Shown: one piece after another, positions 1-64,000 of the stretch | Position numbering within the stretch: position 1 is the first letter of the stretch | Layout: the number at the start of each line of letters is the position of its first letter | From: Armatimonadota bacterium | GTDB lineage: Bacteria > Armatimonadota > Armatimonadia > Armatimonadales > Armatimonadaceae | Length of the DNA: 64,000 nucleotides | Assembly (NCBI GenBank): GCA_026392155.1 | Contig: JAPLCP010000079.1 | Coordinates: forward strand, 75,618-139,617 | Reading direction: 5' to 3' | Translations under genes and position numbers: made by a program | Notes under the pieces: model-generated | Told to the model about the DNA's origin: nothing | The model's database searches: none | The model's input: the letters and a program-made list of their open reading frames with translations, nothing else

Positions 1-1628
1 GTGATGAGATCGGCCCCGATATGTCCACGAGAGATCGCGCCATGGTTGGCGCCCCAGGCGTTCATCACCGAGTAGACATCCACAAACGGCCCGACTCCCG
101 TCAGGTTCGGGGCAAACCAGGTGGTCGGCCAGGTCGGGTTCGTGCGGGCATCGAGAACATCGTGGACTTCGTCGGGGAGGGAGACCGTCCAGCCCTCCGC
201 GATTTGCAGCACCGGGCCGAGGCCCCGAACCAAGTTGATGCGGAACATCGTGCAGGGAATATCGCCCAGGGTCGTGAAGTCCGTGCTCCAGCCCCCTGCC
301 GGGAAGTAGCCCAAGTCCGACGTGCACCAATTCGTCGCGACGAGGGCTTGCTTGGCGTCGTTGTCCTCGATCTCGTACCAGGGCTTGAGCGCATGGCCCG
401 TCCAGTCCAGCGCCGCCGGGCCGGAGTTGATGAGGTGCAGAATCCCGCCTGTTGCTTTTCCCGTAAGCTCATGCCCCGAGACACGCTTGACCGCATCGGC
501 GGACCAGTAGGTACGCACATCGGCGAAGAGCTGTGCCTCGCCCTGGGTCAAGAGGTGGCCAAAGAGCATGGATGCGCCGTTGAGGGCATCGTTTTCAGTA
601 GCGACAATATAGGGCTGGCGAATCCCGTTCCAGTCGAAGCTCGTGTTAAGGATCGCCTCCAGAAAGTCGCCATTGGGGAAGTGATCGGTCCACTGACGCT
701 GGCCTTGGAAGCCCCCCGCCAGCGCATTATGCCCGCGCGACTCCTCCACAAAGCCCATTTCGGCCAGCTTCGGGTTGCCCACCATCAGGTCCCGTGCGAT
801 CAGCGCCATCTTCACCGATGTCGCCCAGTCGGCGTCTTTCTGCTCGCGCGTGCGCTGCTTCTCGGGTGCGTTGGTGTCGGTGCCCTCGGGGCAGTGCTCC
901 TTCACCCAGGCCAGAGCGCGCACAAACTCGTCTTTATCGTAGATGCCACGGTCCATGCGCCGCACGAACTCGGTCATGTCCAGAAACTCGGGGCGCATCC
1001 CCAGGAAGCTCTCAAAGAAGTCGCAGTCCACGATCGAGCCCGCGATTCCCATCGAGACGCCGCCCATCGCCAGATAGCTCGTCCCCTTCATGGTCGCCAC
1101 CGCAAGCCCAGACTTCACAAAGCGCAGGATCTTCTCCGCAACATCAGCGGGGATGCTGGTGTCCGTGCTGTCCTGCACCTCATGGCCGTAGATACCAAAC
1201 GCGGGAATCCCCTTCTGCGTGTGCCCCGACAGTACAGCGGCCAGATAGACCGCGCCGGGTCGCTCCGTGCCATTGAAGCCCCAGACTGCCGTCGGAATGC
1301 TCGCATCCAGGCTCATGGTCTCCGCGCCGTAGCACCAGCACGGGGTCACGGTCAGCACCACGCCAACACCCTCACGCGCAAACTTCTCCGCACACGCCGC
1401 CGCCTCCGCCGCGCCGCCAATGCACGTGTCGGCGATGACCACTTCAACGGGCAAGCCACAGGCATGCTTGATATTTTCGACAATCAGCGCCGCCGTGCGC
1501 TGCGCCATGCCCATGGTCTGATCTTCCAGACTCTCACGGACCCCGCCGTAGCGGCCATCAATCGTGGGACGAATCCCAACTTTGGGAAGGGAACCGTTCA
1601 GGCGGTTCACCGGTGCATTCTTCTTCAT
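1..1628 (-). CDS. fucI: L-fucose isomerase, C-terminus truncated by window edge
   Basis: Own reverse-strand translation from ATG at 1628: [43 protein letters not shown]...[15 protein letters not shown]...[38 protein letters not shown]...[17 protein letters not shown]; matches FucI family throughout. Not in ORF track because it runs off the window. Confidence 0.95.
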
Positions 1629-1646
1629 GCGGATATTTTACCCGTT

Positions 1647-1991
1647 TTACGGTGCCCCATGACAGTGCTCAAGCATTGCTCCATGAACCGAGCACGAAGG
1701 CGCAACACCGGGATCACCGAGAGTATAGAATCCACCTGACGGACAGAGAAGCGGCCAGTGTTTCCATCGGATGTACTGTTGCATATCGCCCCACTTTGGT
1801 TTGTAGCCCCTCGGGGTTCGCCCATCCATGAGACGCTGCTCTTTGGCACTATCAAGCTGATGCAAAATATGCTGGCACTCGTCATACTGATACTTGTGCT
1901 CGATGCGCTCTTGCCGGGCTTGAAGGGCGACCAGTTCTACGGGCACGGTGAAACAGAGAACGAGGGCGGCGCGGTAGGCAAGACGTTTCAT
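1647..1991 (-). CDS. short pseudopilin-like protein
   Basis: 114 aa; N-terminal hydrophobic segment, C-terminal CPSGGFYTLGDPGVAPSCSVHG resembling the CPxGGxYxxGxxGxxPxCSxHG tail of pseudopilin-like proteins; ends 18 nt before fucI start. Confidence 0.55.
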   Translation of the reverse strand: MKRLAYRAALVLCFTVPVELVALQARQERIEHKYQYDECQHILHQLDSAKEQRLMDGRTPRGYKPKWGDMQQYIRWKHWPLLCPSGGFYTLGDPGVAPSCSVHGAMLEHCHGAP

Positions 1992-2081
1992 ACGATCATT
2001 CTTGGTACCGCGTCGCTTTGTTTGTAGAGCGCTACTTGCGCCTAAGGTATCCTAAAGGCTCAGGCGAAAGGAGCCGTTTCG

Positions 2082-3146
2082 GTGGGACTTTACGAACAAC
2101 TCAAAGCAACGCCGAAATGGCAAATACGACGCGAGCTAGTGCACAGTAGCACCGATGCCGTGGCGCTTTTTGCCTGGCTTCCCCATGAGACAGAGGGCTG
2201 GGTGCGAGCGGCGATGGCGAAAGCCTTCGGAGAGCTTGGAGGGCCAGAGTCGCATCAGGCTCTGGAACGACTGGGACAGGACGACTCGGGTATGGTGCGG
2301 ATTGTTGCAGTGAAAGCCCTAGAGCAGCTCGCCGACCTAGAGGCACACTTCCAGCTCCGCGAGATCTACGCCCATGACGACGACCATCTCGTGCGGCTAA
2401 GCGTGGTAGAAACCGACTTGCCCGTTGGGGAAAGTGACTCTCTTGGGGCACTCTATGCCACCCTGGCCTACCAGGCCGATCCCCAAAAGCGCATGCTCGT
2501 AATCTACAACACCATACTCGAAGTAGGTCGGGCGATAGTCCCCCACCTCCGAAATCTCTGGATAACAGAGACTGCGCCGGAGGTTCGCCTCTTGCTGGTT
2601 CAGCAGCTCATAAGGCTCGGCGACGGCTCGGAGCCTGCTCTCTGGCGCACGGCACTACTTTCTGAGAAAGCTCCCACGGTGCGGGCTGCGCTGATTAAAG
2701 CCCTCTCCCATGAAGAAGACCCGGCGACACGCGCTGTCTTTCTCAAGGCCCTTGCCCAGGAAGAGATCGAATCTCTCCGACTCCAGCTCCTACAAGCCCT
2801 CAGGCACTGGCACGATTTTGCGATTTTCCAGACATTTTCCGCACACTGGAGTGCCTTTCGTAGCCCCGGAACGTACCTACAAGTAGGGCTCCTCCTCGAA
2901 GACTTTCTGACACACATCCCCACGGATGAGCTGATCGCATGGCTCCTGGCAGAGGACAGCATCACGCACCGGAGTCAGCCCTTTCTGGCTATGGAAGTTC
3001 ACAAGCGTGGGGACAAGGCACAAGAGATCCTTGCGACGATTCTGAAAGTCAAAGCACCTTCAAATTCCAATAACTACGATGAACCGGCCCCGCTTCGTCA
3101 TCTTAGTCTCTTGCTCAACCCAACTGCAGAGAATAACAAAGACTGA
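2082..3146 (+). CDS. HEAT-repeat domain protein
   Basis: 354 aa, repeating helical units (MAKAFGELGGPESHQALERLGQDDSGMVRIVAVKALEQLAD); GGAG upstream of GTG. Confidence 0.75.
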   Translation: MGLYEQLKATPKWQIRRELVHSSTDAVALFAWLPHETEGWVRAAMAKAFGELGGPESHQALERLGQDDSGMVRIVAVKALEQLADLEAHFQLREIYAHDDDHLVRLSVVETDLPVGESDSLGALYATLAYQADPQKRMLVIYNTILEVGRAIVPHLRNLWITETAPEVRLLLVQQLIRLGDGSEPALWRTALLSEKAPTVRAALIKALSHEEDPATRAVFLKALAQEEIESLRLQLLQALRHWHDFAIFQTFSAHWSAFRSPGTYLQVGLLLEDFLTHIPTDELIAWLLAEDSITHRSQPFLAMEVHKRGDKAQEILATILKVKAPSNSNNYDEPAPLRHLSLLLNPTAENNKD

Positions 3147-3201
3147 GAATTTGCTACGGTATTTCCAAACTCTCGGGCATTGGTGGAGCGATACAGGTAC
3201 A

Positions 3202-4443
3202 ATGAGAACCGTGGGACGAAAGACCAGCACCAGTAGCATTAAAGCCTTTGTGATCACCGTCGCGTTTATTTTTCTCTTTACGGTCGCGCTTTTGCTGGAC
3301 ATTCAGTATCTCTACTTCATGGCCGTGATGGCCGCGCTGATCCAGCCCATTGCGTATGGAATTGTCGCACTGGCCCCTACCAGCTACTCGGGCCAGCGCC
3401 GACACGTTAGTAGCGCTATCGAGGGCAAGCCCCTCCGTGTTACGTTGGAGCTCTCGGCCCAGGGACGATTTCCCGCCACGACTCTCGAAGTAGACGAGGT
3501 ACTTCCGCCCTCCCTCCCGCGCACCGATGAGCCACTTCGGCGCAAGCCAGAGTCCTGGGACGGCTACACGGGCACTCTGACGTATACCGTAGAGCCCCTT
3601 CTGCGTGGGGTGCACACACTGGGACCCACGCGTGTCGAGACTACCGATCCTCTAGGGCTCTTCTCGTTCTCCGCCGACCTTGCACCGACCACGGAGGTCG
3701 TGGTGCATCCCTCGCCTCTCACGGTTCGGGTGGCACAGTCCGGCGGCGAGGGGCGCTTCGGGGTGCGGGAGCGCGAGGGCAAGGCGCAGCGCGGCGATGG
3801 CCTAGAGTTTCACGGCGTCCGCGAGTACCACCCCGGCGACTCTTTAAGGCGTGTCCACTGGCGTACGACCGCGCGCACCGGTCGGCTCGCCGTCGTGGAG
3901 TTTGAGAAAGCCTTTGAGCAAGACCTGGTGATCGCGCTGGATCTCACAAAAGAAACCCATGTCGGGAGTGGGCGCGAGTCCACCCTAGAGTACGCCGTGA
4001 AGATCGCCGCCACCCTCGCAGATCGAACAGCGACCCGTGGCGGGGGCGTGATGCTCTTTACCCAAACCGGCAAGGCCACCCTTGATGCCCGCTCCAGTGA
4101 CCCAGAGGCCGCCCGCTATCGTCTCTTTGACCAGCTTGCACGCGCACAGGCCACCGCAGACGTGTCCTTGGCGGCGACCCTGAGTGCGCAGCAGTTTCGT
4201 CCGGGCACGCGCCTCGTGGTGCTAACAGCAGCCGGGGATCCCGCCCTTGATGCGTGGCTCACCCGCCGCCTGAGCCTAGGCGATAGCCTCGAAGTCTACT
4301 ACTTCGATCCCTTGAGCTTTGGAGGACGGGCCACACGCCTGCCAGGTGTCCCTCCCACCTTCCTGAAGCGCATCGAGAAGAAACACTCCCCTTGGGAAGA
4401 AGGAGGCAAACACCTTGAGCCAATCCTCCGTGAAAGTCGCTAG
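3202..4443 (+). CDS. DUF58 domain-containing protein
   Basis: Two N-terminal TM helices, then GLEFHGVREYHPGDSLRRVHWRTTARTGRLAVVEFE (DUF58 signature). Start 3202 ATG or 3211 GTG; the ORF-track start at 3079 overlaps the upstream gene. Confidence 0.85.
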   Translation: MRTVGRKTSTSSIKAFVITVAFIFLFTVALLLDIQYLYFMAVMAALIQPIAYGIVALAPTSYSGQRRHVSSAIEGKPLRVTLELSAQGRFPATTLEVDEVLPPSLPRTDEPLRRKPESWDGYTGTLTYTVEPLLRGVHTLGPTRVETTDPLGLFSFSADLAPTTEVVVHPSPLTVRVAQSGGEGRFGVREREGKAQRGDGLEFHGVREYHPGDSLRRVHWRTTARTGRLAVVEFEKAFEQDLVIALDLTKETHVGSGRESTLEYAVKIAATLADRTATRGGGVMLFTQTGKATLDARSSDPEAARYRLFDQLARAQATADVSLAATLSAQQFRPGTRLVVLTAAGDPALDAWLTRRLSLGDSLEVYYFDPLSFGGRATRLPGVPPTFLKRIEKKHSPWEEGGKHLEPILRESR

Positions 4444-6532
4444 TTCCGAGCTAGCCCCGAAAACTCAGGAGGGCTCGCTGCCACTCCAGCTTGCCGCCCT
4501 TCTGGGGCAGAGCCTTGCTCTTTACGCCCTTGCCTCTCCGATCATCAGTATCGGCTACACAATGTTCTTGGTATTGTTGGGGGTGGTCGGGCTCTTCACC
4601 GCCCGTGCCGTTCAGCGCAGAGAAGGAGGCAGCGCACTCTTACTTCCGGGTGCGATTGGGATGATAGCAACATTTTTCGTGGTTCAGTTCCTTGTGCTGC
4701 GCTTTCGAAATGTGCTCCCCCTAGACTTCGCTCTCACGAGTGCCGACACCAGCCTGATCATGGCTCTGACCTTTACGGCTACCCTCGCGATATTCTTCTG
4801 GCTTACCGACTCTGCGACGCTTTTTTCGTGTGTCTGGTCTATGGCCATGTCCGGACTTGCCGCCACGATCAACCTGAACGTCATCACGATTGTCTGCTTT
4901 GGGGCCTACTTGCTCTGTGCGCTCTTTCTGCTGGTGCACCACCACACGCTGGCGCAGGCAGGGGCTATCGGGCGGCGACAGGTCACCTCAGGCTCCCTGC
5001 TTCTGCTCCAAGTGCGGACGGCGGCGCTGCTGTGGCTCCTGACCTTTGTTCTGGGCTGCGTAGTCGCGATTCCGCTTCAGATGATCGGGCGCAATATGTC
5101 TCTGGAGCGGGTGCTGGAGCGCTTGAAAGTCTCTCACGAGCAGAAGCGCCTCCAGGGAGCCAAGCAGCTACGAAACTTTGAGAGTGCACGGGAGTTTGCC
5201 GTCGGACTGGGGCCGGTCACCGATGACGATACCCTGCTCTACCGGGTCAAGGTCTCACGTCCCTACTACTGGCGCATTAGCACCTTCGCAACGCTCCAAG
5301 GCAACCTCTGGGTTCCCTACGCCGCGGATCTTGATGGGGAGGCACTTGCTCCCCAGAGTAGGGCCAGTAGCCAGAGCCTCTTCACCTTCTCACCCGGTGT
5401 GGAAGGTTCACGAGCAAAAACGGAGCCGGTTCAGGTCATGGTCGAGCCACTAGTCTCCCTACGCGGCCTGTGCCATATCGCCGAGCCACGGGAGCTTCGC
5501 ACCGACCTGCCCACGATCATTCGCCGGGTAGATGGCACTCTGGGAATGATCCGTAACCAGCTTGACATGGCTCCCCCGCTCACGGCATACTCCCTGACCT
5601 GTGATGTCTCCATTGCGACATCGCAGGAGCTGAATAACTCCTCACGTCGCTATCCCAAGGAGATCCAGGATCGGTATCTCCAAGACCCAAATCCCACTCT
5701 CTTAGACGAGCTGGCACGCACGGCGATTGGAGCGACCAAAGGCCCCTTTGACCAAGCGGAGGCCATCCGACAGTTTGTGGCGAACCGGTGTATCTACTCA
5801 CTAGATGCCCCCGCGTGCCCTCTGGGACGGAACCCGGCGGAGTGGTTTCTCAATGAGTCCAAGGTCGGCTACTGTGACCTCTACGCGACATCGGTGACGA
5901 TGCTCTGCCGCGCGGCAGGCATCCCGGCACGCATTGCGACGGGCTTCAATGCTGGGGAAGTAGACCCCGATCATCCGTCTTCCTACCACCTTCGAGAGCG
6001 CAATCGCCACGCCTGGTGCGAAGTGTTTTTTACTGGCTACGGCTGGATTCCCTTTGATGCCACGGCCCTCACCGCAGAAGCGACCTCGATCCCCGTGGCA
6101 AGTCCTCCCAGCACTAAGGCCAAGACTGCGAACATCTCCCCTGGCCCCCTTGCGCTGGCAGGCATTGCCGTACTTGGGCTACTCGCGGTGGGCGGCAACG
6201 AACTCTACCAGCGGCGGCGCGGTGTTCGTCCAGGGCAAAGCCAGACCTCGCCGGAAGAGATCTTTGCGCGACGTGTTCTGGCAACCTACCGTAGCGCTCT
6301 GCACCAGCTCAAGCGCCACGGCGCCATGCGAGAGAGCACGATGACGATCGGGGAGCACACCCAGCTTGTCCAGAAACGACTTGGTAGCAGCGTGGGAAAA
6401 CACTACGAGCGGCTTGCCAAGCTCAGCGAGCGTGCCCTTTTTGCCCAGCAGGCACTCCAAGAAAAGGATGTGAGCCTTGCACAAGAGGCCCTGCGCGAGC
6501 TCAATACGAACCTGAAAGAGAGAAAACACTAG
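4415..6532 (+). CDS. TgpA-like membrane protein with transglutaminase-like domain
   Basis: Multiple TM helices then GYCDLYATSVTMLCRAAGIPARIATGFNAGE...RNRHAWCEVFFTGYGWIPFDAT transglutaminase core. Confidence 0.88.
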   Translation: MSQSSVKVASSELAPKTQEGSLPLQLAALLGQSLALYALASPIISIGYTMFLVLLGVVGLFTARAVQRREGGSALLLPGAIGMIATFFVVQFLVLRFRNVLPLDFALTSADTSLIMALTFTATLAIFFWLTDSATLFSCVWSMAMSGLAATINLNVITIVCFGAYLLCALFLLVHHHTLAQAGAIGRRQVTSGSLLLLQVRTAALLWLLTFVLGCVVAIPLQMIGRNMSLERVLERLKVSHEQKRLQGAKQLRNFESAREFAVGLGPVTDDDTLLYRVKVSRPYYWRISTFATLQGNLWVPYAADLDGEALAPQSRASSQSLFTFSPGVEGSRAKTEPVQVMVEPLVSLRGLCHIAEPRELRTDLPTIIRRVDGTLGMIRNQLDMAPPLTAYSLTCDVSIATSQELNNSSRRYPKEIQDRYLQDPNPTLLDELARTAIGATKGPFDQAEAIRQFVANRCIYSLDAPACPLGRNPAEWFLNESKVGYCDLYATSVTMLCRAAGIPARIATGFNAGEVDPDHPSSYHLRERNRHAWCEVFFTGYGWIPFDATALTAEATSIPVASPPSTKAKTANISPGPLALAGIAVLGLLAVGGNELYQRRRGVRPGQSQTSPEEIFARRVLATYRSALHQLKRHGAMRESTMTIGEHTQLVQKRLGSSVGKHYERLAKLSERALFAQQALQEKDVSLAQEALRELNTNLKERKH

Positions 6533-7633
6533 ATGGCACGAGCTGCCGCCACTAAGCCTAAGGCCCAGGAGCGCCCTGAAGGCCCTCCAAGAGTGATCTT
6601 ACTGACCGGGATGGAGTCGGATCGGAAGCACGCCGAGGCGCTACTTTTTCTGAAGCAGGCCGACCCAGACTTCGCCGACTTCGATGCGGAGACCCTCGAT
6701 GGCTCGCACGTCAAGGCAGATCAGGTGCTGGGGGCTGTCGGAACCGTTCCCTTTGGTAGCGGCAAGAAAGTCGTGGTGCTCCGCGACACCCAGCAGCTCG
6801 ATGCCGAAGACCAGAAGCGCCTCGCCGGCGGCCTGGACCGTATTCCCCCGAGTGGGCTCTTGGTCCTGCACACGGGCTCTCCCATTGTCGAAGACGGAAA
6901 GACCAAGCGCGGCACGACGGTGAGTACGGAGCTTGCCAATGCGGTCAAAAAACTCGGGGAGGTGCGGGACTTTGCCCTGCCGAAAGTCGAGGATCTCCGT
7001 GGACACTTGCTCCAGGAGGCCCGCCGCTTGGGCAAGACACTAGATCAAGACGCCCTCACGCTTCTCTCCCAGCTCCCCGCCGACGATGTGCGCCATATTG
7101 GCACGGAGCTAGAGAAAGCGGCCCTCCACGCCGGAGACAGCCCGCGCATCTCCGCCGCCGATGTGGAGGCAACTCTCTCACGCGGCCCCGATGATGTGAT
7201 CTTCAAGCTCTGCGATGCCGTGGGGATGCGCAAGTCCAAAGAGGCGCTTGCCCATGTGAACATGCTCTTTCGCGGCAGCAACCGCCCGGAATCCGTCGCC
7301 CCACGCACTTTGGTTCTGCTGGCCCGCCAGATCCGCTTGGTCATGCAGTTTCGGTACTTAGGCGAGAAGAAGATGGCGGGCCGCAATGCCCAGCCGGTCA
7401 GTGCACAAGTCGCCGCCCTGCTTCCTGCTGATGGTGCGGCGTCTATTATCAGTAACCCGCGCACGTCGTGGATGGCCGATAAGTACGTCGGTCAGGCCCG
7501 CAACTTCACCCTCCCCGAGCTGGAAGAGCGTCTCGAAAAGCTCCTGCACGCCGACCTAACCCTCAAAGGGGTCTACCCCGGCGGCGACAGCCCCCAAGCC
7601 GTGCTCCAGCGCCTCGTGATCGAGCTTTGCTAG
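6533..7633 (+). CDS. holA: DNA polymerase III subunit delta
   Basis: 366 aa, HolA-like organisation (VILLTGMESDRKHAEALLF...; DALTLLSQLPADDVRHIGTELEKAALHAGDSPRISAADVEATLS; LLARQIRLVMQFRYL). Confidence 0.82.
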   Translation: MARAAATKPKAQERPEGPPRVILLTGMESDRKHAEALLFLKQADPDFADFDAETLDGSHVKADQVLGAVGTVPFGSGKKVVVLRDTQQLDAEDQKRLAGGLDRIPPSGLLVLHTGSPIVEDGKTKRGTTVSTELANAVKKLGEVRDFALPKVEDLRGHLLQEARRLGKTLDQDALTLLSQLPADDVRHIGTELEKAALHAGDSPRISAADVEATLSRGPDDVIFKLCDAVGMRKSKEALAHVNMLFRGSNRPESVAPRTLVLLARQIRLVMQFRYLGEKKMAGRNAQPVSAQVAALLPADGAASIISNPRTSWMADKYVGQARNFTLPELEERLEKLLHADLTLKGVYPGGDSPQAVLQRLVIELC

Positions 7634-7651
7634 CCGGGTACAATCCAGCTG

Positions 7652-8788
7652 ATGTCATTTGATAGTGGTTCCGACCTCCCCGACCAGATCATCCGCCAGA
7701 TTCTAGGCAAGGCCGCCGAGGTCGCCGATGGGGTGCGGACGCTTTTCGAGAGCGTGGACTCCCGCCGGGAGCTGCTGCGCAACCAGCTTATTCTGGAGAG
7801 CCGTATCCTCCACACCGACGATCTTCCTCTCGTGGAAGCCCCGGCCTGCTGCGCCATTGACGGTGGCGCGGCGGTGGAGAAGGGCCTTGGGATGGACACT
7901 GCGCTTGCGGTCGCCGTGGGCGTGGAAGGACTGGGCGGCACGGGGCTCTGGAGTGAGACACCGTTTGCCGCGTGGCAAAAGACACTCCAGCACGAGGGCG
8001 ATGCCACGGGGAGCACCTGCCGCGCCGTGATGACCACGCTGGAGCTCTCTCTGCTGCGCGATGCCCCCCACCCTATCGTGCTCCTAGACGGCTCGCATCT
8101 CACCCCGGTTATCTCGCTCAATGCCGCGCTGAGTATCAGCAATGACGGCTTAAGGCAAGAGCTGGCGGAGAACTTTGCGCACTACCGCACCGCCGAGGCG
8201 CTCCATGCCGCGATGTTCAACCCTGAGATCGTCGCCTTGGTCAAGTACGACGGCACGCGCGACTTAGGGGAGACCTGGCTGGGCGGACAGCTCAAGCTCG
8301 ACGACCGCACGACCATGACGCTTCTTCTCCACGCCGATGAGTACACCCAGCCCGTGCCGCTGGGGCTGACGCAAAAGAGCAAGCGCAACTGGATCGCCAA
8401 AGAAATTCAGAAGCTCACGCCCTCAGATGCCATTCGAGAAGAGGTGCGCGAGGCCGTGAATGAAGCCGTCTCGCAAGTGCGCACCGACGGCCTCTTTGCG
8501 GTCTACTACAAACCCCAGCCCTGGAGCCCCGCGTTTCGCCTAGAGCTCAAGAAAGAAGTCGCGCAGAATCCCACACGCCTCGCCGGAGTCTTTGCCACGC
8601 TCAAAGCCCAGGTCATCAGCCCCGAGATTCGCGAGCCCTACCCACAGTATGTCGCCGATCGCATGGCAAAGTCCGTCGGGGATGCCTTGGTGGCACTGCG
8701 CACCGCCGTGAACTACGACCTTGCCGACGCGGGACTTTCGGAGTATGTTGCACTAGTCGCCCACTCGTATCGAACCGAGGCACTGTGA
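7652..8788 (+). CDS. NurA-domain-like protein (putative nuclease)
   Basis: CAIDGGAAVEKGLGMDTALAVAVGVE, LLDGSHL, DDRTTMTLLL, VYYKPQPWSPAFRLELKKEV...REPYPQYVADRMAK follow NurA domain order; no HerA adjacent. Confidence 0.55.
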   Translation: MSFDSGSDLPDQIIRQILGKAAEVADGVRTLFESVDSRRELLRNQLILESRILHTDDLPLVEAPACCAIDGGAAVEKGLGMDTALAVAVGVEGLGGTGLWSETPFAAWQKTLQHEGDATGSTCRAVMTTLELSLLRDAPHPIVLLDGSHLTPVISLNAALSISNDGLRQELAENFAHYRTAEALHAAMFNPEIVALVKYDGTRDLGETWLGGQLKLDDRTTMTLLLHADEYTQPVPLGLTQKSKRNWIAKEIQKLTPSDAIREEVREAVNEAVSQVRTDGLFAVYYKPQPWSPAFRLELKKEVAQNPTRLAGVFATLKAQVISPEIREPYPQYVADRMAKSVGDALVALRTAVNYDLADAGLSEYVALVAHSYRTEAL

Positions 8789-8797
8789 AGGAAAACC

Positions 8798-9448
8798 ATG
8801 GAAAAAATACGGCTTGTGATTGCAGAAGACCAGGCGATGATGCGCGAGAGCCTGGCACAGATGCTGGCACTGGAGGATGACATCCAAGTTGTCGGCACCG
8901 CCTCCGATGGCGAGCGGGCGCTCTCGGTCTGCCGCGCCCAGAAACCCGATGTGCTTCTCACCGATATTGGGATGCCCAAGGTCAGCGGGATTGAGGTCAC
9001 GGACACGCTCCGCAAAGAGCTTCCCGACACCCATATCGTGATCCTGACGATCTACGGCGATGACGACAAAGTGTTCGCCGCTATCAAAGCCGGTGCGCGA
9101 GGCTATGTCCTCAAAGACTCCCCGCCGGAAGAGGCCCTCGCCGCCATCCGCGCCGTCGCACGGGGCGGCGGTCTGCTCCCCCCCGCGCTCGCCAGCCGCG
9201 TCTTCAACGAGTTTAGCCGCCTCTCCACCCAGCGTGCCGTAGACAACGCCGTCTTTGCGCACCTCACTGACCGCGAGCGCGAAGTGCTCAGCTTTATCGG
9301 CAAGGGCATGCGCAACAAAGAGATCGCCGAGTCGCTTTTCATCTCTGAGAAGACTGTCAAGAACCACATCTCCAAGATCTTCGAGAAGCTAGAAGTAAAC
9401 TCCCGCGCCGAAGCCGCCCTCCTCGCTGCCCGGCAGGGGTTGGTCTAA
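8798..9448 (+). CDS. NarL/FixJ-family response regulator
   Basis: IRLVIAEDQAMMRESLAQML...DVLLTDIGMPKVSGIEV receiver plus LTDREREVLSFIGKGMRNKEIAESLFISEKTVKNHISKIFEKL HTH. Confidence 0.95.
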   Translation: MEKIRLVIAEDQAMMRESLAQMLALEDDIQVVGTASDGERALSVCRAQKPDVLLTDIGMPKVSGIEVTDTLRKELPDTHIVILTIYGDDDKVFAAIKAGARGYVLKDSPPEEALAAIRAVARGGGLLPPALASRVFNEFSRLSTQRAVDNAVFAHLTDREREVLSFIGKGMRNKEIAESLFISEKTVKNHISKIFEKLEVNSRAEAALLAARQGLV

Positions 9449-9477
9449 AAGGCCAAGGCGCAGCCAGCAAAACCGCT

Positions 9478-10014
9478 ATGGTGCAAAAACAAGAGCAACA
9501 ACGAAAGCCCCCCAAACAGATGTATTGGCACACCGGCTGGAAGTGCCTGGCGGAGTCACTGTCGATGGCATTTTTCGCGATCTTTAGCACCACAGATATT
9601 GGAGATACGGCACTTCCCCTCTACACCCGCCTCTTTCTTGGTTTCGGGGGCGCTTGTCTGTGGCTCCTCGCCCTGAGCTGGCTCTACGACTTGGCGCAGG
9701 TTCTTCGTGATGGCCCACAGCTAAGTCGCGTGGCTGGCTTCCTCTCCAGTAGGCCCTTCGTGCATTTGATTGCAAGCCTTATACTTTTGCCCGCCTCCCT
9801 ATGGATAGGCTATGTTCTCTGCACAGTAGGCTATCTCCCTTCCGCCCTTCCCGTCCTTCTCCAACTTCTGATCTGCTGGCTGATCAATATCTTCTGCTGG
9901 CTCCATGTTGCTGCTCTGCGAAAGCTCGGGCCACCCACACTTCCACCAGAAAAAGAGCGCTGGTGGGTTGATGACGGTACTGAAAAAGGAAAACAGGCGT
10001 TCGATCACGAATAG
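9478..10014 (+). CDS. hypothetical membrane protein
   Basis: 178 aa with about 4 hydrophobic segments. Confidence 0.6.
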   Translation: MVQKQEQQRKPPKQMYWHTGWKCLAESLSMAFFAIFSTTDIGDTALPLYTRLFLGFGGACLWLLALSWLYDLAQVLRDGPQLSRVAGFLSSRPFVHLIASLILLPASLWIGYVLCTVGYLPSALPVLLQLLICWLINIFCWLHVAALRKLGPPTLPPEKERWWVDDGTEKGKQAFDHE

Positions 10015-10020
10015 CTGGAC

Positions 10021-11181
10021 GTGCAGACGATTCGCATTACCAAAGACGCTGCGCGGGCGTTTCTGATCCGCGCTTTTGCTTTAGAGAGCTGGCAGAGCCT
10101 CCCCGATGTAGACACGGCGATCCAGCGACTAGAGTTTGTGCAGGAGGACTCGATCCCGATCTGTGGGCGGATGCACGAGCTGATTCTGTGGCCTCGCGTG
10201 AAAGACTACGCCCCCGAGAAGCTCGCCGAGGCGCTCTACGGGCCAGACGCCAGCGCTTTTGAGATACACTTCCCCAATCTCGCGGCCCTGCCCCGCGCTG
10301 ACTACCCGCATTTCGTGCGCCGCAAGAAAGCTAGGCAGGCAGAGCCAGGGCGCTGGCAGGGCTTGTTTCCCGAAGAGGAGCCCGTCGCGGCGGCGTTTTT
10401 AAAGGCGCTGGACACTCATGGCCCCCTCTCCACGCGCCGCCATGGCAACGACTTCGGGCACATGCGCTCGGGCTGGGGCACGCAGGCCACGGTGGTTTCG
10501 CAAGTGGCAGAAAAGCTCTGGCTACACGGGACGCTGGGAATTGCGCACCGCAAGAACTTCGAGCGCTACTTCGATAGATTAGAGCGCGTCGCGCCGGATT
10601 TGGCACAGTGGCACCAGAAAGAGTCGTCGGAGCTTCCCGACCTAGAAGAGACGAAGCGCTATCTTGCCCGCAAGCGCCTCAAGGCCAAGGCGCTCTTTCG
10701 ACCAGGGCGCGAGGACAAGGCCACGCTGGGCGAGAGTGCGTTCTGTAAGGTGGAGATCGAGGGCCTCACCAAGCCCTGGTACTGCCTTATCGAAGAGGCT
10801 TCCCTCCTCCCGTTATCGGGAGGAGGGATAGAGGGAGGAGGGCTAGGAGGGCTAAGGCTGCTAGCCCCGCTCGATCCGCTTGTCTACGACCGGCAGCGCA
10901 CTCGGGAGATCTTTGACTTTGACTACACCTGGGAGGTCTATGTCCCGGCGGCAAAGCGCAAGTGGGGCTACTACGTCCTGCCGATTCTGCACGACGGCAA
11001 GCTCATTGGGCGAGTAGATCTCAAGCGCGACACCAAGACCGATTCTCTTCAGGTACTCGCGCTTTTATGGGAGCCTGGCGTTGCGGCCGATTGGGTGATG
11101 CCCCCTACGGAGGAGCGCTTACAGGAGCTGGGGCAGTTCCTTAATGTAAGCCGCATTGACAGAAGACCTACGACCGGGTAA
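10021..11181 (+). CDS. YcaQ-family winged-helix protein (crosslink-repair DNA glycosylase family)
   Basis: MQTIRITKDAARAFLIRAF...IQRLEFVQEDSIPICGRMHELILWPRV and RLLAPLDPLVYDRQRTREIFDFDYTWEVYVPAAKRKWGYYVLPIL; GTG start. Confidence 0.85.
   Translation: MQTIRITKDAARAFLIRAFALESWQSLPDVDTAIQRLEFVQEDSIPICGRMHELILWPRVKDYAPEKLAEALYGPDASAFEIHFPNLAALPRADYPHFVRRKKARQAEPGRWQGLFPEEEPVAAAFLKALDTHGPLSTRRHGNDFGHMRSGWGTQATVVSQVAEKLWLHGTLGIAHRKNFERYFDRLERVAPDLAQWHQKESSELPDLEETKRYLARKRLKAKALFRPGREDKATLGESAFCKVEIEGLTKPWYCLIEEASLLPLSGGGIEGGGLGGLRLLAPLDPLVYDRQRTREIFDFDYTWEVYVPAAKRKWGYYVLPILHDGKLIGRVDLKRDTKTDSLQVLALLWEPGVAADWVMPPTEERLQELGQFLNVSRIDRRPTTG
10801..10828. repeat. palindromic element copy E1 inside YcaQ-like CDS
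   Basis: tccctcctcccg-ttat-cgggaggaggga, perfect 12-bp arms, followed by further gggaggag/ggaggg runs; translated in frame as LLPLSGGGIEGGGLGG. Confidence 0.8.
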
Positions 11182-11357
11182 ACTTTTGCGGCCTGAGTGG
11201 GAACATTCTCGCAAGTTCATCTGTACTAATCCGGGGGCACGATTCTTGCGTTGATCCCCGATATCGTTCATAAAAAAACAACCATCCCAAACGCACGCGC
11301 GGAGCGGCGCGGCCCGACGATCTAGGACGTGGCCTCCGGCGTATAAGGAGCTTTCGT

Positions 11358-12377
11358 ATGGCGGCAGCCATAGAAATTAAAAACCTAACCAAACAGTACC
11401 CGGTTCCGATGAAGCGCGAGGTCGTCAACGCCGTTGACAACCTCTCCGTCACCATTGGAGAAGGCGAAGTCTTTGGCTTCCTGGGCGCAAACGGCGCAGG
11501 AAAGACCACCACCATCAAGATCCTGCTTGGCCTTATCTATGCCACGCAGGGCGAGGCCTATGTGCTCGGCAAGCCCGCGGGGGACATCGAGGCAAAACAC
11601 AAAGTGGCGTACTTGCCGGAGTCTCCATACTTCTACGAGCACATGACCGCCCGTGAGATCGTGACCTTTTACGCACAGCTCTTTGGCATGAAGCTCGAAG
11701 ACGCGAAGAAAAAAGCCGATGAGCTCGTGGACTTTGTGGGTCTTGGGGGAAAGAGCGATGTCAATAAGCGCGTCGCCGAGTTCTCCAAGGGAATGCGACA
11801 GCGTGTCGGGATTGCCCAGAGCCTGATCAACGACCCGGACTTGCTCTTTTACGACGAGCCGACCTCGGGCCTCGATGCCATTGCACGTCGCGATATCCGT
11901 GACCTCATGCTAGAGCTCAAGCGCCAGGGCAAGACCATGTTTCTTTCCAGCCACCAGCTCGAAGATGTCGAGATGGTCTGTGGCCGCGCCTCGATTATCC
12001 ACAAGGGCAAGCTCCAGGTGATCGGCACCATGGACGAGCTCCTTGGGGGCGAGCGCGTGGAAGTGACCGTCGTCAAGCCATCTGTGGAGCTTGCAGGCAA
12101 GCTGAGCGGCATGGAGAGTAGCGAGTTTGATGGCAAGCTCACCGTTACCGTCGCCAACACCGATGTCGGTGGACTTCTCGATGCCATCCGTGGTGCCAAG
12201 GGTGATGTCTTCTCCGTGGTTCCTAAGAAGCGCCGCCTAGAGGATATCTTCGTCGAGATCGTCGGGGAGCGCATTGACTCGGCGACGGGTAGCCTTGCCT
12301 CTACCGGCGACCGCCCGCTCGATGGGGGTGAGTCAAAGCCGACCGCCAATAAATACAAGGACTTGATGGACAAATAA
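11358..12377 (+). CDS. ABC transporter ATP-binding protein
   Basis: GANGAGKTTTIKILLGL Walker A, FSKGMRQRVGIAQ signature, LLFYDEPTSGLD Walker B. Confidence 0.97.
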   Translation: MAAAIEIKNLTKQYPVPMKREVVNAVDNLSVTIGEGEVFGFLGANGAGKTTTIKILLGLIYATQGEAYVLGKPAGDIEAKHKVAYLPESPYFYEHMTAREIVTFYAQLFGMKLEDAKKKADELVDFVGLGGKSDVNKRVAEFSKGMRQRVGIAQSLINDPDLLFYDEPTSGLDAIARRDIRDLMLELKRQGKTMFLSSHQLEDVEMVCGRASIIHKGKLQVIGTMDELLGGERVEVTVVKPSVELAGKLSGMESSEFDGKLTVTVANTDVGGLLDAIRGAKGDVFSVVPKKRRLEDIFVEIVGERIDSATGSLASTGDRPLDGGESKPTANKYKDLMDK

Positions 12378-13163
12378 ATGAATACCGCAATCGTTATCGC
12401 TCGCAACACCATCAGCGAAGCTCTGCGCAAGAAAGTGCTCAATGCCTTTCTCATGGTCGGATTTGCCATGCTCGTGCTGACCTTTGCCTTCCAGCAGTTT
12501 GCTCCGCGTCAGGAGCTAACTCTGGTTAAGGGAATGGGCCTAGGAATTATCTCCATGGCCGCCCTGCTCATCACCGTGATCCTCTCCATCAACCTCGTCC
12601 CCACCGAGATTGAGCGGCGCACGATCTACACCATCCTCTCCAAGCCCGTGCGTCGCCATGAGTTTTTGCTGGGCAAGTACTTCGGTGCTGCCAGCACGAT
12701 CTTTATCAATGTCGGCCTGATGGGACTTGCCTTTGTGCTGGCGATTATCCTCAAGCAACGTGGCGTGGACATGGGAAGCTCGCTCAACATGCTGAAGGGT
12801 GTCTGGATGATCTACTGCCAGATGGCACTTCTCAGCGCCGTGGCGATCTTCTTCTCGACATTCCTCTCGCCGCTGGTAAACTTCTTCCTGACCTTCTCTC
12901 TGTTTATCGTGGGGAACCTCTCCAGCTTCACGCTGGATCTGGCCAAGAACACGCAGAATGTCCTAGCGAAGGGATTCTTTACCATTGTCCACTACCTGGT
13001 ACCGAACTTTGGCAACTTCAACTACACCAACCCCCTGGTGCAGGCCAATGTGCAAGTGAAGTCCGAAGCCGCTCTTCTCACCCAGAATACGATCTACGCC
13101 CTGGTGTATGCCACGGTGCTGCTGATCATCTCCATTCTGGTCTTTGACCGACGCGAGGTGTGA
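12378..13163 (+). CDS. ABC-2 type transporter permease
   Basis: 6-TM permease; SINLVPTEIERRTIYTILSKPVRRHEFLLGKYFG motif; abuts ATPase. Confidence 0.92.
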   Translation: MNTAIVIARNTISEALRKKVLNAFLMVGFAMLVLTFAFQQFAPRQELTLVKGMGLGIISMAALLITVILSINLVPTEIERRTIYTILSKPVRRHEFLLGKYFGAASTIFINVGLMGLAFVLAIILKQRGVDMGSSLNMLKGVWMIYCQMALLSAVAIFFSTFLSPLVNFFLTFSLFIVGNLSSFTLDLAKNTQNVLAKGFFTIVHYLVPNFGNFNYTNPLVQANVQVKSEAALLTQNTIYALVYATVLLIISILVFDRREV

Positions 13164-14899
13164 TGATGAAAAATTTTCTCGATGCCGTCCGGGGCAACCC
13201 CAAGCTGACCGCAGGGGCTCTCGCGCTGATCGCGGTTCAGGGGCTTCTCCAAGCACGAATTGACCCGCTACGCCGACAGCCCGCCGTCGAGCCGCCTTCG
13301 ATGTTTAAGACCACAGGAGGACTGCCTTTTGAGTATGCCCTCGCTGCGGTCTCGGGCTTCCGGCAGGTGATTGCGGGGCTCCTCTGGGTGCGTGCCGACT
13401 CGTTCTTCCACTCGGGGAACTACGACGCGATTCTGCCGCTCCTGCGCCTGATTACCTGGCTTGATCCCAACTGGCTGGATGTTTATTCCACAGGTGCCTG
13501 GCACCTGATGTATAACTTCACCGATACCGACCAGCGCTCGGATCGCCGCTACCTGCCCGTTGGTATCGCGCTTCTCAATGAGGGAATCGAGGCCAACAGT
13601 ACGGTCTTCGACCTCTACAAAGAGAAGGGCTGGAATCTCTTCGATAAAGTCAAGGACTACGACGAGTCGGTGAAGGCGTATCAGCAAGCGCGCGACAACG
13701 ATCCCGCCCATGACATCAACATGGTAGAGCACTTGCTGGCCCATGCCACAGAGCGCTCTGGGAACCCAGAAGCGGCGATCAAGGCGTGGGAAGACGCGAT
13801 GGCGGCCCATAAGCAACGCATCGATGCTGCCAAGGGTACCCCGACAGAGGCCGATGCCCTCTCCCGCAATACCTCGGGTTTGAACAACGCCACCAAGAAC
13901 CGCCGCATGGTCAGTGTGCGTAGCTACTGCCGCCCACGGGACATTGCGCGCCTTGGCCAAGTGGATACCAACATGTCCTTCAAAGTCACCCGCGTTCGCC
14001 CCCGCGTGATTCGTGTGGAAGGGACATGGAACCTGATCGGCTGTCTGAAGGATCAGTACGATGATCTGAGCTTCGATGATCAGGGCAACCCCAAAGCAGC
14101 CAATATCTCCAGCGGAATCGTGATGGATGGCCCGGTAGATGGAGCACGCATTGACGTGCGACTCCATGATGCAGGCTACACCATGCCCTCTCCAAAGGAG
14201 TTTAGCTTTGAGGTTCCCGACACGCTGACGATCATGCAAGACGCGATCAACTCTCGTGGAGGAAAAAAGACGCTCAAGGGTAGCCTCTACGCGATCAATC
14301 CAACGGCGGCTACGGATCCTAATCAGGAGCGAGCGGGAGTCTATTCCTACAAAGACGATGGAAGCGCCCCGAAAGGCGTGCCCATTGTACAGGCACTGGC
14401 CGCCGGACAGCTCTCACCACTCGGGCAGCTCCAGCTAGCGACTCTGGTCGTTCCGCCCATGATGCGCAAGAAGAAGTTCTACACGCAGGAAGATGTCCCC
14501 GGGATCATCCGTGAGATCAAGGCCGATGCGTCTAAACTGAAGGGGCTCACGGATCGCAAGTTCTACGTGGCTCTGGAAGACAAGATGATGCCTAGTGAGT
14601 TTGGGCAAAAGCGCGAGATAGACATGAGCAAAGACCCGAAGATGTACAGCTTCAAGGCCGATGCCTATGACCTGACTCTCGGGTTCAACCCGCGCATCGC
14701 TCCGGACTTTGTTCAGGATCGCCTCGGCTGGAACGGTGAAGGCATGACAGACAAGCGCTACTTAAGAACGGACATCAAGCCCGGACTTCAGATGCTCTGG
14801 CTTAAGCTTAAGCTCACCCGTGACGATCTCGTTGGCGCGGATAGCAAGGTTCTTTTTGATGATAGCAAGGGGATTGGACTGGATAAGATCCAGAAATAA
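13160..14899 (+). CDS. hypothetical TPR-like protein associated with ABC-2 transporter
   Basis: 579 aa, TM near N-terminus, FEYALAAVSGFRQVIAGLLWVRADSFFHSGNY...LITWLDPNWLDVYSTGAWHLMYN TPR-like region; overlaps permease stop. Confidence 0.7.
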   Translation: MMMKNFLDAVRGNPKLTAGALALIAVQGLLQARIDPLRRQPAVEPPSMFKTTGGLPFEYALAAVSGFRQVIAGLLWVRADSFFHSGNYDAILPLLRLITWLDPNWLDVYSTGAWHLMYNFTDTDQRSDRRYLPVGIALLNEGIEANSTVFDLYKEKGWNLFDKVKDYDESVKAYQQARDNDPAHDINMVEHLLAHATERSGNPEAAIKAWEDAMAAHKQRIDAAKGTPTEADALSRNTSGLNNATKNRRMVSVRSYCRPRDIARLGQVDTNMSFKVTRVRPRVIRVEGTWNLIGCLKDQYDDLSFDDQGNPKAANISSGIVMDGPVDGARIDVRLHDAGYTMPSPKEFSFEVPDTLTIMQDAINSRGGKKTLKGSLYAINPTAATDPNQERAGVYSYKDDGSAPKGVPIVQALAAGQLSPLGQLQLATLVVPPMMRKKKFYTQEDVPGIIREIKADASKLKGLTDRKFYVALEDKMMPSEFGQKREIDMSKDPKMYSFKADAYDLTLGFNPRIAPDFVQDRLGWNGEGMTDKRYLRTDIKPGLQMLWLKLKLTRDDLVGADSKVLFDDSKGIGLDKIQK

Positions 14900-14908
14900 T
14901 CCCACTCT

Positions 14909-17611
14909 CTATGCCCCGGAAGACTGGCTTGCCTGTCTTCCGGGGCTTTTTGTTTTTGGTGAGACTTCCGGGCTGTCCCAAGCAACCGTACCATCGTCGT
15001 ACCAAGTGGTTGCCAGAAGCGTCGGAACCGTCCCCTCCGTGGCAAGTGTCAAGCCACAGCGCACCGCGAAGCGCTCCACAAACGCACGAACGCGCTTGAC
15101 GATCGCCAAACGAATATTGGGGTCATCCACGGTACTGTAGAGGTGAAAGCCTACCAGGCCATCCTCTATCGTCAGCGCCAGGAGCTGACGTGCGACGATC
15201 CTCCCTTTTCCATCACGCCCGTAGAGCACCCGTTTATTGGCATCGGATGCATTGGCAACAGTCGAGTAGGAGTTGCAGCCTCCGAAGCTCAGGCAGGTGT
15301 CGAAGTAGTTTCCCATCTGGAGTACAGCCAGCGGATCGGTCTCTAGCTGTAGCTGAAGCCAGCCATCGGCTAGCTCGTCGCAGCACAGGCGCTCCTGCCA
15401 GTCACTTTGCCATGCCACACTGTCTACTCCACGCTCTTCTAGGGCTTGCAGAAACTCCCGATTTGCTTTCTGGCGGAGAGCCCAGCGGGTATCGCCATCA
15501 CAGTAAGCCCGTAGCAGTCGAATCAAGAGCCGACGGTTTGGCTCAATATCCAGACTCAGGAGTACCGCGTTCATGATGTCGGGTGTCATCTCTACGGAGA
15601 GGGCACGGCTTCCAATGAGCCCCTGGAGACGGGCACGATAGACCTCCTGAATGGCAGCTTCCAGCGCCGCAAACCGCAGCTTTTGTGCTTGCTCGGCGAC
15701 GCAGGCCTGAAGCTCCGCCACTACCTGAGTCCGCAGATGCTCAGGCTGAGCCAGGCGCGCCTGTAGGTTTGCTAACCGTGCTCGGGCGCGGTCAGGATGG
15801 CGAGCCAGAAACGCCGCCTCACGCTGCAGACGCTCGGGGAGCGACAGGGCACGCTTCATCCCTGGTGTGACGGGTTGCAAGGCGCACCAGAGCACGTCCG
15901 AATTTTCCGGGAGGAGCGCCTCAATCTCGGTCCATTCCTCGGAATAGGGCACGGAAAGGGGCTGTAGCGTCTGGAGAGGCTGGAGGGCATCCAAACCAAG
16001 CCGTAGCGCCTCCCCAAGCTGTGCCATTTGCTCCATCGTCCGGCGGGGATGTTTGAGAAGCTGCTCCGAGAGTATGGGACGAAGCTCGGGAAACCGGGGA
16101 AGCTCCTTACAGAACCGCTCGGCGGAGTGAAAGGGAAGCCAGTCGAGTTCCAGCGGAAGCACCTCCTCATAGAGCTTGTGGAAGAGAGCTTCATCGTCCC
16201 CCGCAAGTGCGATAGCGACAGGCAGCCGTGACATTCTTGAGGAGGCCGTGAGTCGTGCCACGAGTCCTGGAAGCCAGCCTAGAGGAACCGTCGGTAAGAT
16301 CGAGAACAGCTCACGCCAATCCCAAGAGTCCCAGTCTTCCTGAGACGTGAGTGGGACGAGCAGTGCAAGCTTGGGGGCTAGCCGTACAAGCTGACGGCGA
16401 TCCTCACGCGAGCCGCTGTGTGCCGAGCTAGCAATCGCATCAAAAAACGCTTCCCTTGCCACGATCGGCAAGGTTCGTAGGACACGCAGAAGCTCGCCAA
16501 AGTCACTCCGGAACTCACGGACAGAGCGATAGTTTTGGAAGACTCCTGCAAGAGTGGTGTCGGTGCGGCGAAACTCTTTCTGGAGAGCCCAGAGGAGCGG
16601 ATAGAGCGCTGGGTCGGGCACGGAAACAGACACCGCAGCTAGGCTATTGGCCCGCAAGACGTCCTCCGCGAGCGCAAAGCTCTGCGAGTGCATCACGAGA
16701 TTGTGGAGGCGCTCCACAGTCAGGTGTTTATGGGCACGCCACTTCTGTGCCTTCTCCAGAAGCGCCGTCTCGCGTCGGGCTCCTGTCAGACGCTTCTTGA
16801 CCATCAGCTCTGGCACAGGCCAGAGCAAGGCGATGTTGCGCTCCAGAAGCTCTAGCCACCCGGCGCGGCTGTCGAGCGCGAGGATCGGAGCAAGAGCCTC
16901 GTCCATGCCGGGAGTCTCTAACATTCGAAAGGCGCGTACCAAACGTAGTGCTGGAGGCAGGCTCTCCAGGGGGAGTGCGCTCCAGTCCACTCCACCACAG
17001 GCGAAAGCCTTCAAGGCCACCACGGAGTCCAGTAGTTGAAGGAGCCTTTCGGGCGGCATCCCTTGACGAACGGCACGGCGCAGAGACTGCGGTGTGAGAG
17101 TAAAGAGTGGGAGTGCTTGCAGGGAGGGAGCGTCGTGCCCCAAGCGTGCCACCAGATCGGGGTGGCGGGGAAGTGGCATGCCTTGTTGACAGACCTGTTT
17201 CACCAGTGCCAGCAAAGGACGAGCCTCCTCCGGGAGAAGCGAGTCTTGTTCCTGTGCCTGAAGCTGAGGCAGCGCTGCCTTCCCCTGTTGCGCCAACAGC
17301 GCACTCGGGGAGAACGGAAGCTCATTTTCGCAGAGCGCCTCGATCACTAGCCAGTCCGCAAGGTCTGTGGGGGTGAGGCTGAGCCAGCGCTTTGCCCGCT
17401 CTAGCTGCTGCTGTAAAAGATCAACGCCGCGTAGCTCATAGAGCCGCTTTTGAGTCTTCCAAAGGAGCTCCGCATCGGGAATCGTCCCCCCCCACGTCAA
17501 GCAGCCCTCTGTCTCAGACCAAGACAGCGGCGCGTCCAGCCACGCTACCTGTGCCAGCAGGACTTTCTCGCCTAGGTGAGCCCGTTTTTGTTCTCTTCGT
17601 CGAATAGCCAC
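14909..17611 (-). CDS. 900-aa protein of unknown function with Cys-containing C-terminal domain
   Basis: Uninterrupted 900-aa ORF; C-terminal DPLAVLQMGNYFDTCLSFGGCNSYSTVANASDANKRVLYGRDGKGRIVARQLLALTIEDGLVGFHLYSTVDD. Confidence 0.75.
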   Translation of the reverse strand: MAIRRREQKRAHLGEKVLLAQVAWLDAPLSWSETEGCLTWGGTIPDAELLWKTQKRLYELRGVDLLQQQLERAKRWLSLTPTDLADWLVIEALCENELPFSPSALLAQQGKAALPQLQAQEQDSLLPEEARPLLALVKQVCQQGMPLPRHPDLVARLGHDAPSLQALPLFTLTPQSLRRAVRQGMPPERLLQLLDSVVALKAFACGGVDWSALPLESLPPALRLVRAFRMLETPGMDEALAPILALDSRAGWLELLERNIALLWPVPELMVKKRLTGARRETALLEKAQKWRAHKHLTVERLHNLVMHSQSFALAEDVLRANSLAAVSVSVPDPALYPLLWALQKEFRRTDTTLAGVFQNYRSVREFRSDFGELLRVLRTLPIVAREAFFDAIASSAHSGSREDRRQLVRLAPKLALLVPLTSQEDWDSWDWRELFSILPTVPLGWLPGLVARLTASSRMSRLPVAIALAGDDEALFHKLYEEVLPLELDWLPFHSAERFCKELPRFPELRPILSEQLLKHPRRTMEQMAQLGEALRLGLDALQPLQTLQPLSVPYSEEWTEIEALLPENSDVLWCALQPVTPGMKRALSLPERLQREAAFLARHPDRARARLANLQARLAQPEHLRTQVVAELQACVAEQAQKLRFAALEAAIQEVYRARLQGLIGSRALSVEMTPDIMNAVLLSLDIEPNRRLLIRLLRAYCDGDTRWALRQKANREFLQALEERGVDSVAWQSDWQERLCCDELADGWLQLQLETDPLAVLQMGNYFDTCLSFGGCNSYSTVANASDANKRVLYGRDGKGRIVARQLLALTIEDGLVGFHLYSTVDDPNIRLAIVKRVRAFVERFAVRCGLTLATEGTVPTLLATTWYDDGTVAWDSPEVSPKTKSPGRQASQSSGA
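14913..14956. terminator. rho-independent terminator between convergent genes
   Basis: gccccggaagac tggcttgcct gtcttccggggc followed by tttttgtttt; lies within the last codons of the minus-strand gene. Confidence 0.85.
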
Positions 17612-17702
17612 TTCAGTTCTGTATCGTCAGAGATTTCAAAAAAGCAAAATAGGATTTAGGATTCTTGGGAACTGTTCGGCAATAACGTCTGTTGGGCATG
17701 CT

Positions 17703-18902
17703 ATGATACAGAAAAGTTCTTCGCTTGACTGGCCGCAGTGGCGCGGTCCTCTCCGTGACTCCCATGTTAGTGGTTTTAAGGCTCCGTCACGCTGGCCTGC
17801 TCAGCTCGGCAAAAAATGGTCTATCAATGTGGGAGAGGGACACTCTTCCCCCATTATCGTAGGAAATCGTGCCTTTGTGATCGTGCGGCAAGGCAACGAC
17901 GAGCACGTGCTCTGTCTGGACATGGCAACGGGAAAGACGCTCTGGAAAGATGTCGTGGCCGCGCCGTTCGATAGCGTTATTTTCCCGGCACAGCGCCTCG
18001 GAAAGTCCCCACGCTCCACACCTCTCTGGCACCAGGGAAAGCTCTACACCATCGGGGTCAATGGCCTGATGACGTGCTTTGATGCTACGAAAGGCAGCAT
18101 TCTCTGGCGCAAGGACTTCGCCAAGCAGTACCCGATCCCCATGCCGGTCTGCGGGGCCTCGCTCTCACCGCTGGTTGATGGCAAGAAGATCTATGTCCAC
18201 TCCGGCCACGAAGCCACGGGCTCGTTCTTGGCGCTGGATAAAGACACGGGAAAAGAGCTCTGGGCCTGGAAGGGCGAAGGGCCAGGCTACACGTCTCCGC
18301 AGCTCGCCACGATTGGTGGAGTCCGGCAGCTCATTACCGCCTCACACAACCTCTGGCTGGGACTTAGCCCCGAGAACGGGTCGGAGCTCTGGCGCTTGGC
18401 CAACCGCCAGAACATGTTCAACCACAACTCCATCACCCCCGTGATCGCGGGCGACACGGTGCTCTGTGGAGCGAATCAGCGGGCGACTTTCGCGCTCAAG
18501 CTCAGCCAGAGTGGGGGCAAGTGGGCAACGTCGAAGGTCTGGGAGTCGCGCGACGTGACCATGTCTTCTTCTAGTCCCGTGCTGGATGGCAAGCATGTCT
18601 ATGTGGTCAATGAGAAGCGGCGCGGGCAAGTGGCCGTGATGGACTTCGCCACCGGGAAAGTAACCTGGGAGTGCCCCGGCAACAAAGGCGAGCAAGTGAC
18701 GATCTTTGACATTGGCCCCTCCCTTCTCGTCTCGTCGCAGGGCGGCGAGCTGTTTGTCTACCAAAAAATGGGCGATACCCTTAAGGAAACTGCCAAGTAC
18801 GAAGTGGCGGATTCGGCCATGTGGTCAAGCCCGGCAATCTCGGGGAACCGCCTGCTCGTCAAAGGCGCGTCCACCCTGGCTCTTTGGGATATTCCCGCCT
18901 GA
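17703..18902 (+). CDS. PQQ-like beta-propeller repeat protein
   Basis: DWPQWRGPLRDSHVSG...VLCLDMATGKTLWKD...GKLYTIGVNGLMTCFDATKGSILWRKDF blade motifs. Confidence 0.93.
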   Translation: MIQKSSSLDWPQWRGPLRDSHVSGFKAPSRWPAQLGKKWSINVGEGHSSPIIVGNRAFVIVRQGNDEHVLCLDMATGKTLWKDVVAAPFDSVIFPAQRLGKSPRSTPLWHQGKLYTIGVNGLMTCFDATKGSILWRKDFAKQYPIPMPVCGASLSPLVDGKKIYVHSGHEATGSFLALDKDTGKELWAWKGEGPGYTSPQLATIGGVRQLITASHNLWLGLSPENGSELWRLANRQNMFNHNSITPVIAGDTVLCGANQRATFALKLSQSGGKWATSKVWESRDVTMSSSSPVLDGKHVYVVNEKRRGQVAVMDFATGKVTWECPGNKGEQVTIFDIGPSLLVSSQGGELFVYQKMGDTLKETAKYEVADSAMWSSPAISGNRLLVKGASTLALWDIPA

Positions 18903-18931
18903 GCGAGCGTCACTTTAATCTCCTCTTCATA

Positions 18932-18956
18932 GGTAGCGTGATACAATCACGCTACC
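18932..18956. promoter_or_regulatory. perfect inverted repeat with a -10-like TACAAT at its centre (terminator or operator)
   Basis: ggtagcgtga-tacaa-tcacgctacc, 10-bp arms, then tttatct. Confidence 0.6.
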
Positions 18957-18983
18957 TTTATCTATTTGGTTGGAGTATTTCCC

Positions 18984-19844
18984 ATGAAAAAGCGCAGTGG
19001 TTTCACCCTAATTGAGCTTCTCGTTGTCATCGCCATTATCGCGATTCTCGCCGCCATTCTTTTCCCTGTTTTTGCACAAGCACGAGAAAAAGCCCGGCAG
19101 ACAAGCTGTCTCTCCAACATGAAGCAGGTCGGTCTTGGGATCATGATGTACTCTCAGGACTACGATGAGACATTTCCGCTGGGATCTTATATTCTGGGGA
19201 CGATGACAGCTGCCGTTACGTGGCAAGACCTCGTCGAACCCTATGTTAAGTCGGGAGCGGGCGCGACGAACGTCAATATCGTGGGCCGTGTGGACGCGCC
19301 GTTCTGGATCTGCCCTAGCATCACTCCCAATGGCAAAGATCTTCCTATGGCTGCCGGAGATACCGTGCCCTTTGCGACTTCGGGTGTCTCGCCGATTGCT
19401 AACTTCTACTCCAAAGCATTCAGCTACATGAACAATAGTAATCTCATGCCGACAAGCCACCGCTCTGCTCCTACAGCCGGTATAAACGGCTGGTTTCCGC
19501 TGGGAATTCAGTCCTTACCTGTAGTCGAGTCCCCCGCACAGCGCGTTCTCGCCTGCGAGGGCATGGGCTATGTGGGCAACACCGGCGGCGACGACTGGAC
19601 GACCAACTGCACGGTTGGGGTGGAGACAGGCTTTCCGAGTCTGCCGGGACGCTTATTGGGCCGTGCGGATAACTACTGTGGGGCGCGCTATCGCCACAGC
19701 GGTGGCGCGAACTACACCCTCGCGGATGGTCATGCCAAGTGGTTCAAGGCTCCGAACAACTCGTGGCGTGCCCGTAGTACCCAGGGTGCCGCCTGGCGCA
19801 AGTCTCTGGCTCCCAATGCCAGTGTCTGGTTCCGCGAGGACTAA
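18984..19844 (+). CDS. DUF1559-type prepilin N-methylation-motif protein
   Basis: [66 protein letters not shown]-terminal [19 protein letters not shown]. Confidence 0.95.
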
Positions 19845-19872
19845 ATTGCCTCTTACCGGGTAGAATCTCCCT

Positions 19873-21141
19873 ATGCGACTGGTGTATCTGACCACAGGAA
19901 CGGGGAGCTTCTACTGCGGGAGCTGCATGCGCGATAATGCGCTCGTGCTGGCGCTTCGCAAGCGTGGCCACGATGCGCTCCTCGTGCCGATGTATCTCCC
20001 CCTCACCCTAGATGAGGTCTCGGCAGCAGAGAACATTCCCGTGTTCTATGGCGGGATCAACTCCTACTTGCAGCAAGTCTCGCCGCTGTTTCGGCACACA
20101 CCCCGCTGGCTGGACAAGCTCTTGGACTCCCCCAAGGCGCTGGCTAGTGCGGGTAAGCGTGCTGGAATGACCAAGGCAAGTGAGCTAGGCCCCATGACTC
20201 TCTCGATGCTAAAGGGCGAAGAGGGCAACCAGAAGAAAGAGCTGGAGCGCCTGGTGGAGTGGCTGGCAAGCGAGAAACCCGACTGGGTGGTTCTCTCCAA
20301 CGCACTCCTGCTGGGCATGGGACGGCGAATTCGCGAGGCAACGGGTGCCAAGATCGCCTGTACCCTCCAGGGAGAAGACGGCTTTCTCGATGCTCTAGGC
20401 GCTCCGTTTAACACAAAATGCTGGGAGCTTGTCGGGGAGCGTGGTGCGGAGTTTGACGCACTGATTCCCGTGAGCCACTATCACAGCGAGCTGATGCAAC
20501 GGCGTGCAAAGCTTCCCCCCGAGAAACTTCACGTGGTCTACAACGGCATTGATCTCACGGGCTATGTCCCCCGCGCCGAGCCGCCCGAAACACTCACGCT
20601 CGGCTATCTTGCCCGGATGTACGAACCCAAGGGCCTGGGGACACTGATCGAAGCGTTTCTTCTACTTGCTCCCCGATTGCCGCAGCTCAAGCTTGCCGTG
20701 GCGGGAGCGCAAGTTGGGTACGATCATTTCTACGTGGGAAAGCTCGTGGCCAAACTCGCCGCCGCTGGCCTGGCAGATCGGGTCAGCTGGCATCCCAATG
20801 TCAGTCGCGATGAGAAAATTGCGTTTCTCAAAAACCTCACGGTGCTCTCCGTTCCCGCGACGTATGGCGAGTCGTTTGGGCTCTATGTCATCGAAGCACT
20901 GGCCGCAGGTGTCCCTGTTGTGCAGCCTAAACACGGCGGCTTCCCCGAGATTCTGGCCCAGACCGGCGGCGGCGCTCTCTACGAGCCTCTCACTCCCGAA
21001 GCCCTCGCCCATGCCCTAGAAACGCTGCTCTCTGATCCCAAAGCCGCCTTTGAGCTTGGTGCCGTGGGCCAGAAAGCGGTCTTCGAGAAGTTCAGCGTAG
21101 ACGCAATGGCAGAAGGCGTCGAGAAGGTGCTGACATCATAA
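19873..21141 (+). CDS. glycosyltransferase family 4 protein
   Basis: MRLVYLTTGTGSFYCGSCMRDNALVLALRKRGHDALL...GESFGLYVIEALAAGVPVVQPKHGGFPEI. Confidence 0.92.
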   Translation: MRLVYLTTGTGSFYCGSCMRDNALVLALRKRGHDALLVPMYLPLTLDEVSAAENIPVFYGGINSYLQQVSPLFRHTPRWLDKLLDSPKALASAGKRAGMTKASELGPMTLSMLKGEEGNQKKELERLVEWLASEKPDWVVLSNALLLGMGRRIREATGAKIACTLQGEDGFLDALGAPFNTKCWELVGERGAEFDALIPVSHYHSELMQRRAKLPPEKLHVVYNGIDLTGYVPRAEPPETLTLGYLARMYEPKGLGTLIEAFLLLAPRLPQLKLAVAGAQVGYDHFYVGKLVAKLAAAGLADRVSWHPNVSRDEKIAFLKNLTVLSVPATYGESFGLYVIEALAAGVPVVQPKHGGFPEILAQTGGGALYEPLTPEALAHALETLLSDPKAAFELGAVGQKAVFEKFSVDAMAEGVEKVLTS

Positions 21142-21164
21142 AGCAGACAAGCAATGAGATTCCG

Positions 21165-22235
21165 GTGGCTCGTCAGGGAAACTATCTCTTTGTGAAGGCG
21201 CGTGTTGGTGTCCGCGAGGTGGTGCTCTGTGTGGACTCCGGGGCGGGGATCCATGTTCTAACTCCGCAGGCCGCTATGCGCTTGGGACTTTTACCGCCCG
21301 ATAGTGCCACCCGCAACGTGACGGGCACGGCGGCGACCGTAGCGGCGCGGCAGATTCGGCTGACGCAGCTCTCCATTGGAGGACTCTCGCTGGCGGACAC
21401 GGAGGCGGTCGCGGTGCCTCTGCCGTCATCGCTGGGCTGTGACGGTCTGCTGGGCTACCCGCTCTTTGCGCAGTGGGTTGTCACCCTAGACTATACCGCC
21501 AGCACTCTCACGCTGAGCCTCCCAGAGACATTTACACCGCCGACGGGAGCGGCTTCACTGCCTCTCAAGATCGAGGGGAATATTCCCCAAGCGCAAGTGG
21601 AGCTGGATGGAATCGCGTGCTGGATGGAGCTAGACACAGGCTCCAGCGGCGAGGTGGATCTGAATGCACCGTTTGTGGAGAAGAACAAGCTCCGGGAGCG
21701 CTACTCCAAGCGCATTGCCATGCCGACCGGAATTGGGGTGGGCGGCGTGAGCTACGGCGAGGCAGCCCGCGCGACTCAGCTCAAGCTGGGGCCATTTGCG
21801 CTGGAAAAGCCGCTGATCAAGCTCTCGCAGCAGAAAAGTGGGGCGGATGCCTCGGAGCGAGCGGCGGGACGGCTCGGGGCGGAGGTTCTGCGGCGCTTCA
21901 CGGTGACGTTTGACTACGGACGAAAGCGGCTCTACCTAACACCCAATGCCCAGCTCCGCGATCCCTTCTCCTTCACCACATCGGGCCTTCTGCCCCTCTA
22001 TGAAAACTTTGAGTGGCGTGTCTTTGCCGTCTTGCCCGACTCCCCTGCCAGCGAAGCCGGAGTCACCACGGACGATCAGATTCTGGCGGTGGATGGGCGC
22101 TCGGCCAATAAGCTCAACCTCTACACCCTCAGCGAGCTTCTGCGCCGTCCCATGGGCACAAGAGTCCCCCTTCAGCTCCGCGCCTCCACGGGGCGTATCC
22201 GCCGCGTCAACCTCATCTTGCGCGAGCTTCTGTAG
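21165..22235 (+). CDS. retropepsin-like aspartyl protease with C-terminal PDZ domain
   Basis: CVDSGAGIHVLTPQAA and MELDTGSSGEVDLN (two D[ST]G motifs) then AVLPDSPASEAGVTTDDQILAVDGRSANKLN PDZ. Confidence 0.85.
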   Translation: MARQGNYLFVKARVGVREVVLCVDSGAGIHVLTPQAAMRLGLLPPDSATRNVTGTAATVAARQIRLTQLSIGGLSLADTEAVAVPLPSSLGCDGLLGYPLFAQWVVTLDYTASTLTLSLPETFTPPTGAASLPLKIEGNIPQAQVELDGIACWMELDTGSSGEVDLNAPFVEKNKLRERYSKRIAMPTGIGVGGVSYGEAARATQLKLGPFALEKPLIKLSQQKSGADASERAAGRLGAEVLRRFTVTFDYGRKRLYLTPNAQLRDPFSFTTSGLLPLYENFEWRVFAVLPDSPASEAGVTTDDQILAVDGRSANKLNLYTLSELLRRPMGTRVPLQLRASTGRIRRVNLILRELL

Positions 22236-22250
22236 GGTACACTCTTGGGC

Positions 22251-22976
22251 GTGAAAGCTGTAGCCTTGATTCCGGCGCGCCTTGCGGCGACGCGTCTTCC
22301 TGATAAGCCCCTTGCTCTGATTGCGGGCAAGCCGATGATCCAGCATGTCTGGGAGCGGGCTCGGCAGGCATCTCGGATTGACGATGTCTTTATCGCCACG
22401 CCCGACCAGGCCATCGCCGATGCCGTGCGTGCGTTTGGCGGCAGTGTGCTCATGACGCGGGGGGATCATCAGACGGGTACAGATCGCCTCGCCGAGGCCG
22501 CCCAGCAGCTTGCCTCAGAGGTGACCGTGATTGTCAATGTCCAAGGCGATGAGCCTCTGATCGAGCCTGCGACAATAGACGCCGCTGCGGAGCCGCTTCT
22601 GGCAGATGCAAATCTCGCCATGTCGAGCCTCTGCTGCCCGCTCCCCGAGGGGCGTGAGGGCGACCCTAATGTCGTAAAAGTCGTGCTGACCCAGACCGGC
22701 TACGCGCTTTATTTTTCTCGCTCGCCGCTTCCCTACCGTCGCAACGCCGATGCACCGGGCTACCAGCCGCTCCAGCACATCGGGCTCTACGCGTACCGTC
22801 GAGACTTTCTGGAGACCTTCCCCACCCTGCCACGAACGCCCCTAGAGCAGATTGAGTCGCTGGAACAGCTTCGCGCTCTTGAGCACGGCTATCGGATCAA
22901 GATGATCTTCACAAACCGCGCCCCCGAGTCCGTGGACACGCCCGAGGACCTAGAGCGCGTCCGAGCGCTTTTCTAA
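22251..22976 (+). CDS. kdsB: 3-deoxy-manno-octulosonate cytidylyltransferase
   Basis: VKAVALIPARLAATRLPDKPLALIAGKPMIQHVWERA...VIVNVQGDEPLIEP...YALYFSRSPLPYRR...HIGLYAYRRDFL. Confidence 0.96.
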   Translation: MKAVALIPARLAATRLPDKPLALIAGKPMIQHVWERARQASRIDDVFIATPDQAIADAVRAFGGSVLMTRGDHQTGTDRLAEAAQQLASEVTVIVNVQGDEPLIEPATIDAAAEPLLADANLAMSSLCCPLPEGREGDPNVVKVVLTQTGYALYFSRSPLPYRRNADAPGYQPLQHIGLYAYRRDFLETFPTLPRTPLEQIESLEQLRALEHGYRIKMIFTNRAPESVDTPEDLERVRALF

Positions 22977-23813
22977 GCGAGAGCGTAGCCAACGGCCTAC
23001 TGCGCTCAGAGCGAGAGTATCTAGCCCCGTCTCGTAGCCCAGTGTTGCAAGGTGCAAGGCGAGCTTCTCCGTGGCCAGGTTCCCTGCCGCACCGGGAGCA
23101 AATGGGCAGCCGCCGAGTCCTCCCACCGCACCATCAAAGCAAGTCAAGCCAAAACCCAGTGCGACATCAACATGCTCTAGTGCGCGTCCATTGGTGTCAT
23201 GAAAGTGCCCCGCCAGCCGCGATGCAGGCACGCGGGGCAAGATATGCTCTAGCAGCGAGGCGATCTCTTCGGGTACTGCTCTGCCAAGAGTCTCCCCCAG
23301 CGCGACTTCATCGCAGCCCAGCGCCGCGACTTGCTCAATGACTTGTGCGGCTTGCTCGGGTGAAACCTTGCCTTCGTAGGGGCACTGTGTCACTGTGGAG
23401 ACATAGCCCCGCACCCAGCAGCCGTGCTGCCGTGCGGTTTTCACCACGTCGGCATACTCGGTAAGTGAGCTTGCAATGGAGCGCCCGATGTTTTTTTCAC
23501 AGAAGCTCTCGGAGGCCGCCGTGAAGATCGCAATGGCCGTGGCACCAGCCGCGAGTGCTCGCTCCAGCCCTTTCAGATTCGGCACCAGCACCGAGAAACG
23601 GGCCACGGAACGATCCAGCCCCGCCATGACTTCGGTGGCATCGGCGAGCTGAGGGACGAGCTTGGGGTGGACAAAGGCCGTCGCCTCGATCTCCGTACAG
23701 CCTGCCGCGATCAGCTTCTGGATCAGCATCAGCTTCTCTGCTGTCGCCAGTGTAACCGCTTCGTTTTGCAGGCCATCGCGCGGCCCTACCTCGACGATTC
23801 GAATCGCGGTCAT
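22950..23813 (-). CDS. hydroxymethylglutaryl-CoA lyase
   Basis: MTAIRIVEVGPRDGLQNEAVTLATAEKLMLIQKLIAAGCTEIEATAFVHPKLVPQLADA...GLGGCPFAPGAAGNLATE; start corrected from the ORF track. Confidence 0.95.
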   Translation of the reverse strand: MTAIRIVEVGPRDGLQNEAVTLATAEKLMLIQKLIAAGCTEIEATAFVHPKLVPQLADATEVMAGLDRSVARFSVLVPNLKGLERALAAGATAIAIFTAASESFCEKNIGRSIASSLTEYADVVKTARQHGCWVRGYVSTVTQCPYEGKVSPEQAAQVIEQVAALGCDEVALGETLGRAVPEEIASLLEHILPRVPASRLAGHFHDTNGRALEHVDVALGFGLTCFDGAVGGLGGCPFAPGAAGNLATEKLALHLATLGYETGLDTLALSAVGRWLRSRLEKRSDAL

Positions 23814-24253
23814 GCCTTCTCTAGCTCCACCAGAGTCGCGCCGTGCTCCACCCGATCGCCCGGAGCAGCGTGAACTGCGCTCACCGTGCCGGCAAACGGA
23901 GCCTCCAAGGTCGCCATCACCTTCATCGCCTCCATGACCGCCAGTGGCTGGTAGGCTTTGACACTCTGACCAACGACGACATGCACGGCGCGGACGATCC
24001 CCGCCATCGGGGCGGAGAGGCTCCCAGCTTTTTGCCGAGCAGCAGCACGCCGACCCTGCGCGGGTTGAAAGCGCCACGTGTGTCCATCAAGCCCCAGAAA
24101 GACCTCGCCGCGCTCGCCGTGTGCGACGGTCACCACGGTCACAGAGTCCCCGTCTTGCACCTCAATATCACCGCCTGGCAGTGTCCGAGTGGTAACCGCG
24201 CTGTCGCGCTCAACCTCCCACTCTTGCTGCCCACAGAGCCACTTGGTACTCAT
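23810..24253 (-). CDS. biotin carboxyl carrier protein (BCCP part of a split MccA-type subunit)
   Basis: C-terminal biotinyl motif VMEAMKVMATLEAPFAGTVSAVHAAPGDRVEHGATLVEL; ATGA overlap with upstream biotin carboxylase ORF. Confidence 0.93.
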   Translation of the reverse strand: MSTKWLCGQQEWEVERDSAVTTRTLPGGDIEVQDGDSVTVVTVAHGERGEVFLGLDGHTWRFQPAQGRRAAARQKAGSLSAPMAGIVRAVHVVVGQSVKAYQPLAVMEAMKVMATLEAPFAGTVSAVHAAPGDRVEHGATLVELEKA

Positions 24254-25806
24254 ACGCCGATCCTCCAGCCATCGGTAGCGTGCCAGCCAATACCCTCCTC
24301 CCCCCGCCTCTCCTCCCAATCCTGGGAGGAGGGTGAGAGAGGGGAGTCCGAATCCACCCCTCTGGCTCCCCTCCTTCCTCCCTGCCTCCGCAGGGTTGGG
24401 AGGAGGGGCTGGGGGAGGAGGGCGGCGAGGGCTTGGAGAACCACCTCGGGAATCTCTTGGGCGGGCTTCCAGCCGTTGAAGCGCTCGGTGAGGAAGCCGG
24501 TGTGGAGCTGACCAGCCACAAAGGCTTCGTCGGCGAGGAGAGCACGCAGGTACTCAATATTGGTCTGAACTCCTAGCACCGTAAATCCCGCGAGGGCCTG
24601 ATCGAGCCGGGTAAGAGCAGCCAAGCGATCCGAGCCGGCGCCGATGACTTTGGCGAGCATGGGGTCGTAGTAGGGCGGGACTTCCATCCCCTGCGTGTAG
24701 CCCGAGTCCACCCGCACACCGGGGCCGCTCGGCTCCTGCCAGCGCCGCAAGACCCCAAGCGACGGTAGAAAACCCGTGGCGGGATCTTCGGCGTAGACAC
24801 GTGCCTCAATGGCGTGCCCGCGGGAAAAGATCTCGGATTGCGTGAGAGGAAGCGTCCCGCCCTCGGCGACAGTGAGCTGCCAGCCGACTAAGTCCGTTCC
24901 TGTAATGGTCTCGGTCACCGGGTGCTCCACCTGCAGGCGCGTGTTGACCTCCAGAAAATAAAATGCATCTCCCTCGACAAGAAACTCCACGGTTCCCGCC
25001 CCGACATAGCCGACCGTCTTTCCCGCCAGCACCGCCGCATCCGCCATCTTCTGGCGCAGCTCCGGTGTCAGACCAGGCGCAGGCGACTCCTCGATAATTT
25101 TCTGGTGGCGGCGCTGGATCGAGCACTCACGTTCAAAGAGATGCACGACATTGCCGTGGGTGTCACCAAAGAGCTGGAACTCGACATGGCGTGGCTTTTG
25201 AACATAGCGCTCCAGCAAGACCCGGCCATCGCCAAAGGCGGCAAGGGCTTCGCGGCGCGCCTCGGAGAGCTGGGGTAAAAAGTCACTGAGGTCGTCCACA
25301 CGCCGCATCCCACGCCCACCACCGCCCGCACTGGCCTTGATGAGCAGCGGCGTGCCGATCTTTTCTGCCTCATCGCGTAGCACCGCATCATCCTGGTTGT
25401 CGCCATTGTAGCCCGGCACCACCGGAACCCCGGCGGCGGCCATCGTGCGTTTTGCCCCGATTTTATCCCCGAGTGCCCGAATCACCGCGCCGGGTGGCCC
25501 CACAAAGACAATCCCCGCTGCGGCGCAGGCATCCGCAAAGCCTGCGTTCTCGGACAGAAATCCGTAGCCAGGGTGAACGGCATCTGCATCGTGTGCTCGG
25601 GCGAGCTCCAGAATCTTGTCCGTGCGCAGATAGCTCTCGGTGGCAGGGCCGGGGCCAAGGCAGAAAGCCAGATCGGCAAGCGCGACATGGGGCGCGTCTC
25701 GATCGGCATCGGAGTACACTGCAACCGTCGAGATTCCCCGCTCCCGGCAGGCACGGATGATCCGAACCGCGATCTCCCCTCGGTTGGCAATGAGTAAACG
25801 CTTCAT
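24250..25806 (-). CDS. biotin carboxylase (acyl-CoA/methylcrotonyl-CoA carboxylase alpha, BC part)
   Basis: MKRLLIANRGEIAVRIIRACRERGISTVAVYSDADRDAPHV...GPPGAVIRALGDKIGAKRTM...EVNTRLQVEHPVTE; C-terminus diverges into repeat-derived sequence then ATDGWRIGV. Confidence 0.95.
   Translation of the reverse strand: MKRLLIANRGEIAVRIIRACRERGISTVAVYSDADRDAPHVALADLAFCLGPGPATESYLRTDKILELARAHDADAVHPGYGFLSENAGFADACAAAGIVFVGPPGAVIRALGDKIGAKRTMAAAGVPVVPGYNGDNQDDAVLRDEAEKIGTPLLIKASAGGGGRGMRRVDDLSDFLPQLSEARREALAAFGDGRVLLERYVQKPRHVEFQLFGDTHGNVVHLFERECSIQRRHQKIIEESPAPGLTPELRQKMADAAVLAGKTVGYVGAGTVEFLVEGDAFYFLEVNTRLQVEHPVTETITGTDLVGWQLTVAEGGTLPLTQSEIFSRGHAIEARVYAEDPATGFLPSLGVLRRWQEPSGPGVRVDSGYTQGMEVPPYYDPMLAKVIGAGSDRLAALTRLDQALAGFTVLGVQTNIEYLRALLADEAFVAGQLHTGFLTERFNGWKPAQEIPEVVLQALAALLPQPLLPTLRRQGGRRGARGVDSDSPLSPSSQDWEERRGEEGIGWHATDGWRIGV
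24290..24423. repeat. palindromic element copy E2 inside 3' end of biotin carboxylase gene
   Basis: ataccctcctccccccgcctctcctcccaatcctgggaggagg ... ccgcagggttgggaggaggggctgggggaggaggg; ends are inverted copies of each other; 24290-24346 aligns with 61325-61383 with few differences. Confidence 0.85.
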
Positions 25807-26564
25807 GAGTTGCTCACCCAGCTCGGCTTCCGTTTCTCCAGAAACGCCCGAATCCCCTCTTGACCTTCAGACGATGCTCTGGCCTGCGCGATCGCTCTCA
25901 CCGTGTCTGCGGTGCCTTCGTCTAGCTCCCGGAGAAGTTTCTTCGTCGCGGCGACTGCCTCGGGGCTAAGCCGTAAAAAACTCTCTAGAAGCAGGGGAAG
26001 CTCTTTGCCATAGTCCAGCGCCGCACAGTCAATCAGCCCGATTCGTAAGGCGTGCTCTGGGTTGAAAAGCGTCGCTGTGGTAGCCAAGGCTCGAAGCGCT
26101 CCGGAGCCGATTTTCCGGCGCAGATACGGTGAGATCACGGCAGGAATCAGCCCCAGGCGAACCTCGGTCAGGCCAAAGCGTGCCTCGGGGGCAGCGATAA
26201 CAAAATCACAGGTAGCGATCAGCCCGAGTGCCCCCGCAAAGGCACTGCCATGCACGGCGGCAACCGTGAGCTTGGGACACGCATCTATTGTCTGAAAGAG
26301 CATTTGGAGTTTGCCTGCATCGGCGAGGTTTTCCTCAAAAGAGTAGCCCGCCATCTTTGCCATCCACTCCAGGTCCGCCCCGGCGCAGAAGCTCTTTCCG
26401 GCGCCTTGCAACACAATCACCGCAACCGTGGGGTTTGCCCCCAGTCTCAGAAATGTCTCGGTTAGTTCTGCGATAAGCGGCTCATTAAACGCATTGTGCA
26501 CCTCAGGACGGTTGAGGGTGACATGGGCCACGGGGCCCGAGATAACAGTGAGAATATCGTCCAT
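25803..26564 (-). CDS. enoyl-CoA hydratase/isomerase family (putative methylglutaconyl-CoA hydratase)
   Basis: VTLNRPEVHNAFNEPLIAELTETFLRLG...VIVLQGAGKSFCAGADLEWM; operon context. Confidence 0.92.
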   Translation of the reverse strand: MDDILTVISGPVAHVTLNRPEVHNAFNEPLIAELTETFLRLGANPTVAVIVLQGAGKSFCAGADLEWMAKMAGYSFEENLADAGKLQMLFQTIDACPKLTVAAVHGSAFAGALGLIATCDFVIAAPEARFGLTEVRLGLIPAVISPYLRRKIGSGALRALATTATLFNPEHALRIGLIDCAALDYGKELPLLLESFLRLSPEAVAATKKLLRELDEGTADTVRAIAQARASSEGQEGIRAFLEKRKPSWVSNS

Positions 26565-26567
26565 TGG

Positions 26568-28172
26568 TTACATCCTGAAGACGCCGAAGCGGGTGGGAGC
26601 TTGCGGCGCGTACTGCGCGGCGGCAAGCCCTAAACCGATGGCGCGGCGGGTATGGATCGGGTCGAGAATGCCATCGTCCCAGAGGCGTGCTGTGGCGTAG
26701 TACGGGCTTCCCTCGCGCTCGTACATCGCAATGGTCTCCGCTTCTTCCTCCTGGCTCATCGCATCGCCCTTCACGGTCTTGAGCACCGCCGCCGCCTGCG
26801 GGCCACCCATCACGGAGATTCGGGCGTTCGGCCACATCCAGAGCTGGCGCGGGCCAAAGGCGCGGCCACACATCCCGTAGTTGCCTGCTCCAAACGAGCC
26901 GCCCACAATCACGGTAAACTTCGGAACTTCTGCGCAGCTCACGGCCATCACCAGTTTTGCCCCGTGCTTGGCGATTCCCTCGTGCTCGTAGCGGCTACCG
27001 ACCATAAAGCCGGTGATATTTTGCAAGAAAACCAGCGGAATATTGCGCTGACAGCAAAGCTCGATAAACTGTGCGCCTTTGAGCGCGGACTCTGAGAACA
27101 GCACGCCATTATTGGCGATAATACCGACCGGCCAGCCTTCCCAGTGCGCAAAGCCACAGACGAGGCTCTGGCCGTAGAGTGGCTTGAACTCATGGAACCT
27201 GGAGCCATCCACGAGCCGAGCGATGACTTCGCGGATCTCAAAGGGCTGGCGCAGGTCTTTGGGAAGCAGGCTGTAGAGCTCGTCTGCAGGATAGAGCGGC
27301 TCTTCGGACACTTGTGGCGGCGCGACCCGCGTCTGCGGCAGGTGCGCGACTGCATCCCGCAAGATCGCCAGGGCATCGTCCTCGGTCTCGGCGAGATAGT
27401 CTGCAACCCCCGAGAGCCGTGTGTGGACATCGCCGCCGCCCAGTGCCTCCGCGGTCACTTCCTCGCCCGTCGCGGCCTTCACCAGCGGAGGGCCTGCAAG
27501 AAAGATCGTCCCATTCCCCTTCACAATCACGGTCTGATCGCTCATCGCAGGCACATAGGCTCCTCCCGCCGTGCAGCTTCCCAGCACGGCGGCAAGCTGG
27601 GGAATTCCCAGAGCGCTCATCCGGGCCTGGTTGTAGAAAATCCGCCCGAAGTGCTCTTTATCCGGGAAGACCTCTGCCTGGAGTGGGAGATACGCGCCCC
27701 CCGAGTCCACCAAGTATAGGCACGGAAGGCGGTTCTCTTGTGCAATCTCTTGCAAGCGCAGGTGCTTCTTTACCGTCAGCGGAAAGTACGTCCCACCTTT
27801 TACCGTGGCATCGTTGGCGACAATCGCACAAGGTCGCCCGTGGATTGTCCCGATTCCCGTGACCAGCCCCGCCCCCGGAGCCTGGTCACCGTAGATTCCA
27901 TTGGCAGCCAGGGTAGAGAACTCCAGAAACGGCGCACCAGGGTCGAGTAAGGCGTCTATGCGCTCGCGCGGGAGCTTCTTCTTTCGGGCACGGTGCTTTG
28001 CCACCGACTCCGCACCACCGCCTAGACGCGCTACCGAAAGTCGCGATCTCAGCTCCGCGGCAAGCGCTCGGTTGTGCTCGGCGTTCGCCCGGCACGATGG
28101 TGCATCAGGATCCAGATTGGTATCTAATGTGTCCATGAATACATACCTCTCCTTGGTATCTAATGTGTCCAT
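26568..28172 (-). CDS. acyl-CoA carboxylase carboxyltransferase subunit (methylcrotonyl-CoA carboxylase beta)
   Basis: [50 protein letters not shown]...[60 protein letters not shown]; two candidate starts (28172, 28136). Confidence 0.95.
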
Positions 28173-28188
28173 GAATACATACCTCTCC
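28117..28188. repeat. perfect 36-bp x2 tandem duplication containing SD and ATG
   Basis: ttggtatctaatgtgtccatgaatacatacctctcc at 28117-28152 and again at 28153-28188; minus strand GGAGAGGTATGTATTCATGGACACATTAGATACCAA. Confidence 0.98.
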
Positions 28189-28305
28189 TCCCCAACCCTC
28201 CTCTCCCGGGCACTCGTTCCTCATTGGGAAAGGAGGGGGTAAGGGGGTGGATAAGCCCCTTTCCCAGCGAAGACTGAGCGACCGGGAGAGGGGTTGGGGA
28301 GAGGT
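28187..28305. repeat. nested palindromic element copy E3 between acyl-CoA dehydrogenase and MCC beta genes
   Basis: cctccccaaccctcctctcccggg (left) vs gaccgggagaggggttggggagagg (right); inner tgggaaagg / cccctttccca arms; contains cgttcctca (revcomp TGAGGAACG). Confidence 0.85.
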
Positions 28306-29991
28306 TCAAAATGGGTATCTCTCCCCCGCCAGAACCGTCGCTGCGAGCTGGCGGCGCAGGGCAATCGCATCGGTAGCGCAGCTTGGAGAAAGCTCGGCGA
28401 GAAGGCTCGTGGTGCTTGCTTGATCGGCGTGGCAGCGGGTGAGAACTTGCTGCGCCAAAGCAACTCCCGCTGTCTGAGACTCGTGCAGATAGAGAGCGGT
28501 GCAGAGCCTTGCGGTTTCCTGCACCACGCCTTTGAGCTTCCGGATTCGGAGCGCCATGCTCTCGTGGCAGTAGGCGGAAGAAATAATATCCGAGACGGCT
28601 CCTAGTGCTTCTTGTTCCTCAGCCAAGCTCGCTCCAAAGTGCTCGGTCAGCAGGTGGAGCAAGCGCAGGCCAGAGCGTTTCAGAGTGCAGTTCGTGGCTT
28701 GGGCTTCGAGGCTCAGGCGGCCTTGTTTGGCACGGCGCAGGAGCGTGTTGATGATAATGGGCCGGACGATCTCATTGGCACCTTCCCCAATTCGCAAGAG
28801 GCGCTGGTCGCGCCAGGCACGCGCCACGGGGAACTCCTCAGTGTAGCCGTAGCCGCCGTGGATCTGAATGGCCTCATCGGTGGCCCAGGAATAGAGCTCG
28901 CTGCCGATCACTTTGACAATGCTACACTCAATGGCATACTCCTCGGCGGCGTGGTGGTAGTGCTTGGCGGCATCGTCGGCGGTGGCATCAATTCCCTCAA
29001 ACACCGAGTCCAGCTCCCCTGCCAGCCGATAGACCGCCGATTCGAGGGCGAAGAGGCGAGCACATATTGAGCCGAGCTTGGCCTGGATCATCCCGAAGCT
29101 ACCGATGCTACGGTTGAACTGCTTGCGCTGGTTGGCATAGGCCGCGCAGACCGCCAGGGTCTCTTTGATTCCTCCGACGGCCCCGGCCTCTAGCTTGAAA
29201 CGTCCCATATTGAGCGCACAGAACGCGGCATAGTGGCCTTTTCCGACGTCGCCGACGAGGTTTTCGTAGGGAACTTGGACGTTCTCCAGGATCACCTGGC
29301 GCGTGGATGTCCCCTTCATGCCCAGCTTGTGCTCTTCTTTCCCAAAGCTCACTCCGGGCGTGTCGCGCTCGACCATAAAGCACGAAAACTTGTCGCCGTC
29401 CACCTTGGCAAAGACCGAGAAGAGCTGCGCAAATGCCGTGTTGGTGATCCACATCTTGGTGCCGTTCAGTGTCCAGTGCTTTCCATCCTCGGAGAGCTGG
29501 GCGCGCGTCTGAGCGCCAAGTGCATCGGAGCCGGAGCCTGTCTCGGAGAGGGCAAAGGAGCCGATCCACTCCCCACTGGCGAGCTTGGGGAGATACTTAC
29601 TCTTGAGTGCATGGCTCCCAAAGAACATCAGCGGTAGCGTGGCGATCACCGTGTGCGCCTCATGGGAGAGCGCAAACGACTGCTGCCAGTTGAGCTTCTC
29701 GGCGATCAAGGCTCCCGTGCGGTTGTCCAAGCCAAAGCCGCCGTAGGCTTCGGGCACTTCCGCACCGAGAAGCCCGGCTTCTCCGGCCTTGTGCATCAGA
29801 GTCGCCATGAGGTCTAGATCATGGGCTTCGATTCGCTCGACATGCGGCAGGACTTCTTTCTTCAGAAAATCCTCAGCGGAGCGGCCCATCAGCCGGGCCT
29901 CTGCGGTAAAGTCTTCGGGGCTAAAAACACTCTCAGGGGGAGCATCGTTTACGAGAAACGCGCCGCCCGGCAGCGGTGCCAGGTTACTCAT
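28306..29991 (-). CDS. acyl-CoA dehydrogenase
   Basis: GAEVPEAYGGFGLDNRTGALIAEKL...ALSETGSGSDALGAQTRAQL...QIHGGYGYTEEFPVARAWRDQRLLRIGEGANEIVR. Confidence 0.95.
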   Translation of the reverse strand: MSNLAPLPGGAFLVNDAPPESVFSPEDFTAEARLMGRSAEDFLKKEVLPHVERIEAHDLDLMATLMHKAGEAGLLGAEVPEAYGGFGLDNRTGALIAEKLNWQQSFALSHEAHTVIATLPLMFFGSHALKSKYLPKLASGEWIGSFALSETGSGSDALGAQTRAQLSEDGKHWTLNGTKMWITNTAFAQLFSVFAKVDGDKFSCFMVERDTPGVSFGKEEHKLGMKGTSTRQVILENVQVPYENLVGDVGKGHYAAFCALNMGRFKLEAGAVGGIKETLAVCAAYANQRKQFNRSIGSFGMIQAKLGSICARLFALESAVYRLAGELDSVFEGIDATADDAAKHYHHAAEEYAIECSIVKVIGSELYSWATDEAIQIHGGYGYTEEFPVARAWRDQRLLRIGEGANEIVRPIIINTLLRRAKQGRLSLEAQATNCTLKRSGLRLLHLLTEHFGASLAEEQEALGAVSDIISSAYCHESMALRIRKLKGVVQETARLCTALYLHESQTAGVALAQQVLTRCHADQASTTSLLAELSPSCATDAIALRRQLAATVLAGERYPF

Positions 29992-31966
29992 TTTTCACTT
30001 CCTTTTTCTTCTGGGCGCGGACGAGAAGCTCCGCAATATCCACGATCTCAGGCGTACTTTCTTGCGAGGCGGCGACAGCAGCCACGGAGTCACCGACCAT
30101 GACTTTACAGAACGGGCAGCCCACGGCAATCGTCTCCGCACCCGTTGCGATCAGCTCATCGGCACGGTTTCGTCCGGGACGCTGACTCGGTGGCTCTTCC
30201 ATCCACATCCTGCCGCCGCCGGCACCGCAGCAGAACGTCTTGTCTTTGTTGCGCTCCGGCTCTAGCATCGGCAACTTCAGTGCCGCACGGAGGGTCTTAC
30301 GCGGCGCTTCGGTCTCACCGTTCACCCGCGCCAGAAAACACGGGTCGTGGTAGGTGACAGAAGTGTCTAAGGGACTGTCTAGTTTCAGGCGACCACTCTC
30401 TAAGAGCTCCGCGAGAAGCTGCGTGTGGTGCAGGACATCGTAGTGGCCGCCGAGCTGCCCGTACTCGTTCTTGAGCGTGTGTAGGCAGTGGGGACACTGG
30501 GTGACGATGCGCTTGGCCTTGACTGCCTCCAGCGTCGCGATATTGGTTTCCGCGAGCTGCTGGAAGAGAAACTCATCCCCGATACGCCGGGCGGCATCCC
30601 CCGTGCAGCGCTCTTTGGGGCCAAGAACCGTGAACTTTACGCCTGCCGACGAAAGAAGCTCGGCGATGGCCTGGACGGTTTTCTGGGCGCGTGGCTCAAA
30701 TGCCCCAGAGCAACCCACCCAGAAAAGCACCTCGCGCTCGTCATCGAGGGTTGCTTTGGTCACTGGCGGCTCTATATTTTTCGCCCAGTCCAAGCGCTGA
30801 GAGTTGGGAAGTCCCCACGGGTTCTCTTTGCTCCCCAGCTGGCGCAGCATGGTCGCTCCCGAGCCACTGAGCCGTCCCTCAGCAACCCGGTGGCGACGAA
30901 CCCCGTCAATCAGATCAACGTGGCGAATCAGCGACGGGCACTCATTCACGCAGGCATGGCAGTTCGTGCAGGCCCAGAGCGTCTCATCGGTCAGAAAGTC
31001 TAGCGGCACGGACTCTTTGCCATCTAAGTGGCGGCGAATGTCCAGCACAATGGCTTTTGGGTTTAGCTCCTTGCCAACCGCATGCGCGGGGCAGACATCG
31101 GTGCAGCGCCCGCACTCCATGCAGCCGTCTAGGCTAAGCCGCTGCCAGAAGTCTAGGTCCGCCAGCTCCGTGAGCCCAATCTTGCCCGTTTCCTCAACAT
31201 CATCGAGGGCAATCGGCTCCAGCACTCCCATCGGGCGCTCGGGCTGAAGCGCGACACTTGCGGGAATGGTAAAGAGATGGAAGCGCCGACCATAGGGTAG
31301 CAGCGCGATCACGGCCAGCACCAGCAGCACGTGCACCCACCAGATCAGCATGTAGCTCATTGGGACTGTCTTTGCCACCGCAAGGCCCACGGGCGTAAAG
31401 CCCGCAAATGCCAGCCGCGCAGGGTCGGCGGCAATTCCCGCGCCTTCCAGCAAGAACCCCGTAACCGTCGCCACCAGACAGAGCGCCAGAAACCCCGAGT
31501 CGTAGGGTGAGTTCCCCAGACTCTCAGGCTTGGTGACTAAGCGCCGCCAGAGTGCCACACACAGCGCGATCAGCAGACCGAGGCCAAAGATATCCAGTGC
31601 GGCCTTGACGATGAGATAAAACTTCCCTTTGTAGAACCAGTGCTCCCCAAAGATCAGCGCCCCGTAGTGCTCAATGGCGACGATCACCGTGCCGATAAAG
31701 AGCGCGAGAAAGCCGTAGAAAATCCCCGCGTGCATCCCGCCCGCCAGCTTTCGGCGGCGAACACGCCGCTGCGCCAGGGATTGGTCGAGGACACTGCGTA
31801 GCCGACCGGGCCAGTTCTTGACCGGCGGCAGAGGTTTTCCCCCGCGCCATACGGGCAAGCGCCGCCAGATGCCGTAGAAGCAAATAGCCATCGCGAGCAC
31901 TGCCAGCAGGTAGAACACCACCTGCTGTGGCCCAGAGATATGAAAGAGAATTGTTCGTGTCGGCAT
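29984..31966 (-). CDS. membrane-bound (Fe-S)-binding oxidoreductase, NarI-like N-terminus plus CCG domains (EMO-like)
   Basis: N-terminal TM region; CMECGRCTDVCPAHAVGKELNPK...CTNCHACVNECPSLIRHVD; CPHCLHTLKNEY; CCGAGGGRMWMEE. Confidence 0.88.
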   Translation of the reverse strand: MPTRTILFHISGPQQVVFYLLAVLAMAICFYGIWRRLPVWRGGKPLPPVKNWPGRLRSVLDQSLAQRRVRRRKLAGGMHAGIFYGFLALFIGTVIVAIEHYGALIFGEHWFYKGKFYLIVKAALDIFGLGLLIALCVALWRRLVTKPESLGNSPYDSGFLALCLVATVTGFLLEGAGIAADPARLAFAGFTPVGLAVAKTVPMSYMLIWWVHVLLVLAVIALLPYGRRFHLFTIPASVALQPERPMGVLEPIALDDVEETGKIGLTELADLDFWQRLSLDGCMECGRCTDVCPAHAVGKELNPKAIVLDIRRHLDGKESVPLDFLTDETLWACTNCHACVNECPSLIRHVDLIDGVRRHRVAEGRLSGSGATMLRQLGSKENPWGLPNSQRLDWAKNIEPPVTKATLDDEREVLFWVGCSGAFEPRAQKTVQAIAELLSSAGVKFTVLGPKERCTGDAARRIGDEFLFQQLAETNIATLEAVKAKRIVTQCPHCLHTLKNEYGQLGGHYDVLHHTQLLAELLESGRLKLDSPLDTSVTYHDPCFLARVNGETEAPRKTLRAALKLPMLEPERNKDKTFCCGAGGGRMWMEEPPSQRPGRNRADELIATGAETIAVGCPFCKVMVGDSVAAVAASQESTPEIVDIAELLVRAQKKKEVKNE

Positions 31967-32140
31967 CCTTGCTGACTTTCCAGGCCCCTAAAGTTTCGCG
32001 ATCAGCTCGGGGACGCGCTTTATGGGCGCAAGGGCATTCATCTATGATTTTTCCATTAGATTATAGCATATCGTGCTCCATACCATGTTTCAGCGGGGCC
32101 GAGTTTGTGGCCTACCAGACCAAAAAATAGCCATCGCCCG

Positions 32141-32602
32141 TTAGTGCAACTCGATACGTCGCTGAACTTCCTGGAGGATTTCTTCGGCCTGTTCGGGGGG
32201 AACAACGAGAGTCAGGCGGAGGAACGCTTTTTTGCGCGTCACCCGGAGCCAGGTGTAGGTGTAGTTACGCTCAAGACGAACCCGCTTGATCTCGTCCCAA
32301 GCGAGCTTGACAGTGCCTGTCCCCCGGAAGTTTTGGTACGTTAAACCTTGCTCACTGAGGGTCAGGTACTGGGTGCCCTTTCGGTAGAGCCCGACACAAA
32401 CAATCACCAGGCAGCTACTGAAGACACTCATCAAAGAGGCGATGGGTTTCCCCGTCTCCAGCTTCCAAATCACAATCGCAAGAGTCGCATTGAGGAGTAG
32501 AGCAATGAAGTTTGCCCAGAGCGCAAAGCGAGGTTGTTTACGTTGCTGAGGATTCAGGCGCACCACGTAGACCTTCTCAGGAGACTGTTGTGTTTGTTGC
32601 AT
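32141..32602 (-). CDS. hypothetical membrane protein (PH-like C-terminal region)
   Basis: MQQTQQSPEKVYVVRLNPQQRKQPRFALWANFIALLLNATLAIVIWKLE...GLTYQNFRGTGTVKLAWDEIKRVRLE; ORF-track start overlaps kdsA antisense, so start corrected. Confidence 0.7.
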   Translation of the reverse strand: MQQTQQSPEKVYVVRLNPQQRKQPRFALWANFIALLLNATLAIVIWKLETGKPIASLMSVFSSCLVIVCVGLYRKGTQYLTLSEQGLTYQNFRGTGTVKLAWDEIKRVRLERNYTYTWLRVTRKKAFLRLTLVVPPEQAEEILQEVQRRIELH

Positions 32603-32621
32603 CGGGTAGACTGACACCACG

Positions 32622-33455
32622 ATGACCCGAAAAGTTGCGATTTCTGAGTCTGTTTCTTCCGTCATGATTGGCGGCGGACTTCCCTTTGCCCTGATTGCGG
32701 GGCCGTGTGTGATCGAGAGTGAGAGCCTCTGCCGCGAGATTGCGCAGAGCGTGAAGGCGACTTGCGAGGCGCTGGGGATTGCTTTTGTGTTTAAGGCAAG
32801 CTTCGACAAGGCAAACCGGACATCGGGGGCGGCGTTTCGTGGCCAAGGCCCCGTGCGTGGCCTGGAGATTCTGGCGGGGATTCGCCAGGACTTTGGAATG
32901 CCAGTGCTCACCGATGTCCACGAGCCCGCCCACTGCACGCTCGCCGCCGAGTACGTGGATATTCTCCAGATTCCCGCATTTCTCTCCCGCCAGACGGATT
33001 TATTGGTTGCTGCTGGGGAAACGGGCAAGGCGATCAATGTGAAAAAAGGCCAGTTTATGGCCCCACTAGACATTGTCAATGCCGTGAAAAAGATCGAGGC
33101 GACGGGCAACGAGCGGATTTTAGTCTGTGAGCGTGGGGTCAGCTTTGGCTACAACAACCTCATCGTGGACTTTCGGAGTCTGCCGCAGATGGCGGCAGCG
33201 ACCCACTGCCCGGTTGTCTTTGATGCCACACACTCGGTGCAGCAGCCCGGCGGCCTCGGGACAGCGTCGGGGGGGACGCGGGAGTTCGTGCCACACCTCG
33301 CCCGCGCGGCCGCTGCGGTTGGGGTGGATGCGTTCTTTCTGGAAGTCCACCCGGAGCCCGAAAAAGCCCTCTCCGACGCCGCAACCATGCTCCCCCTCGC
33401 CGACCTGCCTGCCCTCCTTAAAACGCTTCAGGCAATTGCTCAAGCGGCGCAGTAA
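32622..33455 (+). CDS. kdsA: 3-deoxy-8-phosphooctulonate synthase
   Basis: PFALIAGPCVIESESLCREIAQSVK...FKASFDKANRTSGAAFRGQG...GLEILAGIRQDFGMPVLTDVHEPAH...VFDATHSVQQPGG. Confidence 0.97.
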   Translation: MTRKVAISESVSSVMIGGGLPFALIAGPCVIESESLCREIAQSVKATCEALGIAFVFKASFDKANRTSGAAFRGQGPVRGLEILAGIRQDFGMPVLTDVHEPAHCTLAAEYVDILQIPAFLSRQTDLLVAAGETGKAINVKKGQFMAPLDIVNAVKKIEATGNERILVCERGVSFGYNNLIVDFRSLPQMAAATHCPVVFDATHSVQQPGGLGTASGGTREFVPHLARAAAAVGVDAFFLEVHPEPEKALSDAATMLPLADLPALLKTLQAIAQAAQ

Positions 33456-33945
33456 ACGAAGAGAGCGCCATACCGGAGGGGAGTAGGTTCTCCCGTGCGG
33501 TGACGGCCTCCTCGAACACGGCAGCGAGGAGGTCGTCCCAGTGATAGTAGAGCCCGTCAATGTCTTCTAGGTTGGCCAGGAGCCGACCGTGCGACTCACT
33601 GCCTTCGGGAAGTTCTGAGAGCCCCTGCACATCCGCGATAAAAGTCGGGGCGTGGCGGATCGCGCCGGTCTGAGTGTCGGTGAGGACAAAGTAGCCCAGG
33701 CAGACCACACGTCCCAGAGTCACGCCCGCTTCTTCAAACGCCTCCCGACGAGCCGCCGCCTCGGGTGTCTCGCCGGGCTCTAGGTGCCCACTGGGAATGC
33801 ACCAGCCGCGCCCGGGAATCTCCGCCAGCACGACCTTGTCGCCATAGAAGGGAAACACCAGCGCCGCCGGAGTCGGAAAGCCCACGGACTCGCCGCGCAC
33901 AAAAGTCGCCTGATCGTTGCGCCACTGCGTCTTGGGAAAGCTCAC
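33418..33945 (-). CDS. NUDIX hydrolase
   Basis: GWCIPSGHLEPGETPEAAARREAFEEAGVTLG NUDIX box. Confidence 0.95.
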   Translation of the reverse strand: MSFPKTQWRNDQATFVRGESVGFPTPAALVFPFYGDKVVLAEIPGRGWCIPSGHLEPGETPEAAARREAFEEAGVTLGRVVCLGYFVLTDTQTGAIRHAPTFIADVQGLSELPEGSESHGRLLANLEDIDGLYYHWDDLLAAVFEEAVTARENLLPSGMALSSFTAPLEQLPEAF

Positions 33946-34700
33946 TCTACCCCACCCGCACGGCCACGGTAGCGGGCGTTGGGGCCTTCGAGCATTCGTC
34001 TTGCTTCGTCGGTGAGGTCGGGGTGGGCGTGGGGGTCATAGCTGTGGACTCCCCAGGCGCTCTGGTGGGTGTGGTACTTCATAAAGAGCGTCCGGCGCTG
34101 GTTTTCACTGTTCCAAGGAAGCGTTCCGTGGGTCAGTGCCTCGGTGAAGATCACGGCATCGCCTGCCTCGCACGGCACGGGCCGCACGACCTCGGCGAGG
34201 CCATCGGCCATATTGGCCCACTCTCTGGGCAGCCTGTAGTTGGCTTTATGGCTCCCCGGGACGCACGCAAAGCCGCCATCGCCGGGGTTGCAGTCTTTGA
34301 GGGCGTAGGCCACGACCGTGAGGCCATTGTGCATCCGTCCCTCGGAGAAGCGATAGAACTGCCCGGCGTCAAACGGGGTTCCCCCACCGTGCAACGTCGC
34401 GCCAATGGGGCCGAGGCCCGGTTTGAGGATCACATCGAGGTAGTCGTGGTCGAGGCGCGGGTGTGGGCCGATGAGCTCGGAAAGATAGGGCAGCAGTGCG
34501 GGGTTGGCGATCACGGCGCGGGTCTGGGTTCCCCACTCCAGGCAGGCCCCGAACCGGTGGCTGGTCTTCTCGGTTGCCTCTTCGGCGATTAGCTTCTCGT
34601 CCACTAGGGCATTGAGTGCCGCTACTTGCTCAGGGTTTAGAGCTTGCTTGACCACAAGATAGCCCCAGAGATCAAAAAAGTATTTTTCTTGCTCCGTCAT
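33942..34700 (-). CDS. phytanoyl-CoA dioxygenase family protein
   Basis: FFDLWGYLVVKQALNPEQVAALNALVDEKL...CVPGSHKANYRLP...GDAVIFTEALTHGTLPWNSENQRRTLFMKYHTH. Confidence 0.9.
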   Translation of the reverse strand: MTEQEKYFFDLWGYLVVKQALNPEQVAALNALVDEKLIAEEATEKTSHRFGACLEWGTQTRAVIANPALLPYLSELIGPHPRLDHDYLDVILKPGLGPIGATLHGGGTPFDAGQFYRFSEGRMHNGLTVVAYALKDCNPGDGGFACVPGSHKANYRLPREWANMADGLAEVVRPVPCEAGDAVIFTEALTHGTLPWNSENQRRTLFMKYHTHQSAWGVHSYDPHAHPDLTDEARRMLEGPNARYRGRAGGVE

Positions 34701-34749
34701 AGCCCTATTGTACCTGCGTCGAGTTCATCACATTAGGTATCATGGGGTT

Positions 34750-35301
34750 ATGCAACGCTTTCTTCTGACTGTCTTTCTTTCTGCCATCGTGCTTCCGGCC
34801 TATGCCCAGAGCACACCGGTTCCTCGCTTCAGTGCCAGCGCAGGCTCGTACTTGCCTAAAGGCTCGACCGATGACCGTCACTCCCAGACTCTCTTTACCT
34901 ACCAGCCCCGCTTAAAGTCTGGCCCCCTCCCGATCAATACCGCTGTCTACTTAGAGACAAACCGGCACAAAACTGTCGTGGGGACGACGACCCGAGTCTC
35001 CGTGATGGAGGGAGTCGGCCTGATGCAGCGCTTTAATGTCCTGTCCACCGCCCCCAAGGCTCTCTACCAGTTTGGCGGCGTGGGCCTTTACCAACGACGT
35101 ATCTCCACAACAACTGTCACAGGCACGGGCTCCACGGCGGTCACCACGGCGACCCATATTCGGGGAGTCTCTCCGGGAGCCAAGCTGGGTGTGGGCTACC
35201 AAAAAGACGAAATGTTCGTCGAGGTAGACTACACGCTTGTGGGGCGTATCAAGGGCAGCTCTCCCAGCGGTCTTGGCCTGCGGATCGGCCTTCGCCTCTA
35301 G
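34750..35301 (+). CDS. secreted/outer-membrane beta-barrel-like hypothetical protein
   Basis: MQRFLLTVFLSAIVLPAYAQSTPVPR signal peptide; alternating beta-rich C-terminus LGVGYQKDEMFVEVDYTLVGRIKGSSPSGLGLRIGLRL. Confidence 0.7.
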   Translation: MQRFLLTVFLSAIVLPAYAQSTPVPRFSASAGSYLPKGSTDDRHSQTLFTYQPRLKSGPLPINTAVYLETNRHKTVVGTTTRVSVMEGVGLMQRFNVLSTAPKALYQFGGVGLYQRRISTTTVTGTGSTAVTTATHIRGVSPGAKLGVGYQKDEMFVEVDYTLVGRIKGSSPSGLGLRIGLRL

Positions 35302-35343
35302 CATCCGACGGTTCTTGGCACAACGGGCTATAATGAAGGCCAC

Positions 35344-36033
35344 ATGTCTCAAACTGACAGTATTCGAGTTCGTGTGGCCCCTGAAGAGGGCCGACGGCTC
35401 GGCAAGCTCCGTGCGGCAGTTCAGCTACTGCATTTCCTAGCGCTTCTCGGGGGTGTCTTTGCCCTCGTCTACCTCGCGTTCGCCTTCTGGAATATCACGG
35501 AAGCCATCGCCATTGCTTCGGGGAAGCGCGAGGGTTTTGGGGCAGTGCTTCCCCTCGTTCTGGCGACTCTGGGAAGCTGGAGCATCATGTACCTGCTCCA
35601 CGACAAGCTCGGGATTCTGGGCTCGGCTAAGGCGAGAGCGACCCTGCTTCCTGCGGCGGAGGCGCTCTACACCGACACCGGTCCCGCTCCCCTCGCACGC
35701 CACTTTGTCGAGCTGCGAACCCAAGCGAAGAAAGGCCCCTTCAAAACGGACTGGGGCTGGCTGGTGGTCTTCCCCGATCGTCTGGAGTTTGTCGGGGAGC
35801 AGCAGACCATCACTCTTGAGAAGCGCCTTGTCGCGGGCCCGCCTCTGAGAGAGCCCAATGCCGCCGGGCTCCTTCCCACCTGGCTCGATCTCCCCGTCCG
35901 TGCAGACTGGCGAGGTGTAGCGCTGCTCTGCCGCGACAGCGCCCGCTCCCTCTCCGACACCGCCCGCGATGCCGCCGCGCTAGAAACAAGCCTCCAAGAC
36001 TGGCTCATGCCGACACTCCCCCCAAGCGCCTAA
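35344..36033 (+). CDS. hypothetical membrane protein
   Basis: 229 aa, two TM helices; TATAAT 10-15 nt upstream of ATG. Confidence 0.65.
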   Translation: MSQTDSIRVRVAPEEGRRLGKLRAAVQLLHFLALLGGVFALVYLAFAFWNITEAIAIASGKREGFGAVLPLVLATLGSWSIMYLLHDKLGILGSAKARATLLPAAEALYTDTGPAPLARHFVELRTQAKKGPFKTDWGWLVVFPDRLEFVGEQQTITLEKRLVAGPPLREPNAAGLLPTWLDLPVRADWRGVALLCRDSARSLSDTARDAAALETSLQDWLMPTLPPSA

Positions 36034-36047
36034 TGTCCGAGAAAACA

Positions 36048-37691
36048 CTAGAGCCGCCAGAGGGTGAGAGGTGCCTCGGTGCCTTTGAGCTGGGCGGTGA
36101 AGCTTTGGCGGGGAATGGCGTCAGGGACATAGGCGAGGAGCTCGTCGGAGAGGACGATGTCGCCTCCGTGGCTCTGGCCTTGGATGCGGCTGGCGAGGTT
36201 GACGGTCTGGCCGAAGTAGTCGAGCTGGCCGTTGGCGGTGACAGCAAGTGCAGGGCCGTTGTGAAGCCCGAGCTTCACGATCAGTGGATCACAAGCACTC
36301 TGGATCGTGAGGGCGGCTTGCACCGCTTTTTGGGGATCGTGGAACGCCGCCATCACCGAGTCGCCGATGGTCTTGACAATCGCACCGTCGTGTTTTTCTA
36401 GTATCTGAGTGAGCTGCTCGAAGTGCGCCCGAACCGTGGCATAGGACGGCGCATCCCCTTGTGTGGCGTACATCTGGGTGGAGCCCTTCAGGTCGGTGAA
36501 GAGAATCGTCACCTGACGCACGACCAGCTCTTGGCCGGGCGCAAGAACCTCGGAGCCAAAGTGCTTGCGAAACTCCGAAAGCGCCGTCACCTGCGCCGCT
36601 GTCGCTGCATCTTCCCGCCAAGCGCGTGTCTCTAGCCGAAAGAGCATCGGGTAAGGCTTTGGATTTTCTAGCACGAGAGGTGAGCGGTCCGTCAGCAGAA
36701 TCTCCCGTGGCTCGGGCAGCTGCGGCGAGCGCAGGCGATACGTGCCGGGTGGCAGATCTACGGTGACTTTCTCCGTTGTCTCAGGGGGGACTTGCCACTG
36801 CATCACGACGTGGCGTAGGCGGTGCGGGCCGCCGATGCAAAACGTGGCGACGCCATCTTCGGCTTTCCGCAGGCTCGGCGCGACGGAGAAACAGACCTCG
36901 ACATCTTGGTCAAAGGTCGGGCCGAAGGCGATATTGCACGAGGCGCAGTGGGCTTTGTCCGGAGTGAGGGCATCGAGCGTCTCGACCGATGGCCCGGCAC
37001 CACGGCACGCCGGACAGAGCAAGCGCCAGTGCAGCTCCAACTCGCCGCCACGCACGGCGCGCAGACAAGCTTTCAGAACCTCGATCCGATCCGCCTGCCA
37101 GCGATCTGCCAGACCAAACGGACGGAAATCTATCACCTCCTCGGGTGGCGCGGTGAGCAAGAATGCACGAAGACGTGCCGCGAGATCGTCACTGGGAGGG
37201 CTTTCGTAGAGACTCGGGCGATGATCGTGGTGCGGGTAGGGCGTCGGGGCCCTGCCTGCCAAATATCCGACAAAGCCCTCGCAGGCGCGGAGCAAGCCGC
37301 CCACACTGCTCTTGGTGATGCGTCTTGCCAAGAGCTTCTCGGCCACTCCACGCGGCTCGGCCTCGGACCAGACCGTGAGAGTGGTCCCGTCACCGTCGGT
37401 TTCTAGGTTCACGCCCACGCGGTAGACCGAGACAGGGCCGTTGTCGGGGAAGCGCTGCACCCACCAGCGGCTGGGCTTCACCCAGTGATAGGGCTCCTCG
37501 GCGTAGCGAAGTGTTAGCGGGCCAAAGCGGGCTTTTCCGCGTAGCGCTGAGCCGCCTTCACTTCTTGGCGTGAAGGAAAACGCGACGGGGGGCAGCTTGA
37601 GCTCTCGGTTCAGCCGCTCCGTGTCCGAGAGAAGCTCCCAGAGCGCGTCGCGGGTCACAGAAAGCCGCACTGTCTTCGCCGTTCGAATCAC
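36048..37691 (-). CDS. adenylate/guanylate cyclase with SRPBCC-like N-terminus and zinc-ribbon/DUF5939-like middle
   Basis: VTILFTDLKGSTQMYATQGDAPSYATVRAHFEQLTQILEKHDGAIVKTIGDSVMAAF cyclase core; CPACRGAG...CASC; start set to GTG 37691 because TATAAT lies 6 nt upstream. Confidence 0.88.
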   Translation of the reverse strand: MIRTAKTVRLSVTRDALWELLSDTERLNRELKLPPVAFSFTPRSEGGSALRGKARFGPLTLRYAEEPYHWVKPSRWWVQRFPDNGPVSVYRVGVNLETDGDGTTLTVWSEAEPRGVAEKLLARRITKSSVGGLLRACEGFVGYLAGRAPTPYPHHDHRPSLYESPPSDDLAARLRAFLLTAPPEEVIDFRPFGLADRWQADRIEVLKACLRAVRGGELELHWRLLCPACRGAGPSVETLDALTPDKAHCASCNIAFGPTFDQDVEVCFSVAPSLRKAEDGVATFCIGGPHRLRHVVMQWQVPPETTEKVTVDLPPGTYRLRSPQLPEPREILLTDRSPLVLENPKPYPMLFRLETRAWREDAATAAQVTALSEFRKHFGSEVLAPGQELVVRQVTILFTDLKGSTQMYATQGDAPSYATVRAHFEQLTQILEKHDGAIVKTIGDSVMAAFHDPQKAVQAALTIQSACDPLIVKLGLHNGPALAVTANGQLDYFGQTVNLASRIQGQSHGGDIVLSDELLAYVPDAIPRQSFTAQLKGTEAPLTLWRL

Positions 37692-37719
37692 AGCGGCATT
37701 ATACGGTAGACTGAGCATC

Positions 37720-38973
37720 GTGACGGAGAGAGACGACTGGCGCTTACGACTACGCTCTTGGGCGCGCTGGAAGCTAGGCGTTCCCAAAGAGGCGCTGCAC
37801 TCGCTCGGCTGGGATGTTCTGGCGGGAGGCTGTGCCGGGATCTTTCTGGGGATCACGATGCCCTTTCTCATCCGAATCGCCCGCGCCGAGCTGCACGCCT
37901 CAGACGTTGCGATTGGCGTGATGAACGCCGCGCCGTTTGTGGGGAACTTACTGGCACCGGTCTGGGCACGGCAGATGGAGGGCAAGGCGAAGATGCCATT
38001 CTGCCAGGTGAGCTGGATCACGGGACGCTCGCTCTTGCTGCTCATGCCACTTGCCGCCACCGCCTGGGGCTTTGTAGGGATTATTGCTCTTCTGCTCTTT
38101 ATTGGGACGATCAGCTCGCCCGCCTACACGTCGCTGATGAAGGACATCTACCCCGATAGAGCCCGCGGCCAGCTGATGAGCTACGTCCGCATTGTCGTCC
38201 AGAGCACCACGTTTTTGTCCACGTTTGTCGCAGGTCGCCTGATGGACCAAGGGGTTGGCTTTGGCCCTCTCTACGCAGTTGCGGGAGTGGCCGGTGTGCT
38301 TGCCGCGCTCTTTTTCCGCCAGGTGCGCCCTCTTGCCAGCACGCCCGCTCCCTCCGCAGAGCCGCCGCAGCCGCTCCTGCACTTTTTCCGCGACACGCTG
38401 GGCATCTTACGCGAGAACGAGAGCTACCGCTGGTTCGCGCTCTCGGTGATGCTCTATGGCTTTGGTAACCTCATGGCCTGGCCGCTCTACGCGCTCTACC
38501 AGGTGGATCAGCTCCACATCCGCCCGACCGAGATCGCGAACCTGACCAATGTTAGCTCGCTCTGTGCGATTGGCGGCTCGCTGTTCTGGGGGCGCTTTAT
38601 CGACCGGCACGGCCCGGCCAAGACTGTCTTTCGGGGAATCTTGCTCATCGCCTCGATCTCCGTGATCTACTTCTTTGCCCGCTCAGTGAGCCTGCTGTAT
38701 GTGGCGTCTTTTCTCGCGGGCTTCGGCATGGCAGGCATTGAGCTAAGCTACACGGCCAGTATCTTAAACTACGCAGAGGTCGGGAAGGCGGCTCGCTACC
38801 AGGCGCTCCACTCGCTTCTTCTGGGCATCCGTGGTGTCCTCGCACCCCTTGTCGCCCTGCCACTGCGCAATCTCATCGGCTACCAGGGAGTCTTCACTCT
38901 GACCTTTGTGCTCATGCTAATCGGAGCCTACCTCCAGTGGCGTGCGGCAAAGACACCAACCCCATCCCGATAG
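37720..38973 (+). CDS. MFS transporter
   Basis: 12-TM-like; GTG start 37720 preceded by TAGACT; LDWDVLAGG-type membrane pattern and FIDRHGPAKTVFRG loop. Confidence 0.88.
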   Translation: MTERDDWRLRLRSWARWKLGVPKEALHSLGWDVLAGGCAGIFLGITMPFLIRIARAELHASDVAIGVMNAAPFVGNLLAPVWARQMEGKAKMPFCQVSWITGRSLLLLMPLAATAWGFVGIIALLLFIGTISSPAYTSLMKDIYPDRARGQLMSYVRIVVQSTTFLSTFVAGRLMDQGVGFGPLYAVAGVAGVLAALFFRQVRPLASTPAPSAEPPQPLLHFFRDTLGILRENESYRWFALSVMLYGFGNLMAWPLYALYQVDQLHIRPTEIANLTNVSSLCAIGGSLFWGRFIDRHGPAKTVFRGILLIASISVIYFFARSVSLLYVASFLAGFGMAGIELSYTASILNYAEVGKAARYQALHSLLLGIRGVLAPLVALPLRNLIGYQGVFTLTFVLMLIGAYLQWRAAKTPTPSR

Positions 38974-39011
38974 CCACTGGCATCGTCATACAGGCCACGA
39001 CTGCGGGAGTA

Positions 39012-39611
39012 CTACCGACGCAAATCCCGCACTCCATGCCTGGCTACTTTCGCACAGACGGTGCAGTCTTTAGCGTGGCAAAACTGGCGCAGCTCCTGGT
39101 GTAGCCGCTCACGGGCGCGATGAATCCGCGAGCGCACTGTCCCAATAGGCACCTGAAGACGGCTGGCGATGCAGGCATAGTCCAGCCCCTCAAGCTCACA
39201 GAGCAGCAAAGGCGCACGAAAATTCTCGGGGAGCTTCTGGAGTGCCTGCTGGAGCTCTTCAGACAGAAGTGGGCTCAGCAACAGATCTTGCGGGTTCAAG
39301 CCCCCTGCAATCGGCTCGATGGACTCGGAAAGCGGGACAGCAGGACGGCGCTTAGCGTACCGAGTCTGATCGATGCGGTTCGTGGTGAGAATGCGAAACA
39401 TCCAGCGGTCAAAGCCATGGCCTTGGTAGGCACTAAAGGACTGAAACGCTTCCAAGAGAGACTCAGAGAGTAGGTCTTCGGCATCCGCAGTGTTGCCGCA
39501 GTGGTGGTACGCAAAAGCGTAGAACCGATCCCAGTGCTGAACGGCCAGCGCATCAAACTCCGCCCTCGGATCGCCCTTGTCCAAGAGTAAAGGGGGTACC
39601 AGGAATCCCAT
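39012..39611 (-). CDS. ECF-type RNA polymerase sigma factor
   Basis: DAEDLLSESLLEAFQSFSAYQGHGFDRWMFRILTTNRIDQTR...ALQKLPENFRAPLLLCELEGLDYACIASRLQVPIGTVRSRIHRARERL. Confidence 0.95.
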   Translation of the reverse strand: MGFLVPPLLLDKGDPRAEFDALAVQHWDRFYAFAYHHCGNTADAEDLLSESLLEAFQSFSAYQGHGFDRWMFRILTTNRIDQTRYAKRRPAVPLSESIEPIAGGLNPQDLLLSPLLSEELQQALQKLPENFRAPLLLCELEGLDYACIASRLQVPIGTVRSRIHRARERLHQELRQFCHAKDCTVCAKVARHGVRDLRR

Positions 39612-39668
39612 GCGCTTATTCTAAAAGTGTAGAATGAAGATAGTATTAAATTCCTGGTTTAAACCATT

Positions 39669-39690
39669 GCCGGGGGCACAAGCCCCCGGC
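39669..39690 (-). terminator. putative terminator hairpin downstream of secA
   Basis: gccgggggc-acaa-gcccccggc, perfect 9-bp stem; weak T-tract. Confidence 0.6.
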
Positions 39691-39698
39691 AAAACAGA

Positions 39699-42600
39699 CT
39701 ACAAAACCTCGGAAGGCAGGGGTTTGCCACGGTGGCACTGCTTGTATTTCTTCCCACTACCACACGGACACGGGTCGTTGGGATCAATCTTCCGAGGCGC
39801 GGTAGACTGAGCCGCCTCTGCCGCAGCGGCAAGAAGCGCGTTGACCTCAGGGGCGATCTGATCCACAGGACTCTCGCCCTCCTCCTCGCCGAGCTGCATA
39901 GGCATCGCCTCACCGCCGAACTGCTGGAGAAGATTGAAGATGTCTTGTTCTTGGTCGAACTCCGGCATCTCCTGCTGGAGCTGTGCCACAAAGACATTGC
40001 GCACCGTATCGCCCACCAGGCCCGCCTGCATCTGAGAGAAGACCTCCATCGCCTCTTTTTTGTAGGCAACCAGCGGGTCCACTTGCGCGTAGCCGCGTAG
40101 CCCGATTCCCTCACGCAGATAGTCCATGTTCTGGAGGTGCTGGATCCAGGTCTGATCGATGGTCTGGCGCAGGAGGTGGCGCTCGATCTCGCGCATCAGC
40201 TCAGCGCCGACTTCTTCCTCTTTGGCATCATACGACTCATCGGCAAGAGCATGGAGCTTCTCGGAGAGCTCGGCCTTAGTGAGCTCCTTGAGCTCGTCGT
40301 AGCTGGCGAAGTTGGCCAGCGGGAACTGCTCGTTGAGCTCGTGGTAGAGCTTCTCTTTATCCCACTCTTCTTGGGAGACTCCCTCAGGACAGTGTAGCTC
40401 AACGGCTGTGTCCACGGTCTCATGGAGGTAGCTGACCAGCGTATCGCGCAGCTCGGCCCCCTGTAGGAGCTTGCGGCGCTCGCCGTAGATCACCTCGCGC
40501 TGGACATTCATCACATCGTCGTACTCCAGAACATGCTTTCGGGAGTCGAAGTTGTGCTGCTCGACTTTTTTCTGCGCTTTCTCAATCATCTTGGAGAGGA
40601 TCGGCATGTCTACGGCCTGATCCTCTTCCCATGCCCGTAGCGCCGCAAGCTGGAGGCTGTTGCGCTCTCCAAACGCGCGCCACAAGTAGTCTTCAAGGGA
40701 CACATGGAACTTGCTGGTTCCCGGATCGCCCTGACGGCCCGAGCGGCCTCGGAGCTGATTGTCAATGCGCCGCGACTCATGGCGCTCGGTTCCGAGGATA
40801 AAGAGTCCGCCCCGTGCCCGAACTTCCTCGCGCTCTTTGACCAGATCCAGGTTCTGCTCCTCCGTGAGAGACTGCGTTCCCTCCACTCCACTGGCTGCCT
40901 GATCCCTGCCCGTGACCACGTGCGCGATTCCGGCACGTCGCCCGCCACGTCGGTAGGAGTAGTCGCGCTCTGCCTCAGACTTGTTCTCCAGCTCTTTGTA
41001 GTGCGAGCCACCCAGCAAGATATCCACCCCACGCCCGGCCATGTTCGTGGCGATTGTCACCGCGCCACGCCGTCCGGCCTCGGCGATAATCAGCGCCTCT
41101 TGCTCGTGGTACTTGGCATTGAGAACGTTGTGGGGAATGCCGTACTCCAGCGCCTCACGCAGGGCTTTTAGCTCGTCCTCGCTCTTGAGTGCAAGAATAT
41201 TGGCAAATGCTGTCACCTGGGCTTCATCGGTCATCTTGATGCCCATTCCCAGCTCTTTGGCCAGGGGCGCCAGCAGCGGCAGGTTGAGATCGTCAATGCG
41301 GCGGTTGAGCACGGCGGTAAACTGGGCGTATTTTTCCTCGCCAAGCTCCTTGCGTTTCTCTAGCAACCGTGCCCGCAGAATCGTGATGGCTGAGAGCAGC
41401 TCCAGCGCCTGAAACGTCAGGCGCGACGAGACACGCTCGCTCATCTCAATCGAGCGTGTTCCCACCAGAAGCGGCTGCTGGCGACAGTGAATCTGGAGGA
41501 TCTCGCTGGCAATCCCACGGAGCTTAGCCTCTAGGCTCTTGTAGATCATGTCGGGCAGATCTTTGCGGAGCATGGGCTTATTGGTAGGCACTTGCACCAC
41601 ATCGAGGGCATAGATCTTACGGAACTCGTCCTCTTCGGTCTTAGCCGTCCCCGTCATTCCGGCGAGCTTTGCGTAGAGGCGGAAGTAGTTCTGGATCGTG
41701 ATGGTCGCGAGGGTCTGCTGCTCGTTCTCGATCTTGATCCCCTCTTTGGCCTCGACGGCTTGGTGAAGCCCATCGGACCAGCGGCGACCAAACATCAAGC
41801 GCCCCGTGCTTTCGTCGACGATCACGATCTCGGGCTTGCCTTCTTGGTTGGGCTTTACGACGTAGTCAATGTCTAGCTCAAAGACACCATGCGCTTTGAG
41901 AGCTGCGACTGCGTGCTGCATGTACTCTAGGTTTTCCATCGAGGAAATATCCTGGATGTCATGGCCCATCTTGCGCAGAATCTCTTCGACTTTCTCCATA
42001 CCCCGCTCCGAGAAAGTGGCGTTTTTGGCTTTTTCGTCTACGGTGTAGTCTTTTTCATCCGTGGTCGTGTCGTACTTGTCTTTCTTGGCCTCGCCTTTTT
42101 CGAGCTGGGGCATGATACTGGCAAAGACATAGTAGAGGTCGCTGGAGCGCTGGGCAGTCCCCGAGATAATCAGTGGTGTGCGGGCCTCGTCAATTAAGTT
42201 GGAGTCGCACTCGTCAATGATGGCAAACCAGTGCCCACGGTGCTGGACGACATGCTCCAGGGTCGGGGCCATGTTGTCGCGGAGATAGTCAAAACCCAGC
42301 TCAGCGCTGGTGGCGTAGAGAATGTCGCAAGCATAAGCATCGCGCCTATCGTAGGTCTGGCGGGAGTACTTGAAGCGCTCATCGAGCCCATCCACCGACG
42401 GGTCTTCGTAGGTAGGGTCGTAGATAAACGTCCCGCCCCCCTCGCCCGTCTCCGGGGAGTGTCCCTGAAGAATCCCGATCGTCATTCCCAGAGCGGCATA
42501 GACCGGCCCCATCCAGACGGCATCACGCTTGACAAGATAGTCGTTGGCGGTGACCAGATGAACCCCTTTGCCCGTGATGGCATTGAGATAGGTCGCCAGT

Positions 42601-42983
42601 GTCGAGGTGAGAGTCTTGCCCTCGCCGGTACGCAGCTCCGAGATACGGCCATCGTGCTGCACCATCCCCCCGATGAGCTGGACATCAAAGTGTCGCATCC
42701 CGAGAGTGCGCCAAGCGGCTTCGCGGCACGCGGCAAATGCCTCGACCAGAATCGAATCCAGTGCTTTATCGTAGGCGGCCCGGAGGACTTTATTATCTGC
42801 ATACTGGCTCTCATCGCCGACGGAGTCTTTGACGCGCTGGCGGAACTCGTCGGTCTTGGCCTTCAGCTGCTCATCGGTCAGTGCCTTAAACTGCGGCTCG
42901 ATTGCGTTGATCTTCTCCACGACCTTGCGGTACTTGCGGACATCGCGCTCGTTGTTATCGAAAAATTTTCGTAGAAAATCCAT
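39699..42983 (-). CDS. secA: preprotein translocase ATPase SecA
   Basis: MDFLRKFFDNNERDVRKYRKVVEKINAIEPQFKALTDEQL...RTGEGKTLTSTLATYLNAITGKGVHLVTANDYL...C-terminal DPCPCGSGKKYKQCHRG SEC-C motif; start corrected to 42983. Confidence 0.98.
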   Translation of the reverse strand: MDFLRKFFDNNERDVRKYRKVVEKINAIEPQFKALTDEQLKAKTDEFRQRVKDSVGDESQYADNKVLRAAYDKALDSILVEAFAACREAAWRTLGMRHFDVQLIGGMVQHDGRISELRTGEGKTLTSTLATYLNAITGKGVHLVTANDYLVKRDAVWMGPVYAALGMTIGILQGHSPETGEGGGTFIYDPTYEDPSVDGLDERFKYSRQTYDRRDAYACDILYATSAELGFDYLRDNMAPTLEHVVQHRGHWFAIIDECDSNLIDEARTPLIISGTAQRSSDLYYVFASIMPQLEKGEAKKDKYDTTTDEKDYTVDEKAKNATFSERGMEKVEEILRKMGHDIQDISSMENLEYMQHAVAALKAHGVFELDIDYVVKPNQEGKPEIVIVDESTGRLMFGRRWSDGLHQAVEAKEGIKIENEQQTLATITIQNYFRLYAKLAGMTGTAKTEEDEFRKIYALDVVQVPTNKPMLRKDLPDMIYKSLEAKLRGIASEILQIHCRQQPLLVGTRSIEMSERVSSRLTFQALELLSAITILRARLLEKRKELGEEKYAQFTAVLNRRIDDLNLPLLAPLAKELGMGIKMTDEAQVTAFANILALKSEDELKALREALEYGIPHNVLNAKYHEQEALIIAEAGRRGAVTIATNMAGRGVDILLGGSHYKELENKSEAERDYSYRRGGRRAGIAHVVTGRDQAASGVEGTQSLTEEQNLDLVKEREEVRARGGLFILGTERHESRRIDNQLRGRSGRQGDPGTSKFHVSLEDYLWRAFGERNSLQLAALRAWEEDQAVDMPILSKMIEKAQKKVEQHNFDSRKHVLEYDDVMNVQREVIYGERRKLLQGAELRDTLVSYLHETVDTAVELHCPEGVSQEEWDKEKLYHELNEQFPLANFASYDELKELTKAELSEKLHALADESYDAKEEEVGAELMREIERHLLRQTIDQTWIQHLQNMDYLREGIGLRGYAQVDPLVAYKKEAMEVFSQMQAGLVGDTVRNVFVAQLQQEMPEFDQEQDIFNLLQQFGGEAMPMQLGEEEGESPVDQIAPEVNALLAAAAEAAQSTAPRKIDPNDPCPCGSGKKYKQCHRGKPLPSEVL

Positions 42984-43066
42984 AGTTGTTTTTGTGTTGT
43001 CCCAAACAAACCCAGCCTCCCATCCCCTGTATGCCAGGAGATAGAAGGAAAAAATGACATATTGTT

Positions 43067-43082
43067 CCCCCATCTAAGGGGG
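43067..43082. repeat. small G/C hairpin upstream of secA
   Basis: ccccc-atctaa-ggggg within tgttcccccatctaaggggggcaggggg. Confidence 0.6.
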
Positions 43083-43092
43083 GCAGGGGGCA

Positions 43093-43491
43093 TTACCCGC
43101 GCGGCGGTGCGCGGGAGCCACCCGACGGGAGCGCGGGAGCGAGGAAGTGCGTTTGTCCCCGTGCCCACACTTGCGGCGCAACCTGAAGCTCGGGCAGGCT
43201 CACCGTAACGCGTGTGGGCGTGAGTATCGCAAGGGTGCTCTGCTCCGCTGCCGGTTCGAGGCGCACCACTTTGAGGCGACCACTCTGAGCGGCCGCCTTG
43301 ATCGCCTGCTCTTCCTCAGTGGTCGCACGACGTGGCGAGACGGAAGCGGGCGCAGGAGCCGTCGCGGTGGACAGATTTGCCTGACGAAGCGCCGCTAGCA
43401 CCACCGCCGCCGTGCTCGGGGTGAGCAGGAGGGTGGAGAGAACAAACAGGCTCCAAGTCCAGCTAGGCTGACGGTGTACAATGCGGCTCAT
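43093..43491 (-). CDS. hypothetical membrane-anchored protein
   Basis: MSRIVHRQPSWTWSLFVLSTLLLTPSTAAVVLAALRQ single TM; Pro/Ala-rich linker. Confidence 0.6.
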   Translation of the reverse strand: MSRIVHRQPSWTWSLFVLSTLLLTPSTAAVVLAALRQANLSTATAPAPASVSPRRATTEEEQAIKAAAQSGRLKVVRLEPAAEQSTLAILTPTRVTVSLPELQVAPQVWARGQTHFLAPALPSGGSRAPPRG

Positions 43492-43498
43492 GAATAAT

Positions 43499-43510
43499 TT
43501 CGCTAGCGAA
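43499..43510. promoter_or_regulatory. 12-bp perfect palindrome in divergent promoter region
   Basis: ttcgctagcgaa between start codons at 43491(-) and 43529(+). Confidence 0.5.
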
Positions 43511-43528
43511 TATTGTATCATCTAGGGC

Positions 43529-44323
43529 ATGATCTATGCGACACGCACTGGAGTGGGCATCCATACCGGCCAACCTTGTACTGCGACTCTTGAGGCGCTG
43601 CCCCCTGGCTCTGGGATAGTCTTTGATACCCCACAAGGGATCATTCAGGCTCAGGCAGACCGTGTCATCGAAACGCTGCGCTGCACGGTGCTAGGGAGCG
43701 GCGAGGCAAGGCTCTCGACCGTGGAGCACTTGCTCTCCGCCTGCGCGGGACGAGGCATACGGGACTTGAAAGTGACCGTAGACGGCCCCGAGCTTCCCAT
43801 TCTTGATGGAAGCGCAGCAGGCTGGGCTGAAGTATTGCCGCAGAGCCCCCTGCACCTACGAGAGATTCCCGAGCCGCTGATTGTCACTGGCAAGGGTGGC
43901 GCGTTTATCGCCTGCTTCCCCGCCGAAAAACTCACGGTGACCTGCGCCATCGCCTTCGAGCACCCCCTTGTCGGTACCCAAGTCGCACGGTGGGAGCCCC
44001 CCCCCGCCCCCGCAAGCGGTGGAGCTTATTTGGAGGAGATCGCGCCCGCTCGCACGTTTGGCTTTATCGAGGAAGTCCAGAAGCTCCTGGATGCGGGACT
44101 GGCGAAAGGCGGCTCGCTGGACAATGCCGTGATTGTCCACCAAGATCGCTATGAGCCGCCTCTGAGATTTGCGAACGAGCTGGCCCGCCACAAGCTTTTA
44201 GACTTACTGGGCGATTTATGGCTCGCCGGTTTTCTGCCAAAAGCGGATATAATCGCCATGAAACCCAGCCACGGGCTAAACTGTCGGCTGGCTTCTCTTC
44301 TATCGAGGATTGATTTTGAGTAA
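43529..44323 (+). CDS. lpxC: UDP-3-O-acyl-N-acetylglucosamine deacetylase
   Basis: GVGIHTGQPCTATLEALPPGSGIVF...STVEHLLSACAGRGIRDLKVTVDGPELPILDGSA...ARTFGFIEEVQKLLDAGLAKGGSLDNAVI...HKLLDLLGDLWLAG. Confidence 0.97.
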   Translation: MIYATRTGVGIHTGQPCTATLEALPPGSGIVFDTPQGIIQAQADRVIETLRCTVLGSGEARLSTVEHLLSACAGRGIRDLKVTVDGPELPILDGSAAGWAEVLPQSPLHLREIPEPLIVTGKGGAFIACFPAEKLTVTCAIAFEHPLVGTQVARWEPPPAPASGGAYLEEIAPARTFGFIEEVQKLLDAGLAKGGSLDNAVIVHQDRYEPPLRFANELARHKLLDLLGDLWLAGFLPKADIIAMKPSHGLNCRLASLLSRIDFE

Positions 44324-44780
44324 CGAAATATCTTTGCCCATTGAAGCGGCAATGCTACAGCGCATCTTGCCACACCGCTACCCGTTTTTACTGGTAGATC
44401 GGGTGCTGGAGATTGAGCTAGGCAAGCGTATCCTAGCCCGAAAAAACGTCACGGTCAATGAGCCGTACTTTGTCGGGCACTTCCCCGGAATCCCGATTAT
44501 GCCGGGGGTCTTACAGATCGAGTGCATGGCGCAGGCAGGGGGCGTTTTACTTCTGTTAGAGCCGGGCAACGAGGGCAAGATCGCTCTCTTAACGGGAATT
44601 GAGAAGGCACGTTTCCGGAGGAAAGTGGTGCCCGGCGATGTCCTCGAGATTGAAATTGTGGTCATCAAGACGCGTGGCCCGATGGGCTGGATCCACTGTG
44701 AAGCCAAAGTGGACGGTAAGATCGCTTCGGAGGCGGATATCTCCTTTGCACTGGCGGAAGGGAACCTTCACGAACTATGA
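44310..44780 (+). CDS. fabZ: 3-hydroxyacyl-[ACP] dehydratase
   Basis: ILPHRYPFLLVDRVLEIELGKRILARKNVTVNEPYFVGHFPGIPIMPGVLQIECMAQAGG; TTG start. Confidence 0.97.
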   Translation: MILSNEISLPIEAAMLQRILPHRYPFLLVDRVLEIELGKRILARKNVTVNEPYFVGHFPGIPIMPGVLQIECMAQAGGVLLLLEPGNEGKIALLTGIEKARFRRKVVPGDVLEIEIVVIKTRGPMGWIHCEAKVDGKIASEADISFALAEGNLHEL

Positions 44781-45580
44781 GTACAAGTAAAATTCATGCG
44801 ACAGCGGTCATTGACCCGAGCGCACAGATCGGCGCGGATGTCGAGATTGGGGCCTACGCGGTCATTGGGCCGGATTGTATTGTCGGGGAGGGCACGATTC
44901 TTGGGCCGCACGTGATCCTGGAGCAGTACACCGAGCTCGGTAAGCTTTGTCAGGTGCGCGCCGGAGCGGTGCTGGGTGGCCCGCCCCAGGACAATAAATT
45001 TAAGGGTGAGCGCTCTTTTGTCCGGGTGGGAGACCGAACCCAGATCCGCGAGTTTGTGACCATTCATCGCTCCACCGGCGAGGGCGAAGCCACGACGGTC
45101 GGGGAGGATGGGCTGATCATGGCCTATGTTCATATCGGGCACAACTGCTCGGTAGGAAATAAAGTGATGCTGTCGTCGTATGCGGGTCTGTCGGGGCATA
45201 TCTATGTCGAGGATAATGTCGTCATCGGCGGCATTGTGGGAATGCACCAGTTTGTCCGTGTAGGGCGCTACGCGATGGTGGGAGGGTACTCGAAAGTCGT
45301 TCAGGATGTCCCGCCGTTTATGCTGGCTGATGGCCGCCCTGCTGATATTCTGGATCTTAATATCCGGGGCCTGCGCCGTGCGGGAATTGATGCCAACACG
45401 CGCAACTCTCTGAAGCAGGCGTATAAGCTCCTCTACCGCTCGAATCTAAACCGAACTCAGGCCCTGGAAGCCATTGCCGAGGAACTAGATTCCAATCCGG
45501 AGCTAGACTTTCTTGTGCAGTTCATTGAGCGCATGAAAGACGGTACCGCGGGCCGTCAAGAGGACCGTCCCCGAAAGTAG
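44777..45580 (+). CDS. lpxA: acyl-[ACP]--UDP-N-acetylglucosamine O-acyltransferase
   Basis: hexapeptide repeats; IHATAVIDPSAQIGADVEIGAYAVIGPDCIVGEGTILGPHVIL...VGMHQFVRVGRYAMVGG...VPPFMLADGRPA. Confidence 0.97.
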   Translation: MSTSKIHATAVIDPSAQIGADVEIGAYAVIGPDCIVGEGTILGPHVILEQYTELGKLCQVRAGAVLGGPPQDNKFKGERSFVRVGDRTQIREFVTIHRSTGEGEATTVGEDGLIMAYVHIGHNCSVGNKVMLSSYAGLSGHIYVEDNVVIGGIVGMHQFVRVGRYAMVGGYSKVVQDVPPFMLADGRPADILDLNIRGLRRAGIDANTRNSLKQAYKLLYRSNLNRTQALEAIAEELDSNPELDFLVQFIERMKDGTAGRQEDRPRK

Positions 45581-45591
45581 GCGAAAAGCCC

Positions 45592-46902
45592 ATGCGTATC
45601 GCCATCACGGCAGCGGAAGCCTCGGGGGATCGGGTCGCGGGTCAGCTTGCCACGGAGCTCAAGCGCCTCTCCCCAGAGTGCGAGATCTATGGCAGTGGCG
45701 GGAGCTGGCTGCGTGAGGCGGGCGGTGAGGTTATCGTGGATGCGAGCGCCTTTGGGGTAATCGGGCTTGCAGCGGGTTTAAAGCTCCTCCCCAAGATGCT
45801 CGCCGCCCGCCAGCGCCTGCTTGCAGAGCTGAAGAGCCGCCCCCCCGATGTGCTGATCCCCATAGATGCGGGCGCGTTTCACCTGGGAATTGGCCCGATT
45901 CAGGGGCTGGTTCCCTGGGCACGCAAGAACCTCCCGAAAACCAAGATCCTCTACTACTTCCCCCCCGGCTCGTGGCACAAGACCCTGCGCTACACGCCCC
46001 TAAAAGACCTCGTAGATGCAGTCGCCTCGCCGTTTCCCTGGAACGCTAGCGAGCTCAACCGGCTCGGGGTTCGTGCGGAGCTTGTGGGCCATCCTCTGCT
46101 GGATCTCGTGCACCCAAGCCAGTCACTGGAGACTTTTGCGAAGCACTATGGCCTCGACATGGACAAACCACTTGTCGGGCTGGTTCCGGGAAGCCGCACA
46201 CAGGAGATTGAGACGATCCTGCCGCTCCAGCTCGCGGCGGCGGCGCAGATTGCCCAGCGCATTCCGGGAGTTCAGTTTCTCATTGCCCTCGCGCCGAGCG
46301 TCGACCGTGGAAAAGTGGAGGCCGCAATCCAGCACGCGCGGCAGCTCTTGCATGTCGTGAAAGTGGCCGAGAAGCCACCGCGCCAGAACACTCCCCGCGC
46401 CATTCTCGCGGAGGGAAACCCAGAGGAGCTTGCACGGCGACAGCGGCAGTGGATCGAGCACTCCCAGACCCCGCGCACAGCCGCCCCACAGTTCCCGCCC
46501 ATCGCCATTGTCGAGAACGGAACCTACGATGTGCTCGCCGCCTCCGATGCGCTGATCTGTAAGTCTGGCACAACCACGCTTGAGGCCGCGATTCTCGGAA
46601 AGCCCATGGTGATTGTCTACAAGCTGAGTCAGGCCAACCTGCTCCAGCTCGCCGTTATTCGCAAGAGCTTGCCCAAGTTTATCGGCATGCCCAACCTCAT
46701 CGCCGACAAAGAGATCTGCCGTGAGCTCCTCCAAGAAAACGCCACCCCCGAGAAGATCGCCGCAGAGATCGTCGGGCTTTTGCTCGATCCCGATCGCATC
46801 GCGCGGATGCGGGGCGACCTTGCGGAGGTACGCGCACAGCTTGGCGAGCCGGGCGGCGCAGAGCGCACGGCCCGGCTCGCCCTCTCCCTAGTGAGCCCGT
46901 GA
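45592..46902 (+). CDS. lpxB: lipid-A-disaccharide synthase-like protein
   Basis: MRIAITAAEASGDRVAGQLATELKRLSPECEIYGSGGSWLREAG...LVGHPLLDLVHP...GLVPGSRTQEIE...ALICKSGTTTLEAAILGKPMVIVYKLS; lpx operon context. Confidence 0.87.
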   Translation: MRIAITAAEASGDRVAGQLATELKRLSPECEIYGSGGSWLREAGGEVIVDASAFGVIGLAAGLKLLPKMLAARQRLLAELKSRPPDVLIPIDAGAFHLGIGPIQGLVPWARKNLPKTKILYYFPPGSWHKTLRYTPLKDLVDAVASPFPWNASELNRLGVRAELVGHPLLDLVHPSQSLETFAKHYGLDMDKPLVGLVPGSRTQEIETILPLQLAAAAQIAQRIPGVQFLIALAPSVDRGKVEAAIQHARQLLHVVKVAEKPPRQNTPRAILAEGNPEELARRQRQWIEHSQTPRTAAPQFPPIAIVENGTYDVLAASDALICKSGTTTLEAAILGKPMVIVYKLSQANLLQLAVIRKSLPKFIGMPNLIADKEICRELLQENATPEKIAAEIVGLLLDPDRIARMRGDLAEVRAQLGEPGGAERTARLALSLVSP

Positions 46903-47508
46903 GAGACCGTAGAGCCGGGCTAGGGTGGCGATATCTCGGGAGCTCAGCTGAGAGCTGGGCTTCACCTCAGGAAACATAATGTCTCCGTTGAAGCTACTAT
47001 GGCTCGGAGCACCCTCATTTCGCCCCACGATCCCCAAAGCATGGCCGAACTCATGCACCGTCGCAGGGGTAATCAAGGATCCTGCAATCCCACCCTTCAG
47101 GACGATCCTGGCACTGGCGATAGTGCCATCCACGGCTGCATTGCCCGGTGCCTGGTTAAACGTGACATTGGTAAACCCCAACCCCGTGTCCACAGTACTG
47201 ACCGTGCTCGAAAAAGTGACCTGAATATCCGCATCGGCTGTACTGCTAGTTTGCTCGAAACGCACCAAGTTGCCGGTTCCGCTTGCCCAGAGGTTTGCGG
47301 CGGTTAGTACTTGTGCAGAGCGATCTGTGGCACCATCATTGCCGATAAAGACCTTGAGGGGATTGGTCGTCTTTGTCAGAGGCCAGCGCAAGCTAAGCCC
47401 TAGGTCGCTGAAGTAGTCCGGGCTATCTGGCGGAGGATTGCCCCCGCTGGCCCCACAGCCTGTGAGAACCAAAACTGCGATAACACTTAACAAAATAGGG
47501 TTTCTCAT
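46888..47508 (-). CDS. lipoprotein, matrixin/zincin-type metalloprotease
   Basis: MRNPILLSVIAVLVLTGCGASGG lipobox; TPATVHEFGHALGIVGRNEGAPSHSSFNGDIMFP = HExxHxxGxxG-like motif (HEFGHALGIVG). Confidence 0.85.
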   Translation of the reverse strand: MRNPILLSVIAVLVLTGCGASGGNPPPDSPDYFSDLGLSLRWPLTKTTNPLKVFIGNDGATDRSAQVLTAANLWASGTGNLVRFEQTSSTADADIQVTFSSTVSTVDTGLGFTNVTFNQAPGNAAVDGTIASARIVLKGGIAGSLITPATVHEFGHALGIVGRNEGAPSHSSFNGDIMFPEVKPSSQLSSRDIATLARLYGLSRAH

Positions 47509-47535
47509 GCTTGCATTATACAGGTACAATCGGCT

Positions 47536-48762
47536 ATGCGTGCAATTTTACTTTCCTGGGAGTATCCCCCTATGCGGGTGGGTGGTATTGCGGCGGCGCT
47601 AGAGGGACTAGCTCCAGCACTGGCGCGGGCGGGCATTGAAACCCATGTTGTGACCTGCGGCGACTCAGGAGGAGCGCCTGAAGAGAACCCACTTCCCAAT
47701 CTGTTTATCCATCGCGTGACTGTCAGTGAGCCATCGGATAACTTTATCCACTGGGTGCACCTCCTCAACGATAGATTAGATGAGCGGGCAGACTCACTCC
47801 TTCGAGAGTGGCAGAAAAAAGAAGCTCGGAAGAAAAATAAGACGCCGATCCTGATCCATGTCCACGACTGGCTGGGGCAGTTTGCGGGGATCGCGCTCAA
47901 GCACCGCTACAAGCTCCCGATGCTCTCCACAATTCACGCTACCGAGTTCGGGCGCAACGGTGGGATTCGCACCGAGGGGCAGCGCTATATCAATCGCTGT
48001 GAGTGGGAGCTCGCCGATGAGTCGTGGCGAGTGATTGTGTGCTCGGACTTCATGCGCGGCGAGGTCGAGTACGCCCTGAATACCCCCTGGGACAAGATGG
48101 ATGTGCTTCCCAATGGAGTGGAAACACGGGTCTTTGAGGGGCTCGAAGGTGAGGCATGGTGGAGCTTCCGCCGCCGCTTTGCCGCCGACAACGAAAAAAT
48201 CATCTTCTTTATCGGTCGTCCCGTTCATGAAAAAGGCGCACACGTGCTCGTGCAGTCTCTGCCCCGGGTGCGAGCGCGGGGTGTCAATGCCAAGTTAATC
48301 ATCTCCGGTGGCGGTGTCCGAGGGCACTTAGAAGCACTCGCGGAGCAGCTTGGGATGTGGCCGCATGTCTACTTCACGGGGCGCGTGAGCGACGAAGACC
48401 GTGATAATCTCTACCAAATCGCTGATGTGGCCGTCTTTCCAAGCCTTTATGAGCCGTTTGGGATCGTGGCGCTGGAGGCGATGGCAGCTCACACCCCGGT
48501 TGTCGTGAGTGATGCCGGGGGGCTTGCAGAAGTCGTGGAGCACAATGTCACCGGCACCACAACCTACAAGGGTGACCCGGACTCTCTGGCTTGGGGAATC
48601 GCCCGTGCGGTACGTGATCCCAGCCACTCTCGCTGGATGGCACAGAACGCCTATGAGCGCGTCGAGAGCATCTTCAACTGGGACGTGATCGCCGCCGATA
48701 CCCGAGCGGTCTACGAGCGGGTCTGGGCAGAGTACAAAGCAAGTAGCTGGGGAGAAAGCTAG
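47536..48762 (+). CDS. glycosyltransferase family 4 / glycogen synthase-like
   Basis: MRAILLSWEYPPMRVGGIAAALEGLAPALARAG...PSLYEPFGIVALEAMAAHTPVVVSDAGGLAEVV. Confidence 0.93.
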   Translation: MRAILLSWEYPPMRVGGIAAALEGLAPALARAGIETHVVTCGDSGGAPEENPLPNLFIHRVTVSEPSDNFIHWVHLLNDRLDERADSLLREWQKKEARKKNKTPILIHVHDWLGQFAGIALKHRYKLPMLSTIHATEFGRNGGIRTEGQRYINRCEWELADESWRVIVCSDFMRGEVEYALNTPWDKMDVLPNGVETRVFEGLEGEAWWSFRRRFAADNEKIIFFIGRPVHEKGAHVLVQSLPRVRARGVNAKLIISGGGVRGHLEALAEQLGMWPHVYFTGRVSDEDRDNLYQIADVAVFPSLYEPFGIVALEAMAAHTPVVVSDAGGLAEVVEHNVTGTTTYKGDPDSLAWGIARAVRDPSHSRWMAQNAYERVESIFNWDVIAADTRAVYERVWAEYKASSWGES

Positions 48763-48765
48763 AAG

Positions 48766-49974
48766 ATGCTACTCATTCCCCTAGCCACGCTCCTCGCAAC
48801 CGTACAGTCTCCCATGAACATTACCACTCTCCAGACCGCCTTGAAAGCGGTCAAGCCTAGTGCCAGCCTAGCCGAGCCGCTCCGTAAGTGGCTCGGAGCC
48901 GAGAACCTCAAGCGCGGTGTCCTCAAGACAGATGAGCTTAAGGTCGCGTTTGCTATCGAGCTCGCCGACGGCGAGCCAGAGCCCAAGCTACTCTCAGACG
49001 ACGGCTCGTGGTCACTTCCTCTTAAGCGCATTGAGGCATCGAACCTCTGGGCCGCGTCCACAACACTGCCTGAGGGCTTTGGGACGCGCTGGAAGTTTGA
49101 AGTCGGGGGCAGGCCACGGGGCGGCGGTGAGCTTGAAGTCTACACCAACCCACCCGAGAGCAAGCGCCAGCCAGGCATCCCTGAGGGCAAGCTCACTCAA
49201 ATGCCAATCTGGAAGAGCAAGATCTACGAGGGAACGGTGCGCAACTGGTGGGTCTATGTCCCCGCCCAGTACGATGCCAGAAAGCCCGCAGCCGTGATGA
49301 TCTTCCAGGATGGCCACTCCTACAAAGACTTCGTGCCGGTTGTCTTGGACAACATGATCGCCAAAGGCGAGCTGCCAGTCTCCATCGCCATCTTTCTCGC
49401 TCCGGGCCACAAGGGCGAGACGCCTCCCGAGAGTGGCTGGAATGGCAATAACCGCTCGGTCGAGTACGACACGGTCTCGAATCGCTACTCTCAGTTCATC
49501 GTGGACGAGATCCTGCCGGAAGTGGGCAAGAGCTACTCGCTTCGGCAAGATGCGGCAGGGCGGATGGTAGCGGGCATCTCCAGCGGCGGTATCTGCGCCT
49601 TCTCCCTGGCCTGGTTCCGCCCCGACCAGTTCCATAAAGTGCTCTCGTGGGTGGGGAGCTTCACGAATCTCCAAGGCGGCCCGACGGGCGTGGCGGGAGG
49701 AAATACCTACCCCGCGATTATCCGAGACCGGCGCGGCTGGGACCAGAGAGGCGAGCCCAAGCCGATTCGCGTCTATCTGCAAGATGGAGCCAACGACCTA
49801 GACAACAAGGCGGGAAGCTGGCCGCTTGCCAACCAAGACATGGCAAAAGCGCTCGCCTTCGGCCAGTATGACTTTAAGTTCATCTTTGGCAACGGCTTCC
49901 ACGGCGACCGCCACGGACGCGCCACCCTCCCCGATGCACTCCGCTGGCTCTGGCGCGATCTTAAAAAACCGTAA
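48766..49974 (+). CDS. alpha/beta-hydrolase esterase (enterochelin esterase/esterase D-like)
   Basis: RNWWVYVPAQYDARKPAAVMIFQDGHSYKD...RSVEYDTVSNRYSQFIVDEILPEV...RMVAGISSGGICAFSLAWFRPDQFHKVLSWVGSFTNLQGG. Confidence 0.9.
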   Translation: MLLIPLATLLATVQSPMNITTLQTALKAVKPSASLAEPLRKWLGAENLKRGVLKTDELKVAFAIELADGEPEPKLLSDDGSWSLPLKRIEASNLWAASTTLPEGFGTRWKFEVGGRPRGGGELEVYTNPPESKRQPGIPEGKLTQMPIWKSKIYEGTVRNWWVYVPAQYDARKPAAVMIFQDGHSYKDFVPVVLDNMIAKGELPVSIAIFLAPGHKGETPPESGWNGNNRSVEYDTVSNRYSQFIVDEILPEVGKSYSLRQDAAGRMVAGISSGGICAFSLAWFRPDQFHKVLSWVGSFTNLQGGPTGVAGGNTYPAIIRDRRGWDQRGEPKPIRVYLQDGANDLDNKAGSWPLANQDMAKALAFGQYDFKFIFGNGFHGDRHGRATLPDALRWLWRDLKKP

Positions 49975-49977
49975 AGC

Positions 49978-50814
49978 TCAGAGCGTCCAGACGCGAATAT
50001 AGTCAATCTCCATCTGTGCGGGAAACGGGGTGCTGGCATCCGGGAATCCGGGCCAGTTGCCCCCTACCGCAAGGTTTGCCAGAACATACATCGGCTCCTG
50101 CGGGACATGCTCGCGGGTGCGATAGCGCTCAACTCCGTCCACGCTCCAAACCAGCACATCGGGCTTCCAGTCTAAGGTAAACGTGTGGAATCCCGCGGAG
50201 AAATCGATCCCACGTAGCTGCCCTTGCACATTGATCGTTCCCGCCGTAGTCGCGCGCCAGTGGTTCGTAAAGTAGACACAAGTGAGATCGTGGCCCAGAA
50301 TCTCGAGAACATCAATCTCGGGAGGCCAAGCCTTACTCGCAGGAAGTAGCCAGAACGCAGGCCAGAGCCCCTTGCCCTTGGGGAACCTCGCGCAAATCTC
50401 GAAACGCCCATACTTTTGAGCAAACTTACCGTAGGAGCTCACCATCCCAGACGTGTAGGGCATCTTCCCCCGCATCCGGCGCTGCGCGATAAAAACCAGC
50501 TTGCCCCCCTGCAGCTTGTAGCCGTCAGTGGCATAGTACTGCTGCTCATTATTGGAATGTGTCCGTACGCCATCCGGGTACGAATCCAGCCATTTCGATT
50601 GATCGAGGCTGATTCCGTCAAACTCATCAGAGAAGCTCAGCTTCTCCGGGACTGCGGGCGGCATCGCCGGTGATGGACTTGCCGTCGGAGCGCTCTGGAG
50701 TGGGGGCGGAGAGGGCTTTTCGGGCTTCAGTGTTAGGGCAAGAGCCACCATGCCTGCAAGAACCCCTAGTGCTGTCGCGACCGCCCCGGTGGTCGTTTCG
50801 AGCTGGAGCTTCAC
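49978..50814 (-). CDS. glycoside hydrolase family 16 protein
   Basis: FSDEFDGISLDQSKWL...KYGRFEICARFPKGKGLWPAFWLLPASKAWPPEIDVLEILGHD. Confidence 0.93.
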   Translation of the reverse strand: MKLQLETTTGAVATALGVLAGMVALALTLKPEKPSPPPLQSAPTASPSPAMPPAVPEKLSFSDEFDGISLDQSKWLDSYPDGVRTHSNNEQQYYATDGYKLQGGKLVFIAQRRMRGKMPYTSGMVSSYGKFAQKYGRFEICARFPKGKGLWPAFWLLPASKAWPPEIDVLEILGHDLTCVYFTNHWRATTAGTINVQGQLRGIDFSAGFHTFTLDWKPDVLVWSVDGVERYRTREHVPQEPMYVLANLAVGGNWPGFPDASTPFPAQMEIDYIRVWTL

Positions 50815-51368
50815 GCGGGAACCAGCTCAGTTCCGACCAGCTCAATGGTCCCTTTTGAGTGCCCACAGTGAACGGCGACCATAGACTCCCACTGCGCCAT
50901 CGTCGCCATGGTCACATCATATTGATAAGGCCGCCACTCAGGAGTCAGGTTAACGTCTTGCTTGAAACAATCGGGGAAACCAGGGACATTGCGCTGCAAA
51001 ATAATCGTGAGCCGCGAGCTAGAAACGGAGCGCCCCCAGAACCGTAGCTGGAGCTTCTCCCCTTTTTTAAAGGCTCTACCCAGCGGGTTGGAAACTCCCA
51101 CATTCCAAGGCTGCATGCCTGGCTGATCCGTGACGATTTTCACTCCCGTGCGAGAAACTCCCCCCAGAGTCTCTTGGACTATCGTGAGATTACCCAGAGC
51201 ACCTTTTTCGGTATAAAACTTCCACTTCTCGCTAGAGACAAGGTTTACCATATCTCTCGAAGTCCCCAAAGCAGTCATCTTTGTGTTCCGAAAGGTAACT
51301 GCAGCAAATGCCCCACCAATAACCAGCGCAATCGCAACCATTCCTAGCGGTTTGATGATGATTCTCAT
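50811..51368 (-). CDS. secreted protein with carbohydrate-binding-like fold, hypothetical
   Basis: N-terminal TM; NPLGRAFKKGEKLQLRFWGRSVSSSRLTIILQRNVPGF...WRPYQYDVTMA; ATGA overlap with GH16. Confidence 0.65.
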   Translation of the reverse strand: MRIIIKPLGMVAIALVIGGAFAAVTFRNTKMTALGTSRDMVNLVSSEKWKFYTEKGALGNLTIVQETLGGVSRTGVKIVTDQPGMQPWNVGVSNPLGRAFKKGEKLQLRFWGRSVSSSRLTIILQRNVPGFPDCFKQDVNLTPEWRPYQYDVTMATMAQWESMVAVHCGHSKGTIELVGTELVPA

Positions 51369-51567
51369 ATAATTCCCCTAGGCAATCCTTGGTAGAAATA
51401 CCAGAAATCTTTAGAGGTGTGAGCCCTCACTGCGGGACTACTCGAATCTCAGTCATAGCAACCTCTCCACTGTCTCTGCCGATGAGGTTCATCGGGAGAC
51501 AAAACTCTTGCCACTTATGCAAGAATCCTTAGGAACGAATTGCCTGTAAATTTCGTTAGGGACAGAG

Positions 51568-52032
51568 ATGCCTACCCTAACATTTACCACGGAGATCGCT
51601 GCCTCGCAGGAGGCGCTCTTTGCTTTTCACGATGGCACTGAGGCACTCACCAAGATCACGCCGCCCGGCACTCGTGTCCGTCTGATAGATGCGCCTGCAA
51701 AGCTCACGCAAGGCGTGGTCTTTACCCTGGTGGTCTCGCAGCCGCCTGTCTTTGTGCCGCTACGCTGGCGCTGTGAGTTTCTGATCTGGGAGCCGCCTCT
51801 GCGCTTTGTGGACCGCCAGGTGCCCGGCAGTGGCCCGTTTGCCTTCTGGGAGCATGAGCATCGCTTTGAAGCTCTGGATGCCAAGCGGAGTCAGTTAACC
51901 GACACGATCACCTACACACCGCCGTTTGGGCCACTGGGGAAGCTGGCAGATGCGCTCTTTATCCGCAAGCAACTCACGGAGATGTTTGCCTACCGGCACC
52001 GTGTCACAAAGGCGGCTCTGGAGGGCGTTTAG
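51568..52032 (+). CDS. SRPBCC family protein
   Basis: FTTEIAASQEALFAFHDGTEALTKITPPGTRVRL...FWEHEHRFEALDAKRSQLTDTITYTPPFGPLGKLADALFIRKQL. Confidence 0.88.
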   Translation: MPTLTFTTEIAASQEALFAFHDGTEALTKITPPGTRVRLIDAPAKLTQGVVFTLVVSQPPVFVPLRWRCEFLIWEPPLRFVDRQVPGSGPFAFWEHEHRFEALDAKRSQLTDTITYTPPFGPLGKLADALFIRKQLTEMFAYRHRVTKAALEGV

Positions 52033-52277
52033 CAGAGTAGGCGCATCCCGCGATAGAGCTCGCGGATTTCAGCGGCTGGGTCGTTTGATAATTTGACTGT
52101 GAAAAGTTGCGCACCCCTGTGACTTTTCCGGGTGGACAGCACTCTTAGGGAGTGTAAGTAAGATAGATGAAGTGCTGGAGAGAAGGGGAGGAGATAAAAA
52201 AATGTTAGGAATGCTAGAGCTGCTGATCCGATACCATTATGTGGAGGATGTCCCGGGGCTGACAAGTTTGCGGGAGA

Positions 52278-53426
52278 GTGAAGGAGATCTTAAAGGCGAT
52301 GAGTCGGGCAGCATTATTGGCGAAGTTGAACAAGAGCGGCTTTCTGACACACGAGGTGCAGAACGGGCGGGTTCTGGTGCATCCAGCACGCAACAAGTTC
52401 GAGTGGGCACCGGACGAGCTGAGCTACCGCTCCGCCGTGCTCGACGCCGACGGGCGCATCGCCTCAGTGGGCTGGCCGAAGTTCTTCAATCAGGGAGAGT
52501 TCCCCGCGCACGACTCGGTGATCGCACAGGAGCTGGCGAGTGGTCAGGCCATCATCACACACAAGCACGACGGCTCCCTCATTATCCGCTCCGTCCTCTC
52601 GGACGGGCAGGTCTTGCTACGAACACGCGGCTCGTATGACGGCGGCGAGTACGGCGTGGCGGCACAGGCGGTCGCACAGGCAAAGTACCCTTCCCTGCTC
52701 GACCCTTCGGTCTTCCCCGAGGGGTCGCTGCTTTTTGAGTATGTCGGGCAGGCCAACCAGATCGTGGTGCGCTACGAAGGCGACGACGATCTGATTTTTC
52801 TGGGTGCCGTGATCCATGACGAGCCCCTTCGTTACCTGCCCTTTGCCGAGCTAAAGCCGCTTGCGGAGCAGCATGGCCTGCGCCTGGTCGAGACCTACGA
52901 CTGGGCCAAGACGGGCGGGATTGGAGAAGTCCTAGGGCTAGTCCAAGACTGGAACCACGCAGAAGGTGTGGTCGTGCGCTCCGGTGATGGCCAGACGCTG
53001 CTGAAAATAAAATCCGCATGGTACTTCGCTCAGCACGCGCTCCGCTGGCACATGACGTATGACAGCATCGTGCGTTTTGTGCTGGATGGCGGCATCACGA
53101 ACGAAGCTGGCTTGGAGGCCGGGCTCGCCAAAGCGGGCTGGGACTTCGAGATCATTGTCAAGGCAAAAGAGCACTTCGCAACCTATCAAACCCGACGGGC
53201 AGAAGCCGAAGCGCTCAAAGCAGAAGTCCAGGCAATTCTGGAGGGCTTCAACGCCACCGAAATTGAGTTTGAAGACGAGCGAGCACGGCGCAAAGCCTTC
53301 GCTTCGCTGATTTTCGGCCAGCACGCCCCGCTTGCCAAGTACGCCTTCACGCTCTACGACGGCAAACTTGAGCTGCTAGAATCGGTCTTGCTGAAGAACA
53401 TCATCTACCAGCGCTCTGGGCGCTAG
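52278..53426 (+). CDS. RNA ligase, T4 Rnl1-like
   Basis: WPKFFNQGEFPAHD, nucleotidyl-transfer motif KHDGS (K codon at 52563), GSLLFEYVGQANQIVVRY, EGVVVRSGD, LKIKSAWYFAQH. An alternative ATG at 52299 is possible. Confidence 0.82.
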   Translation: MKEILKAMSRAALLAKLNKSGFLTHEVQNGRVLVHPARNKFEWAPDELSYRSAVLDADGRIASVGWPKFFNQGEFPAHDSVIAQELASGQAIITHKHDGSLIIRSVLSDGQVLLRTRGSYDGGEYGVAAQAVAQAKYPSLLDPSVFPEGSLLFEYVGQANQIVVRYEGDDDLIFLGAVIHDEPLRYLPFAELKPLAEQHGLRLVETYDWAKTGGIGEVLGLVQDWNHAEGVVVRSGDGQTLLKIKSAWYFAQHALRWHMTYDSIVRFVLDGGITNEAGLEAGLAKAGWDFEIIVKAKEHFATYQTRRAEAEALKAEVQAILEGFNATEIEFEDERARRKAFASLIFGQHAPLAKYAFTLYDGKLELLESVLLKNIIYQRSGR

Positions 53427-53438
53427 CCCCCAGAGCGC

Positions 53439-54269
53439 TTATTTAGCATAGTCCAGCAAGAAGGCAAGCGTGAGGCGGGCCATGTTGCTGACGTAGCCGA
53501 AGTCTACTTTGTCGGGGGTGTCGGTGGACTTGTGGTAGTGCGGATACCGATACTCGCCTTCGTAGAGCCCCGTGACGACGTAGCCGTGCTGCTCAAAGGG
53601 AACATAATCTGACGCTTCGACGGGGTCTATTTTTGTCGGGACTTTGACGACGGTTCGGGCGAGCACTTCCAGCCGCGCAACGAGCTTTGCCGACGCGGCA
53701 TTATTGCTAGAAACGCCGCCTTCGTCGCGGTCTAGAAACAGCGTCTTCGCCTTATCCGGGTAGCCGACCTGATCCAGATTAAATACCAGCGTGAGCTTCT
53801 CACCACGCGCCTTACACTCCGAGGCGTAGGCCGTCGAGCCCCACAGCCCTTGCTCCTCGCCGGAGAAGAGCGCAAAGCGCACGGGATGGCGCATCGGGGT
53901 ATTTTTCAGGAGCCGGGCGACTTCAAAGAGCACCGCAACCCCCGTGGCATTGTCGTTGGCTCCCGGTGCGGGAGCTTCCGGTGCTCCCAAGTTCTCCTGA
54001 CGGCTGTCGAAGTGTGCACAGACCAGGATCGCTCCCCCACTGCCACCCGATTTCTCAGCGAGGACATTGTTGAGGGGCCTCCCTTGCTGCGAGTAGGCGT
54101 GGCGCTTGGAGGTATAGCCCAGAGCCTTAAAGCGGCCTTCGAGGTGTCCGACAATTGCCAGGTGGTGCTTGGAGAGGGTGTGCCGCGTGGGCCAGCGGGT
54201 GGCCAGCTCTTTGACCTCGCGCTCTAAGTTCACCGGAGAGATTTCCTTCAGCAGTGCGTATTTATCCAT
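53439..54269 (-). CDS. M28-family metallopeptidase
   Basis: AILVCAHFDSRQENLGAPEAPAPGANDNATGVAVLFEVARLLKN...RFALFSGEEQGLWGSTAYA. Confidence 0.93.
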   Translation of the reverse strand: MDKYALLKEISPVNLEREVKELATRWPTRHTLSKHHLAIVGHLEGRFKALGYTSKRHAYSQQGRPLNNVLAEKSGGSGGAILVCAHFDSRQENLGAPEAPAPGANDNATGVAVLFEVARLLKNTPMRHPVRFALFSGEEQGLWGSTAYASECKARGEKLTLVFNLDQVGYPDKAKTLFLDRDEGGVSSNNAASAKLVARLEVLARTVVKVPTKIDPVEASDYVPFEQHGYVVTGLYEGEYRYPHYHKSTDTPDKVDFGYVSNMARLTLAFLLDYAK

Positions 54270-54312
54270 GCAGGATTGTACCGGAGTTCGCATATCGGGT
54301 ACAACGACGCAT

Positions 54313-54813
54313 GTGAGTTTTGTCATACGCCTTGTTCGCCCCGAGGATGCTGAGTCTATCCGGGCGATTTATAATGAAGCTGTCCGCACCACAACGGCCA
54401 CGTTAGATACCCAAGAGCGCGATCTGCCGACGCAGCTTGCCTGGATCGAAAAGCACCAGGGTGATCCGTATCCTGGCTTTGTCGCCGAGGATAGGGAGGG
54501 CATTATCCTAGGCTGTGCCTCGCTCTCCCCCTACAACCCGAAACCAGGCTACCGGGGAACCGCAGAGAACTCAGTCTATGTGGATCCCCATGCACAAGGT
54601 CATGGGATCGGGGAGGCGCTGCTGCAAGCCCTGCTCGACGATGCTCCTCATCGGGAGATTCGCACCATTGTTGCCCTGATCTCCGCCGATAACCTCGCCT
54701 CACTCCAGCTCCATAGAAAGCTCGGGTTCCGCACTCTGGGAACTCTGGAGCGTGTCGGACGCAAGTTTGGCCGGGACGTGGATGTCACGATTCTCCAGCG
54801 CCACACTTCCTAA
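54313..54813 (+). CDS. GNAT-family N-acetyltransferase (phosphinothricin acetyltransferase-like)
   Basis: IRLVRPEDAESIRAIYNEAVRTTTATLDTQERDL...AENSVYVDPHAQGHGIGEALLQALL; GTG start. Confidence 0.92.
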   Translation: MSFVIRLVRPEDAESIRAIYNEAVRTTTATLDTQERDLPTQLAWIEKHQGDPYPGFVAEDREGIILGCASLSPYNPKPGYRGTAENSVYVDPHAQGHGIGEALLQALLDDAPHREIRTIVALISADNLASLQLHRKLGFRTLGTLERVGRKFGRDVDVTILQRHTS

Positions 54814-54945
54814 AGGAAGCAAATCCTCCTCCTTCGCTTGCCAGAGGGGGTGCCGGAGTGGTGCGAAGGCAGGGAAGGTAAAAAGCGCGGGAAGGATTGT
54901 ACCGTGAAGCAGGAATCGCCCCGTAACCGTCGAACTGTCTTTCCT

Positions 54946-55605
54946 ATGAGCAACAGCAACTTAGAGATTCGTGATATTTCCTATCCCCTACGCGAGGGTT
55001 TTCCGGTCTGGCCGGGACATGAGGCGGTGAGGCTGACGGTGGTAAAGAGCCACGAGGCGGGCGATGGGGTGCAGGTTTCAGACATGGCGATTGGGTGCCA
55101 CACGGGGACGCATCTCGACGCGCCACGGCACTTTATCGCAGGCGGCGGACTGGTAGACAAGCTGGACCTCCACGTGCTGATCGGCGCGTGCACCGTGGTC
55201 GTCTATGACGGCGAGGGGCCGCTGGACAAGGCGTGGTTTGAGGCGCAGAGCTTGCCCACCCCCATCACGCGGCTGCTGCTCCACTGCGCCATTCACGACG
55301 GCAAGCTGGAAGAGTCACGCTTTTTCTCCAACTATGTCGGGATCACCGAGGATGCGGCGCAGTACTTGGTGGAGCGTGGATTGAAGCTGATCGGCACCGA
55401 CTACCTCTCGATTGGGCCATTCTATGGGGGAAACCCAGAGACCCACCGAGCGCTTCTGGGGCCGGCGGTGATTATCGTCGAAGGGCTGGATCTGCGGGGC
55501 GTGGCGGCGGGAGCGTACACCCTGGTGTGCCTGCCCCTGAGCCTCCCCACCGATGGTGCCCCCTGCCGCGCCGTCTTGCTTCCCGCGGGAATGCTAGAAA
55601 GCTAA
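54946..55605 (+). CDS. cyclase family protein (kynurenine formamidase-like)
   Basis: DISYPLREGFPVWPGHEAVRLTVVKSHEAGDGVQVSDMAIGCHTGTHLDAPRHFIAGG. Confidence 0.93.
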   Translation: MSNSNLEIRDISYPLREGFPVWPGHEAVRLTVVKSHEAGDGVQVSDMAIGCHTGTHLDAPRHFIAGGGLVDKLDLHVLIGACTVVVYDGEGPLDKAWFEAQSLPTPITRLLLHCAIHDGKLEESRFFSNYVGITEDAAQYLVERGLKLIGTDYLSIGPFYGGNPETHRALLGPAVIIVEGLDLRGVAAGAYTLVCLPLSLPTDGAPCRAVLLPAGMLES

Positions 55606-56306
55606 GCCTTTGCGTAGAGGCGGCGGCGGTTCGGAGTGGAAGCGCCCTTGCCGTCTTCGGAGGCGAGCTTGATCTCTTTCGACTGCTTTGGGAGGCTGGG
55701 GCTGCTTAGTACCACGGGGCCTTCTTCCACGAGTGGCACCACGTTGACATCCAGCGCGGCCACGTCCTCCAGGGGAGTCAGCTCAAAGACGGGCACCTCA
55801 GGCAGGGAAAGACACTGGATCAGGGAGTCAAGCCCCTCAATTCGCTCGTTGGCATGAAGGGTCAGGCGCTGGTGGTGCTCGGTGAGCTTATCGCGCCTTT
55901 CCCAGAGCGCATCCACCGCCTCCGAAATCTTGACAACTTGTGCCTCGAAGCTCTGCTCCTGGCTCTGGAGCGCTAGGGCGATGCGGGCTTTTTCTTGAAG
56001 GACCTCAGCCAGAAGCTGCTGTAGGGTCTTTTTCTTCTCATCCGCCATGGTCGCCAGTGCGGAGCGAAGGGCCTGAAGCTGCTTGGCATCGTCCGTGTCT
56101 TTGGGGAAGGCCTGGAGCATGGCGTAGGCTGCCTCGACACTCAGGTTGATGGCAGGAGCGGCAGGTGCTGGTGGAGCGGGCTGAGGAGGAGGCGGGGTAG
56201 GTCGGGGCGGAGGTGCAGCAGGCGTGGGAGCCTCCACTGCCACCGAAATTTCCTCGGGCGCTGTCCCCCTACCCACTAGTCCACGTAGCCGTTCAGTCAG
56301 TCTCAT
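55602..56306 (-). CDS. hypothetical protein, Pro-rich N-terminus plus coiled coil
   Basis: APPPRPTPPPPQPAPPAPAAPAINLSVEAAYAMLQAFPKDTDDAKQLQ...EVLQEKARIALALQSQEQSFEAQVVK. Confidence 0.65.
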   Translation of the reverse strand: MRLTERLRGLVGRGTAPEEISVAVEAPTPAAPPPRPTPPPPQPAPPAPAAPAINLSVEAAYAMLQAFPKDTDDAKQLQALRSALATMADEKKKTLQQLLAEVLQEKARIALALQSQEQSFEAQVVKISEAVDALWERRDKLTEHHQRLTLHANERIEGLDSLIQCLSLPEVPVFELTPLEDVAALDVNVVPLVEEGPVVLSSPSLPKQSKEIKLASEDGKGASTPNRRRLYAKA

Positions 56307-56418
56307 ATTTCCCTTACATGGTCGGAATACGGGGATCGGAAATTTAGGCAGGAATCAGGGCACGACACGGCCAATTTTTTAGGGGCGGTCACTTTCCCGC
56401 CACAGGAGATGGGTAGTC

Positions 56419-57561
56419 ATGAGCAATCGTGTAGGAATCGGCGTCGTCGGGTGCGGCAGTATTGGCATTCGCGGCGCACTGGATCATTTAATTTTAGAAG
56501 ACGTGCAAGATCAGGTTCATCTGGCCGCCTGCTGCGACCCTGCGCCAGGCCGTGCACAAGCCGCTGCGGAGAAGTATGGCGTGGCGAAAGCCTACGAGAC
56601 GGAGGACGAGCTTTTCGCCGACCCGAACGTGGACATGGTGATTATCTGCTCTCCCATTGGGCTGCACTACCAGCAAGGCATCAAAGCGATTGAGGCGGGC
56701 AAGCACATCCACTTCAACAAGACCATGACGGTCACCAGCGGCGAGGCTTTAGATCTCATTGCGCGAGCCCAAGCCAAGGGCGTGCACTTAGTGGCGTCGC
56801 CCGGCCAGATGCTGCGCCCCACCAACCACAAGATCCGCGAGATCATCCAGAGCGGTGGTCTAGGCAAGCTCTCGTGGGCCGTGGCCGGAGCCGCGTTTGG
56901 CTCGTACCATGAGCAAGAGGGTGTCCGCACCGGCGACACGCCGCTCAGCAACATCAACCCCAGCTGGTACTGGCGCAAGCCCGGTGGCGGCCCGCTCTAC
57001 GACATGACGGTCTACGCCCTGCACTCGCTCACGGGTGTGCTCGGGCCCGCCACGCGCGTCACGGCGATGTCGGGTATCGGGATCAAGACCCGCCACTTCA
57101 AGGGCGAGGCCTACGAGTGCGACGCCGACGACAACACGGTGATCTTGGCAGACTTTGGCGACAATGTCTTTGCATTTATCCACGGGACGTTCGCCGGAAT
57201 GGTGAGCGAGTTCGGGCAGCCCAGCTACTTTGGCGAGAAGGGCAGCATTGTCGGCACCAAGCTCAACGGCGAGGCGATTGACTACCCCGGCAAGTCCGAG
57301 GGCCTCTCGCCGCTCCAAGTAACGCCTCACGTCGCGGGCAAGTACGCCGCGCACGGAAAGCTCGGCGAGCACCATGTCTACGAAGACACCATGCAGCTCG
57401 TCCGCTGGATTCGCGAAGGCAAGCCCAGCATCGTCACGGCGGATCATGCCGCACACGTCATCGAGATCATCGAGGCAGGCTACGCGGCGGCAGAGACCGG
57501 CGTCACGCAGGTTCTCAAGACCACGTTCACCCTCCCCGAGGATCTGACAGCGGCTTCGTAG
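56419..57561 (+). CDS. Gfo/Idh/MocA family oxidoreductase
   Basis: RVGIGVVGCGSIGIRGALDHL...AACCDPAPGRAQAAAEKYGVAKAYETEDELFADPNVDMVIICSPIGLHYQQGIKAIEAGKHIHFNKTM. Confidence 0.96.
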   Translation: MSNRVGIGVVGCGSIGIRGALDHLILEDVQDQVHLAACCDPAPGRAQAAAEKYGVAKAYETEDELFADPNVDMVIICSPIGLHYQQGIKAIEAGKHIHFNKTMTVTSGEALDLIARAQAKGVHLVASPGQMLRPTNHKIREIIQSGGLGKLSWAVAGAAFGSYHEQEGVRTGDTPLSNINPSWYWRKPGGGPLYDMTVYALHSLTGVLGPATRVTAMSGIGIKTRHFKGEAYECDADDNTVILADFGDNVFAFIHGTFAGMVSEFGQPSYFGEKGSIVGTKLNGEAIDYPGKSEGLSPLQVTPHVAGKYAAHGKLGEHHVYEDTMQLVRWIREGKPSIVTADHAAHVIEIIEAGYAAAETGVTQVLKTTFTLPEDLTAAS

Positions 57562-57563
57562 GT

Positions 57564-57703
57564 TCTCCCGCCCGTTAGAGGGGCGTGACTGGAGAGCTAA
57601 AGCTGCGAAGGACGTTCCGCCCATACCGAGTACCCTCGGAATGGCCCGAAGCGGCCTTTGTAGCCACAGGCTCTCCAGTCACGCCCCTCTAACGGGCGGG
57701 AGA
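57564..57703. mobile_element. MITE-like inverted repeat (34-bp perfect arms)
   Basis: tctcccgcccgttagaggggcgtgactggagagc (57564-57597) and exact reverse complement at 57670-57703; 72-bp interior; possible TAGG flanks. No transposase, so mobility is not shown. Confidence 0.6.
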
Positions 57704-57721
57704 GCCTAGGAGCACCCCAAC

Positions 57722-59701
57722 TTATCCTACCCGAAATCGCTTCAGGCGCAAGGCATTGGTCACCACCGACACCGACGACAGCGCCATGGCAAGCGCCGCC
57801 AGCATCGGGTTTAGGTTTCCACTGACCGCAATCGGAATCCCAATGAGGTTGTAGCCAAAGGCAAAGGCATAGTTCTGGCGAATATTGGCAACCGTCGCCC
57901 GTGCCAGCAGGATCGCCCGAACCACACCCCGTAGATCGCCGCCTGTGAGCGTGATCCCGGCGGTCTCCATCGCCACATCGGCTCCCCCGCCCATGGCAAT
58001 TCCCACCTCGGCGGCAGCCAGCGCGGGCGCATCGTTGATCCCATCTCCCACCATCGCGGGTTTGACCAGCTTGGCGATCTCCGCCGCCTTCCCTTCGGGC
58101 CGGACTTGGGCGATAACCTGGGTGATTCCCACTTGCGCGGCGATTGCCTTGGCAGCCGTCTCTCGATCCCCCGTGAGCAAGGTCACCTCCAGCCCCAGCG
58201 CCTGAAGCTGTTTTACGGCCTCCGCACTGGTCGGGCGAAGCGTGTCGGCCACAGCAACATAGCCCCGGTAGGTTCCGTCAATCTCGCAGTGCAGCAGCGT
58301 GGCCTCGGCGGGGGCATCGGTGGGCTCGGAAGCTCCAATAAAGCCCGCATTGCCTGCCCTGAGAGCGTGCCCTCCCACACGTGCCGTGATTCCCTGGCCA
58401 GGAACGGCAATGAATGCCTCAACCTCTCCACCGCCGCCCGGCGAGGGAGCATCGGCAAATGCTCGTGCCAGGGGATGCTCACTTGCCACTTCGGCGGTGG
58501 CGAGGAGGGCGAGGTCTTGCTCCGAGAGGCTTGAGGCGACAACTTGGGGCTTGCCTTCGGTGAGTGTCCCGGTCTTGTCCAATGCGATACTCTGCACGCC
58601 CGCGAGGCGCTCCAGCGACTCGGCATCGCGGATGAGCACCCCTAGCTCCGCACCTCGACCCACTCCCACCATGATCGCGGTCGGGGTTGCGAGCCCCAGT
58701 GCGCAAGGACAGGCGATCACCAGCGTGGTCACGGCGCAGGAGAATGCAAAGGCAAACCCACGTCCTACCAGAAGCCAGCCGACAAGTGCGCCAAGCGCAA
58801 TCAAGAGCACTGCGGGGACGAAGATCGCGGTGATCTGATCCGCAAGGCGCTGGATCGGGGCCTTGCTCGCCTGTGCTTTTCGTACCAGGCGGACAATTTT
58901 CGCCAGAGTTGTCCCCTCGCCCACGCGCTCCGCCACAAAGACAAAGCTGCCCGTCTGGTTGATCGTCCCGCCCGTCACCATGTCTCCTACGTGCTTCTCT
59001 ACCGCCAGCGGCTCCCCGGTGAGCAAGCTCTCGTCGAGGGTAGAGTGTCCCTCCACAATCTTGCCGTCCACAGGCACCGTCTCACCGGGTCGGACACGGA
59101 GGTTTTCCCCACGTCGGATCGCCTCAATCGCCACGTCTTCGTCGCCGTTTTCCGTCACACGGTGCGCAATCGTCGCCTGGAGCGCGAGAAGTTTCTCAAT
59201 CGCCTCTCCCGTGCGACGCTTCGCCCGTGCTTCCAGCCAGCGCCCAAAGAGGATCAGCGTGACGATCACCGCCGCGGACTCGTAGTAGGCATGGTGGGTA
59301 TGGAGCACCATCGGCGCAACCGTCGCCAGCACGGAGTAGAGGTAGGCGCTACCCGTTCCCAGTACCACCAGCGTGTTCATGTCCGCCGTCCGCTGCTTGA
59401 GTGCCCCCCACGCCCCGCGCCAGAACTCCGCGCCACAGTAGAACAGTACGGGAGTGGTGAGAACGAGCTGGAGCCAGAGATTATCGAAGGGGGGCCGCAT
59501 GGTCATGCCTCCGATAAAGACCGGAAGCGTGAGAGCGGCGGCGAGAATCCAGCCAAGACCCACCCGGCCCCCGGCCTCGTTCCTCGGCCACCCTCCCTGT
59601 ACTAGGGAGGGTTTGGGAGGGTTCAAAACCAATGTTCTCAATCGCTTCGGCGATGGCTTGTGGATCCGTTTGTGCAGGATCGTAGGCAAAGCTCCCCTCA
59701 C
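57722..59701 (-). CDS. copper-type P1B ATPase, catalytic part (N-terminal HMA domain in another frame)
   Basis: [26 protein letters not shown]-like [52 protein letters not shown]; the true N-terminus of this frame is uncertain. Confidence 0.92.
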
Positions 59702-59822
59702 CCGCGAGAAGATTCACCTCCGCTTTCTCGACACCCGGAACCCGTGCAAGTGCTTTCTCAATGCGTCGCACACAAGCCGCGCACTCCATTCCCCCAATTT
59801 TCAGCTCACAGGTCTCTGTCAT
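59481..59822 (-). CDS. heavy-metal-associated (HMA) domain ORF, apparent N-terminal part of the P-type ATPase
   Basis: [67 protein letters not shown] then repeat-derived residues. Confidence 0.85.
59591..59623. repeat. palindromic element copy E6 at the HMA/ATPase frame junction
   Basis: ccctccct-gtact-agggaggg then tttgggagggttcaaaa; minus strand TTTTGAACCCTCCCAAACCCTCCC...GAGGAACGAGGCCGGGGG. Confidence 0.8.
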
Positions 59823-59848
59823 CTCTGTCTCAGGTACACCCTACAGTC

Positions 59849-60409
59849 TTACTTGTTCCCATGTGCGGAAAATACCGCCAAGACAGTCCGAAGCACGATC
59901 AGGGCATCCAAAACGAGCGACTGTCGCTGTAGGTACTCGGCATCCCGCGCCACTTTATCCGCGTCACTGAGCTCGTCGCGGCCATTGACCTGCGCCCAGC
60001 CCGTGATTCCTGGGCATAGCGCATGCACGCCAAGCGCCTCACGCTGTGCATTCAGCTCGATCTGACTAGGCAACGCAGGACGCGGCCCGACTAAGCTCAT
60101 CTCGCCCACCAGCACGTTCCAGAGCTGGGGAAGCTCGTCCAGCGACGTTTTGCGCAGCCACTTCCCGACGCGTGTGTACGGCTCCAACGCAGAGGCGATT
60201 AGCTCCGCCGTGGAGAGATTGGGGGTATCCGTGCGCATCGAGCGGAACTTCAGCAAGACAAACTCTTTGCCGTGTCTTCCAATACGGCGCTGGCGAAAGA
60301 GCACAGGGCCAGGCGAGTCAAGTCGAATGAGAGCCGCTAGAACCAGCAAAAGCGGGGCCGTCAGCCCCAACCCCACCAGCGCCGCCAGAACATCCAACAG
60401 GCGCTTCAT
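59849..60409 (-). CDS. bacterial sugar transferase (undecaprenyl-phosphate hexose-1-P transferase type)
   Basis: KRLLDVLAALVGLGLTAPLLLVLAALIRLDSPGPVLFRQRRIGRHGKEFVLLKFRSM...RKTSLDELPQLWNVLVGEMSLVGPRPALPSQ...PGITGWAQVNGRDEL. Confidence 0.96.
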   Translation of the reverse strand: MKRLLDVLAALVGLGLTAPLLLVLAALIRLDSPGPVLFRQRRIGRHGKEFVLLKFRSMRTDTPNLSTAELIASALEPYTRVGKWLRKTSLDELPQLWNVLVGEMSLVGPRPALPSQIELNAQREALGVHALCPGITGWAQVNGRDELSDADKVARDAEYLQRQSLVLDALIVLRTVLAVFSAHGNK

Positions 60410-61326
60410 TTCCGAGCCCCCCTAGCCCCCGCCCAGCGGGGGGAAAACAACGTTTTTTCCTTATTGTCCCCTCGCGAAGCGGGGGTTAGGGGGGAGGGGC
60501 TTGTTTTGTACACATTGTCCGCCGCGAGCTTGCGCACTTGGGCCACCCCGTCGCGGCCCTTGAGCACCCGCGCCACCAGCAACGCAAGCGGCAACGGCAA
60601 GGCCAGCGACTTTCCCCCCAGCGCACTCACGATCTCTCGGAGTGTATAGGGCGCGGCATCCGCGATCACGAAGCGCTTCCCTGCCACTGCCATCGAGCCC
60701 AGACGCGCCACGGTAATCGCTGCAGCCGCCGCGTTCTCGACAGCGCAGAGCGTTTTCTTATTCTTCCCATCGCCGGGAATAAAGAACCGCCCCGCCTTTA
60801 TCGCTGCCTCCAGCTTGGCGATATTTCCTCGGTCGCGCGGCCCGTAGACCGTCGCCAGGCGCAAGTGTACGGCAATCGCGCCGACATCATCGGCCCAGCG
60901 GTCAATCAGCTTCTCCGCTGCGAGCTTCGAGGCCGCGTAAGGAGTCGCAGGTGCAGGCGGCGTGTCTTCGGCGATCCCCGTTCGCGGCGTGCTCTCGCCG
61001 TAGACTGCGACTGTCGAGAAGAACACAAAGCGCGGCGGGCGCTCGGGGTTGCAGGCATCGAGGAGCTGGCCCGTGAAGCCGACATTGACCTTCTGGTACT
61101 CCTCTTTCGTCGCCGTGGGCTGGTGCACCAGTGCGACGCAGTGGAAGATCACATCGGCATCTACGCAGCAAGAGAGGTCGTTAACAAAGCGCACGACGCC
61201 CTCGGGTAGCTCGGCGTCGGCTCGGCGCACTAGGCCACGGACTTCGCGAAAGCCCCCGTCGGCCAGCAGCGCCTCACAGAGCGCGTAGCCGACACAGCCG
61301 TTGGCTCCGGTGACGAGGGCGATCAT
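60406..61326 (-). CDS. NAD-dependent epimerase/dehydratase
   Basis: MIALVTGANGCVGYALCEALLADGGFREVRGLVRR...PYAASKLAAEKLIDRW; likely start MIALVTG at about 61326; ORF-track start 61407 is repeat-derived. Confidence 0.92.
   Translation of the reverse strand: MIALVTGANGCVGYALCEALLADGGFREVRGLVRRADAELPEGVVRFVNDLSCCVDADVIFHCVALVHQPTATKEEYQKVNVGFTGQLLDACNPERPPRFVFFSTVAVYGESTPRTGIAEDTPPAPATPYAASKLAAEKLIDRWADDVGAIAVHLRLATVYGPRDRGNIAKLEAAIKAGRFFIPGDGKNKKTLCAVENAAAAAITVARLGSMAVAGKRFVIADAAPYTLREIVSALGGKSLALPLPLALLVARVLKGRDGVAQVRKLAADNVYKTSPSPLTPASRGDNKEKTLFSPRWAGARGARK
60416..60501. repeat. palindromic element copy E7 at 3' end of epimerase gene
   Basis: gcccccctagcccccgc ... gcgggggttaggggggaggggc; read as C-terminal SPSPLTPASRGDNKEKTLFSPRWAGARGARK. 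Confidence 0.75.
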
Positions 61327-62573
61327 ACCCTCCTCCCCCGGCCCCTCCTCCCAACCCTGGGAGGAGGTTGGGAGTGAGGGGAGATTTTGTTGTAGATTTC
61401 CAGCCACTCGGCGACGCAGACGGGGCGGGAGTAGTGCTCAATCATTTTCTGTCGGCCTGCTCGGCCTAATTTTTGTCTTTCCGGTTCCGTATGAGCCAGG
61501 AGCTGCAAAATTGCCTGCGCAATATCTGTCCCGTTTCCTCCGAACAACACTTGCCACCAAGGCACGCTAGAAGCTCGCCTCCAGCGGGGATTCCACCACA
61601 TCAAGCCATTAAGCAAGTCGGCACACCCTCGAATATTCAGCGCTACCACCGGAATTTCCATAGAAAGAGCTTCCTGCACAGCACAAGGCAAACCTTCCTG
61701 CAAAGAAGAAAAGACAAAAATGTTACTAGCAGCCAGAATCTGTTTAGTATCTCGGCGAAAACCGACTAGGCGAACCACTCCTTCCAGTCCATATTTTGAA
61801 ATGGTTTGTTGCAACTCCGGTTCAAGAATTCCGTCTCCAACAATCACACAACAAAAATCATGGTGGTGCATCGTCACCTGTTTAAGCGCCTCAAGAAGCA
61901 TCCTGTGCCCCTTTCGCGGAATCAGCTCCCCGATGGTAGAAATCAAAATTCCATCTTCAGGTACTCCCAACTCATCGCGGATTTTCTGACGTTCTTCGGT
62001 CGTAACTGTCGCGGGATCGAACTCATCGGTGGAGACGCCGACGCCGTGGGTGAAGTAGACGCGCTCGGGGGGCATGAGCTTCTTGGCTTCTTCAAAGTCC
62101 CACTGGTTGATCGTGAGCACCGCATCGGAGAGGAAGCGCCCGGCAAAGCTCTCGATGGCGCGATAGAGCGCATTGCTGAGCCTGCCACCGAGTGGGTGAA
62201 AATGAAAACCGTGCGCGGTGTAGACGCGCTTCAGCCCCCCCCGCCCCCGAGTTTGGGGGAGCCAGTGTTTCGCCAAAGTGGCGGCGAGCCGCCCATAAAA
62301 CCCGCCGCTGGGGTTGTGGCAGTGGACGATATCGGGCCGGAGCTTGCGGATAAGCTTGACAAGCTGGACGAGCGCCAGCATGTTCCTCGGATCGAGTGGG
62401 TTGCGCTGGATCGGGACGTGGTGCAGACCGTCCGCATGGGCCGCGACATCGTCCTTGAAGCGTGTGAACTGGCAGGCGACATGGGTCTCGTAGCCCGCCG
62501 CCTTTGCGCCGTCGAGGTGCGGCAGCATGACGCGGACGATGTGATCCAGGGTCGAGACGTAGAGGAGTTTCAT
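61323..62573 (-). CDS. glycosyltransferase family 4 protein
   Basis: MKLLYVSTLDHIVRVMLPHLDGAKAAGYETHVACQ...KRVYTAHGFHFHPLGG...FVFSSLQEGLPCAVQEALSMEIPVVALNIRGCADLLNG. Confidence 0.92.
   Translation of the reverse strand: MKLLYVSTLDHIVRVMLPHLDGAKAAGYETHVACQFTRFKDDVAAHADGLHHVPIQRNPLDPRNMLALVQLVKLIRKLRPDIVHCHNPSGGFYGRLAATLAKHWLPQTRGRGGLKRVYTAHGFHFHPLGGRLSNALYRAIESFAGRFLSDAVLTINQWDFEEAKKLMPPERVYFTHGVGVSTDEFDPATVTTEERQKIRDELGVPEDGILISTIGELIPRKGHRMLLEALKQVTMHHHDFCCVIVGDGILEPELQQTISKYGLEGVVRLVGFRRDTKQILAASNIFVFSSLQEGLPCAVQEALSMEIPVVALNIRGCADLLNGLMWWNPRWRRASSVPWWQVLFGGNGTDIAQAILQLLAHTEPERQKLGRAGRQKMIEHYSRPVCVAEWLEIYNKISPHSQPPPRVGRRGRGRRV
61325..61383. repeat. palindromic element copy E8 shared by GT 3' end and epimerase 5' end
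   Basis: ataccctcctcccccggcccctcctcccaaccctgggaggaggttgggagtgaggggag; near-identical to 24290-24346. Confidence 0.85.
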
Positions 62574-62578
62574 GGAAC

Positions 62579-62752
62579 CATCTCCCCGCCCTCGTCCCTC
62601 GGGCGACCCTCTTCCTGATTCCGCTCATTCTTCGCGAGGAAGAGGGTGATGCCATCTCCCACTCGTTCATCATACCCTCTTCCCAGTGAGGAACGAACGG
62701 CTGGGGAAGAGGGTCGCCTGGAGTGAGGGACGAACGCAGGGCGGGGAGATGG
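62579..62752. repeat. large nested palindromic element copy E9
   Basis: outer arms ccatctccccgccctcgtccctcgggcgaccctcttc / gaagagggtcgcctggagtgagggacgaacgcagggcggggagatgg; two inner hairpins ccctcttcc...ggaagaggg and ccctcttcccagtgaggaacgaacggctggggaagaggg. Confidence 0.85.
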
Positions 62753-62766
62753 CAAGAAGCTTAGCT

Positions 62767-63624
62767 TCACCGCAGGGCCTCTTGGGCGGCGGCGATCATG
62801 GCTTGCTTACTGGCATCCCCACGCGTCGCGAGCTTCTTCAGCGCCAGCGCGAGCCGAAAGACGAACTTCACGCCGCGCTCGGAGCCGGGCCAGTACTTCT
62901 GGATGTACTGCAGCGACGAGAGATGCGTGTTGGCGTAGGTGCGCGGCTTCTCCGTCTTCCACGACTGCCCGCCGGTGTGGACAATCCGCGCCTCCGGCCA
63001 GTAGCGAAGAAACCAGCCTCGCTCAGAGAGGCGGCGGCACAGATCAACGTCCTCGTACATCAGGAAGAAGCGCTCATCGAAGCCGCTGATGAGCTCCCAG
63101 TTGGCGCGACGTAAGAGAATAAACGCCCCTAGTACGCAGGGGACGACTTGCTCTTTGGTTTCATTGAAGTTCTTGATCGCGTCCCAGCGCTTGTAGGGGA
63201 AGAAGGCTTTGGCGCACTCAGACTCCACGGTCGGGAATTTGCGAGCACACTCCCACTGGAGCGAGCCATCCGGCGATTCGACGCGGCAGGTCATTCCGCA
63301 AACTTCGCTAGGCTGTGCCGAAAGATACGCCACGCAACGCTCCAGAATGCCGGGCTCAGAGATGATCGTGTCTGGGTTGAGGAGGAGTAAAAACTCTCCC
63401 GTCGCGTGCTTAGCGGCGAGATTATTGGCCCGCGCAAACCCAACGTTTTCGTCAAGCGCCAGCACGCAGACGGTGGGGAACTGTTGGCGAACTGCCTCCA
63501 CAGTTCCATCGCCGCTGGCATTATCCGCGACGATAACCTGGGCTTCAGTGGGGAGCGTGTCGAGGCACTTGAGCACGTCGTCCTTGCAGCGATAAGTGAC
63601 AATCACAATGGAGAGCATTACCAA
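62767..63624 (-). CDS. glycosyltransferase family 2 protein
   Basis: LSIVIVTYRCKDDVLKCLDTLPTEAQVIVADNASGDGTVEAVRQQFP...LLLNPDTIISEPGILE...LMYEDVDLCRRLSERGWFLRYWPEARIVHTGG. Confidence 0.96.
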   Translation of the reverse strand: MVMLSIVIVTYRCKDDVLKCLDTLPTEAQVIVADNASGDGTVEAVRQQFPTVCVLALDENVGFARANNLAAKHATGEFLLLLNPDTIISEPGILERCVAYLSAQPSEVCGMTCRVESPDGSLQWECARKFPTVESECAKAFFPYKRWDAIKNFNETKEQVVPCVLGAFILLRRANWELISGFDERFFLMYEDVDLCRRLSERGWFLRYWPEARIVHTGGQSWKTEKPRTYANTHLSSLQYIQKYWPGSERGVKFVFRLALALKKLATRGDASKQAMIAAAQEALR

Positions 63625-64000
63625 ATCAGCCTCCGTAGGATTTTCTTAAGCTTTCCTTTTCGATAGCCTTTGACATTATTAACAACTTCCATGCCTACAC
63701 TCTGGTTTGAAATCCACTTGAAAAATACAACCACGCACTTGGCCGCTTCACTTTCTGCCTGATCATGAACACGTTTATCGGCAAGTTTCCCTATGTATTG
63801 GCGAAGGTCAATATCATCGATGAGTCGACTTAATTTCTCCTCCCATTCCTCCATGCTATCGGCAAGAAATCCATCTTCTCCATCACGAACAACCTCAGCA
63901 AATCCTCCCCAATGACTTGCAAGACAGGGATTAAGATGACAACCAGCCTCCAACCACTTCAACTCACTTTTACAACTATTAAAACGAGTCTTCTCTAAAG
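63618..64000 (-). CDS. glycosyltransferase, C-terminal part (gene continues beyond window)
   Basis: Reading frame open to window edge: ...NSCKSELKWLEAGCHLNPCLASHWGGFAEVVRDGEDGFLADSMEEWEEKLSRLIDDIDLRQYIGKLADKRV. Confidence 0.75.
   Translation of the reverse strand, partial: LEKTRFNSCKSELKWLEAGCHLNPCLASHWGGFAEVVRDGEDGFLADSMEEWEEKLSRLIDDIDLRQYIGKLADKRVHDQAESEAAKCVVVFFKWISNQSVGMEVVNNVKGYRKGKLKKILRRLIW

Follow-up and report, generated by a model that had tools for sequence, protein, structure and literature searches.

Does the long palindrome near the end of a biotin carboxylase (BC) gene in this Armatimonadota bacterium mark the point at which a once fused carboxylase subunit was broken into BC and BCCP, or is it a later arrival in genes that were separate already? 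The first-pass annotation of the window, i.e. the entire 64,000-nucleotide stretch of DNA under analysis, proposed the former. We consider the latter highly likely: a non-autonomous, mobile-like and species-specific palindrome inserted in frame into a permissive linker of an already separate BC.

The BC/BCCP operon and its palindrome

The genes in question belong to a cluster of leucine-degradation type, encoded on the minus strand. A carboxyltransferase subunit of an acyl-CoA (methylcrotonyl-type) carboxylase (26568..28172, ORF and Pfam) and an enoyl-CoA hydratase (ECH, 25803..26564, ORF and Pfam) are followed by BC, a standalone protein of 518 aa (24250..25806, Pfam; PDB match to MCC alpha, 3u9s), a separate BCCP of 147 aa with an AMKM biotinylation motif (23810..24253, Pfam biotinyl domain) and an HMG-CoA lyase-like gene (22974..23813, Pfam). 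BCCP, for which a genome search returned one convincing copy, thus clusters with its MKM motif together with the carboxyltransferase and BC. The BC stop and the BCCP start share an ATGA at 24250-24253, as previously annotated. The same overlap is observed at all three junctions of the series ECH/BC/BCCP/HMG-CoA lyase, i.e. also where the ECH stop meets the BC start (25803-25806) and where the BCCP stop meets the HMG-CoA lyase start (23810-23813). The ATGA between BC and BCCP is therefore attributed to normal operon packing rather than to a scar.

The palindrome occupies positions 24293..24422 within the C-terminal linker of BC, where the first-pass annotation had placed such an element, and belongs to a dispersed repeat, hereafter family 1. 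Its 130 bp comprise two inverted REP-like arms flanking a variable centre and encode BC residues ~462-505. It is near-perfect, with arms at 24293-24324 and 24391-24422 (32 nt, 91% complementary, repeat search), and folds end to end with -106.8 kcal/mol (z = -7.1; none of 200 shuffled sequences folded as well). Translation of the minus-strand ORF confirmed that BC enters repeat-derived residues and that the frame resumes afterwards, terminating in GWHATDGWRIGV before the stop. Compared with the BC of G001, a relative of the same genus, the element replaces a linker of ~15 residues between ALxAL and GWxATDxWR. As the stop falls at nearly the same place as in G001, the frame break postulated between BC and BCCP does not exist.

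The very high stability of the hairpin, which ends ~40 nt before BCCP begins, could be read as the signature of a functional RNA that adjusts the ratio of BC to BCCP, e.g. by slowing ribosomes or blocking RNases just ahead of the BCCP start. We regard this as unlikely, given that the same repeat resides within unrelated genes, that the operon of relatives lacks the element, and that no Rfam family reaches the gathering score for the palindrome. The Rfam matches were all below threshold and to microRNA models only, as expected of a long hairpin, and assignment to a known RNA family was rejected on these grounds. A phage origin was likewise rejected, as no DNA similar to the palindrome was found in phage records.

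A foreign stretch of this size might also signal a decaying pseudogene. This reading is very improbable: the core Pfam domains of BC are complete, columns invariant among relatives are retained, the frame stays open across the insert and beyond, and the GW.ATD.WR segment at the C-terminus is conserved behind it. AlphaFold2 modelled the core with pLDDT mostly >90 and tail residues 465-518 with values <50, which are partly due to the few homologues that cover the tail. The model fits, if it does not prove, a tail that is probably disordered along its element-derived stretch.

Separation of BC and BCCP in related genomes

The BC of G001 is 79% identical and carries no family-1 element; its C-terminus is given as GWLATDHWRNTK, also as LSALGQPPPSRAAEKPRQTGWLATDHWRNTK, directly before the stop. 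The gene order in G001 is BC, thioesterase-like gene, BCCP, the intervening acyl-CoA thioesterase-like gene being located at 5286-5834 on the minus strand of locus L281. Two further genomes of the phylum (G039 and G025) encode BC and BCCP as neighbouring but separate ORFs, again without the element. Thus, the observation that the first-pass annotation itself had named as decisive against its model, the same split in close relatives devoid of the element, was looked for and found.

This pattern extends well beyond the phylum. The 23 BC relatives examined represent Chloroflexi, deltaproteobacterial lineages, Armatimonadetes, archaea and other groups. The majority are standalone proteins of about 495 residues that usually end in PW..GxWR or a variant thereof, and in others a fused biotinyl domain continues past the same motif. 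A separate BCCP ORF was found downstream of standalone BC in 8 of 15 related loci. The BC described here contains no biotinyl domain and ends after its W..WR motif, whereas a fused MccA/LiuD subunit would combine BC, BT and BCCP in one polypeptide. Judged by these comparisons of gene sequences, the separation of BC and BCCP is ancestral and predates the element.

The model in which the element and a frame break turned a fused BC-BT-BCCP gene into two coupled or frameshifted ORFs drew on the ATGA overlap and on a DGWR segment, which indeed matches the linker of a fused MccA-type subunit (L128, SPWFTAGAWRAN) but also forms the usual C-terminus of standalone BC proteins; with BC and BCCP divided at this very residue in element-free relatives (G001, G039, G025; many phyla), one gene separating BC and BCCP in G001, ATGA at neighbouring junctions as well and no slippery site on inspection by eye, it is hardly credible, and the element was rejected as cause of the split. 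Compared to standalone BC + BCCP carboxylases, the system is alike in that BC ends at the conserved PW..GxWR segment, the ORF for BCCP follows directly or lies close by and the carboxyltransferase belongs to the same cluster, the sole difference being the element in the linker. With fused MCC alpha (3u9s, the best homologue of the BC core with a solved structure) it shares a homologous linker motif, although here BC and BCCP are distinct polypeptides.

A dispersed palindrome family

Family 1 is a dispersed, species-specific palindrome of REP/MITE-like character. In the genome of this bacterium (G000, 4.77 Mb in 228 contigs) a 161-bp query gave at least 84 BLAST matches on both strands, with 40 of 180 candidates scored. 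A profile applied to 60 fetched loci and the window resolved at least 70 distinct copies, which is probably a lower bound, as loci were picked by an exact 13-mer and part of the listed places was fetched; both counts rest on searches and fetched loci of this one genome. The long copies (32; 98-190 bp) mostly consist of two inverted arms, the shorter ones (38) mostly of a single arm. The profile search located two single-arm copies elsewhere in the window, one in frame in an AlkZ-like DNA glycosylase gene (10799..10842, plus strand; ORF 10015-11178) and another at 61328..61397. A search of 14 related genomes for family 1 revealed nothing but one weak 47-bp match in G001.

Most copies are extragenic, with 53 of 70 not called in-gene. 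At loci L069, L106, L120, L125, L080 and L074, a copy separates two coding stretches that share a strand but not a phase. Here the element probably extends the C-termini of adjacent operon genes, disrupted genes being the less likely alternative. The family-1 sequence is very rich in C, then G, and poor in stops. On average, the long copies have 4.44 of six frames open inside genes and 4.35 outside; selection for stop-free copies in genes is not seen in these near-equal values, and read-through looks built in rather than selected later.

In-frame copies in protein genes

At least 17 family-1 copies reside in 16 genes, one frame being kept open throughout. The host genes encode BC, TrpC, HemD, ArgS, DNA polymerase I (polA), QueG, GlgB, lipoyl E2, an AlkZ-like protein, an amylo-1,6-glucosidase-like protein (AGL), a McrB-like ATPase (two copies), a GH20-like protein, a prenyltransferase-like protein (Pren), a YVTN/phosphoesterase protein, RNase HII and a DUF1501 protein; AGL and Pren are labels by general resemblance, as Pfam gives neither a family, and RNase HII is the weakest case, its N-terminal copy being one that could precede the true start. 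The two copies in the McrB-like gene lie at 2017-2078 and 2183-2235 of locus L126. Most in-gene copies have coding support on either side, with known domains flanking or spanning the element. The inserts are read in three frames in different genes, resulting in three kinds of peptide (PSSPSPSSQSWEEG, LLPLPLLPILGG and PPPAPPPNPGRRG).

Alignments with G001 and, where available, G003, G006, G007, G012 and G014 place the inserts mostly in variable loops or linkers. At the TrpC, HemD, AGL, E2, Pren and YVTN sites the relatives have short variable loops, and these six proteins as well as BC show a large net gain in length. The net gain is small in ArgS, GlgB, PolA and McrB, where a single arm took the place of the native linker; at the AlkZ site, the longer stretch is that of G001. 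The Pfam domain of HemD spans the insert, and in ArgS the insert is located between the catalytic and anticodon-binding domains, with solved synthetases aligning on both sides. No second close copy was found in the genome for any of the seven genes tested (ArgS, PolA, TrpC, HemD, QueG, GlgB and E2), so the cell presumably relies on the interrupted copy. Several of the interrupted single-copy genes are normally essential.

Insertion sites shared between species

A second palindrome family (CCCCCTAACCCCCGC...GCGGGGG..., ~79 bp) is common to this genome and G001 and mostly intergenic (26 loci checked). The window contains one copy at 60418..60493 and a weak match at 43016-43090. What is unusual is the occurrence of four different palindrome sequences at one and the same QueG loop, directly before ARYARGxDYH, in four related species (loci L091, L282, L270/L311 and L308/L273), together with several other sites common to G001. 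The QueG loop holds family 1 in the genome studied here, family 2 in G001, two CCCCTCTCCCGCTGCGGGAGAGGGG hairpins separated by 112 bp in G006, and in G003 a long palindrome that has CCCCCGCCCCCTTCGGGGG ends and coincides with breaks between the G003 contigs; the G006 and G003 palindromes are known from the QueG locus alone. No palindrome was found in the QueG loop of G007, G012 and G014. At the DUF1501, AGL, AlkZ and YVTN sites, G001 has hairpins that are stronger than those elsewhere in the respective gene (p about 0.005-0.007 per site, with no correction for the 28 tests). The hairpin at the DUF1501 site is family 2, and that at the AlkZ site differs from the family-1 arm present here. Certain protein loops might represent standing niches that are repeatedly colonised by unrelated palindrome families, insertion being targeted to or swapped at existing palindromes, an explanation that we offer tentatively and with some doubt. 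Loop tolerance may be enough to explain the shared sites.

Termini, mobility and comparison with known repeats

The ends of family 1 read TACCCTCCTCCCC. According to the flank table, a T is found at -2 in 29 of 56 cases and an A at -1 in 32 of 56, so that TA precedes the ends in about half of the cases, and a terminal GTAG or CGTC tetranucleotide is absent. There is no clear target-site duplication (flanks agree over 2 bp in 4 of 32 cases and never over 4 bp or more). Relative to G001, most sites show sequence that was replaced rather than cleanly added, and simple cut-and-paste is thus not demonstrated. Still, we infer that family 1 moves or has moved. RAYT-like (Y1_Tnp) genes are present at three loci of the genome, but no family-1 copy was found in the 5-6.5 kb regions fetched around them; RAYT is thus at most a candidate for the mobilising enzyme. 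Near the RAYT-like gene of locus L278 (contig C123), a family-2 palindrome is located about 1.8 kb away.

By analogy, family 1 resembles Rickettsia palindromic elements (RPEs) and intragenic REPs, here in a new phylum. RPEs are palindromes of 100-150 bp with many dispersed copies (Ogata et al. 2000, as reviewed in PMC10969869, PMC2229807), a sizeable minority of which is fused in frame into unrelated conserved genes and apparently tolerated by the host proteins (PMC10969869, PMC2229807). Family 1 is similar in size (~100-150 bp), copy number, dispersal and in-frame location within unrelated conserved protein genes. Conversely, its host has a 4.8-Mb Armatimonadota genome and is neither Rickettsia nor Wolbachia, its sequence is extremely GC-rich, and it is read in several frames whereas RPEs, compared by description, yield one conserved peptide. 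Intragenic REPs are GTAG/CGTC palindromes of 20-40 bp; REPs are mostly extragenic and some are intragenic, with DNA polymerase I and tRNA synthetases among the tagged genes (PMC3733652). Family 1 likewise forms hairpins, single or as inverted dimers, mostly outside and sometimes within genes, but its arms are longer (42-70 bp compared to 20-40 bp, PMC3733652), its ends are devoid of the GTAG/CGTC tag, and no copy lies beside RAYT-like genes. MITE-like are the terminal inverted repeats with TA ends, in contrast to the missing target-site duplication. A literature search on palindromic repeats in Armatimonadota, incomplete in coverage, returned nothing relevant by title or abstract.

Implications

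In the preferred reading, i.e. in-frame insertion into a linker of an already separate BC, the GC-rich and stop-poor repeat would be open in most frames, and copies would survive if they landed in a loop or linker and altered the net length by a multiple of three. Insertion into BC would have exchanged a linker of ~15 residues for a probably disordered stretch of ~43 residues rich in Pro, Leu, Gly and Arg, with the catalytic core and the final W..WR residues left untouched. BCCP would be made separately from its own start, ATGA-coupled like its operon neighbours. The element-bearing BC is presumably active, and its insert roughly neutral.

Palindromes that lie in frame within protein genes are familiar chiefly from intracellular bacteria with reduced genomes, besides isolated examples among REPs. 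The genome studied here, of ordinary size and from another phylum, has at least 17 such inserts in conserved genes. The existence of a comparable relative with shared sites allows for testing whether such inserts are tolerated or aimed at loops, and the family-1 inserts provide a naturally occurring collection of enzymes, themselves well understood, that carry insertions in their loops.
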